Assembly (NCBI GenBank): GCA_028874795.1
Contig: JAPPHT010000056.1
Span: forward strand, 124,001 to 188,000
Direction of reading: 5' to 3'
DNA length: 64,000 nucleotides
Source of the DNA: Chloroflexota bacterium
GTDB taxonomy: Bacteria > Chloroflexota > Dehalococcoidia > Lucifugimonadales > Australimonadaceae
In this document: positions 1 through 64,000 of the stretch, piece by piece
How positions within the stretch are numbered: the first letter of the stretch is position 1
How the letters are laid out: every line of letters begins with the position of its first letter
The notes under the pieces: model-generated
Seen by the model: only the letters and a program-made list of their open reading frames with translations
Databases searched by the model: none
Told to the model about the DNA's origin: nothing
Made by a program: the position numbers and the translations under genes

Positions 1-161
1 GCGAGGCCCTGCTCGACAAGTTCGGCATCCCGCGGCCAACCAGCCAGAACCAGACCGGGCCGATCAACCTGCCGCCACGGATGTACGAGGCGTTCCGCTC
101 CCGCATGCGCAGCATGATCACCCGGCGCATAGAAACAGCCGCCATCATCGGCGAGGTCTAA
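1..161 (+). CDS. C-terminal end of an unidentified protein (partial)
   Basis: This is the tail (52 codons plus TAA at 159-161) of a gene that begins left of the window; its frame opens at base 3. The visible peptide has a proline-containing stretch (FGIPRP), then an arginine-rich segment (RSRMRSMITRR) and ends IIGEV. I cannot name a domain from this fragment. It ends 41 bp before the cyclopropane synthase on the same strand, so the two may share a transcript. Function is unassigned. Confidence 0.6.
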   Translation, partial: EALLDKFGIPRPTSQNQTGPINLPPRMYEAFRSRMRSMITRRIETAAIIGEV

Positions 162-202
162 CGGCCATTCCAAAGCTGCCACGTCTGCCACTGCGGCCAG
201 CG

Positions 203-1426
203 GTGCGCGCCGCGAAGCGCGCCGGTACTCCCGCTGCCGACATGCTCGCACGAAGAGCATTCTTCGCCGCCGTAGGCAGCATCAAGCTCGGTTCCCTGCG
301 CGTCGACACGCCCAACCACAGGTCCTACTCCTTCGAGACGACCACTCCCGGCCCCCAGGGCGTGCTCCGCATACACGACGAATCGTTCTACCGGCGCGTG
401 ATCACCGGCGGAGAGATAGGCTTCGGCGAGGCGTATCAGGACGGCCTCTGCGACTCGCCTGACCTCGTGCAACTGCTCATGCTCGCGGTCCTCAACCGCC
501 AGGCGGTCAACCTGAACCGCGGGCCTATGCGCCTGCTCTCCAAGCGCGCCAACCTCCGCCTGCACCGCTCGCGGGCCAACACCAGGGACCAGAGCAAGGA
601 CAACATCCACGCCCACTACGACCTGGGCAACTCCTTCTTCGAACTCTTCCTGGACGAGACGCTCACCTACTCCAGCGCCGTCTTCGCCTTCGACGGCCAG
701 CTGCTGAGGGACGCGCAGGCCAACAAGTACCAGCGCATGTGTGAGTTCGCGGGCATCACTGCCGGAAGCCGGGTGCTGGAGATCGGCAGCGGATGGGGCG
801 GCTTCGCCATCCACGCGGCCCGTGAGTTCGGCTGCCACGTCACCACCGTGACCATCTCCCAGGAGCAGTTCGACCTCGCCACGCAGCGCATCCGGGAGGC
901 GGGCCTGAGCGATCGCATCGACGTCCGCCTCATGGACTACCGCGACGTCGCCGGCTCGTTCGACAGCATCGTGTCCATCGAGATGTTCGAGGCCGTCGGT
1001 GCAGAGTTCTTCGAGACGTTCTTCCTCAAGTGCGCCTCGCTGCTGAAGCCCGGCGGCAGGCTGGCGATGCAGGTGATCACCGTGCCGGACCGCAACTTCG
1101 CGGCCCAGAAGAGCGGCGTGAACTGGATACAGAAGTACATCTTCCCCGGCGGCGTTCTACCCTCCCTCTCCGCGATGGAGCAGGCGAACGCCCGAACGGG
1201 CCTCGTCGTCGCGAGCCTCGACCACATCGGCCAGCACTACGCCGTGACGCTGCGGCAGTGGCGCAGGACGTTCTGGGACCGCATCGAGGACGTGCGCGCC
1301 CTCGGTTACGACGAGCGCTTCGTCAGGACGTGGGACTACTACCTCGCCGCCTGCGAGGCCGGCTTCCTCACCAACAACACCGACGACCTGCAGATCGTCT
1401 TCGAGAAGCCCGCCAGCCACGCGTGA
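203..1426 (+). CDS. cfa: Cyclopropane-fatty-acyl-phospholipid synthase
   Basis: Transfers a methylene group from S-adenosylmethionine to double bonds of membrane phospholipid acyl chains; acts at the cytoplasmic face of the membrane. The 407-residue product has the family layout: an N-terminal lipid-binding region, then HYDLGNSFFELFLDETLTYSS, the SAM motif VLEIGSGWGGFA, the KYIFPGG motif and the C-terminal YYLAACEAGF segment. Length matches the family. The start is taken as GTG 203; an in-frame ATG at 242 is an alternative and would remove 13 residues. The upstream partial gene may be in the same operon. A methyltransferase of the same family that makes methyl-branched rather than cyclopropane lipids cannot be excluded. 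Confidence 0.9.
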   Translation: MRAAKRAGTPAADMLARRAFFAAVGSIKLGSLRVDTPNHRSYSFETTTPGPQGVLRIHDESFYRRVITGGEIGFGEAYQDGLCDSPDLVQLLMLAVLNRQAVNLNRGPMRLLSKRANLRLHRSRANTRDQSKDNIHAHYDLGNSFFELFLDETLTYSSAVFAFDGQLLRDAQANKYQRMCEFAGITAGSRVLEIGSGWGGFAIHAAREFGCHVTTVTISQEQFDLATQRIREAGLSDRIDVRLMDYRDVAGSFDSIVSIEMFEAVGAEFFETFFLKCASLLKPGGRLAMQVITVPDRNFAAQKSGVNWIQKYIFPGGVLPSLSAMEQANARTGLVVASLDHIGQHYAVTLRQWRRTFWDRIEDVRALGYDERFVRTWDYYLAACEAGFLTNNTDDLQIVFEKPASHA

Positions 1427-1506
1427 CTTACGTCCGTCCCGCGCGAGCGGAGATGCAGAGCAACCGCCAGGTCGGGCGAGGCGGCAGAACCCTTCCCGCG
1501 ATCTGG

Positions 1507-1525
1507 TGACACGCGCCCCTTGCGC
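1507..1525 (+). repeat. Dispersed 19-bp block, copy A
   Basis: TGACACGCGCCCCTTGCGC. It matches the copy at 31551 in 17 of 19 positions and sits between cfa and nrdA. Unlike the copies at 31551 and 60491 it has no TGAGC repeats behind it. Confidence 0.5.
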
Positions 1526-1600
1526 CGTCGTGCGCAGCCCGCAGACCATCCTGACAGGAGCAACGCGCACCCCTGCACTCGTAGGCAGGACGGCCAAGCG

Positions 1601-1647
1601 ATACAATATCTAGTGGGGAATCTGTGGAAATCCACTAGATATGGGTT
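1601..1647 (+). promoter_or_regulatory. NrdR box pair upstream of nrdA
   Basis: Two 16-bp boxes, ATACAATATCTAGTGG (1601-1616) and CCACTAGATATGGGTT (1632-1647), resemble the NrdR consensus acaCwAtATaTwGtgt. Their centres are 31 bp apart, about three helical turns, which is the usual NrdR spacing. The inner parts also form an 11-bp inverted repeat, ATATCTAGTGG and CCACTAGATAT. NrdR is the dATP/ATP-sensing repressor of ribonucleotide reductase genes, so this predicts repression of nrdA when dATP is high. Binding itself is inferred. Confidence 0.8.
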
Positions 1648-1675
1648 GACGGACGCTATACCTCGGGTTCATACT
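1646..1675 (+). promoter_or_regulatory. Promoter of nrdA
   Basis: A -35 TTGACG (1646-1651) and a -10 CATACT (1670-1675) with an 18-bp spacer. The -35 overlaps the second NrdR box, so a bound repressor would block RNA polymerase. Confidence 0.55.
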
Positions 1676-1741
1676 TGCCGTCCGTCGCACTGAATCAGGG
1701 CAATCAGATGCCCCTTGGGAAGGGGCGTCCGGAGGCTTGAA

Positions 1742-4141
1742 ATGACTTATGTCGTCAATCTCGATCAGGCTCGCGCTGGGACGCCGGAGCAGGCCCCGCC
1801 GGACTCTGCAACGTCCACGACCATGCACGTCCGCAAGCGGAACGGAGGGCTCGAACCCGCCGACGTGATGAAGATCGTTCGCGCCGTCGAGCGCTCCTCC
1901 GGGGCACTGGAGAGCGTCGACCCGCTCCGCGTCGCCACCCGCACTATCAGCGGACTGTACGACGGCGCAACCACCCGGGAGCTGGACGAACTCTCCATCC
2001 GCACCGCCGCGTCGCTCATCGCCGAGGAGCCGGAGTACTCCAAGCTCGCCGCCCGTCTGCTTGCCGTCTACATCGACAAGGAGGTCCGCAACCAGGACAT
2101 CCACTCGTTCTCGCAGTCCGTGAAGGCGGGGCACGCTCTCGGATTGATCAACGACGACGTCGCCGCCTTCGTCACCGCCAACGCGCGCAAGCTGGACGAT
2201 GCCATCAGGTCCGAGCGCGACCAGCTCTTCGAGTACTTCGGCATCCGCACCCTGTACGACCGCTACCTCCTGAAGCACCCGTCCGGCAGGGACAGCATCG
2301 AGACGCCGCAGCACTTCTTCCTCCGCATCGCCTGCGGGCTCGCAGAGAGCCCCGCCGACGCCATCGACTTCTACGAGCTGATCTCCAGCCTCGACTACAT
2401 GCCGAGCTCCCCCACCCTCTTCAACTCCGGCACCCGCCACTCGCAGATGTCGTCCTGCTACCTGCTCGACTCGCCCCAGGATGATCTGGAGGCCATCTAC
2501 AACCGCTACACGGACATCGCCAAGCTCTCCAAGTTCGCGGGAGGAATCGGCGTCTCCTTCTCGCGCGTGCGCTCGCAGGGCTCGCTCATCGCGGGGACCA
2601 ACGGCACGTCCAACGGCATCGTGCCCTGGCTCAAGACGCTCGACTCGTCCGTCGCCGCCGTCAATCAGGGCGGCAAGCGCAAGGGCGCCGCGTGCGTCTA
2701 CGTGGAGAGCTGGCACGCCGACATCGAGGACTTCCTCGAGCTCAAGAACAACACCGGCGACGAGTCCCGGCGCGCGCACAACCTCAACCTCGCCAACTGG
2801 GTGCCGGACCTCTTCATGCAGCGCGTCGAGGAGGACGGCGTCTGGTCGCTCTTCGACCCGAAGGAGCTGCCCGAGCTCGTCGACACCTACGGCGAGGAGT
2901 TCGAGCGCATCTACACGCAGGCCGAGGCCGAGGGCCGCTTCGAGCGACAGTTGCCCGCCCGCGAACTGTACGGCCGCATGATGCGCACGCTCGCCCAGAC
3001 CGGCAACGGCTGGATGACCTTCAAGGACACCGCCAACCGCAAGTCCAACCAGACCCTGCTGCCGGAGAACGTCATCCACCTCTCCAACCTCTGCACAGAG
3101 ATCCTGGAGGTCACCAACAAGGACGAGACCGCCGTCTGCAACCTCGGCTCGCTCAACCTCGGCCACTTCGTCACGGAGGACCGCGCGTTCGACTACGATC
3201 GCCTGCACCGCGCCGTGAAGACCGCCGTCCGCTACCTGGACCGCGTCGTGGACATCAACTATTACCCCACCGGCGCCGCGGCCTACTCCAACAGCAAGTG
3301 GCGGCCCGTCGGCCTCGGCGTCATGGGCCTGCAGGACGTCTTCTTCAAGATGCGCATGCCGTTCGACAGCCAGGAGGCCATCGACCTCGGCGCGCGTATC
3401 CAGGAGGAGGTCTACTACGGCGCGCTCGACACCTCCTGCGCGCTTGCGGAGGAGCGCGGGGCCCACGAGACGTTCAAGGACACGCGCGCTGCGAGCGGCG
3501 ACCTGCAGTTCGACTTCTGGGGCGTCACCCCCAGCAGGCCGGACTGGCCGGAGCTGCGCGAGCGCATCAAGCGCTTCGGCCTGCGCAACTCCCTGCTCAT
3601 CGCCATCGCGCCCACCGCCACCATCGCGTCCATCTGCGGCGCCTACGAGTGCATCGAGCCACAGGTCTCCAACCTCTTCAAGCGCGAGACGCTCTCCGGC
3701 GAGTTCCTCCAGATCAACCACTACCTCGTGAGTGACCTCAAGGAGCGCGGGCTCTGGACGGAGGCCATCCGCAACCGCATCAAGCTCAGCGACGGCTCCG
3801 TGCAGTACGTCGACGACATCCCGGACGACCTGAAGCGGCTCTACCAGACCGCCTGGGAACTGCCGCAGAAGGCGCTGATAGACATGGCCGCCGCCCGCGG
3901 CCCCTACATCGACCAGAGCCAGTCCCTCAACCTCTTCATGGCCGCGCCCACCATCGGCAAGCTCTCCTCCATGTACCTCTACGCCTGGAAGACCGGCCTG
4001 AAGACCACCTACTACCTCCGCTCCCGCCCGGCAACGCGCATCACCCAGACCACCATCGCCGTCGCCGAGAAGGAGACCACGGACCAGGACGCCATCGCCT
4101 GCTCCCTGGAGAACCCGGAGACCTGCGAAGCCTGTCAATAG
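1742..4141 (+). CDS. nrdA: Class Ia ribonucleoside-diphosphate reductase, alpha subunit
   Basis: Catalytic large subunit that reduces ribonucleoside diphosphates to deoxyribonucleotides, together with the NrdB radical subunit. The 799-residue protein begins at ATG 1742, with GGAGG six bases upstream; an upstream TTG at 1715 is less likely. An ATP-cone (about residues 22-115) gives allosteric activity control. Active-site residues are visible: C239 (SSCYL), N449-L-C451-T-E453 (thiyl radical Cys with Asn and Glu) and C466 (AVCNLGS). The C-terminal tail carries the re-reducing pair C795 and C798 (ETCEACQ). nrdB lies 148 bp downstream on the same strand. An NrdR box pair stands upstream. Confidence 0.95.
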   Translation: MTYVVNLDQARAGTPEQAPPDSATSTTMHVRKRNGGLEPADVMKIVRAVERSSGALESVDPLRVATRTISGLYDGATTRELDELSIRTAASLIAEEPEYSKLAARLLAVYIDKEVRNQDIHSFSQSVKAGHALGLINDDVAAFVTANARKLDDAIRSERDQLFEYFGIRTLYDRYLLKHPSGRDSIETPQHFFLRIACGLAESPADAIDFYELISSLDYMPSSPTLFNSGTRHSQMSSCYLLDSPQDDLEAIYNRYTDIAKLSKFAGGIGVSFSRVRSQGSLIAGTNGTSNGIVPWLKTLDSSVAAVNQGGKRKGAACVYVESWHADIEDFLELKNNTGDESRRAHNLNLANWVPDLFMQRVEEDGVWSLFDPKELPELVDTYGEEFERIYTQAEAEGRFERQLPARELYGRMMRTLAQTGNGWMTFKDTANRKSNQTLLPENVIHLSNLCTEILEVTNKDETAVCNLGSLNLGHFVTEDRAFDYDRLHRAVKTAVRYLDRVVDINYYPTGAAAYSNSKWRPVGLGVMGLQDVFFKMRMPFDSQEAIDLGARIQEEVYYGALDTSCALAEERGAHETFKDTRAASGDLQFDFWGVTPSRPDWPELRERIKRFGLRNSLLIAIAPTATIASICGAYECIEPQVSNLFKRETLSGEFLQINHYLVSDLKERGLWTEAIRNRIKLSDGSVQYVDDIPDDLKRLYQTAWELPQKALIDMAAARGPYIDQSQSLNLFMAAPTIGKLSSMYLYAWKTGLKTTYYLRSRPATRITQTTIAVAEKETTDQDAIACSLENPETCEACQ

Positions 4142-4157
4142 GCAGGCCCCCACGGAC

Positions 4158-4193
4158 GAGCCCGCCCTGCGGCCAGCGGCGCGGGCTCTTTCG
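4158..4193 (+). terminator. Terminator after nrdA
   Basis: GAGCCCGC (4158-4165) pairs with GCGGGCTC (4181-4188) and is followed by TTT. It begins 16 bp after the nrdA stop, so nrdB may need its own promoter or read-through. Confidence 0.6.
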
Positions 4194-4211
4194 CGACGAT
4201 ACGTCAGCACT

Positions 4212-4248
4212 CTGCGGGGGTGTACCGCACCCCTGCGGGGAGCGGTAC
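4212..4248 (+). promoter_or_regulatory. Inverted and direct repeat in the nrdB leader
   Basis: GTACCGC (4222-4228) and GCGGTAC (4242-4248) form an inverted repeat, and CTGCGGGG occurs twice (4212 and 4233). This lies between the nrdA terminator and nrdB and could be an operator or a leader hairpin. No NrdR box is visible here. Confidence 0.35.
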
Positions 4249-4289
4249 GTGAAGATGCGGTATACGCGAACAGAACACGGAGACATGCG

Positions 4290-5288
4290 ATGATCCTCGA
4301 ACCAGGACTCAACCTCACCCTCCGGCCCATGCGCTACCCGGACTTCTACGAGATGTACAAGAACGGGATACGCAATACGTGGACCGTTGACGAGGTTGAC
4401 TGGTCGGACGACATCAAGGACCTGAGTGGAAAGCTCTCCCCACCGGAGCAGCACCTGATCCAGCGGCTCGTGGCCTTCTTTGCCACGGGCGACTCTATCG
4501 TCGCGAACAACCTCGTCCTGAACCTCTACAAGCACATCAACGCGCCGGAGGCCCGGCTTTACCTCTCGCGGCAGCTCTTCGAGGAGGCGCTCCACGTCCA
4601 GTTCTACCTCACGCTCCTCGACACCTACATCCCGGACGTCGACGAGCGGCACGAGATGTTCCGCGCCATCGAGACCATCCCCTCCATCAAGCAGAAGGCC
4701 GACTTCTGCTTCAGGTGGATCGACTCTATCCACGACCTCGACACGCTCGACACGGACGAGCAGAAACGCCAGTTCATCCTCAACCTCATCTGCTTCGCCA
4801 CCTGCATCGAGGGGCTCTTCTTCTACGCGGCGTTCGCCTACGTCTACTTCATGCGCTCCAAGGGCCTGCTGAACGGCCTCGCGTCCGGCACCAACTGGGT
4901 CTTCCGCGACGAGTCCGCCCACATGGAGTTCGGGCTGCAGGTCGTCCGCACGGCGCGCGAGGAGTACCCGCACCTGTTCGACGAGCGCATGGAGGAGCAG
5001 GTGACGCAGATGGTCCAGGAGGCCGTCGACTGCGAGACGCAGTTCGCCGAGGACCTGCTGGAAGGAGGAGTCGCCGGACTTACCGTCATCGAGGTGCGCC
5101 AATACCTCGAATACGTCGCCGACCAGCGGCTCACCAACCTCGGTCTGCCGACCTACTTCGGCACGCGCAACCCGCTTACTTTCATGGAGCTGCAGGACGT
5201 TCAGGAGCTCTCCAACTTCTTCGAGCGCCGCGTCTCCGCCTACCAGGTCGCCGTCACCGGCCAGGTCGCCTTCGACGAGAAGTTTTAG
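4290..5288 (+). CDS. nrdB: Class Ia ribonucleoside-diphosphate reductase, beta subunit
   Basis: Di-iron/tyrosyl-radical subunit that activates NrdA. The 332-residue protein has all expected metal ligands: D68, E99 and H102 (EEALH), E174 (EGLFF), E208 and H211 (RDESAH). Y106, four residues after H102, is the expected radical tyrosine, so this is a tyrosyl-radical (Ia-type) and not a Phe-containing class Ic enzyme. The C-terminal tail (VAFDEKF) is where NrdB normally docks with NrdA. It follows nrdA on the same strand, but a hairpin terminator lies between them. Confidence 0.95.
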   Translation: MILEPGLNLTLRPMRYPDFYEMYKNGIRNTWTVDEVDWSDDIKDLSGKLSPPEQHLIQRLVAFFATGDSIVANNLVLNLYKHINAPEARLYLSRQLFEEALHVQFYLTLLDTYIPDVDERHEMFRAIETIPSIKQKADFCFRWIDSIHDLDTLDTDEQKRQFILNLICFATCIEGLFFYAAFAYVYFMRSKGLLNGLASGTNWVFRDESAHMEFGLQVVRTAREEYPHLFDERMEEQVTQMVQEAVDCETQFAEDLLEGGVAGLTVIEVRQYLEYVADQRLTNLGLPTYFGTRNPLTFMELQDVQELSNFFERRVSAYQVAVTGQVAFDEKF

Positions 5289-5416
5289 GCCTGGGCCACC
5301 CGGAACCGACCTGTCTCATCCGGCCTGACGAAGTCCCAGCTTCGTTAGTCAAACTGCACCACACAGCTCCTGCATTACCAGGCACAACTGGAGTATGGTG
5401 AGACCGAGGCCTGACG

Positions 5417-5671
5417 ATGGCGACTTACGAAGTATCACTCAGGGACGTGGCCAACCGTGTCAACGAGCTACGCGCTCATGTTGACGATCGCATCGACGGG
5501 CTGGCCTCCCAATTGGTCGACCTCCGGAGCGAGGTGGCCGACCTCAGAAGCGACGTAGCCGGCCTGCGCGGCGAGTGGCGGCTGGCCAAGTGGGTACTCG
5601 CGGTCTTCGGCGCCCCCGTATGGGCGGCCGTCATCTACGTCATCATCCGGGACATCAGCGCCTCAGCTTGA
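5417..5671 (+). CDS. Small coiled-coil membrane protein
   Basis: An 84-residue protein not assigned to a named family. Residues about 5-55 form a coiled coil with heptad-like repeats of the type LRSEVADLRSDVAGLRGEW. One transmembrane helix follows (about residues 58-77, WVLAVFGAPVWAAVIYVII). This layout is common for small bacterial proteins of unknown function that sit in the inner membrane with a cytoplasmic coiled coil. It is on the same strand as nrdB, 128 bp downstream, and converges with the malic enzyme gene. Confidence 0.65.
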   Translation: MATYEVSLRDVANRVNELRAHVDDRIDGLASQLVDLRSEVADLRSDVAGLRGEWRLAKWVLAVFGAPVWAAVIYVIIRDISASA

Positions 5672-5688
5672 GTCCCGAGCCCTACCCC

Positions 5689-7047
5689 TCACTCCAGGTC
5701 CACGAGTCCATCTGCGTCACCGACGCCGGTCTCGACAGCCGCCTTGCCGACGGCGTACGCCACTCTGCGGTGCACCTCCGGGTCGAGCGGCGTGGGGCTC
5801 AGGTCGCCGTGAGGCGTCGCTTCCATCAGCGCCTCGCCTGCCGCGATGAGCATCGCGCGGTTGATCTCGCCGGCCTGCGTACTCAGCGCCCCGCGCCAGA
5901 TGCCCGGATACCCCAGCAGGTTGTTCACCGTGGTCCCATCGGCAGCGAGCGACGCTCCTGCTTCGATCGCCAGCGCGGGCCGTATCTCCGGGTCCGGGTT
6001 GGAGAGCGCGAACACGATCTGCCCGCTACGCACGGCCTCCGGCGCGATGAGGCCCGGCACACCGGTCGTCGACACAACCACGTCTGCAGTCGCCATGATC
6101 TCCTCCAGCGACGAGACCTGCCCGCCCTGCCGTTCGTGGCGGCTGATGGCGTCCTCGTTCACGTCGGCGCCCAGCACCGGCCTGCCGGTGGCGTACATCA
6201 GCAGCGATGCCACGGCGTTGCCCGCAGCGCCCAGCCCCACCTGTCCTATCGTCACGTCGGAGAGCCGCCTGCCTGTGGTGCGCATGGCGCTCATCAGCGC
6301 GCCGAGCACGACCGCGGCGGTGCCGTCCTGGTCGTCCTGCATCACGGGGATGCTGAGTCGCTCCCGCAGCCCCGCCACGATGTCGAAGCACGCGGGCGCT
6401 GCGACGTCCTCCACGTGGATGCCGCTGTACGTCGGCGCGACACGCACCACGGCCTCAACGAACTCGCCGGGGTCCGATGCCTCGATCAGGAGCGGCGCGC
6501 CGTTCACACCCGCGAACTGCTGGAGCAGCGCGGCCTTGCCCTCCATCACCGGCATCGCGGGCGCGAGCCCGATACGCCCCAGGCCCAGCACCGCGGTGCC
6601 GTCCGTCACGATGGCCACCGTGCTGCCGATGGACGTGAAGCGCCGCGCCAGCTTCGGCTGTGCGTGGATGGCGCGGCATATCTCCGCCACGCCGGGCGTG
6701 TACACCTTCCGCAGCATGGCGATGTCCGAGACGGGCTGGCGGCTCACGATCGCGATCTTGCCGCCCTGGTGCAGGTCCATCACCTCGTCGCGCGTCTCCG
6801 TAACGCGCACGCCCTTCACCTGCCCCACTGCGCGCAGCACCTCCAGCAGGTGCGTCTCATCCTCCACGTGCACGTCGATGTCGCGGAGCACGTAGCTCTG
6901 GCTCAGGTGCACGGTCTGGATATTGCCGATGTTGGCGCCTGCGCCGCCGATGGCCGACGCAAGCGCGCCCAGCACGCCGGGGATGTTCTCGTTGCGCACC
7001 TGCACGGTGCGGATCAGGCCGTAGTTCGTCGTGTTCGTCGTGACCAA
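5689..7047 (-). CDS. NAD(P)-dependent malic enzyme with N-terminal ACT domain
   Basis: Oxidatively decarboxylates malate to pyruvate in the cytoplasm. The protein has an ACT regulatory domain (about residues 8-85; VQVRNENIPGVLGALASAIG), then the malic enzyme N-terminal domain (KVYTPGVAEICRAI, TDGTAVLGLGRIG) and the NAD-binding domain (GAAGNAVASLL, VVVSTTGVPGLI, ALSNPDPEI). The start is placed at TTG 7047 because AGGAGG lies seven bases upstream on the minus strand and the ACT domain begins soon after. A longer in-frame opening to 7170 exists but would overlap the divergent hydrolase gene. The ACT domain suggests control by a small ligand such as an amino acid. Confidence 0.88.
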   Translation of the reverse strand: MVTTNTTNYGLIRTVQVRNENIPGVLGALASAIGGAGANIGNIQTVHLSQSYVLRDIDVHVEDETHLLEVLRAVGQVKGVRVTETRDEVMDLHQGGKIAIVSRQPVSDIAMLRKVYTPGVAEICRAIHAQPKLARRFTSIGSTVAIVTDGTAVLGLGRIGLAPAMPVMEGKAALLQQFAGVNGAPLLIEASDPGEFVEAVVRVAPTYSGIHVEDVAAPACFDIVAGLRERLSIPVMQDDQDGTAAVVLGALMSAMRTTGRRLSDVTIGQVGLGAAGNAVASLLMYATGRPVLGADVNEDAISRHERQGGQVSSLEEIMATADVVVSTTGVPGLIAPEAVRSGQIVFALSNPDPEIRPALAIEAGASLAADGTTVNNLLGYPGIWRGALSTQAGEINRAMLIAAGEALMEATPHGDLSPTPLDPEVHRRVAYAVGKAAVETGVGDADGLVDLE

Positions 7048-7138
7048 GGCTTGGCCTCCTGCTGTACCAAGGGGAGAGGGCCAGTATCGCACTGACGCGC
7101 TAGAATCGCCCCCACCTACGGATGCAGGGAGTCGCGCG

Positions 7139-8011
7139 ATGCCGAACGTTACAGTGGACGGAGCCGCCATCGAGTACGCAGAGAGTGGGAGTGGCCTGCC
7201 GCTGGTCTTCTGCCACGAGTTTGCGGGAAGCAGAGAGAGTTGGGACCAGCAGGTGAACTACTTCTCCCGCCGCTACCGCACCGTGACCTACAACGCGAAG
7301 GGCTACCCGCCCTCCGAGGTCCCGCCGGACTGGGAGGACTACACGTGGGACCACCAGGTGGCGGTGTTGCTGGGGTTGCTGGACGCGCTGGGCATCGAGC
7401 GTGCGCACGTCTGCGGGCTCTCCATGGGAGCGTACACGGCGGTGCAGTTCATGCTCGCTCACCCGGAGCGCTGCCTGGGCGTCGTCGCGGCGGGCGTCGG
7501 CACCGGCAGCGACGACCCCGCGTCGTTCCTGACCGAGTCGGAAGAGCGCGCGGGGTTGCTGGAGGCCAACGGAATGGCGGGGATGGAGGCATACCTCTCC
7601 GGCTCGACGCGCATCCGCTTCAGGGAGAAGGACCCCGCAGGCTGGGAGCGGTTCGCCGCGCTCTTCCGCGCCCACTCGGCGACGGGCTCCGCCAACACGC
7701 TGCGCGGCTTCCAGGGCAGGCGTCCGAGCCTCTACACGCGCGAAGCCGACCTGGCGCAGGTGGACGTGCCGTTCCTCATCGTCTGCGGCGATGAGGACGA
7801 CCCATGCGTCGGGCCGTCGCTCTTCCTGCGGCGCACCGTGCCGAACTCCGGGCTCGCGATGCTGCCGCACACCGGCCACGCATGCAACCTGGAGGAGCCG
7901 GCCGCGTTCAACGCGCTCGTGGCCGAATTCCTCGCGCAGGCCGAGGCCGGGAAGTGGGGGCCGCGTCCCGAGGACAGCGGGGACAACTGGGCAGCGTCGC
8001 CGGCGCGTTAG
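7139..8011 (+). CDS. Alpha/beta-fold hydrolase
   Basis: A 290-residue serine hydrolase of the alpha/beta fold; substrate unknown. The triad is visible: nucleophile Ser in GLSMG, acid in CGDEDD and His in HTGHACN. The oxyanion region (FCHEFAGSRESW) follows the first strand. The start at ATG 7139 is preceded by GCAGGGAG, and a -10-like TAGAAT lies at 7101-7106. It is divergent from the malic enzyme gene and convergent with the RidA gene. Relatives act as esterases, lactonases or meta-cleavage-product hydrolases, and the sequence does not decide among them. Confidence 0.85.
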   Translation: MPNVTVDGAAIEYAESGSGLPLVFCHEFAGSRESWDQQVNYFSRRYRTVTYNAKGYPPSEVPPDWEDYTWDHQVAVLLGLLDALGIERAHVCGLSMGAYTAVQFMLAHPERCLGVVAAGVGTGSDDPASFLTESEERAGLLEANGMAGMEAYLSGSTRIRFREKDPAGWERFAALFRAHSATGSANTLRGFQGRRPSLYTREADLAQVDVPFLIVCGDEDDPCVGPSLFLRRTVPNSGLAMLPHTGHACNLEEPAAFNALVAEFLAQAEAGKWGPRPEDSGDNWAASPAR

Positions 8012-8024
8012 TGAGTCACGCGCG

Positions 8025-8420
8025 CTAGTCGAGGACGGCGAACGCCTCGATCTCGATGAGGTACTCGGGCTGCGCCAGTGCCCGTACGATGACCATCGAG
8101 CTCGCAGGCGGCGGAACGTCGCCCCAGCACTCGTTCTGTGCGGCGCGCGCCGCCGGAAGGTACGCCTCCGAGGTGATGAAGATGGTGACCTTCACGATGT
8201 TCTCGAACGTCCCGCCGACCGACTCGATCGCGGTGCGCAGGTTCGCGTAGACCTGTCGCGCCTGCGCGGGCGCGCTGTCCAGGCCGATAACGGCGCCGTC
8301 CGGCCCGCGGGAGGTCTGCCCCGATATCCAGGCGAGGTTGCCCCACCGCACGACGTGGGAGTAGCGGTCCCCAGGCGGCGGCGCAAGCCCCTCCGGGTTC
8401 GTTCGTTGGATGTCAGGCAT
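8025..8420 (-). CDS. RidA/YjgF-family protein without the catalytic arginine
   Basis: The 131-residue protein has the RidA fold signature (YSHVVRWGNLAWISGQT, NIVKVTIFIT, YLIEIEAFAV). Canonical RidA deaminates reactive enamines and imines and uses an Arg in a PARxxV motif. Here the equivalent stretch is PPASSMV, with Ser107 where the Arg is expected, so it belongs to one of the Rid subfamilies whose reaction is unknown or different. Start ATG 8420 has GGAGGA upstream. It is the last gene of a five-gene overlapping unit and overlaps the HEPN gene by 8 bp. Confidence 0.82.
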   Translation of the reverse strand: MPDIQRTNPEGLAPPPGDRYSHVVRWGNLAWISGQTSRGPDGAVIGLDSAPAQARQVYANLRTAIESVGGTFENIVKVTIFITSEAYLPAARAAQNECWGDVPPPASSMVIVRALAQPEYLIEIEAFAVLD

Positions 8421-9132
8421 CGCTGTTCCTCCAGGTTTGATTCGAGGGAGGGTAGTACGGCTTCCCCCAGTCGAGGTCCGGGTTGTCCAGCACCCGGTCA
8501 GCCAGCAGCGGGACCAGGAAGGCCGCGAACCGCCTGCCCATCGCGACCTCCGCCCTGTTGATCGAACTCCCCCAGGTCGCTCCTCCGTGCAGGAGTTGGT
8601 TGCGCAGGACGTACAGGCGGTCGAAGACAAGACACAGCACTTCCTTCGTGTTCTTCCACTGCAGGGCGTTGTCCAGCCGCTGAGCGTCCTCGCGCAGCGC
8701 ACGCTGCCACCCGGCGCTGTGCCAATAGGGCGCGAGGACGTATCTGTCGTTGACCAACGCGCGTATCTCTCCCTCTCCCAGCGCCTCGTCAAGTTCACGG
8801 TAAAGCACGAGCGGGCCTGTATCCGCGATCTTTTCGATGCACCGGCGATAGGTCGCCCGCTCGGTCTCTTCGAGTTTGATCAGTCCTGTGTCGTCGCCGT
8901 ACAGAGCATTGAAGGCGACCCAATAGCACATGAAGGCCGTGTCGTCATCGCGGCCCTCATGCACCGCACTCGTGATCCAACTGGTAACGCGGCGCATGCG
9001 CAGCATCACGGGGTCGTCGCGGTGGCGGGGGTCGCGTTCCGCAGCTAGTGCATCGAACTTCTCACGCAGCACGTAGGCACGCTGCGCTTCTGCCATCTGC
9101 TTCCAGTCCACCACGACGTGCGGGCCGTTCAC
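8413..9132 (-). CDS. HEPN-domain protein (Apea-like)
   Basis: A 239-residue, mostly helical protein. Near its C-terminus it carries R177-N-Q-L-L-H182, the Rx4-6H signature of HEPN domains, many of which are metal-independent ribonucleases in toxin-antitoxin, CRISPR and abortive-infection systems. No nucleotidyltransferase antitoxin partner is adjacent. Start is GTG 9132, whose bases form GTGA with the stop of the SDR gene, so translation is probably coupled. The setting, inside a metabolic operon between an SDR and a RidA protein, is unusual. Whether it cuts RNA or acts as a sensor or scaffold is unknown. Confidence 0.7.
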   Translation of the reverse strand: MNGPHVVVDWKQMAEAQRAYVLREKFDALAAERDPRHRDDPVMLRMRRVTSWITSAVHEGRDDDTAFMCYWVAFNALYGDDTGLIKLEETERATYRRCIEKIADTGPLVLYRELDEALGEGEIRALVNDRYVLAPYWHSAGWQRALREDAQRLDNALQWKNTKEVLCLVFDRLYVLRNQLLHGGATWGSSINRAEVAMGRRFAAFLVPLLADRVLDNPDLDWGKPYYPPSNQTWRNSDA

Positions 9133-9815
9133 GCCTTGTAGTAGACCGGCACCGCGGCGCCGGAGACTGCCCGCGCCTCCTCGGAAGCCAGGAAGAGCAG
9201 CACGTTCGCCAGGTCGTCGGGCTGCACCCAGCGCTCCGCCTTCGCGTCCGGCATCGCCTCGCGGTTCGCGGGCGTGTCGATGATGCTCGGCAGCACCGCG
9301 TTCACGGTGATGTCGTGCGCCTTCACCTCGGCCGCCACCGACTGCGTCAGCAGGATGACGCCGCCCTTGCTCACCGAGTAGTGGGCGACCATCGGGTCGC
9401 CGCGAAGGCCGCTGCGCGCCGCTATGCTCACGATGCGCCCGTAGTCCTGCGCCTTCATGTACGGCAGCACGTTCTTGATGGTGAGGAACGTCGACTTCAG
9501 GTTCAGCTGCAGCAAGCTGTCCCAGTCCGACTCCTCCATCTCTTCGACCGAAGGGCCGAACCGGAACCCGCCCGCGATGTTTACGAGCGCGTGCGGCCCG
9601 CCGAACTCCGAAGCGACACGCTCGAACAAGCCGCGTACTGAAGCCTCGTCGAGCACGTTTGTCTCGTGGTAGACGACCGCGCCCGCCTCGTCCGGCGGCG
9701 GCGCCATGTCGGCGACGACAACCCGCGCGCCGGCTTCCACGAACCTGCGCGACGCCACGCGCCCCACCGCACCGCTGCCGCCTGTGACAACCACCGTCTT
9801 CCCTGTGAAGCTCAT
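9129..9815 (-). CDS. Short-chain dehydrogenase/reductase
   Basis: A 228-residue NAD(P)-dependent oxidoreductase of the classical SDR type. Visible motifs are the cofactor loop TGGSGAVG, the NIAGG strand, the active-site YSVSK with the preceding Ser in SIAARSG, and the substrate-loop PSIIDTPANRE. Asp in VVVADM after the second strand favours NAD(H). Start ATG 9815 overlaps the stop of the upstream GlcG gene as ATGA. It is shorter than the usual 250 residues but complete in motifs. Substrate is unknown. Confidence 0.87.
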   Translation of the reverse strand: MSFTGKTVVVTGGSGAVGRVASRRFVEAGARVVVADMAPPPDEAGAVVYHETNVLDEASVRGLFERVASEFGGPHALVNIAGGFRFGPSVEEMEESDWDSLLQLNLKSTFLTIKNVLPYMKAQDYGRIVSIAARSGLRGDPMVAHYSVSKGGVILLTQSVAAEVKAHDITVNAVLPSIIDTPANREAMPDAKAERWVQPDDLANVLLFLASEEARAVSGAAVPVYYKA

Positions 9816-10249
9816 GCCTGCTCCTGGATCAGCCGTCCGATAAGCGCCTTGCCCGCTTGGACAATCTCCTCGTCTTCCTTCGCGGTGCGTCCGCTCACCC
9901 CAAGGCCGCCGAGGATCGTGCCGTCCGGCGCCACAACCACCGCGCCACCCCCGCCGGTGAAGAGGTTGGGGTTGCCGAAGCCAGCAAGCCCGAGCGGTGA
10001 CGCCTTGACCCGCTCCTCGAAGTCCATCGTGTCCGCCCGCATGCAGGCGGATGTATATGCCTTCTTCATGGCGTTCTGACGGGCGAGCGCCACGTTCACA
10101 CCGGCCTGCGCCGCGAAGCAGATCAGCTCGCCGCGGTCGTCCGTCACCGCGATGGCGATGGGGCGCCCGCCCATCTCGTCGGCCTTATGCAGCATCTCCG
10201 CGAGCGCCTCCCGCGACTCGGCAAGCCCGAGCGTCTTCCGGGTGCTCAC
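9812..10249 (-). CDS. GlcG/HbpS-family heme-binding-like protein, second copy
   Basis: A 145-residue protein of the GlcG/HbpS fold (DUF336). Family marks are IAIAVTDDRGELICFAAQ, ARQNAMKKAYTSA, and the glycine-rich GGGGAVVVAPDGTILGGLGVSG. Members bind heme or cobalamin, or are accessory genes in glycolate and diol operons; none of these roles can be fixed here. The GTG start at 10249 overlaps the stop of the upstream paralogue (GTGA), and its stop overlaps the SDR start. The two copies are clearly related but not close duplicates. Confidence 0.85.
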   Translation of the reverse strand: MSTRKTLGLAESREALAEMLHKADEMGGRPIAIAVTDDRGELICFAAQAGVNVALARQNAMKKAYTSACMRADTMDFEERVKASPLGLAGFGNPNLFTGGGGAVVVAPDGTILGGLGVSGRTAKEDEEIVQAGKALIGRLIQEQA

Positions 10250-10674
10250 GCGAGCCCCCCTTCCAACGCGGCGAGCGCGACGCGGGCGAGGCGCTCGTCC
10301 TGCTCGCGGTCGAACCCCTGGACGCCGACCGCCCCAACGACGGCCCCTTGCCCTGCCGCACGCACGACAACACCCCCATGCGCAGCTCCAACGAACGCGT
10401 CGTCGAACTCCGCGGCGCTCATGCCGCGCTGAGCGCGCTCGGCGGAGAACGCCGTGAGGTCCGCGCCCACGCGGGACGCCGTGTACGCCTTGCGGATGGC
10501 GTGGCGCCGCTGGAAGATGGGCGTGCCGTCGGCGCGGGCGAACGCGACGAGGTCGCCGTTGTCGTCGACGACGGCGACGGCCACCGGCCCCGCGCCTTCG
10601 ACGGACGCTGCCTCCATGGCGGCGTCCACGGCCCGCAGCGCGTCCTCCACGTCCATCACCTGCCGGTCGTACAT
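10246..10674 (-). CDS. GlcG/HbpS-family heme-binding-like protein, first copy
   Basis: The first gene of the five-gene unit, 142 residues. It shows the same fold as its downstream neighbour: VAVAVVDDNGDLVAFARAD, RRHAIRKAYTASR and GGVVVRAAGQGAVVGAVGVQG. Start ATG 10674 has GGAGGAG just upstream, and a promoter lies at 10699-10726. No signal peptide is present, so it should be cytoplasmic unless exported with a partner. A pair of different GlcG proteins could form a heterodimer; that is inference. Confidence 0.85.
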   Translation of the reverse strand: MYDRQVMDVEDALRAVDAAMEAASVEGAGPVAVAVVDDNGDLVAFARADGTPIFQRRHAIRKAYTASRVGADLTAFSAERAQRGMSAAEFDDAFVGAAHGGVVVRAAGQGAVVGAVGVQGFDREQDERLARVALAALEGGLA

Positions 10675-10698
10675 CGCTCCTCCACCGTTGCCTGCGCA

Positions 10699-10726
10699 AG
10701 TGTAGCCGAGGAACCGTTCAACGCAA
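10699..10726 (-). promoter_or_regulatory. Promoter of the GlcG-SDR-HEPN-RidA unit
   Basis: On the minus strand, TTGCGT (complement of 10721-10726) and TACACT (complement of 10699-10704) are separated by 16 bp. It lies directly after the terminator hairpin of the upstream tctC-like gene. Confidence 0.45.
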
Positions 10727-10753
10727 GAGGAGCGTCCAAATGGACGCTCCTCT
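10726..10753 (-). terminator. Perfect hairpin after the TctC lipoprotein gene
   Basis: AGAGGAGCGTCCA (10726-10738) and TGGACGCTCCTCT (10741-10753) are perfect 13-base arms around two bases. It sits 24 bp after the stop of the minus-strand lipoprotein gene. No clear T-tract follows, so its terminator role is likely but not certain. Confidence 0.6.
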
Positions 10754-10777
10754 CTTCGAGTCCGAGTTATCCGAGGC

Positions 10778-12067
10778 CTACTCAGGGAAGAGTCCGCGGA
10801 TGATATCCAGCGTCTCGTCAGGCAGTCCCGCGAACGACTCCACCTGCGCCTGGTACTGGTCGCCGGTCCTCAGGCCAACGTCGTAGCGGCGGGACTTCAT
10901 GTCCGCGATAAAGTCATCGCTAGACACAACCCGCTCGAACGCGGCCCGCATCTCGTTCACGATATTGCCCGGAGTCTGCGCCGGCATGGCGTAGATGCGA
11001 CTGGATGCCGCTGCCGCCATCAAAGCGTCGAAGGCATTCAGGTAGTCGTCGCCGGCGCTGAGACGCTCCTGCGCGATCTCTCTGATCGACTTGACCCACT
11101 CGTACTTGCCCTCTGCCTTGCCTGCCTTGATCCACTCCGGCTCCATGATCGTGTAGAAGAGCGGCGTCGCGTAGCCCTCAGCCCACTCGGGGTTCTGGGC
11201 AACTTGCGAGTCGCGGCAGGTGGGGGTTATGTCGATCTCGCGCCGGTTGAAGGCTGCGTCCATGTCGGACGTGCCCGTGTAGCCGAACACGCGCTCGAAC
11301 GGGAAGCCGACCTGCACGGCCCACTCGGAGGAGGTCGCATACGTGTCCACCCGGCCGATCTGGCCGAGGGTGTAGCTGCCCGCGAGGTATTCGTCCAGGT
11401 TGCCCGCAAGATCGGACCGGATGCACCAGGTCTGATCGCTGGGCGTGTAGTCCGGAGCGCCAAGGTAGACGAGGTCGTTCGCTGCGTCGAACTCGGATAC
11501 CCCACCGAGGATGGACTGCTGGATGAGGGTGGAGATCACCACCACGATGTCCACCTGGTTGTCGCGGTAGTCCTTGTCGATAACGGAGCGCACGGCGACG
11601 AGGGTGTTGGCGCCGGGCTTGTTGCTCACGAAGACGTTGGGGTTGCCCCTGAGTTCGTCCGACAGGTGGTGCGCGAAGATGCGGGCGAACGTGTCGAATC
11701 CGCCGCCTGGCGCGTAACCGACGGTGATCTGCACCGTCTTGCCGGAGAAGTCCACCTGCTCCTCGACCGGGATCGGCGTCGGCGTCGGGCGCGGCCGCGG
11801 CGTGGGTGTCGGGGCCGCCGTCTCAGTCATCGCCTCGCCGGGCGTGGGCGTCGGGGCCGCCGTCTCGGCCATCGCCTCGCCAGGTGTGGGCGTCGGCTCC
11901 TCCATCATCGCCTCTGCCGGCGTCGGGGTCGGGGCGGCTTGCTGCGGGGCCGACGTGGGCGTGGGGTCCGGGTCGTCGCCTCCGCAGGCGATAGCGAGCA
12001 TCGCCAGGATGGATGCCAGCGCGAACAGGCTGACGGCCTTCTTTGCTGATCTGAATGCGGTCCGCAT
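10778..12067 (-). CDS. Tripartite tricarboxylate transporter substrate-binding lipoprotein (TctC/Bug type)
   Basis: Solute-binding protein that hands a carboxylate to the TctA-TctB membrane part. The 429-residue precursor has a lipoprotein signal ending LAIAC with lipidated C28. A flexible linker (about residues 30-107) with tandem TPTPGEAM repeats follows. The binding domain begins about residue 108 (FSGKTVQITVGYAPGGGFDTFARIFAHHL), the typical TctC opening. It lies 96 bp downstream of the tctA-tctB fusion on the same strand, so the transporter is complete in this unit. The ligand cannot be read from sequence; the neighbouring oxygenase suggests an aromatic or tricarboxylic acid. Confidence 0.9.
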   Translation of the reverse strand: MRTAFRSAKKAVSLFALASILAMLAIACGGDDPDPTPTSAPQQAAPTPTPAEAMMEEPTPTPGEAMAETAAPTPTPGEAMTETAAPTPTPRPRPTPTPIPVEEQVDFSGKTVQITVGYAPGGGFDTFARIFAHHLSDELRGNPNVFVSNKPGANTLVAVRSVIDKDYRDNQVDIVVVISTLIQQSILGGVSEFDAANDLVYLGAPDYTPSDQTWCIRSDLAGNLDEYLAGSYTLGQIGRVDTYATSSEWAVQVGFPFERVFGYTGTSDMDAAFNRREIDITPTCRDSQVAQNPEWAEGYATPLFYTIMEPEWIKAGKAEGKYEWVKSIREIAQERLSAGDDYLNAFDALMAAAASSRIYAMPAQTPGNIVNEMRAAFERVVSSDDFIADMKSRRYDVGLRTGDQYQAQVESFAGLPDETLDIIRGLFPE

Positions 12068-12112
12068 CTGTCCTCCTAGGAGCTTGGATCTCTATGGTCT
12101 GCGCCTGGGCGC

Positions 12113-12131
12113 GTTAGCAAAAAATGCTAAC
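12113..12131 (-). promoter_or_regulatory. AT-rich inverted repeat between tctAB and tctC
   Basis: GTTAGCA (12113-12119) and TGCTAAC (12125-12131) with a five-A loop. It lies 46 bp upstream of the tctC start on the minus strand. It may be an mRNA-processing or attenuating hairpin that sets binding-protein level relative to permease, or an operator. Confidence 0.4.
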
Positions 12132-12163
12132 ACGGCGGCATACTTCCGTCTACGCGCAACCCT

Positions 12164-14374
12164 CTAACCGGAGAGCCGACCCCAGAACTGCGTGATCGTC
12201 TCCCTGCCCTTCAGGATGTCGGGGATGAAATCCCCCAGCACAGGGTCTATCCACGGGATGTGGATGACTTCGTCGAAGAAGCCGTAGATGAGCGCGACGA
12301 AGACGATGAGCCATCCCAGGGCCGCCCACCAGCGAACGTGTCCGAAGAAGAAGAGGTAGAGGAAGACGTAGGCCGGGAGAGCGATCTGGAAGCCGATGAG
12401 CCAGATCGCCAGCACGAGTCCGAACGTGGTGCCGATGGCCTTGACCGTGCGCAGCATGAGGACGCGGCGGTCGTCGTCGGTTCGGGTCCTGCCGATGTCC
12501 ATAATGCGTCCGGCGCCGGACGGGGGAGAGACGAGGTGGGACACCGCGTAGGCGCCTACTAGAGCAAGCCCGACAACGGTGATGACACGAGGCAGGCGCG
12601 CCGCCTGGCTCGTCCACTCGAACGTCTGCCAGAACGTGAAGGCAAAGGCGAACGTCAAGAGAGCGATGAAGATGCCGCTGGGCGTTGGCCGCAGGAGGCT
12701 CAGCAAGGGCGGGCGGGACCTCGATGTTGCGGTCTCTGCCCGGGGCGGTTCCGGAGCGTCTTCACTCGCGCCGGCAGGCGGAGAAGGAGCGGTTTCGGCA
12801 CGGGCTGCGAACTCCGCCTCCTGCCGCTGCATGGTGCGGTTCACGCTGCGCTGCATGCGCACCGTATAGGCAGCGGTGCCCACTGCGATGAGGATGATGA
12901 TGATGACGGCAGGTCGCGTGAAGACGCCTTCGGTCGGGTTCGAGAAGTTCACCCAGTCAAACGCGCCGCTCGCGATGCCGTAGTACCGCTCGATGATGCC
13001 GCCGAGGATGACGGCGATGATGATGGGGGGACGCGGCCAACCGTACGATTTCATGAAATAGCCGAGCGCGCCGAACGCCAGCATCACCACGAGGTCGTAG
13101 ATCGATCGGTTCGCCTGGAATGCCGCGATCGTCATCACGGCGAGGATGATGGGAACGAGGATGTTGGGACGGACGAATGCGATGCGGGTGAGGACCGGCG
13201 TGAACCCGAGCGCAAGGCCCGTGGCGAAGACGTTCGCCATCACCAGCGAGAACGCTATCGTCATGGTGAGCGGCAACTGGCTGTTCAGCATATCCGGGCC
13301 CGGGCGCACGTCGAGGACGATGAGCAGACCGATGAAGAGCGCCATGCCCACTGAACCGGGCACGTTGAAGAACAGCGTGGGCACGAGCTGGCCGCCGTCC
13401 ACGGCGTTGTTCGCCGACTCCGGCGCGATGACGCCTCTTATGTCCCCGGTCCCGAATGTCTCCGTCCCTCCGCGCACTGTCTGGCGCGCCGAGGCATACG
13501 ACAGCCACTGCGCCAGCGAACCGCCGATGCCCGGCAGGAGCCCGACGAAGACGCCCATCGCAGCGGAGCGTATGACGAGCAGCCAGTTCCGCAGCACGGC
13601 AGCCATGCCCTCCCGACGCTGCGCGGACGCATCGAACTGAGCGGTCTGGGCGCGGCGCGCTATGGAGACGTCGCTGACGACCATGTCGAAGAACTCGGGG
13701 ATGGCGAACAGCCCGATGACGACCGGGATGATGTGGATGCCGTCCCAGAGATAGTCCTGCCCGAACGTCAGTCGGTGCGCGCCCGTGGCGTCGTCGTATC
13801 CAACGCTGGCTATGAGCAGGCCGAACGCGCCCGCGATGAGGCCCCGCAGGAGCGCTCCGCTGCTGACGACGCCGACGACCGCGATGGCCACGAGGCCCAG
13901 CACGAAGAACTCCGCCGCGCTGAACGTATTGACGACAGGCCTCGCAACCGGAATGGTGACAAAGAGGAATACCGCGCCGATGATGCCGCCCAGCAGCGAC
14001 GCGAAATAGGCGGCGGAGAGTGCCACCCCCGCCCTGCCCTGCCGGGCGAGCGGGTTGCCGTCCAGGATCGTCGCCTGGCCTGATGTCGAGCCGGGCATCC
14101 CAAGCAGCACCGCCGGGAGCGTGTCGCCCGTTGGAACCGTCGCCACCATGCCGACGGCCAACGGAAGCGCGATGTACGGGTCGAGCCCGTACGCGAAGCC
14201 GAGCAGCACGATGAGGCTGGGCACGGCGCCGCCCGGCATCGCGCCGTTCAGCACACCCACCACGACCCCCACGATGAGCGCGAGTATGGGCCTCCAGTTG
14301 GCGAGGCTGCTGAAGGCCTCCCCGCTCGCTTCGAACATCGCGGGGAAGCCTTCCAGGATCGAGTCGATGAACAT
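12164..14374 (-). CDS. TctA-TctB fusion permease of a TTT transporter
   Basis: A 736-residue inner-membrane protein. Residues 1 to about 505 form the large permease TctA with many transmembrane helices and its conserved loops (GAMPGGAVPSLIVLLGFAYG, LLGMPGSTSGQATILDGNP, GLLPGIGGSLAQWLSYASA). A polar linker follows (about 510-560, rich in Ala, Glu, Pro). The last 175 residues have four hydrophobic helices and match the small subunit TctB. In most bacteria these are two genes. The ion-coupled transporter takes up carboxylates with the TctC protein encoded just downstream. The stop of the Rieske gene is 6 bp before its start. Confidence 0.88.
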   Translation of the reverse strand: MFIDSILEGFPAMFEASGEAFSSLANWRPILALIVGVVVGVLNGAMPGGAVPSLIVLLGFAYGLDPYIALPLAVGMVATVPTGDTLPAVLLGMPGSTSGQATILDGNPLARQGRAGVALSAAYFASLLGGIIGAVFLFVTIPVARPVVNTFSAAEFFVLGLVAIAVVGVVSSGALLRGLIAGAFGLLIASVGYDDATGAHRLTFGQDYLWDGIHIIPVVIGLFAIPEFFDMVVSDVSIARRAQTAQFDASAQRREGMAAVLRNWLLVIRSAAMGVFVGLLPGIGGSLAQWLSYASARQTVRGGTETFGTGDIRGVIAPESANNAVDGGQLVPTLFFNVPGSVGMALFIGLLIVLDVRPGPDMLNSQLPLTMTIAFSLVMANVFATGLALGFTPVLTRIAFVRPNILVPIILAVMTIAAFQANRSIYDLVVMLAFGALGYFMKSYGWPRPPIIIAVILGGIIERYYGIASGAFDWVNFSNPTEGVFTRPAVIIIILIAVGTAAYTVRMQRSVNRTMQRQEAEFAARAETAPSPPAGASEDAPEPPRAETATSRSRPPLLSLLRPTPSGIFIALLTFAFAFTFWQTFEWTSQAARLPRVITVVGLALVGAYAVSHLVSPPSGAGRIMDIGRTRTDDDRRVLMLRTVKAIGTTFGLVLAIWLIGFQIALPAYVFLYLFFFGHVRWWAALGWLIVFVALIYGFFDEVIHIPWIDPVLGDFIPDILKGRETITQFWGRLSG

Positions 14375-14380
14375 GCCGGG

Positions 14381-15748
14381 CTATGCTCGCTGCAGCCGCA
14401 CTTCTTCGTAGCGGCGGTAGATCTCCAGTATCTGGTTCAGCGCGGGACTGTACCTGTCCATGTTGTAGTGACGCAACTTGAACGTGGCGTCCTCACCCAG
14501 CACCGCGGTGACGTCTCCCTTCTCTTCAAGCGTTATCCGGTGGTCGCCCTTCTCGGAGAAAGTGGCGGGGGTGATCGGGCCCGGCCCGACGTTGACCGGA
14601 AGGTCGATGCGCTGGTTCTCGGCGGGGTCGCGGTACACGTTTATCGGGTCGCCGCCGTCCTGCACGATCTTCATCTGGTCCATCAGCAGCTTGCGGAACA
14701 TGATGACGCCACGGTCGGAGACGCCGAGCCGCTCGTTCTCGCGGTCGGCTATCGCGCCCTGGCTCCACCACGCCGCCAGGTCCTGCGCGAGTACGTAGTC
14801 GGCGATGGGGCGCCCCGCGTCGTCGAACAGCGGGTGTTCGAAGTAGGGCACGTAGTCCTGCTCCGGGACCTCCACGTCCGGACCCGGGCAGTAGGCCATG
14901 TAGTCCAGGTGCAGCGTGTGCTCATCGTCCACCGGCACGCGTATCTGCAACTCGCTGCGGATCTTCCCTCCGAGGCGAACGAAATACGGGAACACCAGCG
15001 GATGGCCGATCGTCCAGTCCGGCGTGTCCTCTGCCTCGCCTTCGCGCAGGCGATGCTTCTGGATGCCGAACTGGTTCACCGTCCACTCCGTCTTCAGGTG
15101 GCGGAGCTTGAACGAGTCCGCATGCGCCTGGGTGATCCTGTCGTATTCGGGGTTGCCGGTGCCCCCGCTCCTGTCCAGAACGTGGTACTCGAACCAGTGG
15201 CCGTGCGTGTACTCGGTGTGCGACGTGTCGACGGAGTTCTCCATGCACTGGAGCCAGTTGGCGTTCAGCTCGACGGCGCCCACGTGCCGGAACGTGTTGT
15301 CCCAGACGAGCACGTCCCAGCGAGGGAGCAGCGGAACGGGCTCCGGGCCCAGGTAGGCGAATATCAGACCGCCCAGCTCCTGCACGGGGTACGACTTGAT
15401 GCGCACCTTCTCGCTGAAGTGCGAGCCCTCAGGCTCCGTCGGCTGGTCGAGGCACTGCCCGTCCACGTCGTACAGCCAGCCGTGGTACATGCACCGCAGG
15501 CCTTCCCGCGTCGGGATGCCGATGGACAGGTCCACCCGGCGGTGCGCGCATCGCCGGTCTACGAGGCCGAGCCTGCCGCTCTTGTCCTTGAACAGCGTCA
15601 GGTCCTCACCGAGCAGCCGCACCGACACGACCGGATCGCGGAGCAGCCGGCCGTTGCTGGTGATGGGCCACCAGTAGCGGCGGAGCAGTTCGCCCATGGG
15701 CGTACCCGCGCCGGTCTGCGTCAACAGTACGTTCTCTTCGGCGCGCAT
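14381..15748 (-). CDS. Rieske non-heme iron oxygenase, alpha subunit (phthalate-4,5-dioxygenase-like)
   Basis: A 455-residue oxygenase component that uses electrons from a separate reductase to insert oxygen into an organic substrate. The Rieske 2Fe-2S ligands are C67-x-H69 (CAHRR) and C86-x2-H89 (CMYHGW). The mononuclear iron site is seen in the ENSVDTSHTEYTH stretch, with two His and the bridging Asp. The product begins with the LTQTGAGTPMGELLRRYWWP signature shared by most other oxygenases in the window. It is sandwiched between a dihydroxyphthalate-decarboxylase-like gene and the TTT permease, which suggests an imported aromatic acid as substrate. The reductase is not encoded nearby. Confidence 0.9.
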   Translation of the reverse strand: MRAEENVLLTQTGAGTPMGELLRRYWWPITSNGRLLRDPVVSVRLLGEDLTLFKDKSGRLGLVDRRCAHRRVDLSIGIPTREGLRCMYHGWLYDVDGQCLDQPTEPEGSHFSEKVRIKSYPVQELGGLIFAYLGPEPVPLLPRWDVLVWDNTFRHVGAVELNANWLQCMENSVDTSHTEYTHGHWFEYHVLDRSGGTGNPEYDRITQAHADSFKLRHLKTEWTVNQFGIQKHRLREGEAEDTPDWTIGHPLVFPYFVRLGGKIRSELQIRVPVDDEHTLHLDYMAYCPGPDVEVPEQDYVPYFEHPLFDDAGRPIADYVLAQDLAAWWSQGAIADRENERLGVSDRGVIMFRKLLMDQMKIVQDGGDPINVYRDPAENQRIDLPVNVGPGPITPATFSEKGDHRITLEEKGDVTAVLGEDATFKLRHYNMDRYSPALNQILEIYRRYEEVRLQRA

Positions 15749-15788
15749 CGGCGCTCCTCCTTCGTCGGGCCTGAACGGACCGTGCGGT

Positions 15789-16781
15789 CTACTGGTCCAG
15801 CGTGTTCTTCGCGAACACGTCCTCCAGCTTCGCCAGCTTGGGCGTAAGGCCCTGCTCGAACGAGTACTGCGCCGCCGTCTCCAGCACCAGCCGGTTCGCG
15901 CGCACCCCGTGCTGCACCAGCGGCTGCTTGAGCGCCGCGCCGCCCTCCGCGTTCACGAGTCCGGTCTCGACGTAGTAGTCCACGTGTTCGGCGCGCTCGC
16001 GGTTGCAGATGTCGTTCGCCCTGTTGAACGCCTTCATCAGGTTGAGCAGCACCCACGGGTGGTCCTCGGCGATCTCCCGCTTCACGACCATGCCGTGGTT
16101 GATGGGGTAGAGTCCCGTCTTCTCGTAGAAGCGGATGCCCTCGGCCCGCGCGTCAGGGAACAGCGGCGCGATGTCCGGATGGCTCCAGAGGTCGGCCGTG
16201 CTGCGGTCGATCAGGTTCGGGTCGACGATGTAGAGAAGCGTCGCCTCGAGCTCGCCGGAGAGCATCATCGAGCCGATGTTCTTCTCCAGCGGTATCTGGT
16301 TCACCGTGACGCCCTTGGGAGGCTTGAACCCGGTGGAGCCGCCGTGGCTCTGCTCAGGCACGCGTTCCATGAAGAACTCCATGTCCTTCGGCTCGACCCC
16401 GAACTCGTGCTGGAGCACGCCGCGCGTCCAGAGCGCCGCGGTCTGCTGGTACTCAGGCACGCCGACGCGCTTGCCCTTCAGGTCCTCCGGCGACTGGATG
16501 CCTGAGTCCTTGCGCACGAGGACGCCCGTGTGGAAGAAGCGGCGCGTCGTGAAGATCGGCAGGCCCACCCACCGCTCGTCGCCCGCCGCCATCGCCATGA
16601 TGAGCGACGAGAACGACATTTCCGAGACGTCGAAGTCGCCGAACTTCAACTGGCGCCAGAACAGCTCGGACGCGTGCACCGGGCTCGGGATGAGCTCGAT
16701 GCCGTCCGGCTTCACGCGACCGTCGTGGATCGCCCACGTCCTGGGGTTGGATGCCATGCCTACGCTGAGCTGAATGTCCAT
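15789..16781 (-). CDS. Periplasmic-binding-fold protein, 4,5-dihydroxyphthalate-decarboxylase-like
   Basis: A 330-residue protein of the type II binding-protein fold (LVRKDSGIQSPEDLKGKRVGV is the hinge signature). It begins directly with MDIQLSVGMASNPRTW and has no signal peptide, so it is probably cytoplasmic and not an ABC solute receptor. This matches the Pht5 group, where the fold has become a decarboxylase of 4,5-dihydroxyphthalate. The adjacent Rieske oxygenase resembles phthalate dioxygenases, which supports that reading. Catalytic residues cannot be confirmed by eye. A cytosolic thiamine-precursor-synthase-like role (THI5/NMT1) is the main alternative. Confidence 0.75.
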   Translation of the reverse strand: MDIQLSVGMASNPRTWAIHDGRVKPDGIELIPSPVHASELFWRQLKFGDFDVSEMSFSSLIMAMAAGDERWVGLPIFTTRRFFHTGVLVRKDSGIQSPEDLKGKRVGVPEYQQTAALWTRGVLQHEFGVEPKDMEFFMERVPEQSHGGSTGFKPPKGVTVNQIPLEKNIGSMMLSGELEATLLYIVDPNLIDRSTADLWSHPDIAPLFPDARAEGIRFYEKTGLYPINHGMVVKREIAEDHPWVLLNLMKAFNRANDICNRERAEHVDYYVETGLVNAEGGAALKQPLVQHGVRANRLVLETAAQYSFEQGLTPKLAKLEDVFAKNTLDQ

Positions 16782-16811
16782 CTGGTTATGCCTCCTCCGG
16801 CTATCGCTGGC

Positions 16812-17861
16812 CTACAGGCCCGATATGAACTGTTCTTCCGTATCCCACTTGCCCACATTGGAGCGCCACACCATGTCTAGGCGCGCCATATCTTCGTCAC
16901 TGAGCGGCGGCGCTCCGGAGCAGCCCGCAGCCTCCTCCAGGTGCGCCATCTCCGAGAACCCTCCCAGCACGGTCGTCACCGCCTCGTCCTGGAGGATGAA
17001 GCGGTAGGCCGCCTGCGAAAGCGTCTGCCCGGAGCGCGAGAGGAAGGCGAACGGCTTCGCTCGTTCCACCATCGCCTGGTACATGTCCGCGTTGCGCGAG
17101 AGTCCGCCGCCCGCGAGCGCGTGTCTGCCGCCACCGCTCACTGCGTGGTCCGTCAGCACGCCGCCGCCGAGCGGGCGTATCGTCGCCGTTCCGATGCCCA
17201 GCTCCTGCGCCCGCCGCAGGAACTGCCCATAGTCGTGCTGCACGTCCAGCCCGTCCGGCGTTGGCAGCCCGGCGGTCGGGTTCAGCAGGTCGTACCACAC
17301 GTTCAGCATGTGGAACTCGCCGGTCTCCATCAGCGCCATCACCGCGTCGGCGTCCGCGTCTTCGTTGGCGAAGCCGAAGAAGCGCGTCTTGCCTGCGCGG
17401 CGCAGGCGTTCCATCCCTTCGAGCGCTCCGCCGGGGCCGAGGTAGTCGTCCAGCCCCAGGTGCAGCCAGCCGGGGACGGTGGTGTCCGTCTCGATACTCG
17501 GCGGATTGTGGATCTGCAGGACGTCGACGTGGTCCACCTGCAGGCGGCGCAGCGAGTCCTCCAGCGATTCGATGACGGCTTCAGCGATGTGATCGAGCTC
17601 GTCCGGCATGATCTCGACCTTCGTCGCGAGGACAGGGCGAAAGCCGATCGCCTTCATCGCCTTGCCGATGTTCTCCTCGGCGAGGCCTTTGCCGTAGTCG
17701 GGAGAGGTGTCGAAGTAGTTGATGCCGAGTTCGAGTGCGCGCTCGATGGCGCGGAGTTGGACGTCCGGCTCGCCCTTGACCAGCAGTCCGGCGTTGTCCC
17801 CGGAGCCGAAGCCGATCTCGGAGACGCGGATGCCGGTAGCACCCATGGTGCGGTATCGCAA
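16812..17861 (-). CDS. Aldo/keto reductase
   Basis: A 349-residue NADPH-dependent reductase with the AKR tetrad visible: Asp in NYFDTS, Tyr in DYGKG, Lys in LATKVE and His in LQIHNP. The barrel start (MRYRTMGATGIRVSEIGFG) and the C-terminal cofactor region (TLSQAAYRFIL, TVLGGFSEMAHLEEA) are present. It lies 30 bp upstream of the binding-fold protein gene and 98 bp downstream of the ketopantoate-reductase-like gene. In this operon it probably reduces or reoxidises an aldehyde or ketone intermediate. D-threo-aldose dehydrogenase-like members are the closest in style. Confidence 0.87.
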   Translation of the reverse strand: MRYRTMGATGIRVSEIGFGSGDNAGLLVKGEPDVQLRAIERALELGINYFDTSPDYGKGLAEENIGKAMKAIGFRPVLATKVEIMPDELDHIAEAVIESLEDSLRRLQVDHVDVLQIHNPPSIETDTTVPGWLHLGLDDYLGPGGALEGMERLRRAGKTRFFGFANEDADADAVMALMETGEFHMLNVWYDLLNPTAGLPTPDGLDVQHDYGQFLRRAQELGIGTATIRPLGGGVLTDHAVSGGGRHALAGGGLSRNADMYQAMVERAKPFAFLSRSGQTLSQAAYRFILQDEAVTTVLGGFSEMAHLEEAAGCSGAPPLSDEDMARLDMVWRSNVGKWDTEEQFISGL

Positions 17862-17959
17862 GGCAAACCTCCGAAGCCGCGGCTCGGAGGCCGTGCGGCG
17901 GCGTTATCTAACGCTGTCCCGCGAGTGCGTGTCAAGCCGTGGCGCGGGGATGCGGCCCC

Positions 17960-18997
17960 CTACCCGTCCACCAGCCGCAACGACTCGGGTGAGGGCGTGA
18001 GGTCGCCCGACTCCACCCGGTGCACGAGCGCGGTGATGGCGTCGCAGTACGGCGTCGCGATGCCGTGCGACGCGCCCTTCTGCGAGACGATGCCGCTGAA
18101 GTAGTCGACCTCCGTCTTCCGCCCGCGCCGCACGTCCTGGTACATGGACGTCATCGCCCCCGGCGGGACCTGCGCTCCGCGCGCCTCCAGCCCACGCTCG
18201 ACCACGTCCGATTCCCCCGCCGCGTTGGCGTAGACGTCTACCGCATCGTAGTCGCCCATGATGCGCGCCAGCGGGTGGCCCTCCGCCTCGGCGACGCGCA
18301 TCGTCTCCGCCGCCAGCCGCACCGCGATGCGCCGAGCATCCGCGTTCGCCAGCAGCTCCGCCGACCGCATCCCGCCGACCGCCGACACGGGGTTGAGCAT
18401 CGTATTGTTCACCATCTTGGACCAGCGCTCGTGCAGCAGGTCGTCGACCGGCTCCGCGGGCCACACGTTCGCGAGTACGTCAGCGACGCGCCTCGCTCTC
18501 TCACCCGCCGGCGCGCCGTACTCCCCGACGTAGACCCCCGGCATCGTGGTCAACGACGCCCGGCTCACCGACCCCGACGCCTGCACGCGCCCCGGCTCCA
18601 GGAACGAGCCGTTGACGAGGATGACGCCGCCCACCGTCCGTTCCGCGCCGACCTCAGGCGCTATCCACTCCTCGTTGATGCTGTTCTGCATCGAGACGAG
18701 CAGCCCGTCGTCCGCCAGCCGCGGCCCGATCACCGCGAGCGCGTCCATCGTGTCGTACGACTTCACGCAGAGGAGGAGGAGCGACACCTCCTCAGCCAGC
18801 TCGTGCGGCGCGATGGTGGCGGGCGACGCACGCTCCTCGCCGCCGCCCTCCGTCTGCATCGTGAGGCCCCGCGACTGTATCGCCTCGCGCTGCGCGTCCC
18901 ATGGCTCGACCACGAGCGGGTCGAGGCCCGCGTTGGCGAGGCGCACCGCTATCTGGCCGCCGATCGCTCCCGCGCCGTAGACGACGAGGCGGCTCAC
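17960..18997 (-). CDS. Ketopantoate reductase-family 2-oxoacid reductase
   Basis: A 345-residue ApbA/PanE-type protein. It has the dinucleotide motif GAGAIGG at the N-terminus, the SMQNSINEE loop, and the helical C-terminal domain with HERWSKMVNN (catalytic-Lys position) and ATPYCDAI. True PanE serves pantothenate synthesis, but this gene overlaps a ThDP lyase by GTGA and sits in a catabolic operon. It more likely reduces a 2-oxoacid or hydroxyketone made by that enzyme. The start is GTG 18997; no ATG fits near the Rossmann motif. The protein is longer than typical PanE by about 40 residues. Confidence 0.82.
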   Translation of the reverse strand: MSRLVVYGAGAIGGQIAVRLANAGLDPLVVEPWDAQREAIQSRGLTMQTEGGGEERASPATIAPHELAEEVSLLLLCVKSYDTMDALAVIGPRLADDGLLVSMQNSINEEWIAPEVGAERTVGGVILVNGSFLEPGRVQASGSVSRASLTTMPGVYVGEYGAPAGERARRVADVLANVWPAEPVDDLLHERWSKMVNNTMLNPVSAVGGMRSAELLANADARRIAVRLAAETMRVAEAEGHPLARIMGDYDAVDVYANAAGESDVVERGLEARGAQVPPGAMTSMYQDVRRGRKTEVDYFSGIVSQKGASHGIATPYCDAITALVHRVESGDLTPSPESLRLVDG

Positions 18998-20676
18998 AGC
19001 CCGCCCCCGAAACGGCGGCTGTTCACGACGGCCTGCGCACGCGGGCTGATCTGGCTCTGCACGCGGATGTTCAGCAGCGCCGGGCCGTCGGCCTCGATCG
19101 CCCGGTCGAGCGCGGGGCCCACCTCCTCGGGACGCTCGACCAGTTCGCCGTACGCGCCCAGCCCCTGCGCGACGAGGTCGTAGCGCGACGGCACGAGGTC
19201 CGTGATCACGGCCTTGCCGTACAGCCCCACCTGCAGGTTCTTGTCGATGCCCCACGCAGCGTCGTTCCCCACGAGGAAGACCACCTTCAGCCCGTGGCGC
19301 ACGGCGGTGTCGAGCTCCATCGCGTTGAAGCCGAACGCCCCGTCGCCCGTGATACAGAAGACGCGCGCCTCCGGCCTCGCCACCTTCGCGGCGATCGACA
19401 TCGGCACCGCCTGCCCCAGCATACCGAGGTTCGGCAGGTAGTACCACGAGCGCGGCGCGTGCGCGGGAAGATACGCGCGCCCGTAGTAGGAGTAGTCGCC
19501 GCCGTCGAACACGAGTATGTCGTCGGGACGCAGGCGCTGCGCCAGCGTGTGGTGCACGAGCATGGAACGCAGCGGGACCTCGTCCGTCACGTACTGCTCG
19601 AGCCGCACCTTCTGCTCCGCGACCGCCGTGCGGAAGCGCTCCACCCACGGACGCTCCGCCCACTCGCTCTTCGCTGCCTCGTCCGCCAGCTGTGCCGCGA
19701 TGGGCCCGACGTCCCCCACGAGCGCGAGGTCGACGCCGCGGTTGCGCCCCGCCTGCGTCGCCTCCGGCTCGACCTGGATGACGGTCGCGTCGTTCGGGAT
19801 GACGGGCCCGAACCCGAAGCCGATGGTGAAGTCGAGCAGCTTGCCGAGGAAGAGAACGGCGTCCGCCTCCCGCACCAGGTTCGCCGCAGTGTGCTGGCTC
19901 AGGTCGAAGAAGCCGAAGCAGTACGGATGGTCGTCCGGCACGATGCCGCGCGCCGCCTCTTCCGTGAGGAACGGTATCTTCGTCGTCTCGATGAGCCGCT
20001 CGTAGATGCCGCCCCAGTCACCGTACGCCGCGGGGGTGCTCGCGATGATGATGGGGCGCTCCGCCCCTCGCAGCACGCGCACCGCCTGCTCGATCGCCTC
20101 CTGCGACGCGACGATGGGTTGCGTGCGCCGGTACGACTCCGCGCCGAAGAAGCGCACCTCCTCCTCTTCCACGACCGCGCTCTGCACGTCGACGGGAACC
20201 GTCAGGTGCGCGGGGCCGCGCCTGCCTTCAAACGCGGCCCGGATGGCCGTCGCCATCAGGTCCGGGATGCGGCGCGGGTCGTGGGCGAGCCACGCGCCCT
20301 TCGTGACCGTGCGCGCGATGCCGACCTGGTCTATCTCCTGCATGATGCCGCGGTGGTAGTTCCGCAGGTCGGCGGAGCCCGCGATGTTCAGGATGGGGCT
20401 CTCCGTCGACTGCGCGTTGATCAACCCCGGCAGCGCGTTCGCGTGCCCCGGCGTCGTGACCGCGACGACGCCCAGCCTGCCGGTCACGCGCGACCACATC
20501 TCCGCCATGTGTACCGCGGCTTGCTCGTGGCGGCAGTCGATCAGCCGGAAGCCCTCGTCGTACAGCACGTCCAGCAAGGGGAGGATGTGGTCGCCCGCGA
20601 GAGTGAAGATCGTGTCGACGCCTTCCTCCCGCAACGCCCGCGTGATGATCTGCGCTCCGCTTAACGGCATGTGCAT
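18994..20676 (-). CDS. Thiamine-diphosphate-dependent lyase (acetolactate-synthase family)
   Basis: A 560-residue ThDP enzyme with the three domains of the acetolactate synthase, oxalyl-CoA decarboxylase and benzoylformate decarboxylase family. Glu51 in CRHEQAAVHMAE is the cofactor-activating Glu. The ThDP/Mg site is GDGAFGFNAMELDTAVRHG, ending in GND rather than the usual NN. Start ATG 20676 (or the Met two residues on). It is the first gene of the minus-strand catabolic unit, with a -10-like TAGCAT near 20705. True acetolactate synthase is less likely because no small subunit is adjacent. A 2-hydroxyacyl-CoA lyase or 2-oxoacid decarboxylase are candidates. Confidence 0.83.
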   Translation of the reverse strand: MHMPLSGAQIITRALREEGVDTIFTLAGDHILPLLDVLYDEGFRLIDCRHEQAAVHMAEMWSRVTGRLGVVAVTTPGHANALPGLINAQSTESPILNIAGSADLRNYHRGIMQEIDQVGIARTVTKGAWLAHDPRRIPDLMATAIRAAFEGRRGPAHLTVPVDVQSAVVEEEEVRFFGAESYRRTQPIVASQEAIEQAVRVLRGAERPIIIASTPAAYGDWGGIYERLIETTKIPFLTEEAARGIVPDDHPYCFGFFDLSQHTAANLVREADAVLFLGKLLDFTIGFGFGPVIPNDATVIQVEPEATQAGRNRGVDLALVGDVGPIAAQLADEAAKSEWAERPWVERFRTAVAEQKVRLEQYVTDEVPLRSMLVHHTLAQRLRPDDILVFDGGDYSYYGRAYLPAHAPRSWYYLPNLGMLGQAVPMSIAAKVARPEARVFCITGDGAFGFNAMELDTAVRHGLKVVFLVGNDAAWGIDKNLQVGLYGKAVITDLVPSRYDLVAQGLGAYGELVERPEEVGPALDRAIEADGPALLNIRVQSQISPRAQAVVNSRRFGGGL

Positions 20677-20810
20677 CCGCTCCGAACCGTGAGGATGTCC
20701 GCGATGCTAGCACACGGCACAGCCTCGTCGTTCCCATGAACACAGCGCCTTAGGGCGTAGGCGCGTCGTTCCTGCGCAGGCCCGCGCTTTGGCGCGCAAC
20801 CTCGCATTCC

Positions 20811-20857
20811 ACCTCTCCTGAGGGAGAGGTCGACGCGGTTGCGCGGCGGGTGAGGGC
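20811..20857. repeat. Palindromic intergenic repeat (CTCTCC/GGAGAG type)
   Basis: ACCTCTCCTGAGGGAGAGGT followed by a second small hairpin and GGGTGAGGG. Related sequences occur near 21875, 22086 and 56251. It lies between the divergent ThDP lyase and pterin dehydratase genes. Confidence 0.5.
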
Positions 20858-20932
20858 CCTTAGTGGGGTGAGTGGACAGGTTACGAAGCCGCCCCGCTTG
20901 CGCCCGAACCCCCCAGCCGCGAAACTCCCTGC

Positions 20933-21280
20933 ATGGCGCTTGCCGACGAACAGTGCGTGGAGTTGAACGCGCAGTCGACGCTCGCGACGCCGGAGGAAGC
21001 CGCCGCGATGCGGGCCGACCTGCCGGAGTGGAGCGTCGCGAACGAGGACGGCATCGATCAACTCGTGTGCGCCTTCCGGTTCAGGACGTTTGCGCTGGCG
21101 CTCGCGTTCACGAACGCGGTCGGCGAGGCGGCTGAAGAGCAGGGACACCACCCGCGCATCGTCACCGAGTACGGCAGGGTCACGGTGTCGTGGTGGACGC
21201 ACTTCCTCGGCGGGCTGCACCGCAACGACTTCATCATGGCCGCGCGGACGGACGCACTCGCGCAGCAGAATCAGGGGTAA
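20933..21280 (+). CDS. phhB: 4a-hydroxytetrahydrobiopterin dehydratase (pterin-4-alpha-carbinolamine dehydratase)
   Basis: A 115-residue protein that dehydrates the 4a-hydroxy pterin formed by aromatic amino acid hydroxylases; in bacteria without them it may act in molybdopterin or other pterin metabolism. Family motifs are clear: H72-H73-P in EQGHHPRIVTEYGRV, the WWTH His, and GGLHRNDF. The usual GGLT is GGLH here. It is followed after 3 bp by a VOC protein, so the two form an operon. No phenylalanine hydroxylase is seen in the window. Confidence 0.88.
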   Translation: MALADEQCVELNAQSTLATPEEAAAMRADLPEWSVANEDGIDQLVCAFRFRTFALALAFTNAVGEAAEEQGHHPRIVTEYGRVTVSWWTHFLGGLHRNDFIMAARTDALAQQNQG

Positions 21281-21283
21281 CAC

Positions 21284-21655
21284 ATGGGCAGACCGGTCCA
21301 CTTCGAGATCCTCGGCGACGACCCGGGCAAGCTGGCGGAGTTCTACAGCAACGTGCTCGGCTGGGAGTTCCAGTCGTGGTCGGGCTCCGAGGAGTTCCAG
21401 GTGGACTATCACCTCGCGACCACCGGCCCGAAGGACCAGCCCGGCATCGACGGCGCGATCATGAAGCGCCACTTCCCCCAGCCCGTCATCAACACGACGC
21501 TCGTCGACTCTTTGGAGGAGACGCTGGCGAAGGTGGCCGCTGCCGGCGGCAAGCTGGTCTTCGGCCCGAACGAGATCCCCTACGTCGGCACCCACGCCTA
21601 CTGCGAGGACCCGGAGGGCAACCTCTTCGGCGTCATCGAAGAGCCGAAGGCGTAG
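21284..21655 (+). CDS. VOC-family (glyoxalase/bleomycin-resistance fold) protein
   Basis: A 123-residue single-domain VOC protein of the CFP-30-like group. It starts RPVHFEILGDDPGKLAEFYSNVLGWEF and ends AYCEDPEGNLFGVIEEP, with the metal-ligand positions His6 and the Glu near the C-terminus in their usual places. Members are lyases, isomerases or dioxygenases, and function is not readable. The start is 3 bp after the pterin dehydratase stop, which suggests co-translation. Confidence 0.82.
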   Translation: MGRPVHFEILGDDPGKLAEFYSNVLGWEFQSWSGSEEFQVDYHLATTGPKDQPGIDGAIMKRHFPQPVINTTLVDSLEETLAKVAAAGGKLVFGPNEIPYVGTHAYCEDPEGNLFGVIEEPKA

Positions 21656-22158
21656 GCCGCCCCGCAGCCGATCCCGTCATTCCCGCGAAGGCGGGAATCT
21701 CGTAGCCCTGTTCCCGTGTTTGGGCTCCCCCTATGGGCGCCCTGCCTGGTCCCTTCCCCCTCGATGGGGGAAGATTAGAGCCTGCCCCGCACTTGATGCG
21801 GGGATCGGGGTGAACTCCCGTCGTTCCTGCCTTCGCAGGAACCTCGCCTTCGGTCGGGAGGCGGGCATCTCCCCCCTCGCCCCTTGGGAGAGGGCAACGC
21901 GCTTCGGCGCGTGGGTGAGGGTTGCCGCGGTGAGGGTGTCCCATGTAGGGGCGTCCCTTGTGGACGCCCTGTTTGATCCCTTCCCCCTCGATGGGGGAAG
22001 GTTAGGAAGGGGGTGATGCAGTGCCGCACAGCATCAGCGTGAGAGTACTGAAGTAGGGGCATCCTTGTGGGTGTCCTCCTTGCAAACATACCTCTCCCTT
22101 GAGGGGAGAGGGTTAGGGTGAGGGTGAATCGGCTGGGGGTGCGGGTGCCCAAACAGAA
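21656..22158. repeat. Cluster of palindromic intergenic repeats
   Basis: About 500 bases without a gene, made of several repeat families: GTCATTCCCGCGAAGGCGGGAA (21676) and its variant at 21821; CCCTTCCCCCTCGATGGGGGAAG at 21750 and 21978; GGGAGAGGG-type palindromes at 21875 and 22086; and GTAGGGGCGTCC-type blocks near 21945. The same families recur at 20811, 23391-23533, 32350 and 56251. They resemble REP/BIME mosaics and have no coding potential. Confidence 0.65.
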
Positions 22159-22180
22159 GGGGCGCCCCGAAGGGCGCCCC
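22159..22180 (-). terminator. Terminator after the amidohydrolase gene
   Basis: GGGGCGCCC (22159-22167) and GGGCGCCCC (22172-22180) with a CGAA loop; on the minus strand it is followed by TTCTGTTT. It lies 25 bp beyond the stop of the minus-strand amidohydrolase. Confidence 0.75.
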
Positions 22181-22205
22181 CGTACGGATGCGGCACTCCC
22201 TCCTC

Positions 22206-23300
22206 CTACAGCCCGTAGAGCGCCACCGAATTATCGACCAGGACCTTGCGCTTCGACTCCTCGCTGATGGTGTCGAGCTTGCGGAACGTCTCGATGGCGT
22301 CGACCTCGCTCGACGTGTCCGTGTGACCGTAGTCCGTGCCGATGACGATGTTCTCGTCGCCGACGTAGTCGAACACGTACCGGAAGTCGTCGTCCGTCTG
22401 CGCCGAGACGTAGATGTTGTATTCCTTGAACGGGTTGTCCGGGTAGTTCCAGCCGGCCTGCTTCGCGCGGCGCGAGGTCTCGTGGATGATCCACGGCACC
22501 CATTGGCAGGACGACTCGATGAAGCCCCAGCGCAGTTCCGGGTAGCGCTTCGGGATGTCGCTCAGGATGAGGCCGTTGCAGGCGTGGATGGTCGGCATGC
22601 GGAACGTCGGCAGGCCGCCGCTCGGGTCGTAGGCCGAGGCGATAGCGCTGACGTACGCCTCGTTCGCGTTCGCGATGTGGATGGTCATGGCGAGGTCGTT
22701 CTCCTGCGCCGCCTCGAAGTACGGGTAGAAGTAGGGGTCCAGCATGAAGCGGTGCCCCTCGAACGGCTTCGTCACCACGCCCACCGCGCCGTTCTCCTTC
22801 ACCCACGGCATCCAATCGACGGCGGTGTCCAGGTCGGTCAGCGGGAGGACGGCGGCCCAGCGCAGGCGTCCCCCGGACTCCTTCCAGGCCTCGGCCATCC
22901 AGCGGTTCCACGCCTTGCAGAGCGCGCGGTCCACCTCGGGGCGCTGCGACACGTCGCGGATCCAGAGCGTGTTGTGGAGTATCTGGATGTCCACGCCGAG
23001 CCGGTCCATGTGCGCGAGCCGCAGCGAGATGTCGTCGAGGGAGCGGGCCTCTTCGGCGGTCACGAGGTCGCGCCCGGCGCGTTCGGACATCGCCTTCAGC
23101 TCACGTTCGACCGGCGACGGGGGCCGCAGCCCGGCGATGCGTCCGTCGATCACCCAGTAACGGCTCGCCGGTCTGTCGGGGTTCGTGAAGAGGTAGGGCC
23201 GGAACTGCTGGTCCGCCTCGTCGAGGTAGTCCCACGTCTGATCGCTCTCGATGACGTGCGCGTCCGCGTCGATGGCCTTGTACTTCACCGCCGTGGTCAT
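22206..23300 (-). CDS. Amidohydrolase_2-family metal hydrolase/decarboxylase
   Basis: A 364-residue TIM-barrel protein of the ACMSD/gamma-resorcylate decarboxylase type. The opening metal motif is DADAHV (DxH in place of the common HxH). Further ligand regions are IHIAN, the IPKRYPELRWGFIESS strand and GTDYGHTD near the end. Relatives decarboxylate aromatic or picolinic acids or hydrolyse C-N bonds, using one Zn or Mn. It stands alone on the minus strand with its own terminator. A second, distinct member is encoded at 40022-41188. Confidence 0.85.
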   Translation of the reverse strand: MTTAVKYKAIDADAHVIESDQTWDYLDEADQQFRPYLFTNPDRPASRYWVIDGRIAGLRPPSPVERELKAMSERAGRDLVTAEEARSLDDISLRLAHMDRLGVDIQILHNTLWIRDVSQRPEVDRALCKAWNRWMAEAWKESGGRLRWAAVLPLTDLDTAVDWMPWVKENGAVGVVTKPFEGHRFMLDPYFYPYFEAAQENDLAMTIHIANANEAYVSAIASAYDPSGGLPTFRMPTIHACNGLILSDIPKRYPELRWGFIESSCQWVPWIIHETSRRAKQAGWNYPDNPFKEYNIYVSAQTDDDFRYVFDYVGDENIVIGTDYGHTDTSSEVDAIETFRKLDTISEESKRKVLVDNSVALYGL

Positions 23301-23390
23301 GTCCTCTCTCCTTGGCGTATCGCCTCTTCCAGGACGTCGCTAGTATCCCGCAGCCGCGCCCCGCTGACAACACGCGACACTTCGCCATTG

Positions 23391-23533
23391 TCATGCTGAG
23401 CGCAGTCGAAGCATCTCTCGGAGGTCCCTTCCCCCTCGATGGGGGACGGTTAGGATGGGGGTGAAGGAGCAAGGCAGCCAGTGAGGGATGTCGCGTAACG
23501 CCCTCACCTGTCGTTCCCGCGCAGGCGGGAACA
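23391..23533. repeat. Palindromic intergenic repeats
   Basis: Three repeat types in tandem: GTCATGCTGAGCGCAGTCGA (23391), CCCTTCCCCCTCGATGGGGG (23426) and GTCGTTCCCGCGCAGGCGGG (23511). Each has a relative in the 21.7-22.1 kb cluster or at 32.35 kb. Confidence 0.6.
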
Positions 23534-23553
23534 GAAGTATGGGTAAGTCCGCA

Positions 23554-24396
23554 CTATCCCTTGTCCATGCCGGCGAGGCACTCCAGCACACTGGCGGTGA
23601 ACGCGTGTGGGGCGTCCCACATCAGAAGATGCGATGCATCCGGGACCACCCGGATATCGAGGTCTGGCTGCTGGCGCTTGAGCAACCGCGCCCGCTCGCT
23701 CATCGACTCGCGGTCCTCTTCTCCGTACAGGATCAGGAGAGGAACGCGGATATCCCGGAGACGCTCCCACACCGGTACCGCGTCGTGGAAGGGCACGTGG
23801 GTCCGGGCTCGCCTTATGGCTGCCGTGGCGTTCTTTCCCATGCTCAGCAGGTGCTTCCTTTCGACCACGTCCGGCGTGATCAGCTCCTTGTGATAGACGT
23901 CGCCTTCCAGCTCCGCCCGGACACCGCTCAGGGTTGGGCCGGAAGACGAGGGGGCACTCCGCTCCGGTCGAGCCCTGGCGGAGGACGCACCCGGGAGCGG
24001 CGGGACCAGCGTGAGGTTGCAGACGGCAACGACGGCCGTGGCTCGGTCGGGTTCGCTCAATGCCAGGCGGACCACCATCCCTCCGGCCTGCGCGTGGCCC
24101 ACCAGGGCGGCCGACTCGATACCCAGCACGTCCATCAGTTTCGTGACGAACGTCGTGCGATACGACACCGTGTAGTCCGGTGGAAGGTCAGAGAGGCCGT
24201 AGCCGGGCTGGTCGTACGCGATCACCCGGAAACCGCCATCCGCTATCGGCTCCATGACGTCGGTGAATATGTCCGCCGACAGGAAGGTCTGCGCTCCGTG
24301 AAGCATGAGCACGGGTGGACCGCTGCCCACCTCAAGGTAGCGGGTATTGATGCCTTCGACCATCGCCCACCGTTCTTCGATGCTCACGTCGCTCAT
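23554..24396 (-). CDS. Alpha/beta hydrolase-fold protein with an altered nucleophile elbow
   Basis: A 280-residue protein of the alpha/beta fold: VLMLHGAQTF (oxyanion turn), VIAYDQPGYGLSD, LLILYGEEDRES (acid) and PDASHLLMW (His). The nucleophile elbow, normally GxSxGG, reads GHAQAGG, so neither Ser, Cys nor Asp stands at the nucleophile position. Similar losses occur in RutD-like proteins. It may be a lyase, a decarboxylase or a non-catalytic relative. The start is set at ATG 24396; an upstream GTG at 24447 is possible. It is 83 bp downstream of a racemase-fold gene on the same strand. Confidence 0.75.
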   Translation of the reverse strand: MSDVSIEERWAMVEGINTRYLEVGSGPPVLMLHGAQTFLSADIFTDVMEPIADGGFRVIAYDQPGYGLSDLPPDYTVSYRTTFVTKLMDVLGIESAALVGHAQAGGMVVRLALSEPDRATAVVAVCNLTLVPPLPGASSARARPERSAPSSSGPTLSGVRAELEGDVYHKELITPDVVERKHLLSMGKNATAAIRRARTHVPFHDAVPVWERLRDIRVPLLILYGEEDRESMSERARLLKRQQPDLDIRVVPDASHLLMWDAPHAFTASVLECLAGMDKG

Positions 24397-24479
24397 CCTG
24401 TGCTGCCGCAAGGCGCCGTCGACCCGGTTGCGCTCGCGCGCTGGCACTGCAGGTCCGTCCGCATCGGGTCACCTACCGG

Positions 24480-25220
24480 TTACGGGGTGGCGAGCAACGT
24501 TCCCCATCCGTGGACGGGCGGCGCATGGCCGTCGTGGATGATACGCCAGGCCCTCGTGTTGCCATTGGTGAGGACCGGCTTCCCGTAGTCTTCTTCCAGG
24601 ATCGGCACCGCGGCGAGCGGGCGCCATGCGCCGCCCGGAAGGAACAACGAGTCGGCTCCAGGGGCTTCCCGCATGGCCTGCCGTCCGAGGTCGAAGGCAA
24701 GCCGCACTCCTCGATCGAAGCTCATCGCAGACCCCTGTTCCGCCCATTGTCCTTCGCTGGTGATCGCGAGCACCTCGATGTCGGCTTCGGCGAAGTACCT
24801 GATCAACGCGTTGTTCACTTCCTCCGCCCAGCGGCTCCCCACAGCAACCTTGCTCACCCCCAGGTGCTGCATCGCCGCGATGACCGCCTCGGCGGCAGCA
24901 TCGCCGGGGACCCCGAAGCGCTCCTGCGTATAGCGCATCAGCTCCACCACTCGTTTGCGCCCGAGCTGGACCGAAATGGGGATGCCCGCCAGGACGACTC
25001 GTTGAGCGCCGCGGCCAACCAGTTCCGCGGCCAGCGCGTCGTACCGGACGATCGCTTCCTCGACTCCCTCCACGGTGTAGTCCCTGATGCCGAGGCCGTT
25101 CGAGACGACCGCGACCTCCGGAGGGAGCAGGGGTTCGCTCTTGTCGCTCAACTCCCGCTCGTCCTCCCCAACGCGCGGATTGATCAGGCCCCAAACGTAC
25201 CGCGGTGTTGCCTGTGCCAT
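24480..25220 (-). CDS. Asp/Glu racemase-superfamily protein (maleate isomerase / arylmalonate decarboxylase-like) without cysteines
   Basis: A 246-residue protein with the two-lobed layout of maleate isomerase and arylmalonate decarboxylase: GLINPRVGEDERE at the start, ELVGRGAQRVVLAGIP in lobe one and LGVSKVAVGSRWAEEVN in lobe two. Enzymes of this family use one or two cysteines, the first after lobe one and the second in a late SCGG-like loop. Here those places read LAGIPIS and LPGGAWR, and the whole protein contains no Cys. It therefore probably uses other chemistry or has become a binding protein. It is followed by the altered-nucleophile hydrolase, and the two may work together. Confidence 0.7.
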   Translation of the reverse strand: MAQATPRYVWGLINPRVGEDERELSDKSEPLLPPEVAVVSNGLGIRDYTVEGVEEAIVRYDALAAELVGRGAQRVVLAGIPISVQLGRKRVVELMRYTQERFGVPGDAAAEAVIAAMQHLGVSKVAVGSRWAEEVNNALIRYFAEADIEVLAITSEGQWAEQGSAMSFDRGVRLAFDLGRQAMREAPGADSLFLPGGAWRPLAAVPILEEDYGKPVLTNGNTRAWRIIHDGHAPPVHGWGTLLATP

Positions 25221-25262
25221 GCGACGGCCTCCGATCTCGATGTTCCGCTCAGGCGGAGTTGA

Positions 25263-27158
25263 CTACTGCAGCTCTCTCAGCAAGTGGATTGCTCCAGCGA
25301 GTCCAGCCTCACTGTTGAACCGGTTCCAGTCCGGGTCCCCTTCGCGGACAACCGCTGCGATTCGTATGACGCTCTCCGGCAGCCATACGGTCGCTCGCCA
25401 CCCCGACAGTCCCGGAAATGCCAGTGCTTCCTCCTTGATCAGCACGGTCGCCCCCTGCCCCGCTATGCGGACCTGGTCGCCTTCGGGAACGTCGCCTCCA
25501 GTGCGCGATCGTTCCTGGAGGATGAGCCTTGCGCCGGATTCCGGTATGCCGTAGGCGAGACGGACGGGCCAGATGCAGGCCGGTTCCGGCGGACATGCGG
25601 CAGCCTCGGTCAGCGTCAGCGAAGGCAGGTTCACACCGTCCTGGACCGATTCGCTGGACTCCAGACCCAGCCACCACACGGGAAAGCCCGCAGAACGGAC
25701 GTCCGCCAGGCCGTGTTCGACGACGTCCAGCCCAGGGGTTACCTGCCCTCCTGCGGATACTCTGTTCTGGAAGTACCTGTTTGACAGCACCACGTCCCAG
25801 CCGTAGGCCAGCAGTGCGTAGTCGTTCCCGATTTCACTCCCATCGACGGTGTAGTGGAAATCGCCGGCGCTGTCCGGCGCATGGCGTGAGGGAGCGCCGC
25901 TGAACGGGTTCGTGGGCCACGCAAGCCCCAGTTCCTCGAGGGCATCCCGCACCGTCTCGGGCGTCAGCGTATCGGGGTAGCGGCCGTGTTGCACCTCGTG
26001 ATGGTGAAGCGCCTTGTGGAGTATGTCATCGTTTATCCGGGTTATCCGGTCAAGGGCATCGGCCCGCCGGGCATCCATGACGTCGGTGGGCGCCTGCAGT
26101 TCGATGTCGTCGTCGTAGCCCCAGAACCCGACCACCCACTCTCCGCCTGCAGGGCCGAGACCGAGGGTCAGGCGGCGCACGAGGCCCGTCTCCGCGTCTA
26201 TCCACAGACGGGGTTCGAGGCCCTGCCACTGCTGACGCAAGGTCTCACGTGTGTCATGCACGGTGGAGCGGACACGCGCACCCTCGATGAGGTCCGGGTC
26301 CGCGCCGTAGGCTTCGAGGGCTGCGCGTATCTCCTGCTCTGCCGAAGATTCCAGTTCGGAAGCTCCCTGGACGATGACCGAGGCGTATACGCCATCCCCC
26401 TCCTCGACGAAGCTGAGCTGATAGGGCCCCTTGAACGCTTCCCATCGGGCGGAGTCCGGCAAGACGGAGCCGAATACCTCGTAGCCGAGTCCCTCGAGCT
26501 TCCGGGCATCGGCTCCCTCCGGATACGGAAAGCGCAGGGTGATGTCCACGTATGGCTGCTCGGGAGCCACTTCATCCAGGATGGCCTCCACGTCCAGCCC
26601 GGCTGACACGATCCAATGGGCACGGCCGTCGATGACCTCCTCACTGGTTATCTCCGGGGCGGTGGCGGACCTGAGCACGATCCGTGGGTCGAGCAGGACA
26701 CCGAAGTAGGCTGCATAGAGGGAGCCTTCGCTCGACGTTGACCAGCGAACGCCGCCATTCGAAGTGAAGAACGACTCGTCCGAGAAGAGCATGTACGGGG
26801 CCCATTCCCCGCCCAAGTCCTGGAGGAACGTGAGACCCGGGGCGTAGGTGAACGCCGGATCGGGCGGCTCATGCTCCCAGGGAGCGAAGGCGTAGCCACC
26901 GCGGAAGCTCTGCCGCTCCATCGTCTCTCGAGCGCGGGCCAAGAGCTCCGCTGCTGAGGGACCATCAACGTCAGCCCCGCCGGTGGAGGACGTTACCGGA
27001 GGTATAGGTGAGGACACGGGGGCGGGAGTTGCGACGGACGTTGGTGTCGAGCGAGCGCCGGAGTCCACCATGTCAACCGTTGGCTGAGTTGACTGGCACG
27101 CGACAAGTGCAAGGAGGGTCAGGAGGGCGAGCGTCCGCAGGATGCGTCTCCGGCTCAA
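25263..27158 (-). CDS. Large lipoprotein with a pseudopilin-like segment
   Basis: A 631-residue exported lipoprotein: signal MSRRRILRTLALLTLLALVAC with lipidated C21, then a Ser/Thr/Pro linker to about residue 65. Residues about 65-350 resemble LppX/LprG-like beta proteins that report on a secreted domain (VDITLRFPYPEGADARKLE). Around residues 385-455 the text HGRYPDTLTPETV, LAWPTNPFSG and FHYTVDGSEIGNDYALLAYG is like the C-terminal part of type II secretion pseudopilins, though no pilin helix is present. The function is unknown. It is divergent from the lipoprotein at 27253. Confidence 0.65.
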   Translation of the reverse strand: MSRRRILRTLALLTLLALVACQSTQPTVDMVDSGARSTPTSVATPAPVSSPIPPVTSSTGGADVDGPSAAELLARARETMERQSFRGGYAFAPWEHEPPDPAFTYAPGLTFLQDLGGEWAPYMLFSDESFFTSNGGVRWSTSSEGSLYAAYFGVLLDPRIVLRSATAPEITSEEVIDGRAHWIVSAGLDVEAILDEVAPEQPYVDITLRFPYPEGADARKLEGLGYEVFGSVLPDSARWEAFKGPYQLSFVEEGDGVYASVIVQGASELESSAEQEIRAALEAYGADPDLIEGARVRSTVHDTRETLRQQWQGLEPRLWIDAETGLVRRLTLGLGPAGGEWVVGFWGYDDDIELQAPTDVMDARRADALDRITRINDDILHKALHHHEVQHGRYPDTLTPETVRDALEELGLAWPTNPFSGAPSRHAPDSAGDFHYTVDGSEIGNDYALLAYGWDVVLSNRYFQNRVSAGGQVTPGLDVVEHGLADVRSAGFPVWWLGLESSESVQDGVNLPSLTLTEAAACPPEPACIWPVRLAYGIPESGARLILQERSRTGGDVPEGDQVRIAGQGATVLIKEEALAFPGLSGWRATVWLPESVIRIAAVVREGDPDWNRFNSEAGLAGAIHLLRELQ

Positions 27159-27252
27159 CGAGTCACGGGCAGTCTAGCACGGGGGTCTTCGTCGCTTTGG
27201 GCTCTGGCGTCACAGACCAGATAGCCACCCAGGGAAGCGAGCTCTGGTACCC

Positions 27253-28131
27253 TTGCGCCGCGTCAGTGACCGGAGTCCCTCGTTGCGAACGTTCGTCCTT
27301 CTCGTCCTCGCACTTACCCTCGCCGCGTGCTCGCAGGCGACTCCGACGCCTGCGCCAACCGCTACGCCGGTTCCCGTAGCAACGCCCACGCTCACCCCTA
27401 CTCCATCCGCCACAGCCACCCCAGGATCAACTCCTACCCCCACCGCGACCCCAGTCCCAACCCCCACTCCGTGGCCCACCCCGACAGCCGTCCCCGACTC
27501 GATGGACTTCAGCTTCACCTTCGACGACAACGCCGAGGGATGGACCGTCGGCTTCGCGGACCTGCCCAGCGACTACGACCAGTCGATCTACGAGCTCGAC
27601 CACGAGCATCGTCCCCTTCCGGACGGACTGGAAGGCAGCGGCATCTATGTCCAGGGGCACAACCGCAGCGACGACCTCTTCATGTTCCTCAAGAGGCGGG
27701 TCGAGGGCCTGCAGCGGGACGCAGCCTACGAGGTCGAAGTGTCGGTTGACCTGGCAACGAACGTGTCAGCCGGTCTTATCGGCATCGGAGGCTCTCCCGG
27801 CGAGAGCGTCTTCGTGAAGGCCGGAGCGTCAGACGTGGAACCCGTCACCGTGGAGGACGGCACCGGGCACCTCAGGATGAACATCGACAAGGGGAACCAG
27901 TCCCGCGGAGGCGCGGCCATGGTCGTGATCGGCAACGTCGCTCATCCTGGCGTGACGGGCCGGGAGTTCCGCATCAAGACGCTGGACAACGACGGGCGGC
28001 CACTGACCGTCGAGACGGACGGCGAAGGCCGGGTTTGGCTGATCGTCGGCACCGATTCCGGGTTCGAGGGGCTCACGACCCTCTACTACGACCGCATCTC
28101 CTACCGCCTGCGGCCGACCAACAACGGCTGA
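27253..28131 (+). CDS. Secreted lipoprotein with Thr-Pro linker
   Basis: A 292-residue protein starting at TTG 27253 (a later TTG at 27283 is possible). The signal ends LALTLAAC with lipidated C26. Residues about 28-82 are a Thr/Pro-rich spacer ([14 protein letters not shown]). The remainder is a beta-rich domain opening MDFSFTFDDNAEGWTVGFADLP, the style of carbohydrate-binding or DUF642-like jelly rolls, with LYYDRISYRL at the end, a typical last strand. It is probably displayed on the cell surface. It converges on the mcrBC genes; the 19-bp repeat at 28145 is just behind its stop. Confidence 0.7.
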   Translation: MRRVSDRSPSLRTFVLLVLALTLAACSQATPTPAPTATPVPVATPTLTPTPSATATPGSTPTPTATPVPTPTPWPTPTAVPDSMDFSFTFDDNAEGWTVGFADLPSDYDQSIYELDHEHRPLPDGLEGSGIYVQGHNRSDDLFMFLKRRVEGLQRDAAYEVEVSVDLATNVSAGLIGIGGSPGESVFVKAGASDVEPVTVEDGTGHLRMNIDKGNQSRGGAAMVVIGNVAHPGVTGREFRIKTLDNDGRPLTVETDGEGRVWLIVGTDSGFEGLTTLYYDRISYRLRPTNNG

Positions 28132-28144
28132 CAAACCCCCACTG

Positions 28145-28163
28145 TGACATCTGCCCCTTACGC
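28145..28163 (+). repeat. Dispersed 19-bp block, copy B (left edge of mcrBC)
   Basis: TGACATCTGCCCCTTACGC. It agrees with the copy at 31551 in 17 of 19 positions and overlaps the stop codon of mcrC (28158-28160). With the copy at 31551 it brackets the restriction genes in direct orientation. Confidence 0.55.
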
Positions 28164-29375
28164 TGCAGGTCGCACCTGCCGTGCCTCGCCACGTAACGCC
28201 CTCACTTTGACCGCAAGTTCCCTCACGCGCTCCAGCACTTGTTCGAGCGTGCCGGTGAGATCGAGCGCAGCGACTTCCAGCCGCTTGCCGGAATGCCGCA
28301 CAGTGTACGTCGCAGCGTCCGCCTCACCCTTCGCGTAGACCAGCAACCCGCCCGGCAGATCGAGCGCGGTGGTATACGCCAGCAGCTGGTAGAGGTCGGC
28401 GTTGGGGATGCGCTCATCGCCGATCCGTTTGTACTTGGCATCGCCAACGAACACGACAGACGAACCCTCCCGCCAAACGAGGTCCGGCCTCAGGTGGATG
28501 CGCCCCGCCTCGTCAAGCGAAGGGATGCCGTACTCGCCAAACGTACGCTCCGTAACCCCCAGCGCCTCCCGCAGAGCGACCGTGACGAATTCCTGGAAGA
28601 CCTGGTTCATGTCCATGAGAAAGCCGGACGCGCGCACCTGTCCCCTGTACGCCTCGAACGCCCCGCGACGCAGGATGAGCCGCGCCAGCGTCACCACGCC
28701 GCGGTAGTGTTCGTTCAGCCGGTTGAAGGTAACCTCCGGCACGTCCCCCGACGGAAACTCCTCGTACGACACGTTTTCGAGCATCGCCGCGACCCACCCC
28801 AGGCCGCGCCGCGCATCGGTCGATCGCAGACGCATCCGACCGAGCCGGATGACCGCCGCCTTCACGAGGCGGTTCGCCGGGATGTCCTCGGTGAACTCGT
28901 CGTAGCGCACCTCGACCGGCAGCGGGATGCCGAACCTGCGCCGCACCTGATCGTCGAACCGGATGCGCCCGCGCACGGTGTACAGCGTCTCCTCCTCCGT
29001 GCGGTAGCCGTGCAGCAGCCCGCGCGCGAACGTCCGCCGCGCGGCGGCAACGAGCGCGAGCGCCAGCGCGTCGGGCAGCGCTTCATCTTTGAGGTAGTTG
29101 AATTGACCTTGCTGTCCACGTTCAAGCCGGTCGGTGGCGTAACAGGCGAGCGACAGCAGTTCCGGAATCCCGAGCTTGGGGCGGATGAGCACCGATAGGT
29201 CGCCAACTTCAACCGCGCCGACCCAGGAGCCGGGGGTGAGCGTGTACGTGTCCTCCGCGCCGATGATGCGCTCAATCGTCAGAGACGGCAGCACCAGACG
29301 CAGCGCATCGTGCTCGGCGGACGAGAGGGAGTACGACTCGCTTGGGACGTGTTCTTTCAGGTCAAGCTGGCGCAT
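28158..29375 (-). CDS. mcrC: McrC-family nuclease subunit of a modified-DNA restriction system
   Basis: A 405-residue partner of McrB. N-terminal McrC region (LTPGSWVGAVEVGDLSVLIRPK; LLSLACYATDRL) is followed by VRGRIRFDDQVRRR and a C-terminal PD-(D/E)xK nuclease: RPDLVW and, 12 residues later, VGDAKYKR. McrC supplies the cutting activity and stimulates the McrB GTPase. The start overlaps the 3' end of mcrB by 14 bp, so the two are translationally coupled. The codon and base composition are like the host genome, unlike the N-terminal half of mcrB. Confidence 0.9.
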   Translation of the reverse strand: MRQLDLKEHVPSESYSLSSAEHDALRLVLPSLTIERIIGAEDTYTLTPGSWVGAVEVGDLSVLIRPKLGIPELLSLACYATDRLERGQQGQFNYLKDEALPDALALALVAAARRTFARGLLHGYRTEEETLYTVRGRIRFDDQVRRRFGIPLPVEVRYDEFTEDIPANRLVKAAVIRLGRMRLRSTDARRGLGWVAAMLENVSYEEFPSGDVPEVTFNRLNEHYRGVVTLARLILRRGAFEAYRGQVRASGFLMDMNQVFQEFVTVALREALGVTERTFGEYGIPSLDEAGRIHLRPDLVWREGSSVVFVGDAKYKRIGDERIPNADLYQLLAYTTALDLPGGLLVYAKGEADAATYTVRHSGKRLEVAALDLTGTLEQVLERVRELAVKVRALRGEARQVRPAA

Positions 29376-31446
29376 CGTTCACGCCGGCATCGTCATCCGT
29401 AGCCTCTCCGTGGCCCTGCTGCTCCTCGTTCTCAACTGCCCCGTCGGAAGGGGCAGGTCCCCGGCGCAGCGCGTCGAAGTCAAACTCGCCGAGGCGCCCA
29501 TGCTGCCCGTAGAGGCGTTCCTCAATGTACGGGCGCACGTCGTATTTCCAGATGCGCTCAGCATCAGCAGGGTCGAGGCTGGGATTGTCTTCCTTGTCCT
29601 TCCGCATGAAGTAGCTCGGCCCGATGGAGGCGTGGCGGCCCTCCGGCCTCCCGTCAGCCAGTTTCTCGTTGGCGCGGTCGACAACGTCCGCCACCCATTT
29701 CATGTGGCTGAGGCCATTGGCGTCCAGCCATCGGCGCAGCAGGCCCTTGATGGGTTCCTTGCTCGTGTCGAACTCCACAAAGGAGAACCGGCGGCGCAGC
29801 GCCAGGTCGACGAGCGCGATGGAACGGTCGGCGGTATTCATCGTCCCGATGATGAACAGGTTCTTCGGAAGGGAGAATGGCTCCGCGTCTTCCTCTTGGT
29901 ACTGCAACCGTATCTTCTCGCTGCGGTACTCCAGCAGGAAGTAAAGTTCGCCGAGCACTTTGCCGAGGTTCGCCCTATTGACCTCGTCGATGATGAGGAA
30001 ATGCCTCGCGTTCGGCTCGTTCCGTGCCCGGTCGGCGGCGCTCAGCAGCGGCCCATCCCGCAACTCGAACCCGGCGTGGCCATTCACAAGCACCGGACGG
30101 AAACCCTGCACGAAGTCCTCGTAGGCGTAGGAAGGATGAAACTGCACGAGTTCGACGCTGCCCATTAATCCAGCGAGATGGTTCGCAAGCGACTGCGCAA
30201 CGTACGTCTTGCCCGTGCCGGGCGGCCCCTGGAAGATGACCTGGTTCTTTTCATTGAGGAGCGTGGCGATTTCGTCGAGGAAGGAGACGGGGAGGAGCAG
30301 GTCGTCAGAGAGGGTCTGGAAGTCGGGGGGAGCAACGCCTTCATCCGAGCTGCCCTCTTCGTCACGGTTACCCTTGAGCGCCCAAATCACCGACTGCGCG
30401 TCGAGGCGGTGGCGTAAGGTCAGCCCGCGTTGAGCCGCCTCATCTATGAACCGGTCGAGGAAACGTAGAGCTTGTTCGTACGTTTCCGCTGCTGGTGCAT
30501 TTGGTCTATACCTGTGAAATCCGACTTGTGTATATGCCCATTCCGACAAAGTTTTTTGATATGGTGGATAGTCTTCCGCCTTAATGCCCATTAACAGAAT
30601 GGATATGATATTTGTCTGTCCTGCACGATTCATATACCCAGAGAGGTGTTCTGAAAATCCTTGGACTTGTTCAACTAGTTCTTGTGGGGACCATTGCCAT
30701 AGCTTCCGTAGTGTATCAAGTGCTGATTTAGGTCCCTCTTCTTTGATGTTTATGTCAAGCCATTCTTCAAATCTCTGCAGGGTGCGCCAATTGGCGAGGT
30801 TGTTCTCACCCTTAAGTGCAACTTTCAACTGGCTGCACCAATTATCACTCTCTAGTGAATTAGACAACACCACATGCCGAACCTCTGCGATTCGACGTCC
30901 TATTTCCAACTTGTACTCTATCTCTTCTTCGTCGAGTTTACCCGTACCAATATACGCTTTGGCTCGCCTCACAAATTGATCCCATCGAGAGGCTTCGAGT
31001 GAAGACGCCTCTAGCTCATCAAGGATTGTTTCAATAGCGTCTGCCAAGTCTTCTCCAGGCCGAAAAACTGTGCGTCTCGTAATATGTGGAAGGTCTGCTA
31101 ACGGTATGCCAGTCCGAATCCACTCAATAGGACGACAGTGGGGCATTGGGCATGACGGTTCATAGCGGTACTGCCCAGTCACCTTGCCAAGGTGAGCAAC
31201 ATTGAACGTACCACTAAGTGGTACTAGGATTTCGTCACCTTCTTGAATTTCGTAAATGAAGTCCCATAACTGGTTTGCGCCGGTTGAGGATTGCGGTTCT
31301 GCTGTACGGACACGCGCACGTATCTCATCTATCGGGATGTTGGTAAGGTCTCCCAGTCTGGTTCCCCCAAATCCAATCCCAATAAATTCCTCGCTTTCGA
31401 CTACGCCCTGTATTGTCTCGTGTGCCCGTACCACCCAGTAAGCCAT
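29362..31446 (-). CDS. mcrB: McrB-family GTPase with N-terminal PUA/EVE-like reader domain
   Basis: A 694-residue motor and recognition subunit. Residues 1 to about 110 (YWVVRAHETIQG, GDEILVPL, LGKVTGQYRYEP) look like a PUA/EVE-type domain that reads modified bases. A helical middle part follows. The AAA+ GTPase has Walker A GPPGTGKT (about residue 405), Walker B FLIIDEVNRAN (about 485) and the McrB signature MNTADRS (about 538). The DNA for residues 1 to about 322 is clearly AT-richer (lines near 30.55-30.7 kb are 38-45 % GC) than the AAA+ half (57-65 %). This points to replacement of the specificity half by transfer. Confidence 0.88.
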   Translation of the reverse strand: MAYWVVRAHETIQGVVESEEFIGIGFGGTRLGDLTNIPIDEIRARVRTAEPQSSTGANQLWDFIYEIQEGDEILVPLSGTFNVAHLGKVTGQYRYEPSCPMPHCRPIEWIRTGIPLADLPHITRRTVFRPGEDLADAIETILDELEASSLEASRWDQFVRRAKAYIGTGKLDEEEIEYKLEIGRRIAEVRHVVLSNSLESDNWCSQLKVALKGENNLANWRTLQRFEEWLDINIKEEGPKSALDTLRKLWQWSPQELVEQVQGFSEHLSGYMNRAGQTNIISILLMGIKAEDYPPYQKTLSEWAYTQVGFHRYRPNAPAAETYEQALRFLDRFIDEAAQRGLTLRHRLDAQSVIWALKGNRDEEGSSDEGVAPPDFQTLSDDLLLPVSFLDEIATLLNEKNQVIFQGPPGTGKTYVAQSLANHLAGLMGSVELVQFHPSYAYEDFVQGFRPVLVNGHAGFELRDGPLLSAADRARNEPNARHFLIIDEVNRANLGKVLGELYFLLEYRSEKIRLQYQEEDAEPFSLPKNLFIIGTMNTADRSIALVDLALRRRFSFVEFDTSKEPIKGLLRRWLDANGLSHMKWVADVVDRANEKLADGRPEGRHASIGPSYFMRKDKEDNPSLDPADAERIWKYDVRPYIEERLYGQHGRLGEFDFDALRRGPAPSDGAVENEEQQGHGEATDDDAGVNDAPA

Positions 31447-31867
31447 CGGTTGAAGCCTCTCCTAGGAATCGATCGTCGGTCTATTGAGAACATGCCTTCC
31501 TATAAGCCGACAGTGAGTCTCTATTCTAGACCATGCCTCTTCTATTCTACTGACACCCGCCCCTTACGCCGCTGCCCCCGCCTGCCCTACCATGGTTCTG
31601 CTACGGGACCCCTCGTGGAGGGGCAGGCAGCTCCGCCCGGTGAGGACAGCGCTGCCAGAGGCGGATGAGCATGAATGAGCAGAAATGAGCCAGTTTTTTC
31701 GAGAGTGCTCGTGGGGGCGCCTCTGACGGCGCCGCCCGCAGGGGCGGACCGGCATGCTCATTCCGTTCCATCCGCGCTCGGAAGCGAGCGGGATGTGCTC
31801 ATTACTGGTAGTCTGCCTGCTCATTTGAGTTCCACAGACGCATCATGAAGGAGTAGAAGGAGGCCCC
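31447..31867. other. Intergenic region between mcrB and the VOC gene
   Basis: About 420 bases without a gene. The first 100 are AT-rich like the adjacent part of mcrB and contain TAGAAT-like -10 sequences on the minus strand (near 31525 and 31547) that may drive mcrBC. The AT-rich tract ends at the 19-bp block at 31551, after which the composite repeat element runs to 31824. Confidence 0.6.
31551..31824 (+). repeat. Composite element: 19-bp block plus phased ATGAGC repeats
   Basis: Begins with TGACACCCGCCCCTTACGC (31551-31569). ATGAGC follows at 31665, 31675 and 31685, exactly 10 bp apart, then three inverted copies GCTCAT at 31756, 31797 and 31819. Between them are strong hairpins, for example CCCCTC-GTG-GAGGGG (near 31610) and CGCTCG-GAAG-CGAGCG (near 31775). 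A homologous element with TGAGCC repeats is at 60491. The element ends 44 bp before the VOC gene. Confidence 0.65.
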
Positions 31868-32311
31868 ATGTCCGACGTCAAGCCCATCCCGGACGGCTAC
31901 ACTGCCATCACGCCCTACCTCGTCGTTGAGGGCGCGAGCGCCTACATCGACTTCCTGGCGAACGCCTTTGGCGCTGTGGAGCGCATGCGCATCCCCCTGC
32001 CCGAGGACCTCGTCGCGCATGCCGAGGTCACGATCGACGGCGCCATCGTCATGCTCTCCGACGCGATGCCGCCCGATTCTCCCGCCCAGCCGGCGCACAT
32101 CCACCTCTACGTCGAGGACGTTGACGCCGCCTACGCCCGCGCGGTGAGCGCCGGCGCAACCAGCGACGCCGAGCCCGAGGACCAGTTCTACGGCGAGCGC
32201 ATGGCGCACCTGACCGACCCCCGCGGCATCCACTGGACGATTGCCACCCACATCGAGGACGTGGACATGGACACGCTCACGCAGCGCATGGCGGACATGG
32301 GCATGGGCTAG
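31868..32311 (+). CDS. VOC-family protein, PhnB-like
   Basis: A 147-residue glyoxalase-fold protein of the PhnB/YdhR-like group: ITPYLVVEGASAYIDFLANAFGA, HAEVTIDGAIVMLSDA, HIHLYVEDVDAAYARAVSAGA and FYGERMAHLTDPRGIHWTIATH. The closing ERxxHLxDPxG motif is typical of this group, whose biochemical role is mostly unknown. GAAGGAGG lies ahead of the ATG at 31868. It stands alone between the composite repeat element and a palindromic repeat. Confidence 0.85.
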   Translation: MSDVKPIPDGYTAITPYLVVEGASAYIDFLANAFGAVERMRIPLPEDLVAHAEVTIDGAIVMLSDAMPPDSPAQPAHIHLYVEDVDAAYARAVSAGATSDAEPEDQFYGERMAHLTDPRGIHWTIATHIEDVDMDTLTQRMADMGMG

Positions 32312-32329
32312 CGCGAGGACGTAAGGCGT

Positions 32330-32475
32330 GGTTCGACAGGCTCACCATGAGCGTGTCGATTGTCATTCCGAGCGGAGCCGTCGACGCAGTCGATGGGGGA
32401 GCCGAGGAATCTCTCGGGCAGGCTTCTCGTACACCGACGTTCCCCGAGAGGGTACTGCGCTGAAGCACGGGCTAC
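32330..32475. repeat. Palindromic intergenic repeat
   Basis: GGTTCGACAGGCTCACCATGAG followed by GTCATTCCGAGCGGAGCCG and further blocks. They match the repeat style seen at 23391 (GTCATGCTGAGCGCAGTCGA). No coding potential. Confidence 0.5.
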
Positions 32476-32521
32476 GCTCGGCATGACAACCCCGGCCCTC
32501 CATGACTCCCCGTCGATGCGC

Positions 32522-32527
32522 TAGACT
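32522..32527 (+). promoter_or_regulatory. -10 element placing the start of transcription at the thiolase start codon
   Basis: TAGACT ends six bases before ATG 32534, so the transcript should begin at or next to the start codon (leaderless). No convincing -35 is visible and no ribosome-binding site fits in the gap. Confidence 0.35.
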
Positions 32528-32533
32528 CCGGCC

Positions 32534-33676
32534 ATGACCAGCACCTCGAAAGCAGCGGCCATCGTCGGCGTCGCCGAGTCCGACGAGATCGGGCTCGTCC
32601 CGCACAAGTCGGCGCTCGCCCACCACGCCGAGGCCGCGCACAACGCGCTCGAAGACGCCGGCCTCACTCGCAACGACGTCGACGGCCTCCTCACCGCCGG
32701 CTACGTCAACTACGACCTCGCCGACTACCTCGGCCTCGCCCCTCGCTACACCGACACGACCACGGTCGGCGGAGCGTCGTTTGTCATCCACGTCGGCCAC
32801 GCGGTCAACGCCATCGCCAACGGCCTCTGCGAAGTCGCGCTCATCACGCACGGCCAGGCCGGCCGCAGTAGCCGCGTCCCCATCCCGCGCGACCCCAACC
32901 TGCCCTCCGCCATGTACGAGATGCCGTACGGCATGATTGGCATGCCCATCAACTACTCGATGGCCGCCACCCGCTACATGCACCAGTACGGCGAGGACCG
33001 GACGCGCCAGGCGATGGCCGAGATTGCGGTTTCCACGCGCAAGTGGGCGCAGTTGAACCCGAAGGCGATGATGCGCGACCCGATGTCGTTCGACGACTAC
33101 CACAACTCGCGCTGGATAGCGTGGCCCTTCCACCTGCTGGACTGCTGCCTGGTCACCGACGCGGGGGCCGCCATCGTCGTCACGACGCCTGAGCGCGCCC
33201 GCAGCCTGCCGAAGCCGCCCGTGTGGGTGCTCGGCCACGCGGAGCACCACGACCACGCCGGCATCACGACGATGCCCGACCTCACGTCGACGCCCGCCCG
33301 CGTCACCGGTCCCGCCGCGCTCGGCATGGCCGGCGTCACCCACGGCGACATCGACCTCACGATGATCTACGACTCGTTCACGTACACGGTGCTTGTGACG
33401 CTGGAGTCGCTCGGCTACTGCGGTCCGGGCGAGGGGCCGGACTTCGTCGCCGGGCAACGCACGGCCCCCGGCGGCGACTTCCCGCTCAACACGAGCGGCG
33501 GCGGTCTCTCCTACACGCACCCGGGCATGTACGGCATCTTCCCGGTCGTCGAGGCCGTGCGCCAACTGCGGGGCGAGTGCGGTGAGCGGCAGGCGCCGGA
33601 CGTGTCGCTGGCGCTCGTGAACGGCACCGGCGGCGCGCTCTCGGCCACCGGCACCATCGTCCTGGGGGTGGATTGA
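32534..33676 (+). CDS. Thiolase-superfamily protein lacking the N-terminal nucleophile Cys (Ltp2-like aldolase candidate)
   Basis: A 380-residue protein of the SCP-x thiolase group: AAIVGVAESDEIG at the start, the ALEDAGLTRNDVDGLLTAGY helix-turn, and a late NTSGGGLSYTHPGMYG motif. At the place of the first catalytic Cys the sequence is TTVGGASFVIHVGHAV, with no Cys, so normal Claisen condensation is unlikely. Ltp2, which cleaves steroid side chains as a retro-aldolase, lacks this Cys too and works in complex with a DUF35 protein. The next gene is a DUF35 protein and overlaps by one base (TGATG). Aldol cleavage of a CoA ester is thus the best guess. Confidence 0.78.
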   Translation: MTSTSKAAAIVGVAESDEIGLVPHKSALAHHAEAAHNALEDAGLTRNDVDGLLTAGYVNYDLADYLGLAPRYTDTTTVGGASFVIHVGHAVNAIANGLCEVALITHGQAGRSSRVPIPRDPNLPSAMYEMPYGMIGMPINYSMAATRYMHQYGEDRTRQAMAEIAVSTRKWAQLNPKAMMRDPMSFDDYHNSRWIAWPFHLLDCCLVTDAGAAIVVTTPERARSLPKPPVWVLGHAEHHDHAGITTMPDLTSTPARVTGPAALGMAGVTHGDIDLTMIYDSFTYTVLVTLESLGYCGPGEGPDFVAGQRTAPGGDFPLNTSGGGLSYTHPGMYGIFPVVEAVRQLRGECGERQAPDVSLALVNGTGGALSATGTIVLGVD

Positions 33677-34095
33677 TGACGACCGAAGCGTACCGGGGCC
33701 CCCTTCCCGTCAAGCAGCCGGAGTCCGACTTCTACTGGGAGAAGGCGCACGAGCACGAGCTGTGGCTGCGCCGCTGCAACGCTTGCGAGCACGCCTACTT
33801 CTACCCGCGGGACTTCTGCCCGGACTGCGGCGCCCGCGACGTGTCGTGGATACGGGCGAGCGGCAAAGGCACGCTGCACACGTTCGCCATCGTGCACCGC
33901 GCGCCGGTGCCCGCCTTCAGCGACCGCGTGCCGTTCGTCGTCGCGATGGTCGACCTCGAGGAGGGTGGGCGCATCCCCACCAACCTCGTTGACGTCGAGC
34001 CCGACCCCGCGCAAATCCACATCGGCATGGCCGTCGAGGTTGCCTTCCTGGACCTCACCGACGAGATCTCGCTCCCCGTGTTCCGGCCTGCGTAG
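33676..34095 (+). CDS. Zn-ribbon/OB-fold (DUF35) acyl-CoA-binding partner protein
   Basis: A 139-residue protein with the DUF35 plan. After a helical start (SDFYWEKAHEHELWLRRC) a rubredoxin-like Zn ribbon carries four cysteines in CNAC and FCPDCG. An OB-fold domain follows (GKGTLHTFAIVHR, VPFVVAMVDLEEG, GMAVEVAFLDL). These proteins dock on thiolase-fold enzymes and help bind the acyl-CoA. The ATG at 33676 shares its A with the stop of the thiolase gene, which suggests a fixed ratio of the two products. Confidence 0.87.
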   Translation: MTTEAYRGPLPVKQPESDFYWEKAHEHELWLRRCNACEHAYFYPRDFCPDCGARDVSWIRASGKGTLHTFAIVHRAPVPAFSDRVPFVVAMVDLEEGGRIPTNLVDVEPDPAQIHIGMAVEVAFLDLTDEISLPVFRPA

Positions 34096-34137
34096 AATTC
34101 TGCTGCCGGGGCGGCTCCGGCAGCAGAAATCGCGAAA

Positions 34138-34497
34138 CTATTTCCGCAAGCGGGCAGTGACGATTACGCCATCCGTAACGCTGTAGCCCACGCCAGTATC
34201 AAGGTAGTCCTTTCCATCACGCTGGTAAGTGAGGTCGTACAGCCGCGCTCCGGCTTCTACCGCCACTTCCGCAGTGCGCCCGCTGGTTAGCGGGAACACA
34301 GAGAGGACTTCGTACCCCTCTCCGTCCAACTGGTTGCAGCACTTGGCTATGTCTTCTGCAAGCTTGCGGCCTGCGGGGCGTTCAGCGGCGATGTCATACA
34401 CCTGATCGGTGGAACCATTGCGTTCGCTCAGGTGGGAGTCGATCCCCAAGTAGCGGGAAACGTAGGCAGGCTTGACCGGTTTCTTCTTCGTGGTCAT
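34138..34497 (-). CDS. Small uncharacterised protein (KKKP N-terminus)
   Basis: A 119-residue protein that I do not recognise. It begins MTTKKKPVKPAYVSRYLGIDS and has a compact C-terminal half with alternating strands (GEGYEVLSVFPLTSGRTAE, ARLYDLTYQRDGKDYLDTG, VGYSVTDGVIVTARLRK). AAGGAGG nine bases before ATG 34497 decides this start over longer openings. One Cys pair (CC) occurs in the middle. It is convergent with the DUF35 gene and alone on its strand; no function is proposed. Confidence 0.6.
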   Translation of the reverse strand: MTTKKKPVKPAYVSRYLGIDSHLSERNGSTDQVYDIAAERPAGRKLAEDIAKCCNQLDGEGYEVLSVFPLTSGRTAEVAVEAGARLYDLTYQRDGKDYLDTGVGYSVTDGVIVTARLRK

Positions 34498-34617
34498 GAG
34501 TGGCGATCCTCCTTCAGTGGTCTGCGCCATTCCGGTGAACCCAGGAGTGGAGGAATCGGGTTCCGCACTAACGCCGCCAGTGTCGGGGATTCCGCCTCTG
34601 TGCTCACAATGGCTACC

Positions 34618-34635
34618 CGGATAGCATACTATCGG
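34618..34635 (-). promoter_or_regulatory. Short inverted repeat upstream of the small protein gene
   Basis: GATAG-CATA-CTATC at 34620-34633 lies in the gap between the HAD phosphatase gene and the 34138-34497 gene. On the minus strand it contains TAGTAT, a possible -10. It may be a promoter with an overlapping operator. Confidence 0.3.
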
Positions 34636-34655
34636 TTCGCGAGCCTGGCTACGCC

Positions 34656-35342
34656 CTAGCACTCTTTCCCGCCACCGCCACTACACATCCGCACCAACTG
34701 GTCAGTCAGCTCAGAGAACCGGCTGAACGCCAGCGCGCCGGATCGGGCTACGAAGGGTGACGGGCCGTTCGGCGCGAGAACGAGGGTCGTCATGCCCGCC
34801 GACAGCGCGCCCTGCACGCCGGTGTCGCTGTCCTCCACAACGACGCAGCGCGCCACATCCACGCCCATCACTCGCGAGGCCTGTAGGAAAAGGTCGGGGG
34901 CGGGCTTGCCCTGCGGCACGTCGCACCCGCTGAATACCCGGTCGCCGAAGTAGTCGAGCAGCCCAACCGCACTGAGTTTCGCGACGGTTTCCTCAACCGT
35001 TCCGTTACTCGCGACGCACATGGGCGCGCCGGTCTCGGCGACGCTTCGGACCGCTTCCGATGCACCGGGCATGGTCGTGAGTTCGGTATGGCATGCGGCG
35101 ATCTTCACCGCTTGGAGACGCTGCGGCAGATCGTTCGGTATTACGACTCCGAACCGGCGGGAGAGGTCGGCGTACATCTCGAGGTCCAGCACGCCGCGAT
35201 AGCGTTCGTGGTCCTGTTCGGTGAGCGCGATACCGAGTTCGGCGGCCATCTCATCGGCGATGCGCTTCCACACCGCCTCGTTGTCCACCAACACGCCGTC
35301 GCAGTCGAAGATCACGAGGCGGTCATGCATAGGTTGGTCCAC
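34656..35342 (-). CDS. HAD-superfamily phosphatase, beta-phosphoglucomutase/phosphatase-like
   Basis: A 228-residue cytoplasmic HAD hydrolase with motif I FDCDGVLVDNE, motif II ASNGT, motif III Lys in PQGKPAPD and motif IV VVEDSDTG. The helical cap between motifs I and II is the C1 type of phosphoglycolate phosphatase and beta-phosphoglucomutase. Nearly all such enzymes dephosphorylate small metabolites. GTG 35342 follows directly on the stop of the upstream Clp_N fragment with GGAG four bases before; ATG 35330 is an alternative. Confidence 0.85.
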   Translation of the reverse strand: MDQPMHDRLVIFDCDGVLVDNEAVWKRIADEMAAELGIALTEQDHERYRGVLDLEMYADLSRRFGVVIPNDLPQRLQAVKIAACHTELTTMPGASEAVRSVAETGAPMCVASNGTVEETVAKLSAVGLLDYFGDRVFSGCDVPQGKPAPDLFLQASRVMGVDVARCVVVEDSDTGVQGALSAGMTTLVLAPNGPSPFVARSGALAFSRFSELTDQLVRMCSGGGGKEC

Positions 35343-35504
35343 TCACTCCGTCAGCTTGAGCAGTTCCCAGATCTCGTCGCGGGCGGCGCGAGCGTTCGCG
35401 TAGTCGACGCCGAAGTACGCCATCGTGCGGCAGCCCATCCCCTCCGGGATGGCGAGCAACCCCAGCAGGATGTGCTCCGTCCCGATGGGATAGGCCGAGT
35501 GGAA
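35343..35504 (-). pseudogene. Clp N-domain fragment
   Basis: Read in a frame different from the upstream methyltransferase, these bases encode [20 protein letters not shown] and end in WELLKLTE-stop. IGTEHxLLGLL is the hallmark of the Clp_N repeat of ClpA/ClpC and related proteins. Only the second half of one repeat is present, and no start codon or ribosome-binding site is seen. It directly abuts the broken end of the homocysteine methyltransferase gene. It appears to be the C-terminal remnant of a Clp_N protein left by a deletion. Confidence 0.65.
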
Positions 35505-35511
35505 CTGCCCG

Positions 35512-36150
35512 CGTGTGCATGATGAACGCGACCTCGATCCCGGAGAGATCGATGCGACGCAGCGACTCCTCCAGAGGTTCGTCCGGCTGGTTCAGGAGCG
35601 TGAGGTTGCCTCCTTCGTCCGCTATGCAGGAGAAGCCCGCCCACACCGGCAGGCCCGCAGTCGCAGCGGCGGCGAGTTCGACCCTTGCGCGCTCGACGTG
35701 CGACAGCATCTCCACCATGAGCAGGTCCACGCCCGCGTCCGCGAGTATGCGCGCCTGCGAGGCGAGCGCCCAGTCCTCCTCCGCCGGAGCCACCTTGCCC
35801 TCTGGCCCCCGATAGCTGGTCGTCGTCATGCAGCCGGCCACGGGGAGCGGCCGCTCCACTCCAGCGCGTTCGCGCGCCTGCAGGGCGAGCATCACCGCAG
35901 CGCGGTTCAGCTCATCCTCGCGTCCGTGTATCCCGTGCGCGGCCAGACTCAGCTCCGTGCAACCGAACGTATTGGTGCTGATGACGTCCGCGCCCGCCGC
36001 GATGAAGTCTGCATGGATAGCGCGGAGCGTGTCCGGCATCTCGGCGTTCGCGAGGTTCGCCCATGCCCCCAGCGAGCCGCCGCGACGCGCCACCTCCGTG
36101 CCGATGCCGCCGTCGAGCACGGCGTAGCCGCCGTCCGCGAGCCGCCCCAT
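35512..36150 (-). pseudogene. Homocysteine S-methyltransferase-like gene, 3'-truncated
   Basis: The first 213 codons match the homocysteine methyltransferase barrel: [62 protein letters not shown] and [10 protein letters not shown]. After IMHT the frame continues to 35323 as a meaningless Arg/Pro-rich tail, while the Clp_N fragment begins in another frame. The missing part is the last third of the fold, including the GGCC Zn-ligand motif, so the protein cannot bind Zn normally. The start is set at ATG 36150, with a TAGCAT -10-like sequence 13 bases upstream; GTG 36180 is an alternative. Confidence 0.7.
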
Positions 36151-36255
36151 CAACGAGTCGTATGCTATGCTCCGCCGCACGATGTTCAGAGACTACCACG
36201 CGTGGGGAGCCGCGATGCGCCTCTATGCGCCGCCCTTCTCGCCGTGGACCTGGCA

Positions 36256-38331
36256 ATGACGTTCACCCTTCCCTTTCGTGTCCTGTGCTTTGCGCTGCTC
36301 GTCGCCGCTGGCGCCGTCCTTGCAGCGGCCTGCGCGCCCGAGCCGACGCCGACCCCCATTCCCACTTCGACACCCACGCCTACGGCCACTCCGACCGCTA
36401 CTCCCACGCCAACACCTACGCCCACGCCGACACCTACCGGCACGCCTACTCCCACTCCAACGCCTACGCTCACACCCACTCCCACCAGCACGCCGACACC
36501 AACCCCTTCGCCAACCGCCACACCGACGCCTACCGCGACTCCCACCCCGGCGCCCACCAGCACACCCACGCCTACTCCCAGGCCCACCAGCACGCCGACG
36601 CCAACGCCTCTCCCACTCAGCGTGGCGCTCACACCCACGTCTCCGACCGAGATGAAGGTCGAGTGGGCGCTGAATGTCGCCGGCGGCGCGCAACCGGTGG
36701 ACCTCTTCCGGGACGGCGAGCGGATAGCGAGCAACTCAGCCGGCGTTACGTCCTACACGGACGGCGGCCTCAGCGCGAATACGCGCTACACGTACGAGGC
36801 CGTCGCGACGCAGGTGGGCCTCTCCGCAGAGGCTACCGCGGCCACGCTCGCCTACCCTCCGCAGGGCGGGCACACGCGGAGCGTCCACTGGACCGGCTTC
36901 GACTTCTACATCGTCGACGAGCGCAACCCGGACCACACGGAGTACCGCGTCACCCTGAGGGGCCCCGCCACCGACGTCTCCGACTGGAGCAGCGACAAGT
37001 GCGTGGTGTACGACTCCCTCCCCCGCGTGAGTGGCTTCCAGCGATACTCCTACACCATCACCGCGAGGAACCTGGACGGGGTCGAGACGCAGGCCGCCAA
37101 CCGCCGAGTGGGAGAGGCAGGAACGGGGCCCGAGTGGGTCGTGACCCGGGGTTACGCGTCCAATGACGACCCGTGGGTGGCCGCCAGGATCGCTGACCTC
37201 CAGGCCATCTATGGGCTAACCGATGCCGCGGTCGAGTGGCTCACCAACGGGGTCCGCGTGGAGCGGCCGCACGCAACGCGCGCCGGTCAGACGTACCTGG
37301 AGCCCGGGTACGCAGGGTTCATCGGCGGAGCCCTGGTGAGGATTGGCCACAGCAATCCCGAAGCCCTGATGCACGAGGCGATGCACGCCTTCTGGGAGTC
37401 GTGGAACGGGTGGCCGGAGCCGTGCGACGAGATGAACTTCTACACGTTCAAGCGCGACCAGGCCCAGTTCATCCTTGACTTCCGCGAGCACGACCGTACC
37501 GGAGGACCGAACCCCTGGGAGGCGTGGCGCCCCTACTACGACGAAGCCGTTGCATCGCTTCAGGCCGACATAGAGAACGGCAGGAGAAATGGGAGGGTTG
37601 GGCAGAGCGAGAACGCCTGGCAGATACTCGCAGATCGCGACTTCTACAAGGTCCCCGACTTCTACCACCGGTACGAGACGGTATTCGCGTACTACGCGTC
37701 CGACAGCCTGTCACTCATGCCCCCGCCGCTCCGGAAGTACTTCGAAGGCTTCCTGAAGGAGGGAGAACCCACAACGTGGGCACAGGAGGTCAGTTGGTAC
37801 TCGCGGCTCAGGAGCGACGACCGGCCCGGCGGGCCCTCGGACCACCGCCTCTGGAACATGGCATTCCTGACGAGGGACGTGCTCTATCACTCTCCCCATC
37901 TGGGCGGGTCAGGCTCGACGACGCGCATCCCCGAACCCTTGAGGACAGCGCTGAGGAACGCCGACCGTCAGCGTCTCGTGGACTTCCTGAATACCCTCGA
38001 GATACTGGACTGGGAGGGCAACGAGCACTACAGCTTCGACGCGAACGCCGGCTTCTGGCAGAACTACGTGAGGGACCACCTGTACAGCAGCCAGATCTAC
38101 CTGGACGAACTCTCCCCCGACATCGGCATCGAGCTGAACCCGGCCGTGTGGACAGCCGTCAAGGACATGATGGACCGGATGGTGTCGGACCTCTTCTGTG
38201 GAAGAAGGACCCCAGCCGAGATGCGCGGCATCATCTCGGGCGCGTCCGGCCTGTCCGCGCTCCAGAAGACGGCGTTCGACAAGATGGTCGACGTCTACGA
38301 GCAGCGCAGCGACTTCGGGTGCCTGCGCTGA
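36256..38331 (+). CDS. Surface lipoprotein with Thr-Pro stalk, FN3-like domain and HExxH motif
   Basis: A 691-residue exported lipoprotein. The signal ends VLAAAC (lipidated C26). Residues about 28-122 are an almost pure Thr-Pro stalk ([20 protein letters not shown] and similar). Residues about 125-205 look like a fibronectin type III domain ([39 protein letters not shown]). A large helical domain follows with H373-E-A-M-H377, the zinc-protease signature, although the family is not recognised. The long stalk would hold a catalytic domain outside the cell wall layer. Start ATG 36256 is chosen because the signal peptide begins there. Confidence 0.68.
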
Positions 38332-38411
38332 ACCGCGCCTATGACGAAACCTCCGCAGGCCGTACACTTGAAGCAGCTTCAGCAGCGTTCTCGTGCAGTG
38401 AGGAGGGACAG

Positions 38412-39200
38412 ATGACCACGGAACCCCAGGAGATCAGGCGGCTGGTGAGCGAGCGGTACGCGAAGGACGCAAAGGCGGTCATCGAACTCACGGCCGTCGA
38501 AGCTACGTCCCAGGACGACGCGTGCTGCGCGCCGACGGGCATCGACCGCGCGATGACGTTGTACGAGGAGGCCCAACTGGCGGGACTGCCCGCCGAGTCG
38601 GTCGCCATCTCGCTCGGTTGCGGAAACCCGACCGCGCTGGCCGGCCTCCGGGAGGGCGAGCGCGTGCTCGACCTTGGGTCTGGCGGCGGCATCGACTGCT
38701 TCCTTGCGGCGCAGCAGGTGGGCGGGTCCGGGCACGTCATCGGGCTGGACATGACGCCCGACATGCTGGCTCTCGCGCGCAGCAACCAGGCGAAGCTCGG
38801 ACTCACCAATGTTGAGTTCGTGCACGGGGAGATCGAGAACATCCCGCTGCCGGACGCGTCCGTGGACGTGGTCATCTCCAACTGCGTCGTCTGCCTGTCG
38901 CCGGACAAGGACGCTGTCTTCCGCGAGGCATTCCGCGTGCTGTCCCCGGGCGGGAGGCTCCACATCTCGGACATGATGGCGCTCAACGCTGACGGTCCCG
39001 CGCAGAAGGACGTGGAGGCGTGGGTGTCGTGCAGCGCAGGCGCGGAGCCGCGCGAGACCTACCTCGGACGGCTCAGGAGCGCGGGTTTCGAGGGCGTTGC
39101 CATCACCGAGGAGTCGGCGCACGTCGAGAACGACGCCCCGGCGGACGTGTCCGGCGTGAAGGTCGTGGCGCGCAAGCCGCAAGAGACAAGGCCTCGATAA
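38412..39200 (+). CDS. arsM: Arsenite S-adenosylmethionine methyltransferase
   Basis: A 262-residue cytoplasmic methyltransferase that adds methyl groups to As(III) for detoxification. Visible marks: C38-C39 (DDACCAP), SLGCGNPTALAGL, the SAM motif VLDLGSGGGIDCFLA, GEIENIPLPDASVDVVISNC and the late Cys in WVSCSAGAEP. These Cys positions match the As-binding set of bacterial ArsM. The ATG at 38412 has AGGAGGG just upstream, and a TACACT -10-like sequence lies at 38363. No arsR, arsB or arsC gene is adjacent in the window, so this is a stand-alone copy. Confidence 0.88.
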   Translation: MTTEPQEIRRLVSERYAKDAKAVIELTAVEATSQDDACCAPTGIDRAMTLYEEAQLAGLPAESVAISLGCGNPTALAGLREGERVLDLGSGGGIDCFLAAQQVGGSGHVIGLDMTPDMLALARSNQAKLGLTNVEFVHGEIENIPLPDASVDVVISNCVVCLSPDKDAVFREAFRVLSPGGRLHISDMMALNADGPAQKDVEAWVSCSAGAEPRETYLGRLRSAGFEGVAITEESAHVENDAPADVSGVKVVARKPQETRPR

Positions 39201-39210
39201 GGAGACAGTC

Positions 39211-39624
39211 GTGCCATTCCCTGCTATTCCAATGGCTATCGTTGCAACAGTGGGCTTCGCAGCTAAGCAGAAGGCGGCACAACTCGCGTTGCAGTTCGCA
39301 ATTGCAGCGGCAAGCAAGGTGCTCGCGCCGACCGCTAAGGCGGCCGTGAAAGCGGGAGCAGAGAGAATGAGGAAGGCTGCCGACTGGTTCGAGGAAGCAG
39401 CAAGGCGCTATGAGGTAGCCGCAACAGAAGCGGAAGGCAAGAGGCGCCTCTACCTAAGCGCCGAAGCCGCTGGCGCAAGAGGGATGGCGGTGGGACTCAG
39501 AGAAGTCGCTACGCTCATTGAGCAGAACGCCGACGATGCCACCATAGAATCAGCTGCGGCAGAGGCCGCAACGAACTTGAAGGTATTGGTCGCCCGTAGG
39601 CGAACGCCTTCGGCAACGGAGTAG
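39211..39624 (+). CDS. Small helical protein with AADWF motif, copy 1
   Basis: A 137-residue, Ala-rich, predicted all-helical protein of unknown function starting at GTG 39211 (AAGGAGACA upstream). An amphipathic or weakly hydrophobic N-terminal part (IPMAIVATVGFAAKQKAAQLA) is followed by AASKVLAPTAKAAVKAGAE and the segment RKAADWFEEAARRYEVAA. The gene 157 bp downstream encodes a shorter protein with the same AAxKV and AADWFxxAAxxRY features. It begins 10 bp after arsM, possibly as part of its transcript. Confidence 0.6.
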   Translation: MPFPAIPMAIVATVGFAAKQKAAQLALQFAIAAASKVLAPTAKAAVKAGAERMRKAADWFEEAARRYEVAATEAEGKRRLYLSAEAAGARGMAVGLREVATLIEQNADDATIESAAAEAATNLKVLVARRRTPSATE

Positions 39625-39635
39625 AGCGTGCGCAA

Positions 39636-39692
39636 GCCTACGTAGGCGCAGAACGAGGCCTATGGCCCCCTAAATGGAGGTTTTGCGCCTCC
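39636..39692. promoter_or_regulatory. Palindrome and hairpin between the two AADWF genes
   Basis: GCCTACGTAGGC (39636-39647) is a perfect 12-bp palindrome, and GGAGG-TTTTGCG-CCTCC (39676-39692) is a hairpin. Either could end transcription of the first gene or regulate the second. Confidence 0.35.
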
Positions 39693-39780
39693 CTCCTTGA
39701 TTCCAGCAGTAGCTGTGACAACGGTAGAATTTCCACAGTTTCACTCGCTGGTGAGATGAAGAACGGGATTGGAGACTTGT

Positions 39781-40011
39781 ATGCGCCCACCCTTGATACT
39801 GATTCCCGCCGTTGCAGCCGCAGGCATCCATGCGAAGGACCGGGTGACCAGGCTTGCCGTGGGCGTGGCCAGGGCGGCAGCCCGAAAGGTGCGGGAGGCA
39901 ACCGCTCAAGAGGGTTCGCTGCGAGTGGACACGGCTGCGGATTGGTTCGGAGCGGCAGCGAAAGAGCGCTACGGCGATGCCGACGCTCGCGGACCTGAGC
40001 GCAAAGGGTAG
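39781..40011 (+). CDS. Small helical protein with AADWF motif, copy 2
   Basis: A 76-residue protein starting at ATG 39781. It opens MRPPLILIPAVAAAGIHAKD and continues LAVGVARAAARKVREATAQ and RVDTAADWFGAAAKERYGD. The arrangement parallels the larger neighbour at 39211: a hydrophobic Ala-rich start, AAxKV, then AADWFxxAAxxRY, so the two are likely diverged duplicates. No database family comes to mind. A gene this small could be spurious, but the shared motif argues for coding. Confidence 0.5.
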   Translation: MRPPLILIPAVAAAGIHAKDRVTRLAVGVARAAARKVREATAQEGSLRVDTAADWFGAAAKERYGDADARGPERKG

Positions 40012-40021
40012 CGCGCGTTGC

Positions 40022-41188
40022 CTAGCCGCTGATCCCCGCCCCGGCGGGCACGGGCAGGCCGTAGAGCTCGGACGTGCCCTTCCAGACGATGCGCGACTTC
40101 TGCTCGTCTGTGAGGTCGGGGCGGTTGTAGATGTACTGCGGCGAGTCTGGCACGCGGTGGGCGTGCGGGATATCGCTCGCGTACACCCAGCAGTCCGTCC
40201 CGTACTTGTTGACCATGTAGGGCAGCAGATCGTCGTCGACCTCGAAGCCGATGAAGATGCGGCCGCCCTTGATGTACTCGAGCGGCGTCGCCTCCGGCAG
40301 GCCGCGCTCCACGATGGCCTTGTGCTCCGACCGTATCGTGCCGAGCTCCAGCCGGTCCTTCACGTTGTCCAGCGTGAAGTCCATGACGGCGACGGCGAAG
40401 TCCACCCAGGTGCAGCCCGTCTCCAGGAACGACACCTTCACCTTCGGGTAGCGGTCGAGGATGCCGGAGCCGCAGATGGTCTTGAAGCCACGCACCACGG
40501 ACATGAGGAACTGGTCGCCCGCGATGTTGCGGTACGCCCTGATGGCGTCCTTTGCGCCGATGCCGGGGTGCACGTTCACCGGCATGTCCAGGTCCTGCGC
40601 AGCCGCCCAGAAGCACTCGAGGCTGGGGTCGTCGAGCGCCTTGTTGGAGTAGTCGCCGAAGACCATGACGCCGACCGAGCCCATCTTCCTGGTGCGCTCC
40701 ATCTCTCGAACGGCCTCGGCGGGGTCACGGGGGTCGATCACCGTCACCCACTTCAAGCGGTCCGGCGATTGGTTGGAGATGTCGGCGACCCAGTTGTTGT
40801 AGGAGCGGGTAAGCGCCGCATTGAGCGCGGGGTCGTCCGCGATGGGCCAGTTCAGCAGCAGCGTGGGGTAGTTCACGGAGAGGTACGTGTTCTCGGCGTC
40901 CATCACCGCGAGCCGGGCCTCGGCGGAGTGGAACTCGCCGCTCTCGTGCGGGCCGCGCCACTTCGCCATCTTCTCGTACTCGGTGGAAACGACGCCGTCC
41001 TTGCTGGAGGGCGAGCCGCCGACCCGGACGCGCTGGCCGTCGATCTCCCAGATGTAGTCGTGCTCGAACTCGCCGGTCTCGACCACCCTGGGACGGCGGT
41101 CGCGGAACGCGGGCTCCAGGTAGTCGTCTGACCAGGTGCCCTCCCACTCCTCGACATGCCCGTCGCCGTCCATCGCCAGGATGTCCAT
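40022..41188 (-). CDS. Amidohydrolase_2-family metal hydrolase/decarboxylase, second type
   Basis: A 388-residue TIM-barrel protein. The N-terminal metal motif is DGDGHVEE, the mid-barrel His is in PVNVHPGIG, and the last Asp is in YASDIPHAHR. The opening MDILAMDGDGHVEEWEGTW and the closing KGTSELYGLP are typical for amidohydrolase_2 proteins common in environmental Chloroflexota and actinobacteria. It is only distantly related to the protein at 22206. It is divergent from the class II aldolase gene; a -10-like TAGGAT lies near 41217 on the minus strand. Confidence 0.84.
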   Translation of the reverse strand: MDILAMDGDGHVEEWEGTWSDDYLEPAFRDRRPRVVETGEFEHDYIWEIDGQRVRVGGSPSSKDGVVSTEYEKMAKWRGPHESGEFHSAEARLAVMDAENTYLSVNYPTLLLNWPIADDPALNAALTRSYNNWVADISNQSPDRLKWVTVIDPRDPAEAVREMERTRKMGSVGVMVFGDYSNKALDDPSLECFWAAAQDLDMPVNVHPGIGAKDAIRAYRNIAGDQFLMSVVRGFKTICGSGILDRYPKVKVSFLETGCTWVDFAVAVMDFTLDNVKDRLELGTIRSEHKAIVERGLPEATPLEYIKGGRIFIGFEVDDDLLPYMVNKYGTDCWVYASDIPHAHRVPDSPQYIYNRPDLTDEQKSRIVWKGTSELYGLPVPAGAGISG

Positions 41189-41307
41189 CGCCCTGCTCCT
41201 CGTTCAGGATGCGGCAATCCTACCACGCGTCCGGTGCTCTGGCCGCCCTACCCCGGCGCAGCGCTATCTAGTAGAGTCCCTGTTGATACTTGCAGGAGGA
41301 TCAGAAC

Positions 41308-42108
41308 ATGCCGAGAGAATGGGACGAGGTCAAATACGAGGTGGCGGTCGCGAACCGCGTCCTCGCCGAGGTGGGTCTCGCAACCGGCTTCCGCGCGTCG
41401 CTGGGGCACGCCAGCATGCGCCTGCCGAACGACCCGGACAAGTTCGTCGTCAAGGGGCGCGGCTATGCCGTCGACGCGCTGCACGCCATGCGCCCGCAGG
41501 ACATGATCGTGGTGGACATCGAGGGCTACAAGGTGGACGGGCCTGTCGGCTCGTCGCAGCCCTTCGAGGTCATCATGCACTCCTCCATCATGAAGCTGCG
41601 GCCGGAGGTGAACTCGGTGGTGCACGTGCACCCGCACTACACCATCCTCGCCACGACGCTCGGCAGGCGCCTCCGCCCCATGAACCAGGAGGGCGCGCAG
41701 CTGGTGCAGAAGGAGTTGCCCGTCTGGAACCACGTCAAGACCGTGCAGACGGAGGAGGAGGGCGCCGAGGTCGCGCAGCTCATGGGCGACTCCCCGGTCA
41801 TCCTGCTGCGCGGCCACGGTGCGACGTCCGCGGGGAGCAGCCTGGAGGACGCGGTGATGACGATGATGCAGCTGGAGGAGCAGGCCAAGATGAACTACTG
41901 GGCCTACTCGTCTGCCGGGCCGGACCACCCATACCTCGAAGACGAACTCGTCGACGAGATGTCCGGCCGCACACCGCTGCCGCAGTTGCCACACTTCGCG
42001 CAGGTGCTCCCCTCAGGCTGGCGCCCGAGGGTCGGCGGCGTCTGGCAGTACTACACGCGCGTCGTCACCAACAACCCGGAGGCGGCGCCGGAGATCGGCA
42101 GGCCGTAG
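41308..42108 (+). CDS. Class II aldolase/adducin-family protein
   Basis: A 266-residue metal-dependent aldolase or decarboxylase. The family marks are SLGHASMRLPN (substrate loop), FEVIMHSSIMKLRPEVNSVV (acid and helix), the metal pair in HVHPHY and the third His in LRGHGATSAG. Relatives include L-fuculose-phosphate aldolase and 3,4-dihydroxyphthalate or hydroxyaromatic decarboxylases; proteins next to Rieske oxygenases often belong to the latter. The start ATG 41308 has CAGGAGGA upstream. The gene is followed by a terminator and then by the first of four tandem Rieske oxygenases. Confidence 0.84.
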   Translation: MPREWDEVKYEVAVANRVLAEVGLATGFRASLGHASMRLPNDPDKFVVKGRGYAVDALHAMRPQDMIVVDIEGYKVDGPVGSSQPFEVIMHSSIMKLRPEVNSVVHVHPHYTILATTLGRRLRPMNQEGAQLVQKELPVWNHVKTVQTEEEGAEVAQLMGDSPVILLRGHGATSAGSSLEDAVMTMMQLEEQAKMNYWAYSSAGPDHPYLEDELVDEMSGRTPLPQLPHFAQVLPSGWRPRVGGVWQYYTRVVTNNPEAAPEIGRP

Positions 42109-42122
42109 ACACCGACCAGGAC

Positions 42123-42142
42123 GGGGCGGCGCGTTCCGCCCC
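42123..42142 (+). terminator. Hairpin after the class II aldolase
   Basis: GGGGCGG (42123-42129) and CCGCCCC (42136-42142) with a six-base loop, 15 bp after the aldolase stop. A T-tract is lacking. Confidence 0.5.
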
Positions 42143-42161
42143 AAGCCTGTCTCCCTCGTGC

Positions 42162-42191
42162 TTGACCCTCCGACCGCTCCCGCCCTACTCT
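42162..42191 (+). promoter_or_regulatory. Promoter of the first tandem Rieske gene
   Basis: TTGACC (42162-42167), an 18-bp spacer and TACTCT (42186-42191), followed by TACGCTACGCAC. The same layout and nearly the same -10 surroundings (GCCCTACTCTTACGC) occur at 45259-45288. Confidence 0.6.
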
Positions 42192-42232
42192 TACGCTACG
42201 CACAATCGCGCTCGCGAGGAGAACGACCCGAC

Positions 42233-43564
42233 ATGCTCAGCGTCAAGGCGAACCAGGAACTCACGCAGGTCGGCCCCGGCACGCCCATGGGCGAGCTCAT
42301 GCGCCGCTACTGGCACCCCATCGCCGGGGCGGCGGAGTTGGACGACCGACCCACGAAGCCGGTGCGCCTGCTCGGCGAGGACCTCGTCCTCTACAAGGAC
42401 AGGTCCGGCACGCTCGGTCTCATCGAGCGCTTCTGCCCCCATCGCAGGGTCGACCTCTCCTACGGCATCCCGGAGGAGCACGGCCTCCGCTGCATGTACC
42501 ACGGCTGGATGATGGACGAGACCGGACAGTGTATCGAGCAGCCCTTCGAGGAGACCGTCCACCCGGACGGACGCTTCAAGGAGAAGGTCAAGATCGCCGG
42601 CTACCCCGTCGAGGTCGCAGGCGGGCTCGTGTTCGCCTACATGGGCCCTCAGCCGGTGCCGTTCCTCCCGCTCTGGGAGCCGCTGGTCTGGGACAACGCG
42701 GTGCGCGACATCGCCATCGCCCACCTGCCGTGTAACTGGCTCCAGTGCCAGGAGAACTCCCTGGACCCCGTCCACGTCGAGTGGTCGCACTCCTACTGGG
42801 GGCAGTACGTCCAGCAGGGGCCCGGTTTCAAGGGCGCCCTCCTCGACCTGCCGACGCACCAGAAGATCGGGTTCGACATCTTCGAGCACGGCGTCGTCAA
42901 GCGGCGCGTGTTCAAGGGCTACACCGAGGAAGACGACGACTGGAAGCACGGCCACCCGGTGTTCGTGCCGAACATCCTGCTCGTCGGCTCGGAGGTCTCG
43001 GTGACGATGCAGTTCCGCGTCCCGATCGACGACGAGAACACGCTGCACGTGTCGCTGTACACGTGGCGAGGCGCACCTGGTCAGCCGGTGCCGGTGCAGG
43101 AGTCGGTCCCCTATCGAGAGGTGCCGCTGCTCGACGAGAACGGCAACTGGATCGTGGACGTGGTCTTCAATCAAGACTACACGACCTGGGTGACGCAGGG
43201 GCGCGTTGCCAAGCGCCATCTCGAGCACCTCGGCGAGTCCGACCGCGGCATCATCCTCTACCGCAAGCTGCTGCAGGAGCAGATGGCCATCGTCGCCGAC
43301 GGCGGCGACCCGATGAACGTCTTCCGCACTCCTCTGCCCGAGGGCGGCATCGTCGCACCGCTGGAGCAGGTGAAGTTCGGCATGAAGCGCGCCAGGAAGT
43401 ACATCCCCGGCGAGGCCGGCTACTCCCGCGACGGCGACCTCATCAACCAGGTGCTGCAGACGTGGGAGGACCTCCCGGACCGCGCCCCCGCGGAATCGGA
43501 GGACGAGATCAAGGAACGCGTCGGCGGCGCCGTCGAGGGCATCAAGGACAACTGGCCGCTGTAG
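42233..43564 (+). CDS. Rieske oxygenase alpha subunit, tandem copy 1
   Basis: 443 residues. Rieske ligands C68-x-H70 (CPHRR) and C87-x2-H90 (CMYHGW); mononuclear iron ligands H181 and H186 with the bridging D178 (DPVHVEWSH). Residues 1 to about 170 are close to identical with copies 2-4, including many silent sites, whereas the catalytic C-terminal half differs strongly (LYTWRGAPGQPVP, and an extra acidic tail EDEIKERVGGAVEGI). The first catalytic region has WSH where the other copies have WLH. The four copies probably act on different but related substrates. Confidence 0.9.
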   Translation: MLSVKANQELTQVGPGTPMGELMRRYWHPIAGAAELDDRPTKPVRLLGEDLVLYKDRSGTLGLIERFCPHRRVDLSYGIPEEHGLRCMYHGWMMDETGQCIEQPFEETVHPDGRFKEKVKIAGYPVEVAGGLVFAYMGPQPVPFLPLWEPLVWDNAVRDIAIAHLPCNWLQCQENSLDPVHVEWSHSYWGQYVQQGPGFKGALLDLPTHQKIGFDIFEHGVVKRRVFKGYTEEDDDWKHGHPVFVPNILLVGSEVSVTMQFRVPIDDENTLHVSLYTWRGAPGQPVPVQESVPYREVPLLDENGNWIVDVVFNQDYTTWVTQGRVAKRHLEHLGESDRGIILYRKLLQEQMAIVADGGDPMNVFRTPLPEGGIVAPLEQVKFGMKRARKYIPGEAGYSRDGDLINQVLQTWEDLPDRAPAESEDEIKERVGGAVEGIKDNWPL

Positions 43565-43588
43565 GAGGCAACCGCAACGACCAACCAG

Positions 43589-43619
43589 GAGAGGCGTCCC
43601 AAGGGCGCCTCTCTTTTTG
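43589..43619 (+). terminator. Rho-independent terminator after Rieske copy 1
   Basis: GAGAGGCG-TCCCAAGGG-CGCCTCTC followed by TTTTTGT (43589-43620). It is a textbook stem with a T-tract, so copies 1 and 2 are separate transcription units. Confidence 0.85.
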
Positions 43620-43684
43620 TCTTGTGCCAGCTACTGCGCCGCAGCCGGCGCGGGTGGGCAAGGCCAATGCTTTGCGCCATGCGG

Positions 43685-43690
43685 TACAAT
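43685..43690 (+). promoter_or_regulatory. -10 element of Rieske copy 2
   Basis: TACAAT 36 bp before ATG 43726, with AAGGAGG close to the start codon. No good -35 stands at the usual distance, so an activator may be needed. Confidence 0.4.
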
Positions 43691-43725
43691 CCCCGCCAGG
43701 GCACGGATCCCAAGGAGGCCACTCG

Positions 43726-44994
43726 ATGCTGAGCGTACAGGAGAACGAGCAACTCACCCAGGTGGGCCCGGGCACGCCGATGGGCGAGTTGATGCGCCGC
43801 TACTGGCACCCCATCGCCGCCGCTGCGGAGCTCGTCGACCGCCCCACCAAGCCGGTCCGCCTGCTCGGCGAGGACCTCGTCCTCTACAGGGACAGGTCCG
43901 GCACGCTCGGACTCATCGAACGCTTCTGCCCACACCGCCGCGTCGACCTCTCCTACGGCATACCCGAGGAACACGGCCTCCGCTGCATGTACCACGGCTG
44001 GATGATGGACGAGACCGGCCAGTGCATCGAGCAGCCCTTCGAGGAGACCGTGCACCCGGACGGGCGCTTCAAGGAGAAGGTGAAGGTCGCGGGCTACCCC
44101 GTGCGCGAGATGGCCGGGCTTGTGTTCGCCTACATGGGCCCGCAGCCGACGCCACTCCTTCCCCGGTGGGAGCACCTGCTCTGGGAGAACGCCGTCCGCG
44201 ACATCGCCATCACGGAGATCCCCTGCAACTGGCTGCAGTGCCAGGAGAACTCGCTCGACCCCGTCCACGTCGAGTGGCTCCACGCCTACATGGGCGCCTA
44301 CCGCAACACGGACCGCATCGCCAGGCAGCAGCAGGGGTCGGCCCGCAGGCACCAGAAGATCGGGTTCAACGAGTTCGAGTTCGGCATCATCAAGCGCCGC
44401 ATCCTCGAAGGGAAGGACGAGACCGACGACGAGTGGGCGGAGGGTCACCCCGTCCTCTTCCCGAACATCCTGCTCGTCGGCAACGAGGCGCGGGCCACGT
44501 TCCAGTTCCGCGTGCCGGTGGACGACACCAACACCCTCCACGTCTCCATCTATAACTACCGAGCCGCGCCCGGCGCAGCCGCTCCGACGCAGGACGTCAT
44601 CCCCCACCGCTACGTTCCCCTCAAGGACGACGAGGGGCGCTTCATCGTGGACTGGACGTTCAACCAGGACTACATGGCCTGGGCGACGCAGGGCCCCATC
44701 GCCAAGCGTCACCTGGAGCGGCTCGGGCAGTCGGACGTCGGCATCATCCTCTTCCGCAAGCAGTTGCAGCGGAACATCGCTGTGATGCAGGACGGCGGCG
44801 ACCCGATGAACGTCTTCCGCGGGAGCGACCTCGGCCTGCTGCATGCGCCGGTGGAGAAGGTGAAGTTCGGCGTGCGGGCGCAGGCGCGCTACATCCCGCC
44901 CGAGGCGGGCGACACCCCGGCGGTGCCCCAGATCGAGGAGGTCATGGGCACCTGGGTCGACTACCTCGGCGAGGAGGCCACGCTCGGGCGGTAG
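43726..44994 (+). CDS. Rieske oxygenase alpha subunit, tandem copy 2
   Basis: 422 residues with C68/H70, C87/H90 and the DPVHVEWLH iron site. The Rieske half is nearly the same as in the neighbours; the catalytic half has its own stretch around residue 195-205 (NTDRIARQQQGSARRHQKIG) and FEFGIIKRRILEGK, a region that lines the substrate entrance in such enzymes. It is followed after 6 bp by a DUF2283 gene, its only likely operon partner. Confidence 0.9.
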   Translation: MLSVQENEQLTQVGPGTPMGELMRRYWHPIAAAAELVDRPTKPVRLLGEDLVLYRDRSGTLGLIERFCPHRRVDLSYGIPEEHGLRCMYHGWMMDETGQCIEQPFEETVHPDGRFKEKVKVAGYPVREMAGLVFAYMGPQPTPLLPRWEHLLWENAVRDIAITEIPCNWLQCQENSLDPVHVEWLHAYMGAYRNTDRIARQQQGSARRHQKIGFNEFEFGIIKRRILEGKDETDDEWAEGHPVLFPNILLVGNEARATFQFRVPVDDTNTLHVSIYNYRAAPGAAAPTQDVIPHRYVPLKDDEGRFIVDWTFNQDYMAWATQGPIAKRHLERLGQSDVGIILFRKQLQRNIAVMQDGGDPMNVFRGSDLGLLHAPVEKVKFGVRAQARYIPPEAGDTPAVPQIEEVMGTWVDYLGEEATLGR

Positions 44995-45000
44995 GATTCG

Positions 45001-45225
45001 ATGGAAGCAGAGGTTCACTATTTCGCAGACTCGGACACTCTGTCTGTCTGGACGGGGAAGCCTGCGGCAGAGGCCGACGAGATTGCGGATGGGATAATCG
45101 TGGACCTGGACTCCGACGGTAACGTGGTCGGCTTCACCATCGAACACGCGACCGTCCTGCTTCGCCCGATGCTCAAGGCAAACCTCAAGGCCCCTGCAGC
45201 AACCTCCTCGCGTTCTCAGAAGTAG
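45001..45225 (+). CDS. DUF2283-family small protein
   Basis: A 74-residue protein with the DUF2283 pattern: VHYFADSDTLSVWTG, then EADEIADGIIVDLDSDGNVVGFTIEHAT. These small beta-sheet proteins often sit beside toxin-like DUF4258 genes or stand alone, and their role is unknown. No DUF4258 partner is seen here. The gene begins 6 bp after Rieske copy 2 without a clear ribosome-binding site, so translation is probably coupled. Confidence 0.75.
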   Translation: MEAEVHYFADSDTLSVWTGKPAAEADEIADGIIVDLDSDGNVVGFTIEHATVLLRPMLKANLKAPAATSSRSQK

Positions 45226-45258
45226 CGGGATACAGCGCGTCTCGCGCTGCCCCTGCGC

Positions 45259-45288
45259 TTGACCCGCGCGCACGCTCCGCCCTACTCT
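45259..45288 (+). promoter_or_regulatory. Promoter of Rieske copy 3
   Basis: TTGACC (45259-45264), 18-bp spacer, TACTCT (45283-45288), then TACGCCACGCAC. It duplicates the promoter at 42162-42191, including the 18-bp spacing. Confidence 0.6.
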
Positions 45289-45325
45289 TACGCCACGCAC
45301 ACAGGCACGCGAGGAAGGTGCGCGC

Positions 45326-46567
45326 ATGCTCAGCGTCACGGCTAACGAGGAACTCACGCAGGTCGGCGCAGGCACGCCCATGGGCGAGCTGATGCGCCGC
45401 TACTGGCATCCCATCGCAGCCGCCGGCGAACTCCTCGAGCGCCCCACCAAGGCCGTCCGCGTCCTCGGCGAGGACCTCGTCCTCTACAAGGACAGGTCCG
45501 GCACGCTCGGACTCATCGAACGCTTCTGCCCACACCGCCGCGTGGACCTCTCCTACGGCATCCCCGAGGAGCACGGCCTCCGCTGCATGTACCACGGCTG
45601 GATGATGGACGAGACCGGACAGTGCATCGAGCAACCCTTCGAGGAGACGGTGCACCCCGACGGACGCTTCAAGGAGAAGGTGAAGGTCGCGGGCTACCCC
45701 GTGCAGGAGATGAGCGGGCTGGTGTTCGCCTACCTCGGCCCGCAACCGGCGCCGCTGCTGCCGCTCTGGGAGCCGCTCGCCGCCGACAACGTGGCCTGCG
45801 ACATCGCTCTCACTGAGTTGCCGTGCAACTGGCTCCAGTGCCAGGAGAACTCGCTGGACCCGGTGCACACGGAGTGGCTCCACTCCTACTGGACCCGCTA
45901 CCAGCAGATGGCCGCGGGCAGACCCGTCGACGTGCGCGGCGAGTCCGCGCCCCACGAGCGCATACGGTTCGAACTGTTCGACCACGGCATCATCAAGCGC
46001 CGCGTCCTGCGAGGCCTGGGTGAGGAGCACGACCTCTGGAAGGTGGGACACCCCATCCTGTTCCCCAACATCCTGCAGGTTGGGTCGCCACAGAAGATCA
46101 CGATGCAGTTCCGCGTCCCTGTCGACGACGAGAACACGCTGCACGTATCCATCTACATCTTCCGCGCAGCCGACGGCGCAGTCGTGCCCCGGCAGGACCC
46201 CGTCCCCTACTACTACAACCCGCTGGTGGGTGAGGACGGGCGGTTCATCACCGACGTTACCTTCAACCAGGACTACATGGCATGGGTCAGCCAGGGGCCG
46301 GTGGCCCGCCGCGACCTCGAGAAACTCGGCGAGTCCGACAGGGGCATCTTCTTCTTCCGCAAGATGCTGAAGGAGCAGATGGATATCGTCGCGGACGGCG
46401 GCGAGCCGATGAACGTGTTCCACGGCGCACCGGGAGAGCCGGTCACGCTGCCGGTGGAACCGAGCCGGGGGTACGTGAACGGCGCTCCCCGCCGGTACGT
46501 GCCGCAGGAGGCTGGACCCAGCGTCGCTCACGCCGACATCGAGCGCGTGCTGGCCACGTACGCATAA
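45326..46567 (+). CDS. Rieske oxygenase alpha subunit, tandem copy 3
   Basis: 413 residues, the shortest of the set; Rieske ligands C68/H70 and C87/H90 and iron site DPVHTEWLH. Its special stretch near residues 190-215 (TRYQQMAAGRPVDVRGESAP) and HGIIKRRVLRGLGEEHDLW differ from copies 1, 2 and 4. The promoter resembles that of copy 1, but the Rieske half is closest to copies 2 and 4 at the DNA level. Copy 4 begins 38 bp after its stop with its own ribosome-binding site, so copies 3 and 4 may be co-transcribed. Confidence 0.9.
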   Translation: MLSVTANEELTQVGAGTPMGELMRRYWHPIAAAGELLERPTKAVRVLGEDLVLYKDRSGTLGLIERFCPHRRVDLSYGIPEEHGLRCMYHGWMMDETGQCIEQPFEETVHPDGRFKEKVKVAGYPVQEMSGLVFAYLGPQPAPLLPLWEPLAADNVACDIALTELPCNWLQCQENSLDPVHTEWLHSYWTRYQQMAAGRPVDVRGESAPHERIRFELFDHGIIKRRVLRGLGEEHDLWKVGHPILFPNILQVGSPQKITMQFRVPVDDENTLHVSIYIFRAADGAVVPRQDPVPYYYNPLVGEDGRFITDVTFNQDYMAWVSQGPVARRDLEKLGESDRGIFFFRKMLKEQMDIVADGGEPMNVFHGAPGEPVTLPVEPSRGYVNGAPRRYVPQEAGPSVAHADIERVLATYA

Positions 46568-46605
46568 CACCAGACCACGAATGACCGCATCCGGAGGAAG
46601 GCTTC

Positions 46606-47883
46606 ATGCTCAGCGTCAAGGCTAACGAGGAACTCACGCAGGTCAGCGCAGGCACGCCCATGGGCGAGCTGATGCGACGCTACTGGCACCCCATCGCAGC
46701 AACGGCGGAGCTCGACGAGCGCCCCACCAAGCCGGTCCGCCTGCTCGGCGAGGACCTCGTCCTCTACAGGGACAGGTCCGGCACGCTCGGACTCATCGAG
46801 CGCTTCTGCCCACACCGCCGCGTCGACCTCTCCTACGGCATCCCGGAAGAGCACGGCCTTCGCTGCATGTACCACGGCTGGATGATGGACGAGACCGGGC
46901 AGTGCATCGAGCAGCCCTTCGAAGAGACCGTGCACCCCGACGGGCGCTTCAAGGAGAAGGTGAAGATAGCCGGCTACCCCGTTCAGGAGCTCGGCGGGCT
47001 CATCTTCGCCTACATGGGCCCACAGCCCGCGCCCCTGCTGCCGCGGTGGGAGCAGTTGCTGTGGGACAACGCGGTACGCGAGATCTGCATCTCGGAGCTG
47101 CCGTGCAACTGGCTGCAGTGCCAGGAGAACTCCGTGGACCCCGTCCATAACGAGTGGCTGCACGCCTACTACGGCAACGTCGTCCGCAATGGCGTCCACG
47201 CCCTGCCGGAGCTGCGCGGCACGCACCTCAAGATCGGCTTCGACGTCTTCGAGCACGGCATCATCAAGCGCCGCGTCGAGGCCGGGTACTCGGAGGAGGA
47301 CGACGACTGGAAGGAAGGCCACCCCATCATGTTCCCCAACATCCTCCTGGTGGGCGACGAGGTGCGCTCAACGTTCCAGTTCCGCGTGCCGGTGGACGAC
47401 ACGCACACCTACCACGTCTCCTACTACGCATGGCGCCCCGCGCCGGGCGCTCAGGCTCCCCGCCAGGAGGTCGTCCCCTACCGCTACGTCCCGCTCAAGG
47501 ACGAGAACGACCGCTACATCAACGACATCCTCTTCAACCAGGACTACCTCGCCTGGGTGACGCAGGGCCCGATCGCGAAGCGCCACCTGGAGAAGCTGGG
47601 CGAGTCCGACAAGGGCATCATCCTCTTCCGCAAGCTCCTGCAGGAGCAGGCGAAGCTCGTGGCCGACGGCGGTGACCCCATGAACACCTTCCGGGACCCC
47701 GTGGAGAACGAGTCGATCAGCCTGCCGCTGGAACACGTCAAGTTCGGCAACCGCCGCCGCATGGGCTATGCGCTCGTCGAGGCGGGCGAGCCCGTCGTGG
47801 CGGATGTCGTCAACGAGACGCTGGAGACCTGGGAAGGCATGCGCAGCCTGCGCGGCACCGCAGGAGCCGCCCACGGAGCGTAG
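46606..47883 (+). CDS. Rieske oxygenase alpha subunit, tandem copy 4
   Basis: 425 residues with C68/H70, C87/H90 and DPVHNEWLH. The start region differs from copy 3 by only a few bases over the first 90 (both read ELTQV then AGTPMGELMRRYWHP). The catalytic half contains NVVRNGVHALPELRGTHLK and EAGYSEEDDDWKEGHP, specific to this copy. GGAGGAAGG precedes ATG 46606. It converges on the minus-strand oxygenase at 47893, and the two stop codons are 9 bp apart. Confidence 0.9.
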   Translation: MLSVKANEELTQVSAGTPMGELMRRYWHPIAATAELDERPTKPVRLLGEDLVLYRDRSGTLGLIERFCPHRRVDLSYGIPEEHGLRCMYHGWMMDETGQCIEQPFEETVHPDGRFKEKVKIAGYPVQELGGLIFAYMGPQPAPLLPRWEQLLWDNAVREICISELPCNWLQCQENSVDPVHNEWLHAYYGNVVRNGVHALPELRGTHLKIGFDVFEHGIIKRRVEAGYSEEDDDWKEGHPIMFPNILLVGDEVRSTFQFRVPVDDTHTYHVSYYAWRPAPGAQAPRQEVVPYRYVPLKDENDRYINDILFNQDYLAWVTQGPIAKRHLEKLGESDKGIILFRKLLQEQAKLVADGGDPMNTFRDPVENESISLPLEHVKFGNRRRMGYALVEAGEPVVADVVNETLETWEGMRSLRGTAGAAHGA

Positions 47884-47892
47884 TCACAGGAG

Positions 47893-49212
47893 CTATGCCC
47901 CGGTAGCCCCGTTCCCCGCTCCCACCTCGGAGAACGATCTGAGGAGGTGCGGGTCGAAGCCGTCGGAGCGCGGCAGGACCGCCTCCGCCGCGCGGATGTT
48001 GTACACGTCGGGATGCGAGGCCCCGTACGGTTCGGCGCCTTCCCGCAGGTCCCGCGCGCCCCTCAGTAGCAGTTGACGCATGCGGATGATGGCGGTGTCG
48101 CTGATGCCGAGGTGCTCCTCGGTACGGTCCACTATCGGACCCATGGTCTCCTGCACTGCGAGGTCCTGCCACTGGGTGGCTCCTATGCCGGTGAAGGTCG
48201 TCGTCTGCTGCAGCCCTCTGTCTATGAGGTAGTCGTTCTCCGCGTTTCCCGCGGGCAGGAAAGAGCCGGGGAGAGTCGGGCCGCTGAAGTTCTCAGCCGC
48301 TCTGACGTCATCCTCGCTGAGCGGCCGGTCGTCCCTCCAATCGACCTTGAAGACGAACGTCGTTGTGTCGTTCAGTGGTATCCATGCGAGGCTGCCGGCC
48401 CTGGTCACGGGCCCGGCAGAGGTTGCCGGCTGTTGCCCTATGAGGTTGTAGAAGGGCGCTGCCCAATGCGTTACCCGCCAATAGAAGGTGTCCGGTTCCG
48501 CATTGCGCTGCGCGCCGATCAGCAGTCCGTAGTCCGTTTCGTGCACGAAGAAACGCGGCGACTTGTCGAAGGCGTGATAGCGGTCCCGCAGGCGTGGGCT
48601 GTTCTTCATCGTCTCCCGCCACTGCGGAGTCTGCCAGTGGCGGTCCATGGTCGAGTGAAGGTAGTTGGAGTGCGCCGGGTCGAGGCCGCCCTCCATCCCC
48701 TGGACCCAGTTCGCCCGCTCTATCCTCTTGGTGATGTAGCGGTGATCGGGCGGAACGCTCAGCCACCCGAGATCGGGGATGCTGGGCGTCCGGTCCGGCG
48801 GCCCCATATACGTCCAGATGACGCCGCCGGTCTCCCGGCAGGGATAAGCCGTTATCCTCACCTTGTTCCTGAAGTTCGACCACTCCGGCTCGGCGGGCAT
48901 GTCCACGCAGTTGCCCTCTACGTCGAACTTCCATCCGTGGTACACGCATCGCAAGCCGTTCTCTTCGTTGCGCCCGTAGAACAGCCCGGCACGGCGGTGG
49001 GGGCACCTGTGCTGCACCAGCCCGACCCTTCCACTCGTATCGCGGAAGGCCACCAGCTGTTCGTTCAACAGCTCCACTCGCACCGGTGGGCAATCGGGGG
49101 CGGGCAACTCCTCGGTCAGCAGGAACGGCATCCAGAAGCTGCGCAGGTAATCGCCCATGGGGGTGCGGGGCCCAACCTGCGTCACCGTTTCGTTGTCGGC
49201 CAGGCTAAGCAT
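47893..49212 (-). CDS. Rieske oxygenase alpha subunit, divergent type
   Basis: 439 residues, only distantly related to the tandem copies. Rieske ligands C70-x-H72 (CPHRR) and C89-x2-H92 (CVYHGW). The iron site reads GGLDPAHSNYLH. It keeps the N-terminal TQVGPRTPMGDYLRSFW pattern. The start is ATG 49212 (GGAGGG six bases upstream); longer openings to 49401 lack similarity. It is divergent from two polysaccharide-deacetylase genes and may act in their pathway. 3-phenoxybenzoate- or vanillate-type demethylating oxygenases are among its relatives. Confidence 0.87.
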   Translation of the reverse strand: MLSLADNETVTQVGPRTPMGDYLRSFWMPFLLTEELPAPDCPPVRVELLNEQLVAFRDTSGRVGLVQHRCPHRRAGLFYGRNEENGLRCVYHGWKFDVEGNCVDMPAEPEWSNFRNKVRITAYPCRETGGVIWTYMGPPDRTPSIPDLGWLSVPPDHRYITKRIERANWVQGMEGGLDPAHSNYLHSTMDRHWQTPQWRETMKNSPRLRDRYHAFDKSPRFFVHETDYGLLIGAQRNAEPDTFYWRVTHWAAPFYNLIGQQPATSAGPVTRAGSLAWIPLNDTTTFVFKVDWRDDRPLSEDDVRAAENFSGPTLPGSFLPAGNAENDYLIDRGLQQTTTFTGIGATQWQDLAVQETMGPIVDRTEEHLGISDTAIIRMRQLLLRGARDLREGAEPYGASHPDVYNIRAAEAVLPRSDGFDPHLLRSFSEVGAGNGATGA

Positions 49213-49351
49213 GTAGACCCTCCGCGTATCAGGGAATCCGGGCTCAGCGACTGTCAGTACAACCCCGCGATGCTGCGGATCGAGCATAGGGACGGGTATC
49301 TGGGATGTCAATCGAGAGACAAGGGGGTGAAGACGCCATCGAAGCACGCGG

Positions 49352-49380
49352 TTGACCCACCCCAACCACAACAGTAGACT
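49352..49380 (+). promoter_or_regulatory. Promoter of the deacetylase-SDR-tctC unit
   Basis: TTGACC (49352-49357), 17-bp spacer, TAGACT (49375-49380); 32 bp ahead of ATG 49413. The -35 is the same hexamer as in the Rieske promoters at 42162 and 45259. Confidence 0.55.
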
Positions 49381-49412
49381 CGCCGAGTCCCAACGTTGCA
49401 TTCGCCGGGGGG

Positions 49413-50315
49413 ATGATGACTCTGGATCGGTTCGATTACTCGCCCATCATCGACCGACCAAAGGTCGTTTGGCCGGAAGGCAAACGACTGGCTCTCTGGG
49501 TATCCCCAAACATCGAATACTACGAGTTCGAACCCCCGGGTCCGCAGCGGGGGCGTATCCCGGCGCCTGACGTGCGCAGCTACAGCGTGCATGCCTACGG
49601 CAACCGCGTCGCGCTATGGCGCATGTTCGACGTGTTCGACAAGCACGGGATCAGGTGCACCGTTTCGCTGAACGAAGCGGTCCTGGAACACCTGCCGGAA
49701 GTCCGCGACGCGATGGTTGCGCGGGACTGGGTGTACATGTCGCACGGCATCTACAACACCCGCAATCTGCTGGGCATGTCAGACGACGAAGAGCGCGCTT
49801 TCTACGTCGACTGCATCGAGACGCTCAAGGCCCACACGGGCAAGCAGCTGAAGGGAGTGCTGGGCCCCGGCATGTCGGCCAACATCCAGACACCGGACCT
49901 GATGGCAGAGGCCGGGCTCCTCTACCACGCCAACTGGTTCCAGGACGACCAGCCGTTCCCGCTGAACGTGCGCACGGGCAGGCTGATCTCCATGCCGTAC
50001 ACGCTCGAGATGAACGACCAGTCGGTCATCACGCGCTGGGGCCACGACGCCCCGTACTACGCGCAGATATGCAAGGACCAGTTCGACGTGCTCTACGAGC
50101 AGGCCAGGGACAACGGGCGCGTCATGTGCATCGCCCTTCACCCATCGGTGATGGGCCAGCCCCACCGGATCCGCTACCTCGACGACATCTTCTCTTACAT
50201 CCTCAGCCACGACGAGGTGTGGCTCACGACGGCGGACGACATCGCCGACTACTACCTCGAACACTACTACGATGCCGTGCTGGACCATGTCCGTCAGCGC
50301 GGAGCGGGGAGCTAG
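49413..50315 (+). CDS. Polysaccharide-deacetylase-family protein (PuuE/allantoinase-like), first of pair
   Basis: A 300-residue protein of the NodB-fold group typified by PuuE allantoinase and cyclic-imide hydrolases: WPEGKRLALWVSPNIEYYEF, YGNRVALWRMFDVFDKHGI, DWVYMSHGIYNTRNL and ALHPSVMGQPHRIRYLDDIF. The last motif is the hallmark of this subgroup. No signal peptide, so a small cytoplasmic amide or imide is a more likely substrate than cell-wall sugar. The second family member starts 3 bp after its stop, so they are translated together. Confidence 0.82.
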   Translation: MMTLDRFDYSPIIDRPKVVWPEGKRLALWVSPNIEYYEFEPPGPQRGRIPAPDVRSYSVHAYGNRVALWRMFDVFDKHGIRCTVSLNEAVLEHLPEVRDAMVARDWVYMSHGIYNTRNLLGMSDDEERAFYVDCIETLKAHTGKQLKGVLGPGMSANIQTPDLMAEAGLLYHANWFQDDQPFPLNVRTGRLISMPYTLEMNDQSVITRWGHDAPYYAQICKDQFDVLYEQARDNGRVMCIALHPSVMGQPHRIRYLDDIFSYILSHDEVWLTTADDIADYYLEHYYDAVLDHVRQRGAGS

Positions 50316-50318
50316 CCG

Positions 50319-51233
50319 GTGCCTGCCGAGCGTAAACCGGGGATGGACAACCCCTATCACGACTTCGTGGCCATGCCTGGCAGGCCGAGGCTTGCCTGGC
50401 CCGACGACGCGCGCATCGCCTTCCATGTCGTCGTCCATCTCGAACACTTCGAGTGGGAGCCTTCCCCGGATGCCGTCACGTTCATACAGGACTACGGCGC
50501 CGCCCATCACCGGCCTCCGCCCGACATCATCACCTACTCGTACCGGGAGTACGGCAACAGGGTGGGCGTGTACGGCATCATGCAGGCCCTGGACCGCTAC
50601 GGCATCCGCGCGACCGCGCCCGTCGACGCCATCGTTGCCACGCGCTACCCGTTCCTCATCGACCAGTGCAGGAGGCGCGGATGGGAGTTTCTGGGCCACG
50701 GGCTGTCGTCCAAGCACCTCATCACGGCAGCGATGAGCGAGGAGCAGGAAGCCGCCTACATCCGCGAAAGCCTCAGCGCAGTGGAGCGAGGCACCGGGAG
50801 CCGCCCGAGAGGCTGGTTCGGCGTCGAATACTCCGAGTCGAACCGCACGCCCGACCTCCTGGCACGCGAGGGCCTTCGGTACGTCTGCGACTGGCCGAAC
50901 GACGAACAACCGCAACGTCTGTCGGTCTCCGGCGGGTCGCTCTACGTCCTCCCCGTTCCCGCCGACCTCGACGACGACAAGATCATCGGGCAGCGGCACG
51001 TCCAGGTAGCCGAATGGGCGCGGATGGCCGAGGAGGCATTCGACGTCCTGTACGAGGAAGCAGCCGGCTCCGGGAGGGTCTTCGCCCTCAACCTCCATCC
51101 CTTCCTCATGGGGCAGCCCTTCCGGTTGAAGTACCTCGACAGGGTCCTGGCACATGTCTGTTCGCGTCCGAACGTCTGGCTGGCAACAGGGTCCGAGATC
51201 ATCGACTGGTACGAGCAGCAACAGCCCCAATGA
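50319..51233 (+). CDS. Polysaccharide-deacetylase-family protein (PuuE/allantoinase-like), second of pair
   Basis: A 304-residue paralogue with the same plan: WPDDARIAFHVVVHLEHFEW, YGNRVGVYGIMQALDRYGI, GWEFLGHGLSSKHL and NLHPFLMGQPFRLKYLDRVL. GTG 50319 is the start, with an in-frame ATG eight codons on. Two dissimilar members side by side suggest a heteromer or two steps on related amides. The SDR gene follows 15 bp downstream. Confidence 0.82.
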   Translation: MPAERKPGMDNPYHDFVAMPGRPRLAWPDDARIAFHVVVHLEHFEWEPSPDAVTFIQDYGAAHHRPPPDIITYSYREYGNRVGVYGIMQALDRYGIRATAPVDAIVATRYPFLIDQCRRRGWEFLGHGLSSKHLITAAMSEEQEAAYIRESLSAVERGTGSRPRGWFGVEYSESNRTPDLLAREGLRYVCDWPNDEQPQRLSVSGGSLYVLPVPADLDDDKIIGQRHVQVAEWARMAEEAFDVLYEEAAGSGRVFALNLHPFLMGQPFRLKYLDRVLAHVCSRPNVWLATGSEIIDWYEQQQPQ

Positions 51234-51248
51234 GCAAAGGAGGGTTGC

Positions 51249-52046
51249 GTGGTCGCAGAGACGCGGAGTGAGCACCCCCTGATGAGCGAAGGCCGGGGAC
51301 GCCTGTCTGGCAAGGTCGCCGTCGTGACGGGAGCGAACCGCGGGATCGGACGGGCCACCGCCCGCCTGATGGCCCGCGAAGGCGCCAGGGTCGTCGCGGC
51401 GGACATCGATGAGTCCTTCAGCCCGCGTATCGACGCACTCATAGCGAGCGACGGCGGCGAAGGCACGTTCGTCCGCTGCGATGCCAGCACCAGGGAGGGC
51501 TGCGAAGAGATGATCGCCGCGGCGCTCTCCACCTACGGCGACGCGCACATCCTGTTCAACAACGTCGGCGGAGGAACGGGCCGGTTCCGCCTGCACGAGC
51601 TGGCCGAGTCGGAATGGGAGCGGTCAGTCGGCCTGACGCTTGGCAGCACGTTCCACGGGGTGCGGGCCGCCCTGCCCCATTTCCTGGCCAGCGGTCGCGG
51701 CGTCATCGTGAACAACGCCTCCACTTTCGGACTGCTCGCACGCCCGGAGAGTCCTGCTTACTGCGCGGCCAAGGCGGCCATCGTGAATCTCACGCGCCAA
51801 CTCGCCCTTGACTACGGGCCCGACATACGCGTGAACTGTGTCTGTCCTGGCGCAACCGACACCACAGGCCAGTCCATGCGGTCTGAGGAGGAGCGGGCCC
51901 GCAGCGCCCAGTTGAACCGCGCGATGAACAGGCTCGCTAGACCCGAAGAGATCGCCTACGGAGTGCTGTTCCTTGCCTCGGACGAGTCCTCGTTCATCAC
52001 GGGACATGCACTGGCGATAGACGGAGGTCAGACTATCGACGCTTGA
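51249..52046 (+). CDS. Short-chain dehydrogenase/reductase
   Basis: A 265-residue classical SDR: TGANRGIG cofactor loop, NNVGGG, the catalytic Ser in NNASTFG and YCAAK, and the closing FITGHALAIDGGQTID. Asp in VVAADID after the second strand suggests NAD(H). The GTG at 51249 is preceded by AAAGGAGG at six bases, which decides the start. It is the third gene of a unit with the two deacetylase-fold proteins and is followed by a TctC lipoprotein. Confidence 0.87.
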   Translation: MVAETRSEHPLMSEGRGRLSGKVAVVTGANRGIGRATARLMAREGARVVAADIDESFSPRIDALIASDGGEGTFVRCDASTREGCEEMIAAALSTYGDAHILFNNVGGGTGRFRLHELAESEWERSVGLTLGSTFHGVRAALPHFLASGRGVIVNNASTFGLLARPESPAYCAAKAAIVNLTRQLALDYGPDIRVNCVCPGATDTTGQSMRSEEERARSAQLNRAMNRLARPEEIAYGVLFLASDESSFITGHALAIDGGQTIDA

Positions 52047-52097
52047 TGCGGACTACGTGCTGAAGCCGCAGCTATACCCGGCGGAAGGAGCAAGGCG

Positions 52098-53447
52098 ATG
52101 CGTGAACGTACAACTGGCCTGCAGCGAACCAGGATGGGACGCTGGACACTTGCCGGACTGTTGGCGCTGATGATGCTTGCGGTTATTCCTGCCTGTGGCA
52201 CCGAGGCGCCAACGCCAACGCCTCCGCCTGATGGGGGAGCAGCGATGCCGGCGCCCACCGCAACGCCCGTGCCCGGCGACGGAGCAGCGATGGCTGAACC
52301 GACCCCGACTGAGCAGCCCGGCGAGGCGATGCCGGAGCCGCAGCCCACACCGGTGCCGTCCGGAACAACGCCGCAGGCGACGCCGACTCCCCGCCCAACG
52401 ACGCAGCAACCAACGACCGGGTCCGGCTTTGACGCCGAGGCATACTTCGACGGCAAGACCATCCGGGTTGTCGTCGGCTTCAGCCCGGGCGGCGGCTACG
52501 ACACCTTTGCCCGGCTCTTGTCCCGCTACCTGACGGACCACCTGCCAGGGGAGAACCGCATCGTCGTTCAGAACCTCGTGGGCGGCGGAAGCCTCAGGGC
52601 GCTGCGCCTCACCCTGGGTTCCGAGCCGGACGGTTTCACCGTCCACACGATGAACCCCCGGTTCATGGCACAGGAACTGGGAGGAGCGGACGTAGAGGGG
52701 TTCGACATCGACGACATAGCGTGGATCGGGACGCCGAGCGCAAGCAGGAACACGCAAGGCATCTACGTGCGCCGTGACATAGCCACGTCGTGGGACGAGA
52801 TCCTCGCACTGGGCCGCCCGCTGTCCTCCGGCGAAGTGGCGCCCGGTGGCAGCACCGACCTGGGACCGCACTTCATCCAATCTCTGGGCGGACCCATCAG
52901 ACAGGTCTACGGCTATGGCGGGAGCTCAGAAGTCCTGGCCGCGTTCGACCGGGGTGAGATCGAGATCTCCGGATACGGCGGGTACACCAACGTCCGCAAC
53001 CTTTACCCGCAATGGATCGAGGACAAGTACGTGTGGCCGGTTGCCTGGTGGGGTGAACAGCCCGAGAACGACCCGAGCTACATGGAATACCTCGGCCTCC
53101 TCGGCGCTGATATCCCGCCCCACGTCTTCGACCTCGTACCCCACGCGACCGAGGGCCAGCGGGAAGTGTTCAACTTGACCTATTCCATCAATAGCCAGTT
53201 CAGCCGCGCCTACGTGATGCCGGCGGCAACGCCGCAAGAGGTCGTAGACGTCTGGGGCGAGGCATTCGCAGCCACCTGCGCGGACCCGAGGTTCATCGAG
53301 GCCGCGGCGCTCCTCGGCAGGGAGATCGGCTACGGCAGCCCGGAAGTCATGCGGTCGGCGCTCGCGTCCGGCAGGGCCGCGCTGCAGGACCCTGTGCTCA
53401 GGGACTTCTTCGGTGAACTCGCCGGGTCGTCGGGCGGCGCGGGATAG
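52098..53447 (+). CDS. TctC/Bug-type solute-binding lipoprotein, orphan
   Basis: A 449-residue exported lipoprotein. The signal ends AVIPAC (lipidated C33), then a Pro-rich linker to about residue 112, then the binding domain beginning FDGKTIRVVVGFSPGGGYDT, like the TctC protein at 10778. No tctA or tctB gene is near, so it must use the permease encoded at 12164 or another one, or act as a sensor. The upstream neighbours (SDR, two imide-hydrolase-like proteins) give the only clue to its ligand. Confidence 0.87.
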   Translation: MRERTTGLQRTRMGRWTLAGLLALMMLAVIPACGTEAPTPTPPPDGGAAMPAPTATPVPGDGAAMAEPTPTEQPGEAMPEPQPTPVPSGTTPQATPTPRPTTQQPTTGSGFDAEAYFDGKTIRVVVGFSPGGGYDTFARLLSRYLTDHLPGENRIVVQNLVGGGSLRALRLTLGSEPDGFTVHTMNPRFMAQELGGADVEGFDIDDIAWIGTPSASRNTQGIYVRRDIATSWDEILALGRPLSSGEVAPGGSTDLGPHFIQSLGGPIRQVYGYGGSSEVLAAFDRGEIEISGYGGYTNVRNLYPQWIEDKYVWPVAWWGEQPENDPSYMEYLGLLGADIPPHVFDLVPHATEGQREVFNLTYSINSQFSRAYVMPAATPQEVVDVWGEAFAATCADPRFIEAAALLGREIGYGSPEVMRSALASGRAALQDPVLRDFFGELAGSSGGAG

Positions 53448-53499
53448 GAGCCGCCGGAGCGACGACCGCCTCACGGTCGGCGGCGCTTGTGGAAGCAGG

Positions 53500-53534
53500 G
53501 CGGCCAGCCACACGATCGTAGTGTGGTCGGCCGC
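53500..53534 (+). terminator. Hairpin after the orphan TctC gene
   Basis: GCGGCC-AG-CCACAC (53500-53513) pairs with GTGTGG-TC-GGCCGC (53521-53534). It is 52 bp after the stop. A weak T-run (CTTCCCT) follows. Confidence 0.55.
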
Positions 53535-53615
53535 AGTCTTCCCTGACCAGACTGGCCGGAGGTTTCAGCGCCTCGCTCTGCGCGACTTTTGCCGCGGTCG
53601 GACGAGTGCAACCCA

Positions 53616-53647
53616 TTGACCCTTGACGTTGCGCAGATTGCTATAAT
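53616..53647 (+). promoter_or_regulatory. Promoter of the Rieske gene at 53695
   Basis: A consensus TATAAT (53642-53647) with an upstream TG (TGCTATAAT) forms an extended -10. Two overlapping -35-like hexamers, TTGACC (53616) and TTGACG (53623), lie 20 and 13 bp away, neither at the ideal distance. This may be a regulated or extended -10 promoter. Confidence 0.5.
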
Positions 53648-53694
53648 CCCGCCGCAGGACAGAGCAAATCCAGCAGCACAAGGAGAGAGACCTC

Positions 53695-54978
53695 ATGCTG
53701 ACGCAGGAAGCGAACGACCGCTACACCCGGGTCGGCCCCGGCACGCCGATGGGCGAGCTGATGCGCCGCTACTGGCATCCCGTCGCCGCCGTCTCCCAGA
53801 TGAACGACAAGTGGACGATGAAGGTCCGCCTGCTCGGCGAAGACCTCATCCTCTACAAGGACCGCTCCGGCACCTTCGGCCTCATGGAGCCGCACTGCGC
53901 CCACCGTCGCATGAACATGATCTACGGCATCCCGGAGGAGCACGGCCTGCGCTGCCCGTACCACGGCTGGCTGTACGACGAGACGGGGCAGTGCATCGAG
54001 CAGCCGTACGAGGAGACGGAGGACCCGGAGGCGCGGTTCAAGGACAAGATCCAGATGAAGGCGTACCCGGTGGAGCAGAAGGCCGGACTGCTGTTCGCCT
54101 ACCTCGGTCCCACGCCCGTGCCGCTCATCCCCAACTACGACGTCTTCTCCGCGACCGGCGTCCTGCGCGACATCGGCTATGCCATGCTGCCGTGCAACTG
54201 GCTGCAGTGCCAGGAGAACTCGCTGGACCCGGTGCACCTGGAGTGGCTGCACGTCGCGTGGGCCAACTTCATCCGCGAGATGAACGGCGACAAGGAGCGC
54301 CGCACCCGGTGGCCGCACAAGGTCATCCACTTCGACGCCTTCGAGCACGGCATCATCAAGCGCCGCATCTGGGAGGGCGGCTCCGAAGAGGACACCGAGT
54401 GGAAGGACGGCCACCCCATCGTCTTCCCCAACTACCTGCGCCAGGGCGGCGATGGCTTCAACGTCGCGGACGGCACCTACCGGGGCAGCTTCTCGATGGG
54501 CCCTGCGTTCCAGATCCGCACCCCCATCGACGACTACAACACCGCCCACTGGTGGGTTGCCTGCTACCCGATGATCGAGGGCGACGTCGAGCAGACGCCC
54601 GAGGAGGTCCCCTTCTACCGCCCGCCGGTGCCGATGCTGGACGAGAACGACCAGCCGGTCTACCCGGAGTTGCGCAGCAACTCCTCGCAGGACCCCGCGG
54701 CGTGGATCACCCAAGGCGACATCGCGGACCGCACCGGCGAGCACCTGGGCCGCTCCGACAAGGGCATCATCATGTTCCGTCAGATGCTGGAGGACAACAT
54801 CCGCATCGTCGAGGACGGCGGCGACCCGATGGAGGTCTACCGCGACCCCGCGGAGAACGTCTACATTCCGTTCATGACGGAGCAGCACAACTACGTGGAC
54901 ACCTCCACCCGCCAGGGCGCTGCGACCATGTACTCGCCCATCCTGGATAGGCGGGAGGCCGCAGCCGCGGCCAAGTAG
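53695..54978 (+). CDS. Rieske oxygenase alpha subunit, sixth of the right-hand cluster
   Basis: 427 residues with C68-x-H70 (CAHRR), C87-x2-H90 (CPYHGW) and DPVHLEWLH at the iron site. It shares the GTPMGELMRRYWHPVA start and GIPEEHGLRC with the tandem copies, but is only moderately similar overall and lacks their near-identity. The middle has a long insertion-like stretch (GGDGFNVADGTYRGSFSMGP). It has its own promoter and terminator and precedes an ornithine-cyclodeaminase-like gene. Confidence 0.9.
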   Translation: MLTQEANDRYTRVGPGTPMGELMRRYWHPVAAVSQMNDKWTMKVRLLGEDLILYKDRSGTFGLMEPHCAHRRMNMIYGIPEEHGLRCPYHGWLYDETGQCIEQPYEETEDPEARFKDKIQMKAYPVEQKAGLLFAYLGPTPVPLIPNYDVFSATGVLRDIGYAMLPCNWLQCQENSLDPVHLEWLHVAWANFIREMNGDKERRTRWPHKVIHFDAFEHGIIKRRIWEGGSEEDTEWKDGHPIVFPNYLRQGGDGFNVADGTYRGSFSMGPAFQIRTPIDDYNTAHWWVACYPMIEGDVEQTPEEVPFYRPPVPMLDENDQPVYPELRSNSSQDPAAWITQGDIADRTGEHLGRSDKGIIMFRQMLEDNIRIVEDGGDPMEVYRDPAENVYIPFMTEQHNYVDTSTRQGAATMYSPILDRREAAAAAK

Positions 54979-54989
54979 CGAACGCCTGG

Positions 54990-55017
54990 AGAGGGGCAGC
55001 CGAACGGCTGCCCCTCT
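54990..55017 (+). terminator. Hairpin after the Rieske gene
   Basis: AGAGGGGCAGCCG (54990-55002) and CGGCTGCCCCTCT (55005-55017) are perfect arms around AA. There is no T-tract. The shape is like the hairpin at 10726. Confidence 0.6.
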
Positions 55018-55119
55018 GGCTATCCCGACCCCACGCTTCTATGATGGCGGCGCGGCGTCGCCCGCCCCGTCTGGTGGGAAGCGGCTGCCGATAGCTGAAC
55101 ACGCAACCGGAGGCCCAAC

Positions 55120-56229
55120 ATGACCCTCATCCTGAACAACGACGACATCGCGTCCGTGCTGACGATGGAGGAGACGATAGGCGCGCTCAGGCAGGCATAC
55201 GAGGAACTCGCCCGCACCGAGGCCGTCTGCCGTCCCCGCATCGACATCCGCATCCCCACGTCCGACCCATCGAAGATGTACCAGTGGGGCACCATGGAGG
55301 GCGGCTCCGCGTCCGGCTACTTCGCCATCCGCATGAAGTCGGACGTCGTCTACGAGCAGGAGTACGGCGGCACCCGCACGCAGGAGAAGTACTGCGTGCG
55401 TCCCGGCCTCTTCTGCGGCCTCATCCTCCTGATGAGCGTCGACAACGGAGAGCCCCTCGCCATCATCAACGACGGCTACCTCCAGCACATGCGCGTCGGG
55501 GCGGACTCCGGCATCGGCGCGGGCTACATGGCGCGGGAGGACGCATCCGTCGTCGCGATGATCGGCTCCGGCGGCATGGCGCGCTCGCACGCCGAGTCGT
55601 TCGCCGCCGTGCGGGACATCAAGCGCATCCAGGTCTACAGCCCCACGAAGGCGAACCGCGAGGCCTACACCGAGGAGATACGGGCGAAGCTCGGCATCGA
55701 GGTCGTCCCGGTCGGGTCGGCGGAGGAGGCGTGCAGGGGCGCGCACATCGTCGCCGGCTGCACGGACTCGGTGGAGGCGGTCATCTTCGGCAAGGACGTG
55801 GAGGACGGCGCGCACATGACCTGCGTCGGTGGTCACATAGACGGCGAGGCGATGGAACGCATCGACCGCTCACTGCGCCTCGGCTCCGCGCCCGCGCCGG
55901 TCGGCATACCGGAGATGCGTCTGCACGACGAGAACATCGCCTATGAAGCCAACGCGTCGGACGGCACACCCGCATCCGCGAGCCAGACGCGCGAGCGCAA
56001 GGGCAGAGGACACGGCGTCATCGCGGAGGACCGCGTCGTCTTCCTTGAAGACCTGCTGCAGGGAGCGGAGGGACGCCCGGGCCCGAGCGCCGTGACCTAC
56101 TCGGAGCGCGGCAACATCCAGGGCGCGCAGTTCTTCTCCGTCGCGGGCCGCGCCTACGAGCTCGCAAAGGCGAAGGGCCTCGGCCACGAGCTTCCCACGG
56201 AGTGGTTCCTGCAGGACATCCGCGACTAG
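55120..56229 (+). CDS. Ornithine cyclodeaminase/mu-crystallin-family protein
   Basis: A 369-residue NAD(P)-binding protein. The N-terminal substrate domain (LNNDDIASVLTMEETIGALR, FAIRMKSDV) is followed by VDNGEPLAIINDGYLQHMRVGA, and the Rossmann motif IGSGGMARSH. Members deaminate ornithine or reduce cyclic imines (ketimine reductase) and some act on alanine or tauropine-type compounds. The Lys and Asp needed for true ornithine cyclodeaminase cannot be confirmed by eye. It lies between a Rieske oxygenase and a bicupin on the same strand, and an amino-acid-like or imine substrate is plausible. Confidence 0.83.
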   Translation: MTLILNNDDIASVLTMEETIGALRQAYEELARTEAVCRPRIDIRIPTSDPSKMYQWGTMEGGSASGYFAIRMKSDVVYEQEYGGTRTQEKYCVRPGLFCGLILLMSVDNGEPLAIINDGYLQHMRVGADSGIGAGYMAREDASVVAMIGSGGMARSHAESFAAVRDIKRIQVYSPTKANREAYTEEIRAKLGIEVVPVGSAEEACRGAHIVAGCTDSVEAVIFGKDVEDGAHMTCVGGHIDGEAMERIDRSLRLGSAPAPVGIPEMRLHDENIAYEANASDGTPASASQTRERKGRGHGVIAEDRVVFLEDLLQGAEGRPGPSAVTYSERGNIQGAQFFSVAGRAYELAKAKGLGHELPTEWFLQDIRD

Positions 56230-56250
56230 GCGATGCACGAAAGCCTCAAC

Positions 56251-56276
56251 CACCTCTCCCTTGAGGGGAGAGGGTG
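56251..56276. repeat. Palindromic intergenic repeat
   Basis: CACCTCTCCCTTGAGGGGAGAGGGTG, the same family as the copy at 22086. It lies between the cyclodeaminase-like gene and the bicupin gene. Confidence 0.55.
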
Positions 56277-56362
56277 AACCGGGGAATGGGGCGTGGTGTC
56301 CCCTACTCCTCGGGCCCATCGCGGAGTAAGATGCAGCCACTCGTAACCGACGGAGGCTTGCC

Positions 56363-57463
56363 ATGGCACGACGCTTCACCTACGACGACTGGATGGAGGC
56401 CCAGGACATCCCCATCCACCGGGGCTACTACGTGGAAGACCTCCGCACCGCCGAACTCGGCTGGTGGGAGGACCGCCAGGTCGACGCCGCGTTCATGCAG
56501 TTGCGCGGCATGGAGGGCGTGGTCGAGGGCCGTATAGAGGAGATACCGCCTGGACACACGCTCCCGCCGCTGAAACTCTCGGTCGACGAGCAGGTCTACG
56601 TTCTCGGTGGACGCGGCGTCGCCACCGTCTGGACGGACGACTCCCGGCCGAAGAAGACGTTCGAGTGGGCCACGCGCAGCCTCTTCCTCGTACCGCGCAA
56701 CTCCTACTGCCAGCTGACCAACATGGACGGCAACAACCCCGCGCGCCTGCTCCACTACAACTACCTCCCCATCGCCATGTCCGCCACGCCGGACCCGGAC
56801 TTCTTCGTCAACAACCCCTACTCCACCAGTTCGTTCCTGCACAGCACGGACGAGTTCTACTCCGAGGCGAAGGCCGTCATGGAGGAGGGCGAAGGAGCGT
56901 TCGCCGGGCGCGGACGCCAGGTATGGCACGGCAACTTCTTCCCGGACATGGCCGCCTGGGACAAGCTCGTCCCCTTCTGGGGGCGCGGCGCGGGCGGACA
57001 CGTCGTCTTCATCCAGTCGCCCGGTTCGGAGATGCACGCGCACATGTCCGTCTTCCCTGCCCGCACCTACAAGAAGGGCCACCGCCACGGCCCCGGACGC
57101 GTGATCGTCATCCCCGGCGGCGAGGGCTACTCCGTCATGTGGGAGGAGGGCAAGGAGAAGGTCGTCATCCACTGGCACGAGGCGAGTTGCTTCGTGCCGC
57201 CGGACCGCTGGTTCCACCAGCACTTCAACCTCGGCAGGTCGGACGGGCGCTACCTCGCGCTCCATCCGCCCAACCAGTTCATGGGCATGTCCGAGAAGGT
57301 CACGGACCGGGGACGCGACCAGATCGAGTACCCGAACGAGGACCCGTGGATCCGGGAGTACTTCGAGAGCCAGCTTGCCGAGCGTGGCATGACGTCCGAG
57401 ATACCAGCGGAGGCCTACGAGGACCCCACCTACGAGTGGGACTACTCCAAGTCCGCAGGCTGA
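56363..57463 (+). CDS. Bicupin protein (ring-cleavage or lyase type unknown)
   Basis: A 366-residue protein with two cupin barrels. The first (about residues 55-130; LPPLKLSVDEQVYVLGGRG, SLFLVPRNSYCQLTN) has lost most metal His residues. The second (about 225-315) keeps a metal site: HAHMSVFPARTYKKGHRHGP and WFHQHFN. This is like gentisate-dioxygenase-type bicupins, in which only one barrel is catalytic. A TAAGAT -10-like sequence lies at 56326. As it follows Rieske and cyclodeaminase-like genes, an aromatic ring-opening role is possible but unproven. Confidence 0.72.
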   Translation: MARRFTYDDWMEAQDIPIHRGYYVEDLRTAELGWWEDRQVDAAFMQLRGMEGVVEGRIEEIPPGHTLPPLKLSVDEQVYVLGGRGVATVWTDDSRPKKTFEWATRSLFLVPRNSYCQLTNMDGNNPARLLHYNYLPIAMSATPDPDFFVNNPYSTSSFLHSTDEFYSEAKAVMEEGEGAFAGRGRQVWHGNFFPDMAAWDKLVPFWGRGAGGHVVFIQSPGSEMHAHMSVFPARTYKKGHRHGPGRVIVIPGGEGYSVMWEEGKEKVVIHWHEASCFVPPDRWFHQHFNLGRSDGRYLALHPPNQFMGMSEKVTDRGRDQIEYPNEDPWIREYFESQLAERGMTSEIPAEAYEDPTYEWDYSKSAG

Positions 57464-57493
57464 CGCCCGGCCCCACGCGGCTGCGCGATACGC

Positions 57494-57530
57494 TAAGATA
57501 GGGCAGCGCCGGGCATAGTCCCGGCGCTGC
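57494..57530 (+). promoter_or_regulatory. -10 element and immediate stem-loop ahead of the EutA-like gene
   Basis: TAAGAT (57494-57499) is followed by a strong stem-loop, GCAGCGCCGGG (57503-57513) and CCCGGCGCTGC (57520-57530). If the -10 is used, the stem begins at or near the first base of the mRNA. The stem could also be the terminator of the bicupin gene, 39 bp upstream. Confidence 0.4.
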
Positions 57531-57559
57531 GCTGCAACCCTTATTCCTGAGGACGCCAC

Positions 57560-59083
57560 ATGCACGACGACGACGATCTCGACCATTCACACGTATTCGA
57601 CCTGCTCGAGTCCGAGGAAGCCGAGGACATCGAGGGGATCGAGAAGTTCACGCTCTACAGCGTGGGCATAGACATAGGCTCTTCCACCACCCACACCATC
57701 TTCTCCCGCCTGATACTCCGCCGCGAAGGCGCAGGCCTCTCCGCGAAGTTCGTTGTTACCAACCGCGACGTGCTCTACCGCTCGCCCATCATGCTCACCC
57801 CGTACTCTTCCGGCACCGCCATCGACACGGACAGCGTGCAGGAGTTCATCGAACGCTCCTACCAGGACGCGGGCTTCACGCCCGACGACGTCGACACCGG
57901 TGCGGTCGTCATCACAGGAGAGGCACTCAAGAAGGAGAACGCCCAGCCCATCCTGGAGTACTTCTCCGAGGAGTCGGGGCGCTTCATCTGCGCGTCCGCG
58001 GGCCCGATGCACGAGGCGCTCCTCGCCGCATACGGCTCCGGCGCGGTCGCCATCTCCAAGGCGCACGCCAACACCGTTCTGGACGTGGACATGGGCGGCG
58101 GCACGACGAAGATCTCGCTCATCCGCAACGGCGAGATAGTGCAGATGGTCGCGATCGAGGTGGGCGCGCGCCTCATCGCCTACGACGACGACATGACCAT
58201 CACCAGGGTCGAGCAGCCGGCCCGCACCATACTGAGTTCGCTCGGCCAGACCGTCGAGGTCGGCGAGAAGCTGTCGGAGGAGAAGCGCGACCAGTTCGCG
58301 GCCACGATGACCGAGATCCTCTTCGACGCCATCAGCGGCGGCGAGATGGACTCGCTCACCGAATCGCTCCTGCTCACCGACAAGCTCGACGTCGACTCCC
58401 TGCAGGACGTGGACCACGTCGTCTTCTCCGGCGGCGTCTCCGAGTACGTCTACGACCGCACCAGCGAGTCGTACGGCGACGTCGGCCCCTGGCTCGGCAG
58501 GCGGGTGCGCGAGCGCTCCCAGCAGACGTTCCGTCCGGGCATGCTGGTCATGCCGGCAGAGGGCATCCGCGCCACGGTCATAGGCGCGGGCGAGTACACG
58601 CTCCAGGCGAGCGGGAGCACGTCGTACATCTCGACGCAGGACGTGCTGCCGGTGCGCGGCATCCAGGTCGCGCGGGCCTTCATCAACAAGGAGCAGACCG
58701 CTGAGGAGATGGAGGCCGCGCTGGCGTCCGGCGTCGGCAAGTACGACCTTGCGAAGCTGCCGTCCACCATGGCGCTGGCGATGTCCATAGCCGGGCAGCC
58801 GGACTACTGGTACATCCGGCGACTCGCCGAGTCCATCGCGAAGACCGTGGACGACGAGCCGCCGGAGGCCCCTGTATTCCTCGTCGTGGACGTGGACGTT
58901 GCCAAGTCGCTCGGCGGCATCATCCGCGAGGAGCTGCGCCTGGACCGGGCCGTCATCGCGATCGACGGCATCGAGGTCGGCGACCTCGACTACGTGGACG
59001 TCGGCAAGCCGATGGGGGCGAGCGAAGTGATCCCGGTCACCGTCAAGTCGCTCGTCTTCTCCATCCGGTCGCAGTCGGGATAG
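57560..59083 (+). CDS. EutA-like reactivating factor of a B12-dependent ammonia-lyase
   Basis: A 507-residue ASKHA-fold ATPase. Motifs: SVGIDIGSSTTHTIFSRL (phosphate 1), VVITGEALKKENA, VDMGGGTTKISL (phosphate 2) and HVVFSGGVSEYVYD (adenosine region). These are features of EutA, which exchanges damaged adenosylcobalamin on ethanolamine ammonia-lyase. An acidic N-terminal extension of about 30 residues precedes the core. The substrates EutB and EutC are not encoded in this window, nor are other eut genes, so the client enzyme is unknown. The start ATG 57560 has GAGG upstream. Confidence 0.82.
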   Translation: MHDDDDLDHSHVFDLLESEEAEDIEGIEKFTLYSVGIDIGSSTTHTIFSRLILRREGAGLSAKFVVTNRDVLYRSPIMLTPYSSGTAIDTDSVQEFIERSYQDAGFTPDDVDTGAVVITGEALKKENAQPILEYFSEESGRFICASAGPMHEALLAAYGSGAVAISKAHANTVLDVDMGGGTTKISLIRNGEIVQMVAIEVGARLIAYDDDMTITRVEQPARTILSSLGQTVEVGEKLSEEKRDQFAATMTEILFDAISGGEMDSLTESLLLTDKLDVDSLQDVDHVVFSGGVSEYVYDRTSESYGDVGPWLGRRVRERSQQTFRPGMLVMPAEGIRATVIGAGEYTLQASGSTSYISTQDVLPVRGIQVARAFINKEQTAEEMEAALASGVGKYDLAKLPSTMALAMSIAGQPDYWYIRRLAESIAKTVDDEPPEAPVFLVVDVDVAKSLGGIIREELRLDRAVIAIDGIEVGDLDYVDVGKPMGASEVIPVTVKSLVFSIRSQSG

Positions 59084-59107
59084 CCGTACGGTCGGAGTCT
59101 CGGGCCA

Positions 59108-59434
59108 ATGCTGATCGCGGCACTCATCTTCGGAGTCCTGGGCGGCATCGTCGGGCTTTTCATCGGAGCGCTCGTCTTCATCGGTGACCTCGTTGATTTC
59201 GCGTTCCGCGGAGGAGACACCAACACCGCCGGACTGCTGGTGTTGTTCTTCGCCCTTCTCGCCATCGCGGGAGCGGTGATGTGCCTCAAGAGGCCATGGC
59301 ACGGTGCGGCGCTCATGTTCCTCTCCGGGGTCGGCTCCATGATCGTCATCAACATATTCGGCGCGCCCGTATTCTTTCTCACGCTCCTGGCGGCCTTCTC
59401 CGCCGTCCGAGGGCGCAGGGAGGTCCGCCGCTAG
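59108..59434 (+). CDS. Small integral membrane protein
   Basis: A 108-residue, strongly hydrophobic protein with three to four transmembrane helices (about residues 2-28, 42-60, 65-80 and 84-100) and a basic end (RGRREVRR). It begins 24 bp after the EutA-like gene and may share its transcript. No family is recognised; a small ion or metabolite channel role or a helper of the upstream ATPase would be guesses. Confidence 0.6.
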   Translation: MLIAALIFGVLGGIVGLFIGALVFIGDLVDFAFRGGDTNTAGLLVLFFALLAIAGAVMCLKRPWHGAALMFLSGVGSMIVINIFGAPVFFLTLLAAFSAVRGRREVRR

Positions 59435-59455
59435 CGCAGGCAACGTGAAGGGGCC

Positions 59456-59474
59456 GGGGCGCGGATCGCGCCCC
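59456..59474 (+). terminator. Hairpin after the small membrane protein
   Basis: GGGGCGCG (59456-59463) and CGCGCCCC (59467-59474). A second hairpin, TGTGGGGG-TGT-CCCCCACA, lies at 59558-59576 and may serve the converging gene. There is no T-tract. Confidence 0.45.
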
Positions 59475-59654
59475 AGCCCTGGTTCTCCAGGCGCTCTGTT
59501 CCGTTTCTTCGGAGCGCCCCTTTGGGGGTACCGAGGGGCGTGCCACTCTGCCGGGGGTGTGGGGGTGTCCCCCACAAGCGTCCCGGGCGGGTGGGAGGGA
59601 AGAACGACGTCCGCTTGGCCCGGTCTCCCAAAGCGAATGGAAGGCGGCTGCCGC

Positions 59655-60389
59655 TTACTTCAGGTGCTCCCCGAAGAACGCCAGCGTCTTCGGCCACGAG
59701 TCCGCGGATGCGGCCTCGTGGTAGCTGCCCCGCTCGGAACAGAAGAAGCCGTGCCCCGCGCCGTCGTAGACGTGGTTCTCGATGGACTTGCCCTTCTCCT
59801 TCAGCACCCGCTCGATCTCCTCGACGTTGGAGACCGGGATGCCCGCGTCCTCGGTGCCCCAGAAGCCGATGATGGGGGCCTGCACCGCGTCGGCGGTGGC
59901 GTCGAGCAGGCGGGGCGCGTCCGGTCCCGCGTCAGGGCGCGGCAGGATGCCGCCGCCGTAGTAGACGGCCGCTGCCTTGATTCCGCTCATCGTCGCTCCG
60001 AGGTAGGAGACCATCCCCCCGAAGCAGAAGCCGACGATGCCGATGTTGTCGGCGTCCACGTTCGGGTTGCTGCTCAGGTAGTCGAGCGTCGCCTGCACGT
60101 CCGCCGAGATATCGTCATTGCTCAGCTTGCCGCGCTCCCCGAAGGCCGTCTGCATCTCGGAGAACGGGATGTCCACGCCCCTGCCGGAACGGTGGAACAG
60201 CTCCGGCGCAGCCGCGAAATAGCCCTCCGCGGCGAAGCGGTCCGCGATGCTGCGGATGTCGTTGTTCACGCCGAAGATCTCCTGGATCACGATCACCGCC
60301 GGGCTCTTGCCGTCGCCGTCCGGGCGCGCCGTGTAGATCGGCATCGGGCTGCCGCCTGCGGTTACCTCCGCAACGTCCGTTACTGCCAT
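59655..60389 (-). CDS. Dienelactone hydrolase-family protein
   Basis: A 244-residue alpha/beta hydrolase with the Cys nucleophile of this family: C122 in GFCFGG, acid in GTEDAGIP and His in GAGHGFF. The N-terminal Glu in QEIFGVN is the family's activating residue. Dienelactone hydrolases open the lactone ring made after chlorocatechol cleavage, and relatives act on other lactones and esters. Start ATG 60389 has GGAGGGAG upstream, which rejects a longer opening to 60443. It suits the oxygenase-rich setting. Confidence 0.86.
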   Translation of the reverse strand: MAVTDVAEVTAGGSPMPIYTARPDGDGKSPAVIVIQEIFGVNNDIRSIADRFAAEGYFAAAPELFHRSGRGVDIPFSEMQTAFGERGKLSNDDISADVQATLDYLSSNPNVDADNIGIVGFCFGGMVSYLGATMSGIKAAAVYYGGGILPRPDAGPDAPRLLDATADAVQAPIIGFWGTEDAGIPVSNVEEIERVLKEKGKSIENHVYDGAGHGFFCSERGSYHEAASADSWPKTLAFFGEHLK

Positions 60390-60490
60390 CGTCTCCCTCC
60401 AATGCGTACGAGATAGGCCGGCCGCTTCGCCGGCTGCCGCCATCCTACACCAACACGTCCCCTTCTGCCCCCTGCCGGACGGTTAACGCA

Positions 60491-60714
60491 TGACACCAGC
60501 CCCTTACGCAGACGCCCCACCGCCGCGTACCCTGTCTCCGGAGATTGTCGGCTGAGGGTTGTCCGCTACCGGCGGATGGCAGAAGGGCCAGGGGGCCCAA
60601 AAGGCTCAGAAAGGCTCACTGGACCCTCGAAAGTGAGCCGCTGTGAGCCCCACAGGGCTCACGCCAAGGCCGGGGATCCAGAGGTGAAACGGGCCGAATG
60701 AGCCTTAATGAGCC
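60491..60714 (+). repeat. Composite element: 19-bp block plus phased TGAGCC repeats
   Basis: Begins with TGACACCAGCCCCTTACGC (60491-60509). From 60603 a set of TGAGCC and inverted GGCTCA hexamers follows in pairs exactly 10 bp apart: GGCTCA at 60603 and 60613; TGAGCC at 60634 and 60644; TGAGCC at 60699 and 60709; plus a single GGCTCA at 60656. GTGAGCCC (60643-60650) and GGGCTCAC (60655-60662) form a hairpin. The first hexamer is 112 bp from the block; in the element at 31551 this distance is 114 bp. Confidence 0.65.
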
Positions 60715-60782
60715 GGAAATTCAGCAAATTAACCTTTCTGCCTCTTGCCGCCCGCCCCTAGCCCCGCCGAGCCCGCGTGTGT

Positions 60783-60788
60783 GAGAAT
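60783..60788 (+). promoter_or_regulatory. -10 element near the aminotransferase start codon
   Basis: GAGAAT preceded by TG (TGTGAGAAT), ending six bases before ATG 60795. As at 32522, this would give a leaderless mRNA. No ribosome-binding site is visible. Confidence 0.35.
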
Positions 60789-60794
60789 CGACGC

Positions 60795-62093
60795 ATGAGC
60801 AACGTAAACCGCACCCCCGAAGAACAGGCCCTGATGACCAAGGCCGCCGCCGTGCTGCCCGGTGGAACGCTTGGCAACCTCCGACTGGACGAGGAGCACG
60901 CGTTCGTCGTGCGCAACGGCCACGGCTCCCGTGTCTGGGACGTGAGCGGCAACGAGTACATCGACTACCTGCTCGGCTCCGGCCCCATGGTGCTGGGACA
61001 CGCGCACCCGAAGGTGATCGCCGCGGCCACCGAGGCGATGTCGAAGGGCACGACGTTCTTCACCCAGAACGCCTACGCCATCGAACTGGCAGAGCGCATC
61101 GTTGACGCCATGCCGTGCGCTGAGCAGGTGCGCTTCGTCAGCAGCGGCTCGGAGGCCACCTACAACGCGCTCAAGGTTGCCCGGGCGTTCCGCAAGCGCG
61201 AGAAGATACTCAAGTTCGAGGGCGGCTACCACGGCACCCACGACTACTCCCTGATGAGCCTCGCCCCGACCGGCAACACGCCATACCCGCAGGCCGAGCC
61301 CAGTTCAGCCGGTATCCCGCGCGCCATCCAGGAGACCGTCCTCGTCGCCCCGTTCAACGACCTCAACGCCGTCGAGGACCTGCTCGACCGTTACCACGAC
61401 GAGCTCGCCGCCGTCATCGTCGAGCCGGTGCAGCGCACCATCGCCCCGCAGCCGGGCTTCCTGCCGGGGCTGCGCGAGCTCACGAACCGCTACGGCGTCC
61501 TGCTCGTCTATGACGAGGTCGTGACCGGCTTCCGCCTCGCCTACGGCGGCGCGCAGGAGTACTACAACGCAGTGCCGGACATCGCCGCCATCGGCAAGAT
61601 CGTCGGCGGGGGCTTCCCGCTCGCCGCCATCGTGGGACGGCGCGAGATCATGGAGTCCTACGACCAGGGCACTGCCGCGCCCGACGTCTACGTCCCCCAG
61701 AGCGGCACGCTCAACGGCAACCCCGTCGCTGCGGCCGCCGGACTCGCGACCCTGGAGGTGCTGCGCGAGCCGGGCACCTACGAGGCGTACCACGCCCGCG
61801 CCGCCACCCTCCGCAACACGCTCCAGCGCCTCTTCGACGAGGCCGAGGTCCCCGCCCAGGTCAGCGGCATCGACATGATGTTCGACGTCTTCTTCACCGA
61901 GCACCCCATCATCGACTACCGCTCGACGCTCGTGGACAAGACGCTCAACCGCATCTTCGACAACACGCTGCTGGACAACGGCATCCTCAAGTCGCCCGGC
62001 AAGCTGTACGTGGGCGCCTGCCACTCGGACGAGGACATCGAGCGCACCATCGAGGTGTTCCGCATGGGCGTCGCCGCCGTCCGCGACGCGTGA
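60795..62093 (+). CDS. Class III aminotransferase, glutamate-1-semialdehyde-aminomutase-like
   Basis: A 432-residue PLP enzyme. K268 in AIGKIVGGGFP binds the cofactor; the phosphate-binding SSGSEATYNALKVARAF, KFEGGYHGTHD and VYDEVVTGFR are typical of the GSA aminomutase and related beta- or omega-aminotransferase group. True HemL is less likely because no haem genes are near. Start ATG 60795 was chosen over a GTG six codons upstream because of the -10 position. The stop overlaps the next start (TGATG), linking it to an acetyltransferase. Confidence 0.86.
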   Translation: MSNVNRTPEEQALMTKAAAVLPGGTLGNLRLDEEHAFVVRNGHGSRVWDVSGNEYIDYLLGSGPMVLGHAHPKVIAAATEAMSKGTTFFTQNAYAIELAERIVDAMPCAEQVRFVSSGSEATYNALKVARAFRKREKILKFEGGYHGTHDYSLMSLAPTGNTPYPQAEPSSAGIPRAIQETVLVAPFNDLNAVEDLLDRYHDELAAVIVEPVQRTIAPQPGFLPGLRELTNRYGVLLVYDEVVTGFRLAYGGAQEYYNAVPDIAAIGKIVGGGFPLAAIVGRREIMESYDQGTAAPDVYVPQSGTLNGNPVAAAAGLATLEVLREPGTYEAYHARAATLRNTLQRLFDEAEVPAQVSGIDMMFDVFFTEHPIIDYRSTLVDKTLNRIFDNTLLDNGILKSPGKLYVGACHSDEDIERTIEVFRMGVAAVRDA

Positions 62094-62691
62094 TGGCCGC
62101 AGCCGCCCTCCGACTCGCCCGCGAGGACGACGCCGAGCAGATCGCGGCCATCTACGAGCCGTACGCGAACAGCACCGCCGTGAGCTTCTCCTACCGAGCG
62201 CCCACCGCAGAGGAGTACCGCGAGCGCATCCGCATGATCACTGCGCGCCTGCCATGGCTCGTCTGCGAGCGGCATGGCGTCGTGGCAGGCTATGCCTACG
62301 CCGGCCCGCACCGCGTTTCCCCCGCCTACCGGTGGTCGGTCGAGACGAGCGTCTACGTCCACCCGGAGCGCCACCGGACGGGGGTCGGGCGGGCGCTCTA
62401 CACCGCCCTGCTGGAGGCGCTCCGCCTGCTCGGCTATCACCGTGCCTACGCGGGCGTCACCGACCCCAACCCCCCGCCAGCACCGGGCTGCACGAGGCCG
62501 TCGGCTTCGAGCGTTTCGGCACGTTCGAGGAGGTCGGCTACAAGCTGGGGGCGTGGCAGAGCGTCATCTGGCTCGTCTACCGGCTCGGCAACAACAACTA
62601 TCCGCCGAGGGAGCCGCGCCTGCTCCCGGACCTGGTCGGCACACCCGAGTGGGACGCCGCGCTGGCAGCCGGCAGGGCGCTGCTTCGCTAG
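62093..62691 (+). pseudogene. GNAT acetyltransferase (Pat/Bar-like) with a frameshift
   Basis: The first part encodes a phosphinothricin-acetyltransferase-like GNAT: LRLAREDDAEQIAAIYEPY, TAVSFSYRAPTAEEY, ETSVYVHPERHRTGVGRALY (acetyl-CoA loop) and LGYHRAYAGVTDPNP. At a run of six C (62470-62475) the frame is lost, and the expected continuation PASTGLHEAVGFERFGTFEE lies in another frame and runs to TAG 62689-62691. Four C instead of six would restore the family's NPASxGLHE motif. It may be a real knock-out or a sequencing or assembly error in the homopolymer. It overlaps the aminotransferase gene by one base. Confidence 0.75.
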
Positions 62692-62702
62692 CCCACGCGC
62701 TC

Positions 62703-63626
62703 CTAGCGCGCTCCGTCGAAGAACAATTCCTCCGGCGTGAAGCGGCGTCCGATGATGCCGAGGTCCGCCGCGTAGCGCACGATCGTCTCGATGGCGCGGC
62801 GGTTGTTCTCCAGGCCATTCTCGTGCGGAAAGAGGCCGTTCTCGCGCAGCCAGCCGACCCGTAGCCCCATGTGCTGATCGTCGTCCGCGGCGTTCGCATA
62901 GTAGAGGCGGCGCGCCTCGTCGCACGCGTCAACGACCGCCTGCCCGAGCCCGGGGTTGGCGTCCAGCACCTCGCTCTTCGCCACGAGCATGACGTTGACC
63001 GGGAATACGCCGCTCTGCCGGTGATAGGTGAGCGCGGCCTCGAGTGGGTCGTCGAACAGCCGCGCGCGGTTGCCGCCCAGGGGCGGGCCCGCGCGGTCGA
63101 ACAGCACCGCGTCCAGCTCGCCGCTCTCCAGCTCGGTGACCTGGTCCCCGCCCTTCGACACACTGAAGCGCGGGTCGCGGGGGTAGTCCACGCTCATCAG
63201 CGAGTTCGGCTCCGCCTCCACCCAGTGCACCTTCGTGAGATCGAGGCCGTAGACGTCGGCGAGCCCGCCGCGCAGCCACGTGCCGGGGTTGAACCCCCAG
63301 CCGCGCACCCCAACGCGCTTGCCTTCCAGGTCCTTCGGCTCCCGGATGCCCGCGTTCACGTTCACCTGGGCCCCGATATGCGCGAACGACACGTCAGGGA
63401 ATACGGGAATGCCCATCACCGGACGGCCGAGGTCCCGCGCGATGAGGTAGTTGGTGATCGGCACCACCATGATGTCGTAGGCCGGGTCGGTGAAGAGCCT
63501 GGGATAGACGGCGGCTGCGCCGCCTTCCGGCCATCCGGTCTCCACGTCGAAGCCCTGCACCTGCACCGTGCCGTTCGCCAGGTACTCGGCGGCGTACTCG
63601 CGGTCCGCCATCAGCGATATAGCCAC
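62703..63626 (-). CDS. Periplasmic-binding-fold protein without signal peptide
   Basis: A 307-residue protein of the same broad group as that at 15789 (SLMADREYAAEYLANG; IREPKDLEGKRVGVRGWGFN). It starts directly in the fold and has no signal sequence, so again an intracellular decarboxylase-like enzyme of the 4,5-dihydroxyphthalate decarboxylase type is more likely than a transport receptor. The GTG start at 63626 has GGAG upstream. It follows the gamma-glutamyltransferase gene on the same strand; there is no oxygenase next to it. Confidence 0.75.
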   Translation of the reverse strand: MAISLMADREYAAEYLANGTVQVQGFDVETGWPEGGAAAVYPRLFTDPAYDIMVVPITNYLIARDLGRPVMGIPVFPDVSFAHIGAQVNVNAGIREPKDLEGKRVGVRGWGFNPGTWLRGGLADVYGLDLTKVHWVEAEPNSLMSVDYPRDPRFSVSKGGDQVTELESGELDAVLFDRAGPPLGGNRARLFDDPLEAALTYHRQSGVFPVNVMLVAKSEVLDANPGLGQAVVDACDEARRLYYANAADDDQHMGLRVGWLRENGLFPHENGLENNRRAIETIVRYAADLGIIGRRFTPEELFFDGAR

Positions 63627-63668
63627 GTGGTCTCCTTCATCAGGCCCATCTCCCCGGCAGGGAGGGGC

Positions 63669-64000
63669 CTATTCGGGGATGGGGTAGCCGTCGGAGCGGC
63701 GGTCGGTGCCGCCCGTGTGGACGCCCCGCTCATGGTCGATGCCGATCAGCTGCACGGCGCCGGGCGTTCCCACGCTGGGGTAGGTCCTGATCTTGTGCCC
63801 CTTCGCCTCCAGCGCCCGCAGCGTCTCCTCCGGGAAGCCGTCTTCCATGCGAAGCACCATCTCCTCATCTATCGAGCGCGGGTCGGTGCCGGGGAAGTGC
63901 GTCCAGCGCGGCGCGTCGGCCGCCTCTTGCACGTTCATCCCGTGGTCGATCACGTTGGAGACCGCCTGGGCGTTCCACTGCGGCTGGTTGTCGCCGCCGG
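63669..64000 (-). CDS. Gamma-glutamyltransferase-family protein, C-terminal part (partial)
   Basis: The gene enters from the right edge; the C-terminal 110 codons are visible, ending at 63669. The sequence GGDNQPQWNAQAVSNVIDHG is the conserved small-subunit region, followed by the VQEAADAPRWTHF and GAVQLIGIDHERGVHTGGTD segments typical of the end of these Ntn-hydrolases. GGT transfers or hydrolyses gamma-glutamyl groups, often of glutathione. The catalytic Thr lies outside the window. It is 42 bp upstream of the binding-fold protein gene. Confidence 0.85.
   Translation of the reverse strand, partial: GGDNQPQWNAQAVSNVIDHGMNVQEAADAPRWTHFPGTDPRSIDEEMVLRMEDGFPEETLRALEAKGHKIRTYPSVGTPGAVQLIGIDHERGVHTGGTDRRSDGYPIPE

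Follow-up and report, generated by a model that had tools for sequence, protein, structure and literature searches.

Methyltransferase and Clp_N gene remnants joined across a probable 1.4-kb deletion in a Chloroflexota genome

At one point in the genome of a Chloroflexota bacterium, the front of a homocysteine S-methyltransferase-family gene runs directly into the back of a Clp_N-domain gene, and the question arises whether this is a fused gene, the scar of a deletion or a spot at which the assembly is wrong. In our study, the locus was analysed in a window of 64,000 nucleotides (the whole stretch of DNA considered here), which was located in contig C79 of the source assembly (G000; 90 contigs, 97% complete), and was compared with five other genomes of the genus (G001-G005). 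With a probability of roughly 0.6, we favour a single deletion of ~1.4 kb, in the lineage or in the sequenced population, as the event that joined the methyltransferase front to the Clp_N back. The features of the locus are collected in Table 1.

Table 1. Features at the junction of the two gene remnants (positions in the window)
Feature	Position	Strand	Remarks
Homocysteine S-methyltransferase-family 5' part, 223 codons	35512..36180	-	Assigned by identity to same-genus orthologs and PF02574
Open frame as now present, 285 aa: methyltransferase N-part and 62 out-of-frame residues	35323..36180	-	Overlaps the HAD start
Putative deletion junction	35508..35512	-	Left flank ...CACACGCGGG, right flank GCAGTTCCAC...
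Clp_N-domain gene 3' end (the stop and the 54 codons ahead of it)	35343..35507	-	In a different frame from the methyltransferase remnant
HAD-family hydrolase gene, intact, next downstream	34656..35342	-	PF00702 95.1 bits, PF13419 86 bits

The PF02574-type frame was found to be normal from 36180 as far as ...EVAFIMHT, with the T codon finishing at 35512; the DNA similarity to the same-genus methyltransferase genes ends at 35512-35508. In the profile search the remnant scored 106 bits, above the cut-off, and only profile positions 2-175 of 283 were covered. Residues 2-223 (3-223 in the comparison with G002) are 83-89% identical to the intact gene in four same-genus genomes, and the identity to the more distant relative G001 is 62%. 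The last 86 codons are missing, the GGCC motif among them; the similarity stops at residue 223, upstream of this C-terminal zinc cysteine pair, and the open frame runs on past 35512 to a stop at 35323 without methyltransferase similarity. A methyltransferase match was present in 52 of the 59 genomes searched (G000 counted in), including all five other genomes of the genus, where the full-length frames have 308-312 residues (309 in G005 and G003, with GGCC). The sequence-only reading, according to which the methyltransferase stops after IMHT without its GGCC motif, is thus borne out by both the profile and the orthologs.

Methyltransferase frames from 20 loci (L012-L030 and L001, with L024 having no residues at the motif sites) were aligned with MAFFT, and the aligned Cys/His positions are taken by us to be the zinc ligands. 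At the C-terminal CC pair, all 19 loci with residues there retain both cysteines, as GGCC or, in two of them, GTCC. Judging from the family, the truncated methyltransferase should be inactive, as it has neither the zinc cysteine pair nor the complete barrel. A separate observation concerns the first zinc cysteine, which in MetH-like members is found as NC (here in L001, L022, L027 and L028), whereas in relatives a His is aligned there (M-H-T/S); this holds for 15 of the 19 loci (MHT, MHS, IHS, FHA), and the window counterpart of the position is 35512-35530. From the alignment, the homocysteine methyltransferase family seems to have a variant in this order in which His takes the place of Cys as a zinc ligand.

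The Clp_N remnant scored 31.6 bits against PF02861 (cut-off 20.7) over profile positions 13-47 of 53. A Clp_N protein in G002, G003, G004 and G005 shares 91-96% identity with its 54 residues, and because of this identity in four same-genus genomes the match is not a chance one; the search in G001 gave no match. The fragment ends (...WELLKLTE) at a TGA at 35345-35343, directly before the GTG of the HAD gene, so the earlier description of a Clp_N piece that runs in another frame to a natural stop just ahead of that gene was accurate. The window covers residues 109-164 of the 164-residue Clp_N protein, about the first 110 codons being gone, and a search for the first part of this protein across G000 did not find it elsewhere. 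There is no complete translatable Clp_N gene, and the sole in-frame start in the remnant leads to 38 residues. The remnant therefore scores above the Pfam cut-off for the Clp amino-terminal domain, but it represents a partial domain whose gene start is lost and whose frame differs from that of the preceding remnant.

Some further features were seen around these genes. Clp_N matches with identical scores lie at C33:927-1079 and C59:146-298 of G000, the latter at a contig end, and this pair is possibly duplicated or an unresolved contig-end repeat in the assembly. A counterpart of the HAD gene occupies the same place in G003, and where G000 and G003 have this gene, G005 (L051 860-1755) carries two small ORFs, namely a 178-aa frame presumably ending in a DUF433-like stretch and a presumably DUF5615-like ORF of 111 aa; this pair is a swapped cassette adjoining Clp_N.

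The sequence-only reading had explained the locus by a deletion that took the end of one gene and the start of another. In support of it, four of the five other genomes of the genus have a methyltransferase gene followed, on one strand, by a Clp_N gene, as in the window; what it had missed is a whole SDR dehydrogenase gene lying between the two. In G001, the methyltransferase and SDR genes were found and no Clp_N match. The window is shorter than the relatives by 1,370 (G004), 1,410 (G005), 1,428 (G002) and 1,429 bp (G003), and the absent block comprises 86 methyltransferase codons, the entire 251-codon SDR gene and ~110 Clp_N codons. The SDR gene (251 aa) adjoins the methyltransferase in all five relatives, its identity to the G005 query being 96-100% in four of them and 90% in G001; the G002 copy has one internal TAA. 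Across G000 the SDR ortholog was not found, the best match being a 77% paralog at C79:9288-10040, and G003, G004 and G005 each have a similar paralog in addition to the ortholog. Relocation of the block within the genome was rejected, since neither the SDR ortholog nor the Clp_N start was found in G000. To either side of the gap, the matches with G005, G004 and G003 follow the same order, the flanks being collinear with relatives over tens of kb. A deletion here would have removed the methyltransferase 3' end, the whole SDR gene and two thirds of a stand-alone Clp_N gene, counted from its 5' end.

The same comparison bears on the reverse order of events, in which the joined remnants are ancestral and the relatives gained the SDR gene and the other gene parts by insertion. 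Nothing was found in favour of this beyond its being, logically, the mirror image of the deletion, and the inserted DNA would need to complete two genes in frame, one at its C-terminus and another at its N-terminus. Moreover, the methyltransferase frame is full length in all five relatives, the more distant G001 included. These frames and the gene order of the relatives refute this reading for practical purposes, and we consider it scarcely credible.

Elsewhere in the window, a TP-repeat (PTPTPT) lipoprotein-like ORF of ~2 kb lies at 36256-38331, between the methyltransferase and an arsM-like methyltransferase gene, and this region gave no blastn match in the G005, G004 and G003 stretches. Several tandem paralogous stretches of ~1.2-1.3 kb were seen at 42180-47883 and 53622-54440, with 71-91% identity to one another's counterparts in relatives; they are apparently a family expanded in tandem. 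The ~5.7 kb between 47883 and 53622 had no match in the G005 stretch.

Across the junction the window reads CACACGCGGGCAGTTCCAC, and at the breakpoints G004 has CACACGCGGGTCCC in the left flank and GAAGCGGAGCAGTTCCAC in the right flank. GCGG (about 4 bp) is common to both flanks, and the window is one base short of a clean GCGG-to-GCGG exchange. A 92-base junction query was matched as a whole in G000 only; its halves (1-40/44 and 40-92) match ~1.4 kb apart in G002-G005, and in G001 only 28 bases were matched, at a different place. The longest word common to the 30-bp flanks is 5-6 bp, the random mean being 4.8-4.9, and 19-62% of random pairs reach that length. No direct repeat of at least 10 bp spanning both breakpoints was present among the 20 largest of the 21 and 22 families listed (L051 and L052). 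A repeat-mediated deletion was rejected, as the flanks have no common word beyond chance. We infer a joining of the ends out of frame with almost no homology, as may occur in illegitimate, end-joining-type recombination.

These breakpoints are also relevant to an assembly or library artefact, in which 1.4 kb was lost through a chimeric read or a misjoin while the organism itself carries three whole genes. Mis-assembly had been the second option of the sequence-only reading; we regard an artefact as doubtful, yet as a contender to be taken seriously. The complete lack of decay in the remnants, the high conservation of the lost SDR gene, which is present in all five relatives, and the division of the assembly into 90 contigs are all in its favour. 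However, assemblers misjoin at words of k-mer length, and any word common to the two breakpoints is too short to mislead a k-mer assembler. This speaks against a misjoin driven by repeats and makes the junction look more like end-joining in the cell than a graph error. The collinear flanks also stand against an artefact, and the absence of the SDR gene and the Clp_N start from every other contig would mean a dropped-out segment, not a rearranged one. On balance, the event probably took place in the cell rather than in the assembler.

The age of the event was approached through dN/dS, calculated over 221 methyltransferase codons in G000 and G002-G005 and over 54 Clp_N codons. For the methyltransferase, the four pairs with G000 gave 0.140, 0.169, 0.182 and 0.187 and the six pairs among G002-G005 gave 0.145-0.220, and the amino-acid changes seen in a single genome came to 4 for G000 and 6, 7, 7 and 7 for the others. 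The Clp_N remnant has 0 amino-acid changes private to G000 in 54 codons, a test which alone has little power. An old pseudogene was rejected, the remnants being without relaxed constraint. Selection should have ceased to protect a Clp_N remnant without its start, and since this remnant is undecayed, either the event happened recently in the history of the genus or the gap is confined to the assembly. Besides the division of the assembly into 90 contigs, the following weighs against a deletion. The remnants are preserved like working genes, so that a real deletion must be very recent, with decay yet to begin in the remnants. Further, the lost SDR gene is conserved at 96-100% in four relatives, which makes its loss a little surprising.

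The preservation could also be read as a sign that a functional product, from the 285-aa frame or as a truncated methyltransferase, is still being produced and selected for. The purifying-type dN/dS of 0.14-0.19 in the pairs with G000 and a frame open through all 285 residues would agree with this, but the out-of-frame Clp_N remnant is equally undecayed, and the lack of decay therefore says 'recent' and not 'selected'. The cysteine pair kept at every alignable locus is lost, and the fused arrangement, whose presence in relatives would have told against the sequence-only reading, was looked for in the five other genomes of the genus and seen in none. A functional product is thus very improbable; a working protein is not to be expected from either remnant, the methyltransferase being without the zinc cysteines and the Clp_N piece without a start.

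Besides the 77% SDR paralog, G000 has one other PF02574 match, which covers the full profile, at C80:73202-74029. It is conceivable, though unlikely, that the deletion is real and tolerated, with these two genes compensating and methyltransferase, SDR and Clp_N being a dispensable functional set. If so, such a set would have been caught at the moment of its loss in a SAR202-type lineage.

Beyond annotation, the significance of the locus is slight. It should be annotated not as a fused gene but as a pair of gene remnants flanking a 1.4-kb deletion, or else as a position at which the assembly needs checking. The relatives have further revealed that the methyltransferase, SDR and stand-alone Clp_N genes sit together in the genus, which the remnants alone could not.

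In comparison to known systems, the frame agrees through residue 223 with the homocysteine S-methyltransferase family (PF02574; MetH N-domain, MmuM, BHMT), whereas the C-terminal region that carries the GGCC zinc cysteines is not there. We regard the locus as an assembly gap or, more likely, as the scar of an ordinary deletion. Like other deletion-generated gene remnants in bacterial genomes, it has collinear flanks, whole genes in relatives and a minimal-homology junction; nothing about it is distinctive, except that its remnants have yet to decay.

Follow-up and report, generated by a model that had tools for sequence, protein, structure and literature searches.

The two elements at 60491 and 31551 of the window (the whole 64-kb stretch of DNA analysed here) probably join the promoter of a dispersed regulon to a phased array of sites for a small terminase (TerS); to judge from the sequences of these and related loci, such an element would serve as a pac site of a GTA-like system, with control of the promoter a probable second role. 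Its first part would be the promoter of a regulon that takes in single-copy phage head genes as well as recA, radA, comM and the ribonucleotide reductase gene; its second part, a set of helically phased short sites, all for the same one of several diversified TerS proteins, which carry an HTH. A ring or row of TerS subunits would place an HTH at every turn of the helix, always on the same face of the DNA; the resulting nucleoprotein complex would mark where the large terminase (TerL) begins to package chromosomal DNA; that DNA would enter a particle built from the dispersed capsid, portal and TerL genes; and the complex would probably also regulate the promoter in front of the array. That TerS binds the arrays, that binding starts packaging, and that particles are made is what we infer.

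The original prediction described the same 19-bp block, with 18 of 19 positions identical, at the head of both elements, followed by hexamers at 10-bp steps that read ATGAGC in the 31551 element and TGAGCC in the 60491 element. The coordinates of both elements and of their hexamers all check out in the window, the blocks differ by one mismatch, and the element-specific hexamers are borne out, as are the inverted copies (Table 1). The pair at 60603/60613 stands in position but not in orientation: it is inverted, GGCTCA, not direct TGAGC. Direct TGAGC starts fall at 31666/31676/31686, 60634/60644 and 60699/60709. Same-strand TGAGC pairs exactly 10 bp apart occur five times in the window, always inside these two elements. 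Over spans of 240 bp, the motif is most crowded at the 60491 element, where transcription is predicted to start at about 60540.

Table 1. Parts of the two elements, a third copy of the block and the adjoining genes (window positions)
Feature	Position	Strand	Remarks
60491 element, 19-bp block: upstream box and -35 region (TTACGC, 60504-60509)	60491..60509	+	genus-wide logo
60491 element, -10 element TACCCT, spacer 18 bp	60528..60533	+	129-copy logo
60491 element, first array	60603..60661	.	inverted GGCTCA 60603, 60613, 60656; direct TGAGCC 60634, 60644
60491 element, terminal pair TGAGCCttaaTGAGCC	60699..60714	+	
Class-III aminotransferase gene, downstream of the 60491 element	60795..62093	+	Pfam PF00202, E=1.5e-67
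31551 element, 19-bp block, -35 TTACGC at 31564-31569	31551..31569	+	
31551 element, -10 element TACCAT	31588..31593	+	
31551 element, direct array, ATGAGC at 31665, 31675, 31685	31665..31690	+	
31551 element, inverted key copies, GCTCA at 31756, 31797, 31819	31756..31823	-	
Glyoxalase/VOC protein gene, downstream of the 31551 element	31868..32311	+	Pfam PF00903, E=8.8e-14
Third block copy, 5' of ribonucleotide reductase gene (1742-4141)	1507..1525	+	without TGAGC array

A McrBC-type restriction pair (PF10117 and an AAA_5 protein; 28158-31446, minus strand) adjoins the 31551 element. The end of an McrC-like gene carries another copy of the block, at 28145-28163, without a -10 element; this copy is probably chance or a relic.

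With up to three mismatches allowed, the block has four copies in the window (0.05 expected); the genome contains 83, where a reversed-pattern control gives 2. The six species of the genus carry 20-85 copies per genome, reversed patterns again giving almost no matches; other relatives sampled carry at most 12, and the genomes with the block are sponge and marine SAR202/Dehalococcoidia-type MAGs. Alignment of 129 copies yields the consensus TGTGACAC(C/G)CGCCCCTTNCGC-ggTCGCCCC...-TACGCTGGTT, with sharp borders: conservation is absent upstream of -2 and past about +46. Within it a -10 element (offsets 37-42: T 81, A 88, C 74, G 58, C 62, T 88%) lies at a fixed distance, TACGCT being separated from TTNCGC by a spacer of 18; the block is therefore a -35 region with an upstream box, the upstream half of a promoter TGACAY-N2-GCCCCTTNCGC-N18-TACGCT. 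The fixed part thus has a job of its own, as had been proposed, as a promoter element; a fixed end is not supported, as nothing is conserved upstream of -2. Crude codon-usage gene calls place recA, radA, comM/yifB and ribonucleotide reductase close behind the promoter and, in the closed genome G001, radC, rnhB and nrdB. The same promoter lies 5' of lone portal genes, lone TerL genes and the capsid module, and elsewhere precedes DnaB-like and recombinase genes. A related promoter motif (TGACACAAGCCCCTCGCGC) is found in other families of the order (L244, L250, L252, L253-L255 and L260 in G021; L248 and L251 in G014), and some of its copies precede another TerS-like family (PHROG 1889/509) or phased arrays.

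Behind the promoter, the repeats keep to the helix. On the downstream side of 121 block copies there are 489 cases of the same 5-mer recurring at a distance of 10 bp; on the upstream side, 82. Same-strand distances of the commonest 5-mer of each element have a period of 10.4-10.8 bp, with a phasing power of 109 for distances of 25-130 bp and 53 for 60-200 bp (controls at most 5.2); TGAGC distances cluster at 20-21, 31-32, 41-42, 52, 62, 65-66, 75-76, 86-87, 97, 107, 117 and 127. This period is that of B-DNA phasing, not of a plain 10-nt tandem repeat, and is unexpected for single-stranded RNA; protein-bound DNA is therefore indicated. The suggestion of iteron-like sites on one DNA face is supported, as the sites keep to a period of about 10.5 bp for more than 100 bp, and the spacing of the hexamers, far above its controls, holds well beyond the window, phased arrays being found behind many block copies; many others have no array recognised by the scan.

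What might occupy these arrays is suggested by the small HTH genes that follow some block copies. They match PHROG small-terminase families (E 1e-6); TerS matches in Pfam fall below the curated cut-offs. A TerS profile search gave 31 matches in the six species (6 in G000, 1 in G001 and, in the remaining four, 7, 5, 8 and 4); a PDB profile search gave no meaningful match, a single-sequence AlphaFold prediction for one truncated TerS was of low confidence (pLDDT 60), and no relative was confirmed in viral contigs. In a more distant relative (G036), an array of nine GTGTC sites, 10-11 bp apart, is followed by TerS, its partner, TerL and portal, and the HTH protein is therefore, by synteny, a small terminase. 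In the genus itself, TerS genes form two-gene operons with the partner, a protein of about 125 aa with a C-x-C-P motif that matched no known family.

Block, array and start codon are adjacent in nearly all of 30 TerS loci examined; thus the two features looked for in a pac site, repeats at or next to terS and a cognate TerS, are both present, the second by the PHROG matches and G036. Within these loci the short word shared by the units of an array, its key, does not vary among the species that share a TerS subgroup but changes from one subgroup to the next: TGAGCAG goes with QISISTLTRW, GAGCGG with EINVSTLRRW, TGAGCC with DISLATLKRW, ATGTT with GIARMTLTRW, TGAGAAG with QIARSTLARW, ATGTC with QITRRTLTRW and GTTGC with RINRTTLHRW. 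The last units at TerS genes double as first codons (for example MSQNEP from ATGAGCCAGAATGAGCCG); the terminal pair of the 60491 element recurs in this place at TerS loci (ATGAGCCAGAATGAGCC = MSQNEP, L284). An apparent leaderless ORF and triple start codons in three frames are explained by such coincidence of array units with the terS start codon. Orphan elements end where TerS coding would begin; they are not simply decayed terS genes, since no TerS remnants lie behind elements other than the TerS loci themselves.

Keys of other elements include TGAGCAG, TGAGCC, TGAGCGG, TGAGACC, TGGCACC, TGTCGGA, TGCAACA and GGCCTC, and orphan keys tend to follow the TerS content of the genome. Two-unit TGAGCAG arrays number 5, 27 and 11 in genomes with that TerS and 4, 0 and 0 in those without; for TGAGCGG the trend is weaker (5 and 1 in two genomes with, 2, 1, 4 and 0 without). 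Of 49 orphans whose key could be assigned, 39 have a matching TerS in the same genome (mean of 31.8 in label shuffles; p=0.006). In this test the keys were read off TerS loci by eye, the 49 include at least three TerS loci, and the MAGs are incomplete. G001, with its single TerS, has arrays of the key of that protein (TGAGCGC) only, among the copies inspected, and TerS count follows block count across species (rho 0.94, n=6). On this evidence the 60491 element, with TGAGCC, would be an orphan array for TerS G000:C2:1833 (L284); the 31551 element, with ATGAGCA, is most likely, though less surely, one for TerS G000:C80:40849 (L272, key TGAGCAG). The gene behind the 31551 element and its orthologues are preceded by ATGAGCA in G000 and G004 (L002, L109) and by ATGGCC in G003 (L084).

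The genes for a particle are those of a phage head. Each of the six species has exactly one HK97-type capsid gene, with an S78 protease gene before it, and exactly one portal gene; TerL is matched at E 8e-34. These head genes stand alone among host genes, with flanking host genes common to G000 and G001, and a capsid dN/dS of 0.1-0.2 indicates purifying selection; single copies, conserved flanks and selection together describe head and packaging genes that are intact and vertically inherited, as in a GTA. The capsid and TerL leaders have a terminator-like hairpin ahead of the gene. The G000 TerL (L063) has its two halves separated by a long in-frame insertion resembling translated dispersed repeat DNA, and at L298 (G001, 12412-17683) part of the capsid gene and a membrane protein gene are tandemly duplicated behind the capsid module.

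The nearest likeness is to the pac site of Bacillus phages SPP1/SF6: in SPP1, pac takes in promoters, direct repeats and the 5' end of the gene for the small terminase, an HTH protein, and the repeats are candidate TerS sites (PMC4737164). Here, in contrast, there is one repeat per helical turn over long stretches, many orphan copies lack terS, and each genome pairs several keys with several TerS paralogues. Phage P1 also has repeated hexamers, TGATCA/G, recognised at its packaging site near pacA; their sequence is different, and P1 is not known to have a diversified set of paralogues. Helically phased direct repeats are known as well from OmpR/PhoB-type operators, and asymmetric sites scattered in transcribed regions from phage stoperators; protein family and gene context differ here. 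RcGTA and CcGTA share with the present system domesticated head genes and accessory promoters elsewhere on the chromosome, and CcGTA is controlled by anti-termination, which the terminator-like hairpin recalls (PMC6854486, PMC11150451). The system proposed here differs in having head genes at dispersed single loci and several HTH-bearing TerS paralogues with apparent specificity. A search of the open-access literature found no report of this array-TerS system.

Several observations count against the favoured reading. The genus has TerS and TerL at separate loci; orphan elements are directed into the following gene (104 against 18), as regulatory elements would be; and neither the TGTCGGA key nor a second family of elements (family II, below) is paired with a TerS. 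Known GTAs show no discrete packaging sites, none being known for RcGTA (PMC6854486), and several TerS proteins bind pac DNA in vitro with little sequence specificity (PMC9611059).

A bolder version of the packaging proposal, which we put forward tentatively and with less than even confidence, supposes that up to eight orthogonal TerS proteins, each with its own phased code, direct packaging from dozens of chromosomal sites, and that codes are exchanged between loci and species. If true, the arrays would also show how TerS reads DNA: as a ring wrapped by it, with an HTH in every turn. How TerS recognises DNA has been described as an unanswered question, threading and nucleosome-like models being poorly supported (PMC9611059). 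Here more than ten pairs of TerS and array occur naturally, their codes different and their phasing strict at 10.5 bp, so that direct tests become possible of specificity, of ring wrapping and of the packaging of host DNA from set sites. They also present an instance in which a family of DNA-binding proteins has diverged along with its operators, in a marine and sponge-associated lineage that is abundant but little studied.

The main rival to packaging is pure transcriptional control by retired terminases: the TerS-like proteins would now be only transcription factors, orthogonal repressors on phased operators behind the regulon promoters, controlling their own genes and those behind orphans. 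The arrays do lie downstream of the -10 element, in transcribed leaders; element and following gene share a strand in 104 of 122 cases; the operons of TerS and its partner are away from TerL; and several downstream genes have a TATACT-like promoter of their own after the element, so that an orphan could be a switchable extra promoter. We nevertheless think this unlikely as the whole story: the capsid, portal and TerL genes stay intact and share the promoter, TerS adjoins TerL and portal in one relative, and the genes behind the elements have no common function.

Improbable, by a good margin of our confidence, is the reading that the elements are transcribed into a structured RNA, or act in cis as leaders, through pairing of hexamers with inverted hexamers. 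Some hairpins exist, such as TGAGCAGT-tgg-ACTGCTCA, and at the orthologous loci L001 and L100 the key changes throughout in paired fashion, from TCCGACA/TGTCGGA to TGCAACA/TGTTGCA. Family II adds to this. Its members, about 300 bp long, lie behind the same promoter, about 20 per genome (L005, L046, L050, L108 and about 50 loci), in this genus only; they consist of CCATAGAC..GTCTATGG palindromes, GGAAGCAGGCCACGGCCT, TTTACTCGTA and four co-varying key copies, with 9-bp units and long co-varying inverted repeats, and folding with RNAalifold shows covariation and compensatory changes in stems. None was found in viral contigs. For the two window elements, structured RNA, one of the possibilities first raised, is not favoured, because DNA binding better accounts for phasing over ten turns and for a key that goes with the TerS subgroup: same-strand 10.5-bp phasing over 60-200 bp is unexpected for single-stranded RNA, unlinked elements have keys that match TerS subgroups, and stems alone leave the one shared key per element unexplained. 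An Rfam scan of the window gave no match at the gathering score.

A genus-specific, MITE-like mobile repeat with transposase sites as its internal repeats is more improbable still, although copies are numerous and genus-restricted and the element type is swapped at orthologous loci (L013/L090, L006/L075): outside the promoter neither ends nor flanks are conserved, different species retain elements at orthologous loci, and the same arrays precede TerS genes, not transposases. Other dispersed intergenic repeats (L004, L006, L008, L090, L101), such as GGTTCGACAGGCTCACCATGAGCGG and CATCCTGTCCATCGATGT, add chance TGAGC/GCTCA matches.
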